A stretch of 22,805 nt of DNA from a virus. The position numbers and the translations under genes are program-made. Shown here piece after piece: positions 1-22,805 of the stretch. Where the stretch lies: IMG/VR virus record IMGVR_UViG_3300030116_007653, positions 1-22,805 of that record; one strand, given 5' to 3'. How positions within the stretch are numbered: position 1 is the stretch's first letter; each line of letters begins with the position of its first letter. The notes beneath the pieces are model-generated. The model did no database searches. It was not told where the DNA came from and saw only the letters and a list, made by a program, of their open reading frames with translations.

Positions 1-1148
1 AATCTACGGTTGATTTCATAGATGATGTCCATGTGTCTTGGTAGAAGAGTCTTAAATAATTTTAAGTCCCACTTCTCCAGTGCTTCTGGTAATAGAGTAT
101 GGTTTGTATATGCAATCGATTTAGTTACAATCTCCCATGCTGCTTCCCATTTAAGGTGCTTCTCATCTACAAGTAGTCTCATCAACTCTGCCACAGCAAT
201 TGCAGGGTGAGTATCATTTAACTGAACCTGCCAGTATTCTGGGAATTGTTCTACAGGTATCTCTCTCTTATCAAGACTTCTTATCATGTCCTGCAGTGAT
301 GCACTCACAAAGAAGTGTTGTTGTTTTAATCTTAGTGCCTTACCTTGGTCTGTACCATCATTTGGATATAGAACCTTAGATATAGTCTCAGAAGACACAC
401 TTTGTTCTACAGACCCCATGTAGTCACCGATATTAAATGCATAGAAATCAAATGTTTCAGTCGCATCTGCTCTCCACAATCTCATTCGATTACAATTATT
501 GACCTTATATCCTAACTGGAGGATGTCATAGGGAACAGCAATTACCTGTTCATCAGGAACCCATCTTACTCTGTAGTTTCCTCTGTCTGAAATATAGTTC
601 TCTACCTTACCACCAAATCCAATCAGCACAGACTCGTCTGGATGGCATAGTTCCCATGGCCAATCTCCGTGTAACCAGTTGTCAGTAACTTCTATCTGTT
701 GATTATTCTTTATCTGCTGCTTAAAAATACCATACTTATATCTTATACCATATCCTGTGGCAGGAACTTTGAGAGATGCCAAAGATTCCATATAACATGC
801 AGCAAGACGACCAAGACCACCATTACCCAATCCTGGTTCTTCTGCCATGTCTAAAACTTGTTCTAAAGTTAAATCATATTCCTGTAGTGCTACCCTTGCT
901 TCTTCTACTATTCCTAGACTGAGTAAATTATTATTGAGTTGAGGACCGATTAAAAATTCTGCCGATAGGTATGCCACCTCTTTCTTAGATGATGGTTTTG
1001 TATCTAACCAATAAGTCATCATCTGATCTCTTACAGCATAACTTAATGCCATATAGAAATCATGTAGAGATGCATTCTCTGGATGTTTACCCAATGTATA
1101 AAATAAACGTTCCTTGATACCAGTAGAAAGGGTGCTAAATTTTTTCAA
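1..1148 (-). CDS. glgP: Glycogen phosphorylase, N-terminal part (runs off left edge)
   Basis: This GT35 enzyme releases glucose-1-phosphate from glycogen using phosphate and pyridoxal phosphate. The window holds about 382 codons of a family usually 800-850 residues long. I read LSAEFLIGP, the glycine-rich EPGLGNGGLGRLAACYMES, GYGIRYKYGIF, LRLKQQHFF, NDTHPA and HTLLPEALE, ending in LPRHMDIIYEINRR. These match phosphorylase in order and spacing. LSAEFLxGPxLxNNL resembles cyanobacterial GlgP. The lysine that binds pyridoxal phosphate lies beyond the edge. The likely start is TTG at 1148, because an in-frame TAA lies three codons upstream and the first in-frame ATG is well inside the protein. It is the last visible gene of the hli transcription unit, 24 bases after the 60-residue gene. 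Family call is very sure; the start is less so, and integrity of the C-terminal half is unknown. Confidence 0.93.
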   Translation of the reverse strand, partial: MKKFSTLSTGIKERLFYTLGKHPENASLHDFYMALSYAVRDQMMTYWLDTKPSSKKEVAYLSAEFLIGPQLNNNLLSLGIVEEARVALQEYDLTLEQVLDMAEEPGLGNGGLGRLAACYMESLASLKVPATGYGIRYKYGIFKQQIKNNQQIEVTDNWLHGDWPWELCHPDESVLIGFGGKVENYISDRGNYRVRWVPDEQVIAVPYDILQLGYKVNNCNRMRLWRADATETFDFYAFNIGDYMGSVEQSVSSETISKVLYPNDGTDQGKALRLKQQHFFVSASLQDMIRSLDKREIPVEQFPEYWQVQLNDTHPAIAVAELMRLLVDEKHLKWEAAWEIVTKSIAYTNHTLLPEALEKWDLKLFKTLLPRHMDIIYEINRR

Positions 1149-1172
1149 CTTTTTTTATTCTTGATACTTATA

Positions 1173-1355
1173 TTATACTTCATTTTCTTTTCTTTCACCT
1201 TCGTGTGTTCTATTCCTAATAATTATTCGATTGTTTTTATAATCTGCAACAAATTCTAATACGTCATCATTATCCCACATGAGTTCTTCATACATGGCAT
1301 TGAGACGATCCATGTCTTCCCACAGATCATTTACGTGTTCTGAAAATTCTGACAT
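1173..1355 (-). CDS. Small acidic hypothetical protein (60 aa)
   Basis: A 60-residue protein, MSEFSEHVNDLWEDMDRLNA and onwards, rich in Asp and Glu, with no membrane segment or signal peptide. The first 35 residues look helical and could form a short coiled coil. The C-terminal part, with NNRIIIRNR, looks like a basic beta strand. I recognise no family. It lies between the 34-residue membrane peptide (22 bases) and glycogen phosphorylase (24 bases) on the same strand, so it is probably co-transcribed with them. No clear Shine-Dalgarno sequence precedes the ATG. Coding is supported by the fit to the operon and by the absence of a competing frame. Confidence 0.72.
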   Translation of the reverse strand: MSEFSEHVNDLWEDMDRLNAMYEELMWDNDDVLEFVADYKNNRIIIRNRTHEGERKENEV

Positions 1356-1377
1356 AAAATAATTTTTTCACTATTTA

Positions 1378-1482
1378 TTATCTATCTATCATACCAGACA
1401 TCATTATAACTGCAAATGTAGTTATTAATACAGTTCCAGAAAATATTGATATAAACATTAAAAATGTATGATAATAGTTCAT
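1378..1482 (-). CDS. 34-residue single-pass membrane microprotein
   Basis: The protein begins MNYYHTFLMFISIFSG, continues through a hydrophobic stretch rich in Ile, Val and Thr, and ends MMSGMIDR. Almost its whole length would be one transmembrane helix. Its ATG overlaps the TGA of the 126-residue gene (ATGA at 1479-1482), which suggests translational coupling and is the main support for coding. Size and layout recall small single-helix photosystem or cytochrome b6f subunits, but I cannot match it to one, and it has no Hli motif. Function unknown. Confidence 0.6.
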   Translation of the reverse strand: MNYYHTFLMFISIFSGTVLITTFAVIMMSGMIDR

Positions 1483-1859
1483 TTTTTGTAATTGACTTCC
1501 TGCAAACGTTGTACTACTGTTTCTTTCTGTATAGGTGGTACATCGTTTAATCCATTAATATCAAACCATGGTGCTGTCTCCCAATCAAATCCTTCACCAA
1601 ATGTATTGTCTGCCTGTTGTACATACCAATGACATTGAGCATCAGGTATATCAACTGCACATACTGCCCAATCATCAGTCCACTGTGGGACTTGTACATA
1701 TAATACTGGTACATCTGCATGAGCAAGTTCTGGAAATGCTAGAGATAAAAATATGACAGATAAAATTGCCCAGAAGAATGTGGGTATATATTTGACACTC
1801 ATTGGTCTTTTATATACTTCCATGACATCATGGTATGATTGTGACATAAGGTCGCTCAT
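1479..1859 (-). CDS. Hypothetical exported or membrane-anchored protein (126 aa)
   Basis: Residues 26-45 (PTFFWAILSVIFLSLAFPEL) are strongly hydrophobic. They are followed by AHA-D, a plausible signal-peptidase I site near residue 48, so the product is either secreted (periplasm or thylakoid lumen) or anchored. The remaining 78 residues are rich in Trp and acidic residues and contain two cysteines (WAVCAV and DAQCHWY) that could pair in an oxidising compartment. I recognise no family. The start at 1859 overlaps the stop of the 31-residue gene as TAATG, with AGGA about ten bases upstream. An internal Met at residue 20 (1802) would give a more ordinary signal-peptide length. The stop overlaps the next ATG. 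Confidence 0.7.
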   Translation of the reverse strand: MSDLMSQSYHDVMEVYKRPMSVKYIPTFFWAILSVIFLSLAFPELAHADVPVLYVQVPQWTDDWAVCAVDIPDAQCHWYVQQADNTFGEGFDWETAPWFDINGLNDVPPIQKETVVQRLQEVNYKK

Positions 1860-1954
1860 TAAATTAATCCTGCCATTCCTGCTGCTGTACCTATAATTAT
1901 AAAGAATCCAAACTCATACAATGAATAGTATGGGCTATAGAATATTTTCTTCAT
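1859..1954 (-). CDS. 31-residue single-pass membrane microprotein
   Basis: The protein begins MKKIFYSPYYSLYEFGFF and ends in a small-residue-rich hydrophobic tail (IIIGTAAGMAGLI). A short basic and aromatic head followed by one glycine-rich helix resembles single-helix thylakoid proteins, though no Hli motif (ExxNGRxAM) is present. Its ATG overlaps the TGA of the 24-residue gene (ATGA) and its TAA overlaps the ATG of the 126-residue gene (TAATG). Two tight overlaps make a chance open frame unlikely. Function unknown. Confidence 0.62.
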   Translation of the reverse strand: MKKIFYSPYYSLYEFGFFIIIGTAAGMAGLI

Positions 1955-2025
1955 GCGAATGCGATGTTACCTACACCTGTCACGATGTAGAGTGTGACTA
2001 TTGTTGTGAATAAAATGTGTTGCAT
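1951..2025 (-). CDS. 24-residue hydrophobic microprotein
   Basis: The protein begins MQHILFTTIVTLYIVTG and ends GNIAFA, essentially one hydrophobic helix. A strong Shine-Dalgarno sequence, AAGGAG (2030-2035), lies four bases upstream of its ATG. The ATG overlaps the TAA of the 57-residue gene (TAATG), and its own TGA overlaps the next ATG. At this length the conserved role could be either the peptide or a coupling leader for the next gene. Not recognised. Confidence 0.55.
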   Translation of the reverse strand: MQHILFTTIVTLYIVTGVGNIAFA

Positions 2026-2198
2026 TATGCTCCTTGATATACTGGGGTCATGATTCCACCACCCTCATCGTCATCATCATCGTCACCACTCATGGCACGA
2101 AGAAATAATTCAATGAAAACGACAATTCCTATGGGGTAAAGACACCATAGGATTGCCATAAAGGGTGATATTTCATTTGTTGCGGACAACTCTGGCAT
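2025..2198 (-). CDS. 57-residue membrane protein with acidic tail
   Basis: The protein begins MPELSATNEISPF, has one membrane helix at about residues 13-35 (MAILWCLYPIGIVVFIELFL), then a run of six Asp plus Glu (about residues 39-45), a GGG linker and MTPVYQGA. The hydrophobic helix and acidic surface tail suggest a small membrane subunit with one face exposed to solvent. It sits directly after the hli gene (TAA then ATG, no gap) and overlaps the next gene as TAATG. The arrangement implies co-expression with Hli proteins and perhaps a photosystem-related role, but no known family was recognised. Confidence 0.7.
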   Translation of the reverse strand: MPELSATNEISPFMAILWCLYPIGIVVFIELFLRAMSGDDDDDDEGGGIMTPVYQGA

Positions 2199-2339
2199 TT
2201 ATACAAAACCAGGAATGATTTGTCCTGTTGTTAGGTATGCTCCGATACCTGCTATGATGCCTAGCATTGCTAGTCTACCATTGATTGTTTCTGCAACAAC
2301 CTTTTCTTTTTCTACTGTCTTTGTAACTTCTTTATTCAT
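2199..2339 (-). CDS. hli: High-light-inducible protein (46 aa)
   Basis: A one-helix chlorophyll-binding stress protein of the LHC/Hli family, which in cyanobacteria protects photosystem II and chlorophyll synthesis under excess light. The 46 residues start MNKEVTKTVEKEKVV. The Hli motif ETINGRLAMLG follows, with the Glu and Arg that pair in chlorophyll binding, then the family ending TTGQIIPGFV. The frame stays open for 26 codons upstream, but that stretch is the preceding hli gene read in another frame. The ATG at 2339 overlaps that gene's TAA as TAATG. Third hli gene of the cluster in transcription order after 2597-2794 and 2472-2597 is 2339-2446; this one is fourth. Confidence 0.92.
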   Translation of the reverse strand: MNKEVTKTVEKEKVVAETINGRLAMLGIIAGIGAYLTTGQIIPGFV

Positions 2340-2446
2340 TAGAAGATACCTGGAATGATGTTTCCTGTTGTAGCATATGCGCCTACTGCTGCTACGAAAC
2401 CGAGCATTGCTGCCCAACCATTAAATCTTTCTGCTTCTGGAGTCAT
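2339..2446 (-). CDS. hli: Short high-light-inducible protein with NGW variant (35 aa)
   Basis: Only 35 residues: MTPEAERFNGWAAMLGF, then AAVGAYATTGNIIPGIF. This is nearly a bare Hli helix. The chlorophyll-binding ExxNGRxAM motif reads ERFNGWAAM, so the usual Arg after NG is Trp. The family ending TGxIIPGIF is kept. AAGG lies eight bases before the ATG; the gene is 25 bases after the 41-residue hli gene and overlaps the next as TAATG. The Trp variant may occur in some natural Hli proteins; I cannot compare sequences here. Confidence 0.86.
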   Translation of the reverse strand: MTPEAERFNGWAAMLGFVAAVGAYATTGNIIPGIF

Positions 2447-2471
2447 TGTTTTTACCTTGTGTAATTGTTTG

Positions 2472-2597
2472 TTAAAATAAACCTGGTGCTATCCATCCGA
2501 ATAGACCATAATTGATTGTGCCGATTACTAGACCAAGCATCGCTAAACGACCATTGACTAGTTCAGCATATTTCCAATAAGGATGTGAAAAATCCAT
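2472..2597 (-). CDS. hli: High-light-inducible protein (41 aa)
   Basis: Begins MDFSHPYWKYAELVNGRLAM and ends INYGLFGWIAPGLF. The chlorophyll-binding AELVNGRLAMLG core is intact. The usual TGQIIPG ending is replaced by FGWIAPG, so it belongs to a different Hli subtype from its neighbours. The frame is open upstream to 2672, but those codons are a shadow of the preceding hli gene. The ATG at 2597 overlaps that gene's TAA as TAATG. Confidence 0.9.
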   Translation of the reverse strand: MDFSHPYWKYAELVNGRLAMLGLVIGTINYGLFGWIAPGLF

Positions 2598-2794
2598 TAG
2601 AAAATACCTGGTATGATTTGTCCTGTAGTTACGTAAGCACCGAGTAGTGCTACGAAACCAATCATTGCCCAACGACCATTAACTTTTTCAGCGTTCTGAG
2701 GATATCCTTCATAAGAAACACTTTCGTCAATGTAAGGTCTTGTTTCATTTGGGAAAGCATTCTGTCTTCCACCTGATTCTGTTGTAACAGTCAT
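2597..2794 (-). CDS. hli: High-light-inducible protein with N-terminal extension (65 aa)
   Basis: The first gene after the promoter at 2822-2850. A polar N-terminal extension of about 35 residues (begins MTVTTESGGRQNAFPNE) precedes AEKVNGRWAMIGF and the ending TTGQIIPGIF. The Hli motif is intact. The 5' leader is about 20 bases with no clear Shine-Dalgarno sequence, so initiation may rely on a weakly structured AT-rich leader. Expected in the thylakoid membrane, probably as dimers or with photosystem II assembly intermediates, as is known for the family. Confidence 0.93.
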   Translation of the reverse strand: MTVTTESGGRQNAFPNETRPYIDESVSYEGYPQNAEKVNGRWAMIGFVALLGAYVTTGQIIPGIF

Positions 2795-2806
2795 TTAAGT
2801 TTTATT

Positions 2807-2864
2807 AAGAAACGTAACATAATTATATAGTAAATATAAAGTTTTGTCAAGAAACTTAACATAA
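2807..2864 (-). repeat. Pair of 16-base direct repeats flanking the hli promoter
   Basis: On the minus strand TTATGTTAAGTTTCTT (2864-2849) recurs as TTATGTTACGTTTCTT (2822-2807): 15 of 16 bases agree and the period is exactly 42 bases, about four helical turns. One copy abuts and slightly overlaps the -35 box; the other runs from the last base of the -10 box across the likely start of transcription. A shorter inverted match, TTATGTTAA, lies on the plus strand at 2904-2912. The placement suggests an operator or activator site, but no regulator is known. Confidence 0.6.
2822..2850 (-). promoter_or_regulatory. Sigma-70 type promoter for the hli operon
   Basis: On the minus strand TTGACA (2850-2845) is followed by a 17-base spacer and TATAAT (2827-2822), an exact match to the bacterial housekeeping consensus at optimal spacing. 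Transcription would begin near 2815, about 20 bases before the first hli ATG. Such a promoter would be read by host RNA polymerase without phage factors, which suits early expression. It is the only convincing promoter seen. Confidence 0.8.
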
Positions 2865-2934
2865 ATCCCATGATCCCAGTCTTAAAATGCTAATAGACTT
2901 AGTTTATGTTAATAATTGTTATAATTTTTCCTTA

Positions 2935-3726
2935 TCATTTACCTTCCCAACCTGGTGGGAGTCTACCAAAAAATGGATCATACTCAAAATATGGTGTCCA
3001 ATCTGTAATTTGATTTGCTTGATTTCTCCAAAAATTATCTAAACCTTCATAACTTGATCTATGAAAAACTTCAACATGTTCTTTATGAATTGAGGAACCC
3101 ATCTGTAATCTGTATAAGAAAAGAGGTATTGCAAAAGTATTTCCAGAATTATAAATTAAATCATCCGCAACTGCTCTAGGTCTAACTCCCTGATCAATCT
3201 TATACTTATCATCACGACAATGAAGGTTTACAAGTTTTTGTGCATGATGTCTAGTAATCATATAACATGCTGTTGAAAAATCATTTACAAATCTACGATG
3301 AACTTTCATGTGAACTTCTGCTGGATTAATAACAGCTAATTGCATGACATCATAATCATATGGAATTTTTGAGTAGAATTCTCTCCACGTAAATCCCCAA
3401 CAAGATACAGGATCTAAAGAACAATCATCCTCCATTATAAGTGCACATGGTGCATCCGACTCTTCTAGAAACAATTTAATTGTTTTAAGATGTGAGGTGG
3501 TACATCCAACTTCACCTGATAACATATTATCTGGATACTTTCCTTTTAAAATTCCTCCAAGATCATCTTCACGACCATCATATGCGGATACTCTGGTGTA
3601 ATTTTCTATCTCCCAATACTTAAACTGAGCTTCCATATATACTCTTCTCTCTGGTTGACCATCAAGATTAATATAATATATGGGTGGAAGACCTTTTAAT
3701 TTAAATACTGCTTTGTTTTTATCCAT
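2935..3726 (-). CDS. Glycosyltransferase family 25 (LPS-type)
   Basis: A 263-residue GT25-like transferase of the kind that adds galactose or glucose in lipooligosaccharide synthesis. Visible motifs are YYINLDGQPERR (residues 17-28), GEVGCTTSHL (71-80) and IMEDDCSLD (97-105), the acidic motif expected to bind metal and nucleotide sugar. The frame extends 12 codons further upstream, but the ATG at 3726 sits one base after the stop of the preceding gene and fits the family's start. This is the last gene of the glycan run; the hli promoter lies just downstream. Sugar specificity cannot be read from sequence. Confidence 0.85.
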   Translation of the reverse strand: MDKNKAVFKLKGLPPIYYINLDGQPERRVYMEAQFKYWEIENYTRVSAYDGREDDLGGILKGKYPDNMLSGEVGCTTSHLKTIKLFLEESDAPCALIMEDDCSLDPVSCWGFTWREFYSKIPYDYDVMQLAVINPAEVHMKVHRRFVNDFSTACYMITRHHAQKLVNLHCRDDKYKIDQGVRPRAVADDLIYNSGNTFAIPLFLYRLQMGSSIHKEHVEVFHRSSYEGLDNFWRNQANQITDWTPYFEYDPFFGRLPPGWEGK

Positions 3727-3727
3727 G

Positions 3728-4435
3728 TTAGTCAAGAATGTTAATTGTAGGAGTCCATCCAAGACTCATTAATTGTGATACATCAGCACAGGTAATATCT
3801 CTTTCACCTGGTGTATCTTCTTTGATAGGTAAATGTCCCATTCCCATTTTAGTTGCAAGGTCAATTACTGATACAGGATTTCCTGTACCAACATCTAATA
3901 TTCCAGTATAACTGCTAGGAATCAAAGTTGCAATGGCAGATACAATATCATTAACATGAATCCAATCTCTCTTGTGTCTTGTCAAATAAGTTGCAGTTTT
4001 TTCCTCAAGCATACGATATAACATATCTGAACGACTTACTTTTTCTGCCCATACATTAAAAAATCTCATACCTACACTGTTTGGTGGTGCTTGTATTTCA
4101 TTTACTTTTTTAGATATTGCATAAGCATTTATCCACCATTCATAAACAGATGCAGAACTAGCATACAAACATCTTACATTATTATCTCTACAATAATCAA
4201 ATATTGGTTTAGATTTTACAACATTATTTTCCCAAAACAAATCAGGATTTTCAATTGCCTCACGTATTGCAGCATTTGCTGCTAGATGTATTACAACATC
4301 ATACTTTTTATTTGTTTTGAAATCACCCAAATCTTGTGGAATATCATAACCATCAACTTCATGTCCGTGTGATAGAAGATGTTTATAAACATGACTTCCT
4401 ATAAAACCAAGATGTCCTGTAACTAATACTTTCAT
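3728..4435 (-). CDS. NAD-dependent nucleotide-sugar epimerase/dehydratase (extended SDR)
   Basis: A 235-residue short-chain dehydrogenase/reductase. It has the dinucleotide loop GHLGFIG (residues 7-13), HLAANA (50-55), SSASVY (93-98) and catalytic Y105xxxK109 (YAISKK). The C-terminal LGWTPTINI is typical of UDP-glucose 4-epimerase relatives. It is shorter than the usual 310-340 residues, so parts of the substrate domain are trimmed, yet all key residues are present. The ATG overlaps the stop of the UDP-glucose dehydrogenase-like gene (ATGA), which suggests they act on the same sugar. The exact reaction (epimerase, dehydratase or decarboxylase) is open. Confidence 0.85.
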   Translation of the reverse strand: MKVLVTGHLGFIGSHVYKHLLSHGHEVDGYDIPQDLGDFKTNKKYDVVIHLAANAAIREAIENPDLFWENNVVKSKPIFDYCRDNNVRCLYASSASVYEWWINAYAISKKVNEIQAPPNSVGMRFFNVWAEKVSRSDMLYRMLEEKTATYLTRHKRDWIHVNDIVSAIATLIPSSYTGILDVGTGNPVSVIDLATKMGMGHLPIKEDTPGERDITCADVSQLMSLGWTPTINILD

Positions 4436-5658
4436 TTCATCAATCTTGTATTGCCATAATGAATTACTTCACAACCAGTAATTGATGGGCACTTTCTCCA
4501 AGGGTCTATGATAATAGAACCTTTTGGAAATATATCTTTTTGTTGTTTATCTGGATCTGGGTCTAGACAACCTAAGAATGTTGTCTCAGGATCATGTGCC
4601 AATAGATATGCAGCAGCTCCAAGATTCTCTGGTGGTTTATCACCCGTATATTCATCATCATAATAAACATTAACACCAAATTCTTTCACATAATGCCCTA
4701 CTAACAAACTATAAGATCCTGCTTCATATGGAACATGAGGTTTATATGCCTTACCCACAATAACAACATTCTCTAACCCTGTTCTTACTAACTTCTCTGC
4801 AAGATTCCTAGCTTGTATTTCTCTTGCTTCCATAATTGCATCAAAGAGATCATAACCTAATCCAAGGTTCTCAGACATCCATCTAAGAGCTATATTATCA
4901 CGAGGATGACATGCTCCACCATCACCCATACCAGCAGTCATATAACGTGGACCCATAATTCTTTGATCAGAATCTTTTAAGGCATTTGTAACCACATCCA
5001 CATCAATATTACCTTGCTTCTCTGCCACATCTTGAATCATATTAACCAGACTTAATTTAGCAGATATAAATGTGTTATAGAAAATCTTAATACATTCACA
5101 CTCATCCCATGTGCCCACAACATATCTTGGATTATTTTCCATCATAGGTTTATAGAATTTAAGTAATTCTTTGGCATCACCAGTCTCAGAACCATCCTCA
5201 GTACCTATCATAAGCATCTCAGGATTAACAAAATCCCATGCAACTGTACCCATAGCAATTAAATATGGATTGTAAATGAATCTAGCATTATTAATAAGAG
5301 GTTCTAACTCTCTTCTAGTTGTACCTGGTAGAACAGTAGAAATTAATACAACTAACTGGTCTCTATTAGACCATTTATTTACTTCAGTTAAAATGTCCTT
5401 AACGATTGTATAGTCAAAATCTTTATTAGGAAGATGTGCGGTTGGTTCTCTTCCATCATACTTTGGATCATGTGGAGTGGGTGCAGCAACAAAAATTATA
5501 TTAGCATATTCAACTGCCTCCTTCATAGTATCAACCATAGGAAAATTCTTTGGTTCTCTAGGAGAAACATCATATCCTACAAGTGGATATGTCTCTGCCA
5601 TAACTTCTGCACAGGCTTGACCTAATTTGCCAACACCTATCATAGCAACTTTTGTCAT
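4432..5658 (-). CDS. UDP-glucose/GDP-mannose 6-dehydrogenase family protein
   Basis: A 408-residue enzyme that would oxidise a nucleotide sugar at C6 to a uronic acid with two NAD+. It has a Rossmann loop GVGKLG (residues 8-13), VAAPTP (57-62), STVLPGTT (107-114), the helix containing K191 and N195 in the central domain, and the catalytic-cysteine loop GMGDGGACHPRDN (243-255, Cys250), matching the family GxGFGGxCxPKD. The C-terminal part has GKAYKPHVPYEAGS, corresponding to the family G-x-A-Y-K motif. Length is near normal (about 400-450). It starts at a TAATG overlap with the NAD synthetase gene and is followed by an epimerase. UDP-glucose is the likeliest substrate, but relatives use UDP-HexNAc or GDP-mannose. 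Confidence 0.86.
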   Translation of the reverse strand: MTKVAMIGVGKLGQACAEVMAETYPLVGYDVSPREPKNFPMVDTMKEAVEYANIIFVAAPTPHDPKYDGREPTAHLPNKDFDYTIVKDILTEVNKWSNRDQLVVLISTVLPGTTRRELEPLINNARFIYNPYLIAMGTVAWDFVNPEMLMIGTEDGSETGDAKELLKFYKPMMENNPRYVVGTWDECECIKIFYNTFISAKLSLVNMIQDVAEKQGNIDVDVVTNALKDSDQRIMGPRYMTAGMGDGGACHPRDNIALRWMSENLGLGYDLFDAIMEAREIQARNLAEKLVRTGLENVVIVGKAYKPHVPYEAGSYSLLVGHYVKEFGVNVYYDDEYTGDKPPENLGAAAYLLAHDPETTFLGCLDPDPDKQQKDIFPKGSIIIDPWRKCPSITGCEVIHYGNTRLMK

Positions 5659-6443
5659 TACACTTTCTCCAATTTAAATGTTGGGATTGGTTCCATTTTG
5701 TGTTTATTTTGTGTGTTAAATTTTTGAAGAACTTGAAGACCTGAACCTTTTCCTGTCTCCATTGCTTCTTCCAGTTCTTCGTATGATGCACCAAGTTGAT
5801 CCTCATCTGTTCTTGAGTCATCCCATAAACCATCAGTTGGTTTTGCATCTACGATTCTCTGATCTACTTCTAAGTATTCTCCTAAGAACCAGACCTCCGA
5901 TTTATAAAGGTCAGCAATAGGGGCGATATCAACACCACCGTCACCATACTTAGTATAAAAACCGACTCCATAATCCTCCACTTTGTTACCTGTACCTACA
6001 ACAATACCACCCACAACACCTGCGATTTGATATAGAGTTACCATACGCATTCGTGATTTGGTATTGGCATTAGCAAGATTGTTTGTTATCAACTCTCGAT
6101 TTGCAGTAAAACCTTCTGGTGCTGTCTGTAATCCAATCGTAGATATGAATTTGTGATATGGTTCTGTTAAGTCAATATTATAATGTGTGACATTATCATA
6201 TTTTTCTTTCAATGCCAGTGCGTGTGCGTCAGATAATTCTGTATTCTTCGCACTTGAATCCAGAGGCATTGTAAGAATATAAGTGGGTAATCCTGTTCTT
6301 GCACATAGAGTAGACACAACAGCAGAATCAATACCACCTGATACACCTACCACAAATGCTTTGATACTATACTGCCAATAATAATCTTTCAACCACCTAA
6401 CAATATCATTTGTTAGATCTTCGTAACTGTCAATTCGATCCAT
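5658..6443 (-). CDS. nadE: NH3-dependent NAD+ synthetase
   Basis: A 261-residue enzyme that amidates deamido-NAD+ with ATP and ammonia, the last step of NAD synthesis. It shows the ATP-pyrophosphatase loop SGGIDS (residues 35-40), GTGNKVEDYGVGFYTKYGDG, GVDIAPIADLYKSEV and PTDGLWDD with TDEDQLG, all in the family order. Length matches stand-alone ammonia-dependent NadE (about 270), with no glutaminase domain. The frame is open to 6584, but AGGAG (6448-6452) lies four bases before the ATG at 6443, and the upstream stop falls at 6451, so the shorter start is clear. It precedes an NAD-using sugar dehydrogenase, which could benefit from extra NAD+. Confidence 0.93.
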   Translation of the reverse strand: MDRIDSYEDLTNDIVRWLKDYYWQYSIKAFVVGVSGGIDSAVVSTLCARTGLPTYILTMPLDSSAKNTELSDAHALALKEKYDNVTHYNIDLTEPYHKFISTIGLQTAPEGFTANRELITNNLANANTKSRMRMVTLYQIAGVVGGIVVGTGNKVEDYGVGFYTKYGDGGVDIAPIADLYKSEVWFLGEYLEVDQRIVDAKPTDGLWDDSRTDEDQLGASYEELEEAMETGKGSGLQVLQKFNTQNKHKMEPIPTFKLEKV

Positions 6444-6447
6444 GATT

Positions 6448-6452
6448 CTCCT
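6448..6452 (-). promoter_or_regulatory. Strong ribosome-binding site deciding the nadE start
   Basis: AGGAG on the minus strand, overlapping the TAG stop of the upstream gene and four bases before the ATG at 6443. Most other genes in this run show no clear Shine-Dalgarno sequence and rely on stop-start overlap, so this site stands out and fixes the nadE start. Confidence 0.75.
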
Positions 6453-7296
6453 AGTAATGATCTGATTTTTCATAGTGCACTCTATATTGATGCACGACTG
6501 GGTGATTTGATGTTTTCCATGATGGGTTTCTAAGACACTCTGTGATGTCTGTATTATACACTTCTGGTTCTCCAATAAGTGCAAATATTAAACCTATGAA
6601 TAAGTCAAAAGTACCAGGTGCATAATGTCTTTCTGAAAACTTATCCATTATATCAAAATTTTCTTTATAAACCTTGAGTGCTTTAAGAAAAGTTTGTGTA
6701 TGGAATATGATAGGAACAGCACCCCATCGTAATACTGGTATTGATCCATCCACTTTTGATATTAAGTCATTCAATCCCATAAATTGTTCCAATGCTTTGT
6801 CTGATACCCACGCATAGTTTATTCTACTACCTAATAATTTACCATTCTTAGGATAAGATATTTTATCTCTGATAAGGACATCTGGTTCTGTTGCACAAAT
6901 CCACTCTGGGTTATTGCAATGTTTTATTCCTGCTTCCATTCTCCTTATGGTAGCAGCCATTTCTTTTTTGGTTGCCTCTTGATGTTCAGGTAGTAAGAAA
7001 TTCTCACCATCTATCTTCTTAAGTGGTGACTTACAATCTTCTTCCATCGATACTTTAATATTTTCATCTTCCATGTAAGTATAATCAAGACCTCCATCAG
7101 AAACAACATATATTTTAGACTTTGGATATATTTTTTGTATAGATTCAACTGAATACTCAAAAGCTTTTTGTTGTTTAAAAACACAGTTGTATATAAATCC
7201 AATATCTTCTATGGGTAGTTTCTCTTTATCATTATTAAATTGTTCTCTTGGATCAAAAGCACAATCCAATTCATAAGTTCCTAAATCAATTTTCAT
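6451..7296 (-). CDS. Putative glycosyltransferase-like protein (281 aa)
   Basis: A 281-residue soluble protein starting MKIDLGTYELDCAFDP. The segment with AFEYSVESIQKIYPKSKIYV followed by VSDGG is the pattern of a nucleotide-sugar binding Rossmann half in GT-A transferases. About 80 residues later WICATEPDVLIRD sits where a DxD-type motif would be, with Asp and Glu around. I cannot assign a CAZy family. A TTG four codons upstream keeps the frame open, but the ATG at 7296 lies two bases after the FkbM gene's stop. Its place among glycan genes supports a transferase role; this is an inference. Confidence 0.62.
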   Translation of the reverse strand: MKIDLGTYELDCAFDPREQFNNDKEKLPIEDIGFIYNCVFKQQKAFEYSVESIQKIYPKSKIYVVSDGGLDYTYMEDENIKVSMEEDCKSPLKKIDGENFLLPEHQEATKKEMAATIRRMEAGIKHCNNPEWICATEPDVLIRDKISYPKNGKLLGSRINYAWVSDKALEQFMGLNDLISKVDGSIPVLRWGAVPIIFHTQTFLKALKVYKENFDIMDKFSERHYAPGTFDLFIGLIFALIGEPEVYNTDITECLRNPSWKTSNHPVVHQYRVHYEKSDHY

Positions 7297-7298
7297 AA

Positions 7299-8027
7299 TC
7301 AATACCAAGCCGTAACTTGAACATTAGAATCTCTAAGACTACTTTTTAATTCCAAAGTTTTATCTTTATACTCAGGTAAAAACCAGTCATGCCATTCTAT
7401 AAAAGCATAGTTAATATATTTTATTGTATCATCTTCAATCATTTTTGGCAACACAGTATATTCTGCACCCTCTATATCCATCTTCATAGCTATAAGATCT
7501 TCTTCTTTAAAATTTTCCTTTATCCATTGAGATAAATCAATAGATTCAACTTTTACATTTTCATGCCACTTATACATTTTGTCAATATCTTTACCTTTAA
7601 TCTTTCCTTTTATTTCAGTTACAGTGGATCCACCATCCCAAGGCATGTTGAGTATTTCTTCTTCCTTTAAACCATGATCTTTGGCAACCATATTACATAA
7701 TCCAGGTTCCCATGACTGTTTATAAAAAGGATTAGATTCATCCTTACCATCTCTATAAACATTATCAAAATGATAGTCTGTGATACCTCTCAATGAGAAA
7801 TCTATATGTCCATTATTAATCCATACTGCTTTATTTTCAAGAGTAATATTTTTATTATTTAAAGGGGGATAATTCCCTGATTGTATATTCTTTATATATT
7901 GATTATAGACAAGAGGATTTGCTTCAAATCCAAAAGTTTCCCACTCATGATCTATATCAAGAATATCTACAATTCTTGAGAATCCCATTCCCATATGAGT
8001 TCCACAATCTATAAAAATTTTTCTCAT
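7299..8027 (-). CDS. FkbM-family methyltransferase
   Basis: A 242-residue SAM-dependent O-methyltransferase. The N-terminal FIDCGTHMGMGF (residues 5-16) is the SAM-binding loop and FEANP (34-38) is the usual FkbM acidic strand. VESIDLSQW followed by AMKMDIEGAEYTVLP is the strongest FkbM signature. Members methylate sugar hydroxyls in polyketides, LPS and capsules. The ATG overlaps the stop of the carbamoyltransferase gene (ATGA), so a carbamoylated and methylated sugar, as on Nod factors and some antibiotics, is a reasonable inference. Confidence 0.87.
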   Translation of the reverse strand: MRKIFIDCGTHMGMGFSRIVDILDIDHEWETFGFEANPLVYNQYIKNIQSGNYPPLNNKNITLENKAVWINNGHIDFSLRGITDYHFDNVYRDGKDESNPFYKQSWEPGLCNMVAKDHGLKEEEILNMPWDGGSTVTEIKGKIKGKDIDKMYKWHENVKVESIDLSQWIKENFKEEDLIAMKMDIEGAEYTVLPKMIEDDTIKYINYAFIEWHDWFLPEYKDKTLELKSSLRDSNVQVTAWY

Positions 8028-9577
8028 TTTTTAAATAAATAATCTTCAATAATGACATAATCCATGTCAGTATTATTTAGTGCGTATAATGCATCCTCAA
8101 TTCTAGAAAGAATAGGATATCCTCTAATGTTAAATGAAGTATTCAATAGAACATTAGTCTCTGATATCTTACCAAACTCTGTAAGTAATTCATAGAAGTG
8201 TGGATGTGATTTTTCTGTAACTGTTTGAAGTCTAGCAGTATTATCTACATGTGTAATAGATGGTAGTGTATCTACTTTGACCATAGGAGCATAACTCATG
8301 TACTCCAAGTTATCAAAGTTTTTACTATCAAACCATTTGTGTGCTTCTTCTTTCTTACAGAAAGGTGCAAAAGGTCTATACCATTCTCTAAATTTTACTT
8401 TAGAGTTTAATATATCTTTCATATCAATGATATTAGGATCACATACAATAGAACGATTACCTAATGCTCTAGGACCAACTTCAGAATCACCATATACTAA
8501 TCCCAATATTTTACCATCTTTAATTAATTGTGCTATATCTTTTTTATCTATTTTTTTAGCATTGTACTTTTTAATATAATCATCAAGTTCATTACGATCT
8601 AATAAAGGCAATCCATTATATGTAATATCGACTTGAGTTGTTGGTTTTCTATATGAAAAAATATGTCCTAAAGATAGAGATCCATCATGAGGATTAGGTG
8701 GAACAAATAATTTTCTATTATAATAGTGTTTTACTTTTTCATTTACTAGAACATTTAATGCACATCCACCAGTAAGAATCAATGGTACATTTGTATCGTA
8801 CTTATCTAAGACACTGAAAAATGCTTTCTCAAATCCTGCTTGTGCAGTTGCAGCAATATCATATCCATACTGATTTTCAAACACCCAATTATCAAGTGGA
8901 TTTTTCCATGGGTCTTCTACATTTTTAAGTGGTAAATTTGTTTGATTAGATAGTTTTTGATAATCCCTATCAAAGAAAAATTCTGCGAATGAAGATACAA
9001 ATTCTGGTATGACTTTTCCATACCCACATAGTCCCATAAGTTTACCAGATAATGCTAATTGATGTCTACTTTTTTCTGCAACCTCACGTATCATTGATCC
9101 ACATAGAAGATATCCTCCACCAAAATCAGATTTGATTCTATTTAAAAGTTTAACACCTGACTGATTGGCAGAGTAAATATTGAAATGTCCGTCATCACCC
9201 CCACCATCATATGATAGTATCAGTGCCTCTTTAAATGGTGATAAATGAAATGCAGCTACAGCATGAGTCTGATGATGACTTGCTACTGTAGTTACTTTTT
9301 CTGTGTTGAATATTTCTCTACAATCAAATTCTAAAAAACCATCAGAACAAATCAATACTACTTCATAATCATTTTTAATACCCCACTCAGACTCTGCCAC
9401 CTCAACACATTTTCTAAGTATTTCTTTTTGATATTCAATATCATTATCAACATGCAATCTGAAATATCTTTTCTTTACTAACCTTTCTATTTCTATTAGA
9501 TGGTATTCATTTTTTTCTGCATTATAAAAGGTCACGTTAGAGTCATGACCTGCAAAAATACTAACTAAATTTTTCAC
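8024..9577 (-). CDS. NodU/CmcH-family carbamoyltransferase
   Basis: A 517-residue enzyme that would transfer a carbamoyl group from carbamoyl phosphate through a carbamoyl-adenylate to a hydroxyl, usually of a sugar. The N-terminal Kae1-like domain shows FAGHDSNV (8-15), HHQTHAVAAF (101-110) and ILSYDGGGDDGH (120-131), which hold the metal- and nucleotide-binding His and Asp residues. TGGCALNVLVN follows, then the C-terminal GPRALGNRSIVCDPN and EWYRPFAPF. It is somewhat shorter than the typical 550-600 residues but has all core motifs. The start is GTG at 9577, overlapping the glycosyltransferase stop as GTGA. Carbamoyltransferases of this family are known from sugar clusters of T4-like cyanophages. 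Confidence 0.92.
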   Translation of the reverse strand: MKNLVSIFAGHDSNVTFYNAEKNEYHLIEIERLVKKRYFRLHVDNDIEYQKEILRKCVEVAESEWGIKNDYEVVLICSDGFLEFDCREIFNTEKVTTVASHHQTHAVAAFHLSPFKEALILSYDGGGDDGHFNIYSANQSGVKLLNRIKSDFGGGYLLCGSMIREVAEKSRHQLALSGKLMGLCGYGKVIPEFVSSFAEFFFDRDYQKLSNQTNLPLKNVEDPWKNPLDNWVFENQYGYDIAATAQAGFEKAFFSVLDKYDTNVPLILTGGCALNVLVNEKVKHYYNRKLFVPPNPHDGSLSLGHIFSYRKPTTQVDITYNGLPLLDRNELDDYIKKYNAKKIDKKDIAQLIKDGKILGLVYGDSEVGPRALGNRSIVCDPNIIDMKDILNSKVKFREWYRPFAPFCKKEEAHKWFDSKNFDNLEYMSYAPMVKVDTLPSITHVDNTARLQTVTEKSHPHFYELLTEFGKISETNVLLNTSFNIRGYPILSRIEDALYALNNTDMDYVIIEDYLFKK

Positions 9578-10515
9578 TTAATGATCCTCTCAATAGTAGG
9601 AACATATATGTCTTTCATAACGTTTACCCAATCAAACTGATTAGCATACTCTAATATTTCTTTTCTATTCTTGATTGAGTAATTTCTGTTTTCAATTATT
9701 TTTGACTCAATATATGCTATATCTGTTATCTTACTCTCAGGTATAACAGTAATAAAGTTTTTAGATGCATCAAGATTTGCTGCACCCCATTGACAAACAA
9801 CAACCCCTAACCCAGCGGCAAGTGCTTCCATACAAACTAATGGGTGTGCCTCACCATCAGATAACAATACAAGATTGCCATACTCAGTTAAATTATTATA
9901 TAAAGTTTCTTTTGACCACTCACCCAAATAGTTTCTATGAATATTGAAACGATTGTCAGCATTGTTACCTGCATACCATAAACTATCAATTGATTGAAAC
10001 ATATGTTGTCTCTTACGATAATCAATCTTTGCTAAGTATATACTTCTATCAGAATATTTTGGATTATCTGTTTTTCTAAATCGGTCTACGTTTACACCAT
10101 TTGGAGTAACAAAAGTTTTTTCTTTTGGAATGTCAAACATAATATTATAAACCTTTTGTATACCCTCAGATAAACAAAATACATTTGGTTTTATTTTTTG
10201 AAATTCATTAGCTACATTTATATACCCATTAAACATCTCCCTTCTTTCAAGATACCCAAAATGACTTGTAATTGCATTTGGATATTGAATATAAGGTATG
10301 AGTGGGATAAACTCATCATATTGAACATGAACAAAATCAGGTAGAAAAGAATTAATTTGTTTTAATATTTCTACTCCGTTTTTAGTGTTAACTATTTGCA
10401 CCTCATGTCCCAATAATTCTAATGCATTTTTACTATCCCAAATTAATATTTCTACAGCACCCCATCCTGTGGGTGGAATAGGCATTATGCCAGGTCCAAT
10501 AATTGAAATTTTCAT
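9574..10515 (-). CDS. Glycosyltransferase family 4 (GT-B fold)
   Basis: A 313-residue transferase. The N-terminal half starts ISIIGPGIMPIPPTGWGAVE, the glycine loop typical of GT4. FVTPNGVNVDRFR marks the hinge, SIYLAKIDYRKRQ the start of the donor-binding half, and DGEAHPLVCMEALAAGLGVV carries the E-x7-E donor motif. No membrane segment. It starts at a TAATG overlap with the HtrL-like gene and ends in a GTGA overlap with the carbamoyltransferase. It probably transfers a hexose with retention of configuration; donor and acceptor unknown. Confidence 0.9.
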   Translation of the reverse strand: MKISIIGPGIMPIPPTGWGAVEILIWDSKNALELLGHEVQIVNTKNGVEILKQINSFLPDFVHVQYDEFIPLIPYIQYPNAITSHFGYLERREMFNGYINVANEFQKIKPNVFCLSEGIQKVYNIMFDIPKEKTFVTPNGVNVDRFRKTDNPKYSDRSIYLAKIDYRKRQHMFQSIDSLWYAGNNADNRFNIHRNYLGEWSKETLYNNLTEYGNLVLLSDGEAHPLVCMEALAAGLGVVVCQWGAANLDASKNFITVIPESKITDIAYIESKIIENRNYSIKNRKEILEYANQFDWVNVMKDIYVPTIERIIK

Positions 10516-11312
10516 TAGTTACTCAACTCCGTAAAGAGATCCATATGTTCACCATTTGTTCTAGTATATATGGCAAAATCATCAGGATATTTTTTAACCA
10601 AATAACCCAATGCAATCTGTTCATTATTAACATTATTCTCTGTCATCATCTTATTAATTAAAACATCATCTACCATGTCTACTATCTTAGGTATAACATT
10701 TTTATGTCCACCAAACATAGAACCAAGAACATAAGATCTATTATCATACAAATATTCTTTGGAAAGTTCGGATGCCTCATATAAATCTTTATAATATTCA
10801 GAATTCATTTGAATTAAAAAACTCTCACCCATACCCTCAAGTGATTCGATAGCTGATTTACCAGGATACAATTCAGTCAAATCAAAATTATTAAAAAATC
10901 TTGATGCACCTGCATCCAACCAAAAGTATACGTCAGAATCAAATGAATTTAATTTTGCTGCATGATTTAACCAAGGAAACTTTGAATATTGAATTATAGA
11001 ATACATTGCCTGTTTACATTCAATACGATCTGGATCAGAAATATTATTTTTATAATCATCAGAATCAAGTATTTTTTGTATTGATTCTTTCAAATGATAA
11101 TAAGGTATTTCTTCAACAGTTTGACATATTATTTTTGTAGGAAGGTCACCCCTTTTCTCATTAACAAAATCCTTTAAACTATCTTCAACAAAAAGAACCA
11201 TGGGAACTTGCAACTTAAGTGTTTTTTCAAACCACTTTAAATATTGATCCCATTTACGACCATCAACTCGATCTATATTGAACAAAGCAGATACAAAAGT
11301 TACCTGATTCAT
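10515..11312 (-). CDS. WlaTC/HtrL-family glycosyltransferase-like protein
   Basis: A 265-residue protein beginning VTFVSALFNIDRVDGR, with FVEDSL near residue 42, an acidic strand VYFWLDAGASRFF near residue 140 and LGSMFGGHKNVI near residue 197. This layout matches the HtrL/YibB (WlaTC) family, which occurs in LPS and lipooligosaccharide loci and is assumed to be glycosyltransferases. ATGA and TAATG overlaps link it to both neighbours. The assignment is from motif recall; activity in this family is poorly characterised. Confidence 0.72.
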   Translation of the reverse strand: MNQVTFVSALFNIDRVDGRKWDQYLKWFEKTLKLQVPMVLFVEDSLKDFVNEKRGDLPTKIICQTVEEIPYYHLKESIQKILDSDDYKNNISDPDRIECKQAMYSIIQYSKFPWLNHAAKLNSFDSDVYFWLDAGASRFFNNFDLTELYPGKSAIESLEGMGESFLIQMNSEYYKDLYEASELSKEYLYDNRSYVLGSMFGGHKNVIPKIVDMVDDVLINKMMTENNVNNEQIALGYLVKKYPDDFAIYTRTNGEHMDLFTELSN

Positions 11313-12280
11313 AATCCTTCCTCATAAATTGATAATAAAGATTTAGCACGATTAATATAAGTATGATTTTCTTTTACATACTGCATGCCTTTACGTATTA
11401 AATCATAGTTCTTACGATTTTTCATTCCATCATGAAATAATTCAGAACAATCTGGATTGTAAATCATATTACCATCCATTTCCTCATAAATTTGTTGAGA
11501 ATTAGTCATTCCCAAATGACCATAACTTATGTTTTTAAAAACTCTACAAGTTACTACACGAGTTTCTACATGCCATTTACCACGTATGTCTACACCAAGC
11601 ATAGACCGTCTAGTAAGTTCCATCACATCATCAAATGACAATGGGTTTTGCCATACATCATTATAATGAAAATCTAATCCATTTTCTGAGCACTGTTCAA
11701 TAAATGGTGTCCAGTTAGACCAGTTTTCTGCCTGTCCATGTTGGGAAATAGTGCCACAAAACCATATAGCATTCTCCCTCTCCCTATACATCTCATCAAA
11801 ATCTATCTCATGTGGAAGAAGATTACTTGCCCAACTAATATACATCTTATCAACATCAGGTATCTCTGCATCAACATAATTATTTTTAAAATGAACTAGT
11901 CCTTCTTGTTTAGGTTCATACCATACACTAGGTCCCATCTTTTTACATTTACTTGCGTCAAAAGAGAAATCATAGATATGATCTTTACAGTTCTTTGCGG
12001 TCAATCGAACATCAACTAACCTCTTTGCACCATCAAACTTCCTAGGATCAGGAAGATACATCATAAAATATGTACTAGTATCATTAATAGGAATATGTTT
12101 TGCACCTTGATCTCCCTCTCCAATAAAAATTGTATTGGAAAAATCAAAATCTTCAGGTGGTTTTTCATCAGGGAACCAATGTATATCATGTCCTAGATGT
12201 TTAAACGCATTGTAGTATCCTTGATTAGAATACGAATGTGTATGTGTTCCTAGGGGATGACCCCAAATTACAATTTTCAT
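11309..12280 (-). CDS. Putative GT-B glycosyltransferase (CgeB-like)
   Basis: A 323-residue soluble protein starting MKIVIWGHPLGTHTHSYSNQ. The N-terminal half alternates beta strands and helices. The C-terminal half has WFCGTISQHG, then MLGVDIRGKWHVETRV, then CRVFKNISYGHLGMTNSQQI. The last two resemble the donor-binding region of GT1/CgeB-type transferases, in which a sugar-binding segment precedes an 'ample C-terminal helix' region. A TAATG overlap joins it to the dehydratase and an ATGA overlap to the HtrL-like gene. Family assignment is tentative. Confidence 0.6.
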   Translation of the reverse strand: MKIVIWGHPLGTHTHSYSNQGYYNAFKHLGHDIHWFPDEKPPEDFDFSNTIFIGEGDQGAKHIPINDTSTYFMMYLPDPRKFDGAKRLVDVRLTAKNCKDHIYDFSFDASKCKKMGPSVWYEPKQEGLVHFKNNYVDAEIPDVDKMYISWASNLLPHEIDFDEMYRERENAIWFCGTISQHGQAENWSNWTPFIEQCSENGLDFHYNDVWQNPLSFDDVMELTRRSMLGVDIRGKWHVETRVVTCRVFKNISYGHLGMTNSQQIYEEMDGNMIYNPDCSELFHDGMKNRKNYDLIRKGMQYVKENHTYINRAKSLLSIYEEGL

Positions 12281-13284
12281 TATCTATTTAATGGAACTTT
12301 TCCTTTACTAATTTCAAATCTCCAATGATTGAGAAGATCTAAAAACATTTGTTTCGCAGAAATTTCTGGCTTCCAATCAATTATACTCGATATTTTAGTA
12401 TTGTCAAACATTTGATAATCAGCATCTATGGGTCGTAACCTATCGTTATCAACTCTAACTTCAATATCTATATCACTAAAACCTAGAAGAATATCAACTA
12501 CCTCAGTTAATTTAAATGATTCTTCTCCTGCAATATTAAAGTAATCTCCTGGATTTACATTCGCATTCATCAATAACCAATAAGCTCTTACAGCATCTCT
12601 ACAGTCTTGGAACGTTCTAACACTAGATAAATTTCCAACATAGACTATTGGTTCTTGTAATCCTGATTCTATCAATGCAATTTGTTTTGCCACAGTGCTT
12701 TCAAAAAATACATCACTTCTTCTTGGTCCTGTATGAGTTCCCATTCTAGTAACAAATGTTTTAATACCATAAGCTTCACCATAAAATCTACCAAGATAAT
12801 CTGTACCTATCTTACTGATGCTATAAGGACTAGACCCATGAAAGGGAGTATCCTCTGATAAATTAATACCAGTGGGTGCTTTACCATACACTTCAGATGA
12901 AGAGCATATATGAACTACAGGATCATAGTCAGAAGTTTGACGAATAGATTCAAGCAGATTAGCAGTCCCAATAATATTAGTTTGTAATGTTTCTATCGGT
13001 ATATCGAATGATGTTTTAGGATACGATTGTGCTGCTAAGTGGGAAATATAATCAGGTCTTACACTCTCTATCATATTTCTTACAGATCCAGCATCATTTA
13101 AATCTGCATAGTAAAGAGATATACGATCCTTTTTATTAATACGATTACTAAGATGATAGATATTATCCAGTGGTTCTTGCCATCTCATCATACCAACCAC
13201 ATTGTGATTAGTATTATTAAGAATATAATCTGCTAACTGAGAACCTACTTGACCAGTAATCCCTGTAATTAAAATAGTTTTCAT
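12280..13284 (-). CDS. GDP-mannose 4,6-dehydratase-like SDR enzyme
   Basis: A 334-residue extended SDR. It has TGITGQVG (7-14), ADLND (60-64), HLAAQS (82-87), CSSSEVYG (127-134) and catalytic Y154xxxK158 (YSISK). THTGPRRSD followed by FFESTVAKQI resembles the Gmd and RmlB dehydratase subfamily. In a Gmd-type dehydratase the residue between the two catalytic serines and the Tyr is Glu, as in SSSEVYG here. Length matches. It overlaps the RmlD-like gene by ATGA, so the pair could dehydrate and then reduce one nucleotide sugar. It is distinct from the dehydratase at the right edge, implying a second deoxysugar route. Confidence 0.78.
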   Translation of the reverse strand: MKTILITGITGQVGSQLADYILNNTNHNVVGMMRWQEPLDNIYHLSNRINKKDRISLYYADLNDAGSVRNMIESVRPDYISHLAAQSYPKTSFDIPIETLQTNIIGTANLLESIRQTSDYDPVVHICSSSEVYGKAPTGINLSEDTPFHGSSPYSISKIGTDYLGRFYGEAYGIKTFVTRMGTHTGPRRSDVFFESTVAKQIALIESGLQEPIVYVGNLSSVRTFQDCRDAVRAYWLLMNANVNPGDYFNIAGEESFKLTEVVDILLGFSDIDIEVRVDNDRLRPIDADYQMFDNTKISSIIDWKPEISAKQMFLDLLNHWRFEISKGKVPLNR

Positions 13285-14042
13285 ACAAACTCCATACGAA
13301 TTGCTTCTCTTAAACTTCTTTGAGGTCTCCCCAAAATACTAGAAAGTTCAGTAGACACCATTGTAATAGAAGGAGGTCTATCTTTGTAAAACTTTTCTGG
13401 TGGTTTGACAATTTTTATCTTTAAGTTAGGAAATACTTCTTCTTTTAAAACTTCAGCAATTTTCTTTCGACAAACAATTTCAAGTCCTCCACAATTAATA
13501 ATTTGTGAACCAATCCAATTTTTAGATAAACTTAAAATAGCATCTACTGTATCATCTCTATGTATCACATATCTTTCAAAGGGTGAGAACACTTCTGCAA
13601 CCTCATTATTCAATACACATTTCTCAAGATAGGAAGTAAATCTATCCTGTCTAAAAAAGTTATATGATAATCTTAAAAATTTAACATTAGGATTTCCTAG
13701 AAAATATTTTTCAACTTCAAATTTCATACGTGCATAGATACCGACGTTGTTAATGACTGTATCACTTGATAAGAAAATAACTCTTGCACCATATTGTATT
13801 GATTTTTCTATGAACTCTATTGTTCTTTCAACGTTGACCATTATTGCTAATTCGGGATTATTAGCACAAATAGTTGGTTCAGATATAGCAGCACAAAATG
13901 CTATTGTATCTTTATCAGTTAAGGATTGAAAATCATAGTCAAGTTTTTTATCTAAACGTGTTGTTATTACTTCAACGTCATCAGATGATTTTTCTAACAA
14001 TCTACTTCCAATGTTACCTTTTGCTCCTATAATTTTTAACAT
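13281..14042 (-). CDS. RmlD-like nucleotide-sugar reductase (SDR)
   Basis: A 253-residue SDR protein. The dinucleotide loop is GAKGNIG (6-12), the Ser motif LSSDTV (91-96) and the catalytic pair Y103xxxK107 (YARMK). NCGGLEIVCR and the C-terminal IRMEFV region fit dTDP-4-dehydrorhamnose reductase relatives, though it is shorter than their usual 290 residues. It begins directly after the stop of the cupin gene and overlaps the dehydratase-like gene by ATGA. It probably reduces a 4-keto sugar intermediate; exact substrate unknown. Confidence 0.76.
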   Translation of the reverse strand: MLKIIGAKGNIGSRLLEKSSDDVEVITTRLDKKLDYDFQSLTDKDTIAFCAAISEPTICANNPELAIMVNVERTIEFIEKSIQYGARVIFLSSDTVINNVGIYARMKFEVEKYFLGNPNVKFLRLSYNFFRQDRFTSYLEKCVLNNEVAEVFSPFERYVIHRDDTVDAILSLSKNWIGSQIINCGGLEIVCRKKIAEVLKEEVFPNLKIKIVKPPEKFYKDRPPSITMVSTELSSILGRPQRSLREAIRMEFV

Positions 14043-14393
14043 CTAATCTCCTCTAATAATCCTATAACTATCTTCTTCAAAATGCTGTGTTGAAAATTCA
14101 AACAACTCAGAATTTTCTATAGCTAACATTTGATGTCTTAATCCTTGATACACATGAAATGAATCACCTTTGGTTAATATTATCTGATTAGAGTTTTCCA
14201 AATCATCATCCTCAGAATATCGAACTAATAATTCTCCACTTTGAAGATAAAAAGTTTCATCCTTTATCTTATGATAGTGCCAAGAACATTTCTTACCTTT
14301 ATTAAAAAACAAAAGTTTACCACAATAAAGATTTGAATTGGTTATCCATTTTTCATATCCCCAACCTTTGGGATGTATTTCTATTGTCTCCAT
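14043..14393 (-). CDS. Cupin protein (mannose-6-phosphate isomerase C-terminal-like)
   Basis: A 116-residue single cupin. WGYEKWITNS and YCGKLLFF precede the metal motif WHYHKIKDETFY (His39, His41, Glu46), then LQSGELLVRYS and GDSFHVYQGLRHQM with the second cupin motif His. These match the cupin that forms the C-terminal half of type II phosphomannose isomerases and is also found alone in sugar clusters. It could be a sugar-phosphate isomerase or epimerase. The ATG lies 13 bases inside the end of the HddA-like gene. Function is inferred from fold only. Confidence 0.78.
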   Translation of the reverse strand: METIEIHPKGWGYEKWITNSNLYCGKLLFFNKGKKCSWHYHKIKDETFYLQSGELLVRYSEDDDLENSNQIILTKGDSFHVYQGLRHQMLAIENSELFEFSTQHFEEDSYRIIRGD

Positions 14394-15394
14394 ACATCTA
14401 CTCCATGTTTAACAAATTTAAATGGAACAACTCTTCCTTGTTTTTTCTTCAGAGCACTAATTAATTTATGCCTCTCCTCAAACTTAGTAAAAAGAACCAT
14501 GTGTCCACCACCACCTGCACCTGATATTTTAGCACCTGTAGCACCATTTTGCAAAGCGTAATCATACGCATCTAATATTTCTGGTGATGCTACATTAGGA
14601 TTAGTTTTTAATTTCATCTTCCAGTATGTTTGCATCAATTCTGATATTTTTTCAAAGTCTCCAGTTAGTAAACAATTTTTATATTCTATACATGCTTGTT
14701 TAATTTTATGAGTTGCATTAGTTACAACATCATCTACTAATAATTTTTTCTGTGTCCCTTCAATAACTCTTGAATCTGAACGAGGTTTACCAACATAATA
14801 AAGAACAGTATTTAACTCCATCATATTTTGATGTTTATAATTCAACCTCAGAGGATTAACAATAGATCTACCATCTTGTAAAAATTCTATAAAATTAAAT
14901 CCCCCAAAGGCAGCAGCAAATTGGTCTTGCTTACCACCAGGAAGATCACAAATTTTTCTTTCTATTTCTACAGATGCTTCTGCTATATCATATTCACCCA
15001 TAGGAATATTATAATACTCAGTTATAGCAGCAGTCAATGAAACAACAAGAGCACTTGAACTTCCCAAACCACTGCCAGGTGGTGCTTCAACATATGTGGT
15101 AATTTTTACAGGTTCTCTATTTAAATTTTTAGTAAGGTATTGATAAGTATTAATTAAAAGTTTCAAAGAACTCGTTGAATAATTAAAATCAATATTATCT
15201 ATTTCCTCTTCCAATCCTAAATCAACACTTTTAAATATCCATTTTTCTGCAGGTTCTATTTTACAATATGCATATTGATCTATTGTAACGTTAAGAACAA
15301 CCCCACCATACTTTCTCCAATAAGGTTCAAGGTCTGTCCCTCCACCAGACAATGCCATCCTGAGAGGTGCTTTTGCAAATACTATACTAGTCAA
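14381..15394 (-). CDS. hddA: D-glycero-D-manno-heptose 7-phosphate kinase-like GHMP kinase
   Basis: A 337-residue GHMP kinase. It has APLRMALSGGGTDL near the N-terminus, PPGSGLGSSSALVVSL (the ATP phosphate-binding motif 2, about 105-120) and GAKISGAGGGGHMVLF (motif 3, about 285-300). GGGTD near the start is a hallmark of HddA and related sugar kinases that make the 1-phosphate. Length is normal. The start is TTG at 15394, because AKAPLR must be included and no ATG precedes it; GAGG lies about nine bases upstream. The RpiB-type isomerase, phosphatase and nucleotidyltransferase nearby fit a heptose-like activation route. L-fucokinase-like activity is the alternative. Confidence 0.84.
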   Translation of the reverse strand: MTSIVFAKAPLRMALSGGGTDLEPYWRKYGGVVLNVTIDQYAYCKIEPAEKWIFKSVDLGLEEEIDNIDFNYSTSSLKLLINTYQYLTKNLNREPVKITTYVEAPPGSGLGSSSALVVSLTAAITEYYNIPMGEYDIAEASVEIERKICDLPGGKQDQFAAAFGGFNFIEFLQDGRSIVNPLRLNYKHQNMMELNTVLYYVGKPRSDSRVIEGTQKKLLVDDVVTNATHKIKQACIEYKNCLLTGDFEKISELMQTYWKMKLKTNPNVASPEILDAYDYALQNGATGAKISGAGGGGHMVLFTKFEERHKLISALKKKQGRVVPFKFVKHGVDVWRQ

Positions 15395-15397
15395 TTT

Positions 15398-16150
15398 TTA
15401 AAACCTCGGAAGAGTGACAGAAAATGGATGTCTTTCAAGTGGGATACCTAATGTATCTAACAGTTCTACATGAACCAATTCTATACACCAGGTATCTTCA
15501 CGACTACATTTAGTCTGTAACATCAAATACCTTAGTAGAGGAAAGACACCCATGAATCCCTCCATAGCTTCAGACCCACCAAAATTAAACCAGTCATTGA
15601 TAAATGGTGGAGGTGCCATTAATGATGTAAAATGAACTGCATTTTTTTCATAATCCTCATACCTAATCTTTTGATTAATTTGTGTATCTGTTCTACATCT
15701 TATAATATAATCATATTTAATTTTATTTCTATACTCATATAATTTTCTTATTCTATTAACTTCACTTAAACTGTAAAAATATGAGAGACTATTATTAATT
15801 TGTCTTTTTTGAAAATCTGGTTCTTTCTCAATCCCACCTGGCCAATACTTTATCTCTGACTTTTCAAAATCTTTATCTAAATCAGGGTCACCAAAAAATC
15901 TACTTGGTTCAACCAATATATCTTTTGGATTATATAACTTTATAAAATCATCGACTGCATTATTAGATATTCTTTGTTTTTCCCAACCACCATCACCACC
16001 ATGTTTATATGGTTTATTTTTTAAATCATCATCAAACCATAGGTGTGCAAATACGTCAACATCATAGTTTTGAATTGCATTATTAATTATGAGGTCAGAA
16101 CACTCATTTACAAATCTTGGTTGTCCTGAAAAACATAGTGCTACTTTCAT
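15398..16150 (-). CDS. Putative glycosyltransferase-like protein with CFSGQPR motif
   Basis: A 250-residue protein beginning MKVALCFSGQPRFVNECSDL. The CFSGQPR start, VDVFAHLWFDDD about 30 residues on, and YDYIIRCRTDTQI near residue 150 recur in uncharacterised sugar-cluster proteins thought to be transferases; RTDT could be the DxD site. The frame extends 13 codons upstream, but those overlap the GDPD-like gene; the ATG at 16150 forms an ATGA overlap with it. Three bases separate its TAA from the TTG of the kinase gene. Function not proven. Confidence 0.65.
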   Translation of the reverse strand: MKVALCFSGQPRFVNECSDLIINNAIQNYDVDVFAHLWFDDDLKNKPYKHGGDGGWEKQRISNNAVDDFIKLYNPKDILVEPSRFFGDPDLDKDFEKSEIKYWPGGIEKEPDFQKRQINNSLSYFYSLSEVNRIRKLYEYRNKIKYDYIIRCRTDTQINQKIRYEDYEKNAVHFTSLMAPPPFINDWFNFGGSEAMEGFMGVFPLLRYLMLQTKCSREDTWCIELVHVELLDTLGIPLERHPFSVTLPRF

Positions 16151-16614
16151 ATTAATTCTGATGGATAATCTGTACAAACACCATAACAATTATATGTTTT
16201 TAAATTTTTAATTTCATCTATACTCATAAATGTCTCTGGCATTACCATAATAGTATTTGGTGTATATGGTTTACCAGGATAAGTCCAGATGTAATTATTA
16301 CTTGTAAGAGCAAAGTCATCTTCTTGATGCCAAAAATATTGATATCCTGCATGACTGTATTTTGTAAATTCATATAATGTTGTAATGTCTTTACAATGAA
16401 TCCACAAATGTCTATGACGATTTGCCATCCACTTCCAACTGATTTTAAATTTTGGTTCATCATGTCCCAACCAAAATACCTGAGTTAGAGAATCATATCT
16501 TACATCTACTTCAACATCATAACCTAAATTAATACATCTGTCAATTTGTTCTGGTTTGTTTTCTAACGAAGATTCAGATCCATTTAAGTTAGCTCTATGA
16601 CATATTATTTTCAT
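16147..16614 (-). CDS. Short glycerophosphodiester phosphodiesterase-like protein
   Basis: A 155-residue protein beginning MKIICHRANLNGSESSLENK. HR near the start, PEQIDRCINLGYDVEVDVRY with E35 and D37, and VFWLGHDEP correspond to the GDPD motifs HRG, PENT, ExD and H in a PI-PLC-like barrel. The family is usually about 240 residues, so the second half of the barrel is reduced. It may be a shortened hydrolase or a derived non-catalytic form. It is coupled by ATGA to both neighbours. In a sugar cluster it could trim or transfer a phosphodiester-linked group; that is speculative. Confidence 0.68.
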   Translation of the reverse strand: MKIICHRANLNGSESSLENKPEQIDRCINLGYDVEVDVRYDSLTQVFWLGHDEPKFKISWKWMANRHRHLWIHCKDITTLYEFTKYSHAGYQYFWHQEDDFALTSNNYIWTYPGKPYTPNTIMVMPETFMSIDEIKNLKTYNCYGVCTDYPSELI

Positions 16615-16931
16615 GCTGCATATTTATCAGAGGGTATAGATGGCCATCTCACAATCATCAATTCACTATCTTCTAAAAATTCTACATCAGAGATTTCATT
16701 TGCTTCGTAAATCCACATGTCACCAGTCTTAAGATGTTTACCAGAAACCATTAACTCACCCTTGATGATGTAGTTTAATTCCTGTGTCACCTTATGATAA
16801 TGAGGAAAAGTTTCACAACCCTTTTCATGTTTATGATGTGCCACCTCAAAAAATGGATTCTTAAAAATTGATGGGTCAAAATCTCCAACAAACCATCCAC
16901 CTTTAAAATTGTTTATGTTTGATTGCTTCAT
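16611..16931 (-). CDS. Small cupin protein
   Basis: A 106-residue cupin. HHKHEKGCETFPHYHKVTQE contains the HxH and Glu ligands of motif 1; YIIKGELMVSGKHLKTGDMW follows as the rest of the barrel. The second motif His is not obvious (it reads EANEISDVEF), so the metal site may be partial. It resembles single-domain cupins in sugar and capsule loci of unknown activity. ATGA overlaps join it to the nucleotidyltransferase-isomerase fusion and to the GDPD-like gene. Confidence 0.72.
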   Translation of the reverse strand: MKQSNINNFKGGWFVGDFDPSIFKNPFFEVAHHKHEKGCETFPHYHKVTQELNYIIKGELMVSGKHLKTGDMWIYEANEISDVEFLEDSELMIVRWPSIPSDKYAA

Positions 16932-18082
16932 TCTAATTCCTGTATTCTAATTTGATGTCTACCACCATCAAAACTATTTTCACGAGCTATTTTTAAATAC
17001 AACTCAAGAGTTTCTTTATCAGTATTCTTAGAGGGTATCGCAAAGAAATTAGCACAGTTATGTCGAATTGACATCTCCATTGCATACTCATCATATATTA
17101 AAGCAGACCTAATTCCTTTATACTTGTTGGCACATATGTTTACACCTTGTCCTGATCTACAGAATCCGAATCCAAAGTGACAATCATTCTCCTGTATTGC
17201 TTTGGATGCTTGAGCTATGTAATCTCTATAATCACAATCTTTGTTTAGGATAGTTCCAAAATCAATGTATTCTAATTTGTTAGATTCTAATATTTCTTTA
17301 AATGTTTCTTTAGCATCAAACCCAGAATGATCAGAGCAAAGTGCTATGGGTTTATCTCCAATTTTTTGAACTACATTATTTTTGTAAAAATGATACTCAT
17401 CAGGAGTTCCAAAGATGTGCATCTTATCTACACTTTCAGTTATTATTTTTTTACCATCTTCTATAAGAACATTATACAATGGTGAAATATAAAATTCGTT
17501 CTTGGTTCTGAGATCTCTTTCAATCATTTCTCTAGCATATTTGCAGAAATCAGATCCTTTTTTAAATCCATATATGCCAACGCATGCATTAGGACTTATA
17601 GCTTTCTTCTCTGCAGTCTTAGTTACATTACCATCCTTATCAAGTTGAGCATAACTATAATTTGTAGAGTTAGATTTAAATGTAAGTATTAAACCATCAG
17701 CATCAAGTGTTTCCATAACATGAGGATCAAACACTGGACGAAATTCTATATCTAAAGTATGAATTACTAGAGGAGCATCATTGTCTATAAGTGATTCAGC
17801 AAATAAACAACTACATACAGATCCGTCTGTAAGTTGATCAAGAACTACAATACTAATATCAGCACCAAACTTTTTTATTAAAAGTTCATCCATGTGATGA
17901 TTATATACATGCTCATCTCTTAACACAAATATTAAATTACAATCTTTATAGTTCAAACAATCTAATGAAATATCAATTAGATGCTTATCTTTAATATTAA
18001 TTATTTGTTTCGGAACTTTAAATCCTTCTTTGATAAATCTACTTCCGAGTCCTGCCATCGGAACAAGAATGTTTGGTTTCAT
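16928..18082 (-). CDS. Nucleotidyltransferase / RpiB-type sugar-phosphate isomerase fusion
   Basis: A 384-residue two-domain protein. Residues 1-235 are a sugar-phosphate nucleotidyltransferase: PMAGLGSRF (8-16) is the nucleotide-binding loop, KVPKQIINI (22-30) carries the conserved PK, TLD (109-111) fits the metal-binding acidic site and NACVGIYGF (165-173) the sugar loop. Residues 244-384 match ribose-5-phosphate isomerase B (RpiB/LacAB): CSDHSGFDAKE (249-259), GFCRSGQGVNICANK (306-320, Cys308 at the catalytic base position), MSIRHNCANFF (337-347) and GGRHQIRI (373-380). I see no stop or frame break between them. Isomerisation of a ketose phosphate and nucleotide activation in one chain would bracket the kinase and phosphatase steps encoded next door. 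Confidence 0.88.
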   Translation of the reverse strand: MKPNILVPMAGLGSRFIKEGFKVPKQIINIKDKHLIDISLDCLNYKDCNLIFVLRDEHVYNHHMDELLIKKFGADISIVVLDQLTDGSVCSCLFAESLIDNDAPLVIHTLDIEFRPVFDPHVMETLDADGLILTFKSNSTNYSYAQLDKDGNVTKTAEKKAISPNACVGIYGFKKGSDFCKYAREMIERDLRTKNEFYISPLYNVLIEDGKKIITESVDKMHIFGTPDEYHFYKNNVVQKIGDKPIALCSDHSGFDAKETFKEILESNKLEYIDFGTILNKDCDYRDYIAQASKAIQENDCHFGFGFCRSGQGVNICANKYKGIRSALIYDEYAMEMSIRHNCANFFAIPSKNTDKETLELYLKIARENSFDGGRHQIRIQELE

Positions 18083-18750
18083 TTTGAATAATGTTGAATA
18101 ATTTCAGAGGTTTTTAAATGAGCAAATTCAATAAACTGATTGATGTCTTGTCCCCCTTGTAGTAATTTATAAAGAAAACAAGAGGCAAATATATCACCAG
18201 CACCTAATACATTTACATTGTCAAGAATTTTATCTTCTGGTAATTTCCAAAAATATTCCTTATCACCATTTGAAAATGTGCTTCCTGTAGAGTGATGTAA
18301 TATTACCCATCCCTTTGTTGCTTCTACTAAACCAGAAAAGTCGTCACAATCTTCATCAGATATAAAAAGATAATCTACATGTTGTAATAAATCCTTGTTT
18401 AATTTTTTACCAGGACATACATCCGCAGTTATTATACCATCTAAAGTTGGTATAAAATTAGTTATACTCATTTCATTTAAGTATATTAGATGATGTATCT
18501 TTGACGTGTGTACACTCGCTCTACTTTGTTGAAGATTAAGTGTTGCTTTAGAATATCTTTGTGATGAATTACGATCAATATAAATTAAAGCTTGACCAAT
18601 ATCTATAGGAGATAATGCAATATTTAAAGATGAATCTAATTCTATGAGTGCCTTCCAGACATTACCCATAGATCCTAATGTTTTCTTTTCAGATTCACCA
18701 TCCAATATTGTATCAATAGTTAGATGTCCATACAAAGAAATATCTTTCAT
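18079..18750 (-). CDS. PfkB-family carbohydrate kinase (short)
   Basis: A 223-residue ribokinase/PfkB-type sugar kinase. It starts MKDISLYGHLTIDTIL and keeps LGSMGNVWKA near residue 25 (the N-terminal substrate glycine region), YLFISDEDC (127-135) and NVLGAGDIFASCF (180-192), the anion hole GAGD with the catalytic Asp186. The family is usually 300-330 residues, so the middle is compacted. RfaE/HldE kinases, which make heptose 1,7-bisphosphate, belong to this family and suit the KdsC-like phosphatase next to it. The stop overlaps the fusion gene's ATG and its own ATG overlaps the phosphatase stop. Activity of the shortened form is unproven. Confidence 0.82.
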   Translation of the reverse strand: MKDISLYGHLTIDTILDGESEKKTLGSMGNVWKALIELDSSLNIALSPIDIGQALIYIDRNSSQRYSKATLNLQQSRASVHTSKIHHLIYLNEMSITNFIPTLDGIITADVCPGKKLNKDLLQHVDYLFISDEDCDDFSGLVEATKGWVILHHSTGSTFSNGDKEYFWKLPEDKILDNVNVLGAGDIFASCFLYKLLQGGQDINQFIEFAHLKTSEIIQHYSK

Positions 18751-19286
18751 TAAAATTTTTCCTTCAAATCAAGTTCATAAATTTTATCCATAACAACATC
18801 ATATGGAACTTTAGGAATAATTCCAAGTTCTTCTAAATCTTCAAAGAGATACATTATCGCATTCTCCCCACCTTTACATGAAAGAGGTACAGAAATATTT
18901 TGAAGTATTGTAGGAGAGTCTTCCATAGAATATGGATGTCCTACAACATTCATTATACCATAATCAAACAAATCATCACCAAGATAAACTACATCTGATA
19001 ATTCACAATCATACTCTTCAAGAATATCATCAATAAAATTAACTTTATCTCTATGAAAACCCTCACCTCTATTGACAACATAAGGTAGATTTCTATTTTT
19101 TAATATGGTTGCATTAAAAGGATCTCCTGTTAAAAACACAACAGGAATACCTATGGCACGGAAACGTTTAATGGCAGTCCAATCTTTATCACAAAAATTT
19201 TTTAAAACAACATTACCATCACGGTCATAGTATTTTTTCCCATCGGTCATTACACCGTCAACGTCAAGAATTACAAGTTTAATCAT
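18750..19286 (-). CDS. KdsC-like HAD-family sugar phosphatase
   Basis: A 178-residue HAD phosphatase of the KdsC type (3-deoxy-octulosonate 8-phosphate phosphatase), small and without a large cap. It has LDVDGVMTDG (7-16, nucleophile Asp8 and acid/base Asp10), FCDKDWTAIKRF (31-42), VVFLTGD (49-55), the lysine in DKVNFIDD and YLGDDLFDYGIM, the metal-binding Asp pair. Length matches KdsC (about 175-190). Substrate could be a Kdo-type sugar or a heptose bisphosphate as in GmhB; genes next to it favour a heptose-like route. Joined by ATGA to the methyltransferase and TAATG to the kinase. Confidence 0.88.
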   Translation of the reverse strand: MIKLVILDVDGVMTDGKKYYDRDGNVVLKNFCDKDWTAIKRFRAIGIPVVFLTGDPFNATILKNRNLPYVVNRGEGFHRDKVNFIDDILEEYDCELSDVVYLGDDLFDYGIMNVVGHPYSMEDSPTILQNISVPLSCKGGENAIMYLFEDLEELGIIPKVPYDVVMDKIYELDLKEKF

Positions 19287-19951
19287 GTTTTCCTAAAACA
19301 AAAATTTGCTACACCAAGAATACCTACATTCTCAGATCTACTTATAGCATCCTCTCTATTATAATCAAATTCCGAGGTTAATGTCAACCCATATTCTTCA
19401 GCAGTTTTAACAATGGTTTCTGGACTAATAAACTCTCCTTTTGCATCTTGCTCAAATTTAATATCAGATGACACTAAAAAGTATCCACCAGGTTTTAATA
19501 TCCTTTTAACTGATTTAAAAACACTTGCCCATCCATCATTAGTGTTACTAGTAAAATTAAAATGAGTTACAGAACAACTGTCTAAAAACACATCGACTGA
19601 TTCATCTTCATATTCTTTAAGAAATTCTACAGCATCTTTCAATACCATAACAACTAAACTTTGATATGGATGATTTACTCTAGTTAAATCAACACCTACA
19701 ACATCATATCCTTGATGGGAAATTATATGAGCTATAGGACCATCACCAACACCAAGATCAACAACCTTCATCGCAGGTCTCTGTATATTATCAAACATCA
19801 TTAAACATGATGCCCATTTAGCATAACAATCTGGTTTATACCAAAGAGAATCTGGTCTTTCTCCATATTTTTCTCTCAAATCAGTTCTATCAAGGTAATC
19901 ATTAAAATAGATTAAATCACTATTAGTAATAAGTTTGTTTGTAATATTCAT
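19283..19951 (-). CDS. Class I SAM-dependent methyltransferase
   Basis: A 222-residue methyltransferase. VVDLGVGDG (63-71) is the SAM-binding loop, VVGVDLT (84-90) the acidic strand end, DVFLDSCSVTHF is the post-motif strand and RILKPGGYFLVSSD the conserved motif leading to the C-terminal helix. Predicted cytosolic. It could methylate a sugar or a lipid carrier, but nothing in the sequence tells the substrate. ATGA overlaps join it to the GT6 gene and the phosphatase gene. Confidence 0.85.
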   Translation of the reverse strand: MNITNKLITNSDLIYFNDYLDRTDLREKYGERPDSLWYKPDCYAKWASCLMMFDNIQRPAMKVVDLGVGDGPIAHIISHQGYDVVGVDLTRVNHPYQSLVVMVLKDAVEFLKEYEDESVDVFLDSCSVTHFNFTSNTNDGWASVFKSVKRILKPGGYFLVSSDIKFEQDAKGEFISPETIVKTAEEYGLTLTSEFDYNREDAISRSENVGILGVANFCFRKT

Positions 19952-20667
19952 TTTTGATACACAGAATTATCTTTTGCAAGATGTACTATCTTTGGAGAAA
20001 AGTTACAATAAGATTCAAATACTTCAGGAAATGCATACGAAGAATCAAAAGTATGAACGTCAGTTATTCTTTCTAAAAAATATTTATTGATCTGACTTTC
20101 ATCATGCCAAACAGCAACTATATCATTTTCTAAATCACGATTGATTCTTGCCTGTAGATCATCTATCATATCACAAACTTGTGGCACTTGTCCACCCCAC
20201 AAGCAACCCTGCCAATAGATATCTGGTAATCCTTTAGACAAATCAACATATGCTTCAGACTTTGGATTCTGTTCGTATGCACCTGGTGATTCTGTATGTG
20301 GTTGCATTTTTAAAAAGTGACATGGGTGATGTACTCCAAACAAAGGTTTGTCTGTGAAGAATTCATCCTCATCTATCCTATCCACAACGAGAGCATCAGC
20401 GTCAATAAAAACAAACCAGTCGTGGTCAGAAATAATCTCTCTTGCCTTGTTAATGATCTCAAATCTTTTGAGTGTAATAAACGGCCAATCAAGGTGTTCC
20501 TGTACGAATACTTTGAGGTTTTCGGGAGTTTCATTTAACTGTCCATCGGTAAATGCTAGTATTGTCTTCTCAGATTTAGGTAAAAAATATTTTTCGATGT
20601 TCTCATAATATTGTGGTAGAAAGTTGAGATATTTATTTGTTCCTATGAATGAAATTGCTACCTTCAT
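19948..20667 (-). CDS. GT6-family glycosyltransferase (ABO blood-group type)
   Basis: A 239-residue retaining transferase of CAZy family GT6, which includes the human A and B blood-group enzymes that add alpha-1,3-linked GalNAc or Gal to H antigen. Motifs: LAFTDGQ (37-43), FIDADALVV (87-95, DxD), YEQNPKSEAY (131-140), YWQGCLWGGQ (151-160) and AVWHDESQINKYF (185-197), the last nearly as in vertebrate ABO. The transmembrane stem of vertebrate enzymes is absent. From memory, a GT6 gene has been reported in cyanophage P-SSM2, and many bacterial GT6 enzymes have NxN instead of DxD; this one keeps DxD. The frame runs 7 codons upstream, but the ATG at 20667 follows GGAGG by four bases and overlaps the fucosyltransferase stop. 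Confidence 0.9.
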   Translation of the reverse strand: MKVAISFIGTNKYLNFLPQYYENIEKYFLPKSEKTILAFTDGQLNETPENLKVFVQEHLDWPFITLKRFEIINKAREIISDHDWFVFIDADALVVDRIDEDEFFTDKPLFGVHHPCHFLKMQPHTESPGAYEQNPKSEAYVDLSKGLPDIYWQGCLWGGQVPQVCDMIDDLQARINRDLENDIVAVWHDESQINKYFLERITDVHTFDSSYAFPEVFESYCNFSPKIVHLAKDNSVYQK

Positions 20668-21464
20668 AAAACCTCCCAATGTGGACAATACAAATCAGAT
20701 GTATCTTTATCATCTGGAAACCAATTCTTTGGTGCTATCACTCTACCACGATTACCTAACCATGCTGCCCACCAAGAAAAACTTGAGTTGCATATAATAA
20801 AATCAGTACACATAGACATAAGACACATATCTACATATCCACTATCATTTTCAGAAACCATAAACCTATCATCAGAAAATAATTCTTGCTCAAGACACCA
20901 TTTAGAATCATCAGAAAATACTATTACCTGTACATCTTTTGGAAACTTAGAGAGTGCCTCTTTATAATAATCTATTCCAACAAAATGATGATTAGGATTA
21001 GTTAGATAATCTGTCCTACGAACATGTAACCCTACTACTTTACCTTGTTCCAATACACCTTGCATCATATCTTGACACGGGTGTGATATATCAGGTTTAA
21101 AAATAAAGTCTTCACGAATTATATCTTCTACGTTTTTAAAATATTTTTCACTCTGGAAGAAACCATATAAAGAAACCCAATCACTTACATTAAATATTTT
21201 CTCATCAAAATTAAATCCACTCTCAGGAACTACAGGTCTACGATAATCGATGCTTTGAATGTTTAATTGTGAAACACTTTTCATGTTGAAACAATTAAAT
21301 AATTCAGTTTGATTCATATTACCTAAACCATCATCCACAGGTTCTTTGTAATATGGTAGACAAAAATTTGTATTATTGTTTGCAGCAATACCCCTCAGTG
21401 CAGCATACTGAAACATCTGGTTTCCAAACCTTCCCAATCTTCCTAAATGATTAAATCCAATCAT
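20664..21464 (-). CDS. GT11 alpha-1,2-fucosyltransferase
   Basis: A 266-residue inverting GT11 enzyme that would move L-fucose from GDP-fucose to a galactose 2-OH, making an H-antigen type end. It has GRFGNQMFQYA (11-21), GFFQSEKYF (101-109), GLHVRRTDYL (145-154, the GDP-fucose HxRRxD motif), VFSDDSKWC (182-190) and CNSSFSWWAAWL (225-236). All family motifs are present, and length is typical of bacterial FutC-type enzymes (about 270-300). No membrane anchor. ATGA overlaps join it to fucose synthase upstream and to the GT6 gene downstream. Confidence 0.94.
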   Translation of the reverse strand: MIGFNHLGRLGRFGNQMFQYAALRGIAANNNTNFCLPYYKEPVDDGLGNMNQTELFNCFNMKSVSQLNIQSIDYRRPVVPESGFNFDEKIFNVSDWVSLYGFFQSEKYFKNVEDIIREDFIFKPDISHPCQDMMQGVLEQGKVVGLHVRRTDYLTNPNHHFVGIDYYKEALSKFPKDVQVIVFSDDSKWCLEQELFSDDRFMVSENDSGYVDMCLMSMCTDFIICNSSFSWWAAWLGNRGRVIAPKNWFPDDKDTSDLYCPHWEVL

Positions 21465-22393
21465 ACTTTATTTCTCCTATACCATTCATATGTAGACTCA
21501 ATACCATGTCTTAAATTAATTTTTGGTTCCCATCCTAATGATTTAATTTTATCCACATTCAAAACTTTTCTTGGTGTTCCATTTGGTTTTGATGTATCCC
21601 ATTCATAATCATTTTTATAACCTACGACATCCACTATCATCTCTGTAAGTTCTTTAATTGTAACATCCTCCCCTGTTCCTATATTGATTATGTCTTCACT
21701 ATCATATCTTTCCATACAAATCAATAATGCTGATGCTAAGTCATCAACATGTAAAAACTCTCTCCTTGCAGAACCATCACCCCATAATTTAACAACCCAG
21801 TGCTTACTCTTTTCTAACGAACCATCAAACTTAGAAATTAAAGATGGTAAAACATGACCATCATTATGATCAAAATTATCATTCGGTCCGTATAAGTTGG
21901 TTGGCATTACAGCAATCGCATTCAACCCATGCTGTTTACGATATGCCTGACACATTTTAATACCTGCTATCTTAGCAATTGCATATGCATCATTACTAGG
22001 TTCAAGATAACCTGACAACAATTGATCTTCTGTGATTGGTTGTTTAGCAAACTTAGGATAGATACAAGATGAACCAAGAAATAATAACTTTTCAACACCA
22101 ACCATTGCTGCAGAACTGATTACATTTGATTGAATCATTAGATTTTCATATATGAAATCAGCAGGATACTCTGAGTTTGCACCAATACCACCAACCTTTG
22201 CTGCTGCAAGAAATACATACTCAGGTTGTTCCATCATAAAGAACATTTTCACATCTTTTTGATTTGTCAAATCGCACTGAGAACGATCAACAGTTATGAT
22301 GTTTGTAAAACCTTGTTCCTCTAAATGTCTAACGATTGCAGAACCAACAAGTCCTTTATGTCCTGCTACAAAAATTTTCGAATCACTGCCCAT
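21461..22393 (-). CDS. fcl: GDP-L-fucose synthase
   Basis: A 310-residue epimerase-reductase (WcaG/Fcl) that turns GDP-4-keto-6-deoxymannose to GDP-L-fucose with NADPH. It has [11 protein letters not shown] (10-20), [11 protein letters not shown] (63-73), GSSCIYP (107-113), catalytic Y137xxxK141 (AYAIAK), [11 protein letters not shown] and the C-terminal LGWEPKI. These are diagnostic of the family and the length matches (about 310-320). The frame opens six codons earlier at a TTG, but the ATG at 22393 gives [14 protein letters not shown], the normal start. The 11-base overlap with the GDP-mannose dehydratase gene suggests coupled translation. Confidence 0.95.
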
Positions 22394-22805
22394 AGATACA
22401 CATGTCCTCAATTAATTCATCAAATGTTGTGGTTGGTTCCCAACCTAATTTTTCTTTTGCCTTAGTAGAATCTCCAAGAAGAGACTCAACTTCCGCTGGT
22501 CTGAAATATCTTTCATGAGTTCTAATTACAGAACTACCAGAAACCAAATCAAATCCAAATTCATCTTTACCCTCACCTCTCCATTCTATATTAAAACCAA
22601 AATATGGTGCTGCCTTTTCAACAAAATCTTTTACTGAGTATTGTTCTCCAGTAGCAATAACATAATCGTCTGGTTCATCTTGCTGAAGCATTAACCACAT
22701 TGCTTCAACATAGTCCTTTGCATGACCCCAATCTCTTTTGGCTTTTAAATTACCGAGATATAAACAGTCTTGTTCACCAACAGATATTCTAGATAGTCCT
22801 CGTGT
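22383..22805 (-). CDS. gmd: GDP-mannose 4,6-dehydratase, C-terminal part (cut by right edge)
   Basis: The last 140 or so codons of Gmd, which makes GDP-4-keto-6-deoxymannose, the substrate of the next gene. The frame is open to the window edge and begins [20 protein letters not shown], then [41 protein letters not shown] and AKEKLGWEP, a near-consensus Gmd C-terminus. The N-terminal Rossmann and catalytic part (TxxxY...K) is outside the window. First visible gene of the fucose cassette; overlaps fcl by 11 bases. Confidence 0.94.

Follow-up and report, generated by a model that had tools for sequence, protein, structure and literature searches.

Few gene families have multiplied as much in Prochlorococcus and its phages as the HLIPs, whose binding targets in either are, to our knowledge, poorly known. 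In the cyanophage P-HM2, hli is one of the AMGs that are highly expressed as middle genes, and infection in the light induces the hli genes of the host (PMC5082946, which covers hli and other AMGs of P-HM2 and does not discuss the microproteins described here). The closest described phage locus is the hli cluster of P-HM1, P-HM2 and P-SSM4 (T4-GC267/436 region), which holds the same genes in the same order as the locus analysed here: T4-GC437 corresponds to our P57, 438 to P126, 554/594 (in P-HM1/P-HM2) to P31 and 556 to P34. Those records differ in labelling the microproteins 'hypothetical' and in not listing P24, although the gene is present in P-HM1 and P-SSM4; P-HM2 carries the cassette without P24. 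A mechanistic parallel is SliP4, a high-light-induced, single-TM protein of 37 aa that assembles NDH1-PSI/PSII supercomplexes in Synechocystis (PMC12850537). SliP4/HliR1 is likewise a single-TM microprotein tied to high light; it works by scaffolding photosynthetic complexes (PMC12850537, PMC5126843) and differs in not being encoded with hli. It is a precedent for a tiny single-TM scaffold mechanism. In the open-access literature we found nothing relevant on cyanophage ribosome profiling or small proteins beside hli, and no link between phage microproteins and companions of host hli operons.

The window, a 22,805-nucleotide (22.8-kb) viral contig from IMG/VR, derives from a T4-like cyanophage, an ocean virus of cyanobacteria. 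Directly downstream of four hli genes on the same strand (assigned by phrog_178 and phrog_20629) lie five ORFs of 57, 24, 31, 126 and 34 codons, whose order, lengths and junctions agree to the base with the first-pass annotation (Table 1). A coupled chain of five ORFs compares with a maximum of three in 2000 dinucleotide shuffles of the region (ORFs of >=24 codons). The perfect promoter ahead of the hli genes recurs: TTGACA-N16-18-TATAAT is found at the hli start, 0.96-1.34 kb ahead of the P126 gene, in 23 of 56 related loci. A terminator-like site at 2227-2210, just 5' of P57, is a weak consensus match (three such sites in the region, against 0.8 +/- 0.9 expected).

Table 1. Promoter, hli genes and small membrane-protein genes of the window.
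Feature	Position	Strand	Remarks
Sigma-70-type promoter, TTGACA-N17-TATAAT	2822..2850	-	12/12 matches; first hli ATG ~30 bp downstream
hli gene 1, 65 aa	2597..2794	-	phrog_178, E 9e-29
hli gene 2, 41 aa	2472..2597	-	phrog_178, E 9e-13; overlaps hli 1 by 1 base
hli gene 3, 35 aa	2339..2446	-	phrog_178, E 2e-19
hli gene 4, 46 aa	2199..2339	-	phrog_20629, E 2e-22; abuts P57, zero gap
P57, 57 aa	2025..2198	-	start at 2198, directly after hli 4 end at 2199
P24, 24 aa	1951..2025	-	TAATG junction with P57, 1 base common
P31, 31 aa	1859..1954	-	ATGA junction with P24
P126, 126 aa	1479..1859	-	TAATG junction with P31
P34, 34 aa	1378..1482	-	ATGA junction with P126

All five ORFs are protein-coding and under purifying selection. 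In-frame pN/pS was 0.27-0.54 across them, compared with about 0.92 or more out of frame; same-length sets gave 0.31 for P57, 0.43 for P24, 0.32 for P31, 0.27 for P126 and 0.44 for P34, and 0.92-2.2 in shifted frames. When neutral evolution was simulated on the tree of the respective family, none of 300 runs each for P57, P24, P31 and P34 reached the observed pN/pS, and in 1000 simulations the frame stayed open by chance in 0.7% of cases for P57, 9% for P24, 0% for P31 and 0.6% for P34. The pN/pS values and neutral simulations together rule out random overlapping ORFs. Among related phages, represented by 80 loci anchored on P126, the frame was kept in 56 loci for P57, 30 for P24, 57 for P31 and 23 for P34. 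The order hli - P57 - P24 - P31 - P126 - P34 recurs there with fixed overlaps: -1 at P57/P24 (20 of 28 pairs), -4 at P24/P31 (20 of 26), -1 or -4 at P31/P126 (48 of 54) and -4 at P126/P34 (15 of 22). Neither a loss of frame and start conservation nor substitution patterns like those of non-coding DNA, the two outcomes named beforehand as fatal to the coding claim, were seen in these phages.

The expectation that gene callers usually miss proteins this short proved partly right. P24 is unannotated in P-HM1, P-SSM3, P-SSM4, P-RSM3, MED4-213 and S-SSM4, and P31 in S-SSM4, P-SSM3, P-RSM3 and MED4-213, but homologues of P57, P126 and P34, as well as P31 in P-HM1/2, are annotated. Likewise, the description of four proteins with a single hydrophobic segment each was correct as to the segment, although the count is five, because P126 has one ahead of its predicted exported domain; that of P31 is borderline (Kyte-Doolittle 1.60).

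Picocyanobacterial homologues exist for P57, P31 and P126, which marks these three as host-derived, but were not found for P24 and P34 in the Prochlorococcus genomes searched. P57 consists of a single TM helix with an AILWC(F/L)YP motif followed by an acidic tail, DDDDDD-EGGG-xMTPVYQGA, and is homologous to T4-GC437/phrog_7843 and to microproteins of picocyanobacterial hosts. Homologues were detected in 92 of 101 Cyanobiaceae genomes (E 1e-3 or better); roughly a third of these matches are full-length and the remainder cover mainly the acidic tail. The P57 slot in phages holds either of two host types, P57a in the window and a P57b-like protein in loci L007 and L009-L011, as expected if both were functionally equivalent. 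P31 is a membrane microprotein with EFxFFxxxGxxAGxxG; of 41 Prochlorococcus genomes, 34 encode a homologue.

A C-terminal tag of the P57 type (acidic run, GG(G), x-M-x-P-V-x) also occurs on many otherwise unrelated single-TM microproteins of Cyanobiaceae, for example DNEDDDDEGGGMMQPVYLAATD and DSDDDSGGGGLMQPVLVPIP and at host loci L262, L266, L272, L274, L277, L278 and L280. This acidic-GG-MxPV tag looks like a common C-terminal module. In its exact form the tag is not ubiquitous, as the strict DDDD-x-GG DNA pattern matched only the P57 gene across two host and four phage genomes.

Host chromosomes keep P57 and P31 in or beside hli operons. Prochlorococcus MIT 9302 and several other high-light Prochlorococcus carry an operon hli35-(hli44)-P57b-P31b-hli42, which shares the hli-P57-P31 order with the phage and in which P57b overlaps the preceding hli by 1 base, much as phage P57 abuts hli. 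The host operon differs in lacking P24 and P34, in having its P126 homologue elsewhere and in using P57b where the window has P57a. In other Cyanobiaceae the order of the two microprotein genes is reversed (hli ... P31 - P57a). Overall, 18 of 29 host P57a loci have hli within ~1.5 kb, compared with 6 hli in 608 kb of control host sequence (binomial P ~3e-14 even at a 7% background, a value that overstates independence because the host loci come from related genomes), and P31 was found within the fetched 3 kb at 13 of the 29. As hosts maintain these genes inside or next to hli operons, in no fewer than two orders, association with HLIPs is the best-supported property of P57 and P31, and, given its recurrence in host and phage genomes alike, the two are best read as 'HLIP companion microproteins'.

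The linkage might instead be positional only, with small host genes of unrelated membrane or stress functions gathered in a recombination hot spot near psbA. Such regions of cyanophage genomes do swap many small genes (PMC3037559), and cassette content varies, P24, P31, P126 and P34 each being missing from some phage cassettes. Core host copies also exist apart from hli: those of P31 sit near apt, often away from hli, and P57a copies in high-light Prochlorococcus often do not adjoin hli. In phage genomes, moreover, hli genes adjoin many different things, which counts against reading a functional tie into the linkage. Yet P57, P31 and hli are repeatedly associated on host chromosomes too, in at least two gene orders, and the start/stop overlap junctions are conserved, so that we consider a purely positional association unlikely.

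The microproteins could also be divergent low-molecular-mass subunits of PSI, PSII, b6f or NDH-1 (such as PsaJ or Psb30) which would take the place of the host's own during infection. Their size, single TM helix and hli/psbA neighbourhood fit this; the best PDB profile match of phage P57 was PsaJ (E 0.19 and 0.46), and P34 touched Psb30 at E 2.5. None of these matches is significant, however, and Pfam, NCBIfam and PDB profile searches returned no significant match of any member to known PSI, PSII, b6f or NDH-1 subunits. No member matched PsaJ or a photosystem family in Pfam, P31 yielded chance matches only, and the assignment of P57 as PsaJ, marginal even at E = 0.19, was rejected once adding host homologues to the profile had abolished the match. 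PsaJ and other small photosystem subunits are thus like the microproteins in size and single TM helix, without significant profile similarity; the likeness to PSII or b6f small subunits drawn in the first-pass annotation was not borne out, and we regard subunit replacement as quite improbable. Of the accompanying idea that the proteins modify photosystems or other membrane complexes, a role in the photosynthetic membrane is favoured by linkage to hli, seen in phages and also, for P57 and P31, in host genomes, but a resemblance to known subunits is not. Lysis proteins (holin, antiholin, spanin-like) or other membrane disruptors are very improbable: tiny TM proteins are typical of holins, and P24 and P34 were found in phages only among the genomes searched (Prochlorococcus for hosts), but many living hosts carry P57 and P31, both are linked to hli, the hli genes of a relative are middle and not late (PMC5082946), and no holin family matched.

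P126, the largest member, carries a conserved cytosolic segment (YHDVMEVYKRP), a TM/signal segment ending in A-H-A and a predicted exported domain (VQVPQWTDDWAVCAVDIPDxxCHWYV..DNTFGEGFDWExAPW) that retains two invariant cysteines and many invariant aromatic residues. The domain is widespread in Prochlorococcus, where 384 places matched (the best 80 of the 384 were read). Judged by its sequence, P126 is a copy, re-tailored at the N-terminus, of a protein conserved in picocyanobacteria. Its exported orientation is likely because the TM segment ahead of the host domain ends in an A-x-A motif. In MIT 9302 the host gene adjoins pheT, not hli, and in Synechococcus phages the homologue lies by psbD/psbA or elsewhere, without the microproteins. 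Phage records list P126 (T4-GC438) as a 'carboxylesterase'. We rejected this assignment, as the protein has no Pfam or NCBIfam hydrolase match and no GxSxG, and no serine is invariant among 40 homologues. AlphaFold models were poor (pLDDT 51 and 57 in two runs), below use for a fold search.

The TM microprotein P24 (MQHILFTTIVTLYIVTGVGNIAFA) and P34, a single TM helix with the motif MF..(S/T)GT..T.xxVxMM and a homologue of T4-GC556, each had no credible match in 61 Prochlorococcus genomes (0/61), the set on which their absence from hosts rests; as a positive control, the same profiles matched phages at E 1e-9 to 1e-20. A second scan, which started from P24 and so did not depend on P126, retained 80 loci from 101 relatives; hli stood no more than 600 bp upstream in 68 of 71 and P57 in 65 of 71, and P31 was present in 64 of 79 and P126 in 55 of 79. 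In P-HM1 (167926-168015) and P-HM2 (T4-GC555/556) the P34 homologue adjoins T4-GC555, which in P-HM2 is annotated as a quinone-oxidoreductase-like membrane protein (TQO), a neighbour that hints at electron transport.

Elsewhere in the window, directly after the cassette, a 60-aa soluble acidic ORF (1173-1355, minus strand; phrog_27706/728) belongs to a type that sits inside the hli/P24 cassettes of other phages (for example L309, L311 and L319). It is followed at 3-1148 (minus strand) by a glycogen phosphorylase gene cut by the contig end, with 382 N-terminal aa present (PF00343, E 6e-128); among 50,697 phage records, the sole other cyanophage with this enzyme is S-SCSM2R (70% identity). A single ORF at 16928-18082 (minus strand), within a large sugar-nucleotide/LPS-type gene cluster, joins an N-terminal nucleotidyltransferase-like domain (weak PF00483) to a C-terminal RpiB sugar isomerase domain (PF02502).

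At gene level, then, coding capacity, purifying selection, junctions, host homology and hli linkage are all well supported. We propose, with a probability of about 0.6, that the cassette copies a host operon for HLIPs and that its microproteins serve the HLIPs as accessory membrane subunits in photosystem assembly or repair. The biochemical role we infer from gene linkage, and with it we presume co-transcription, a lumenal topology, physical association with HLIPs and the target complex. One strong promoter would drive a single message for four HLIPs and five small membrane proteins, the latter made in similar amounts through translational coupling. P57 and P31 would be copies of host microproteins that are also encoded in or beside host hli operons, P24 and P34 phage additions, and P126 a host-derived domain with a phage-added cytosolic tail and membrane/signal segment, so that it probably lies on the lumenal side of the thylakoid or in the periplasm. 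The thylakoid membrane is where the microproteins would most likely act together with HLIPs, serving as accessory or scaffold subunits. They would dock the HLIPs, which bind chlorophyll, on intermediates of photosystem II assembly or repair (or on supercomplexes of electron transport) and thereby keep photosynthesis going until lysis. More tentatively, P57 and P31, with the phage-only P24 and P34, might be dedicated partners in an undescribed multi-protein HLIP complex of marine picocyanobacteria, of which phages would carry the whole set plus two subunits of their own.

Well-studied cyanophage reference genomes thus hold strongly selected, unannotated genes of 24-31 codons, and the widely copied 'carboxylesterase' label on P126 is unfounded. 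Conserved beside HLIP genes and common to host and virus, the microproteins are concrete candidates for HLIP partners.
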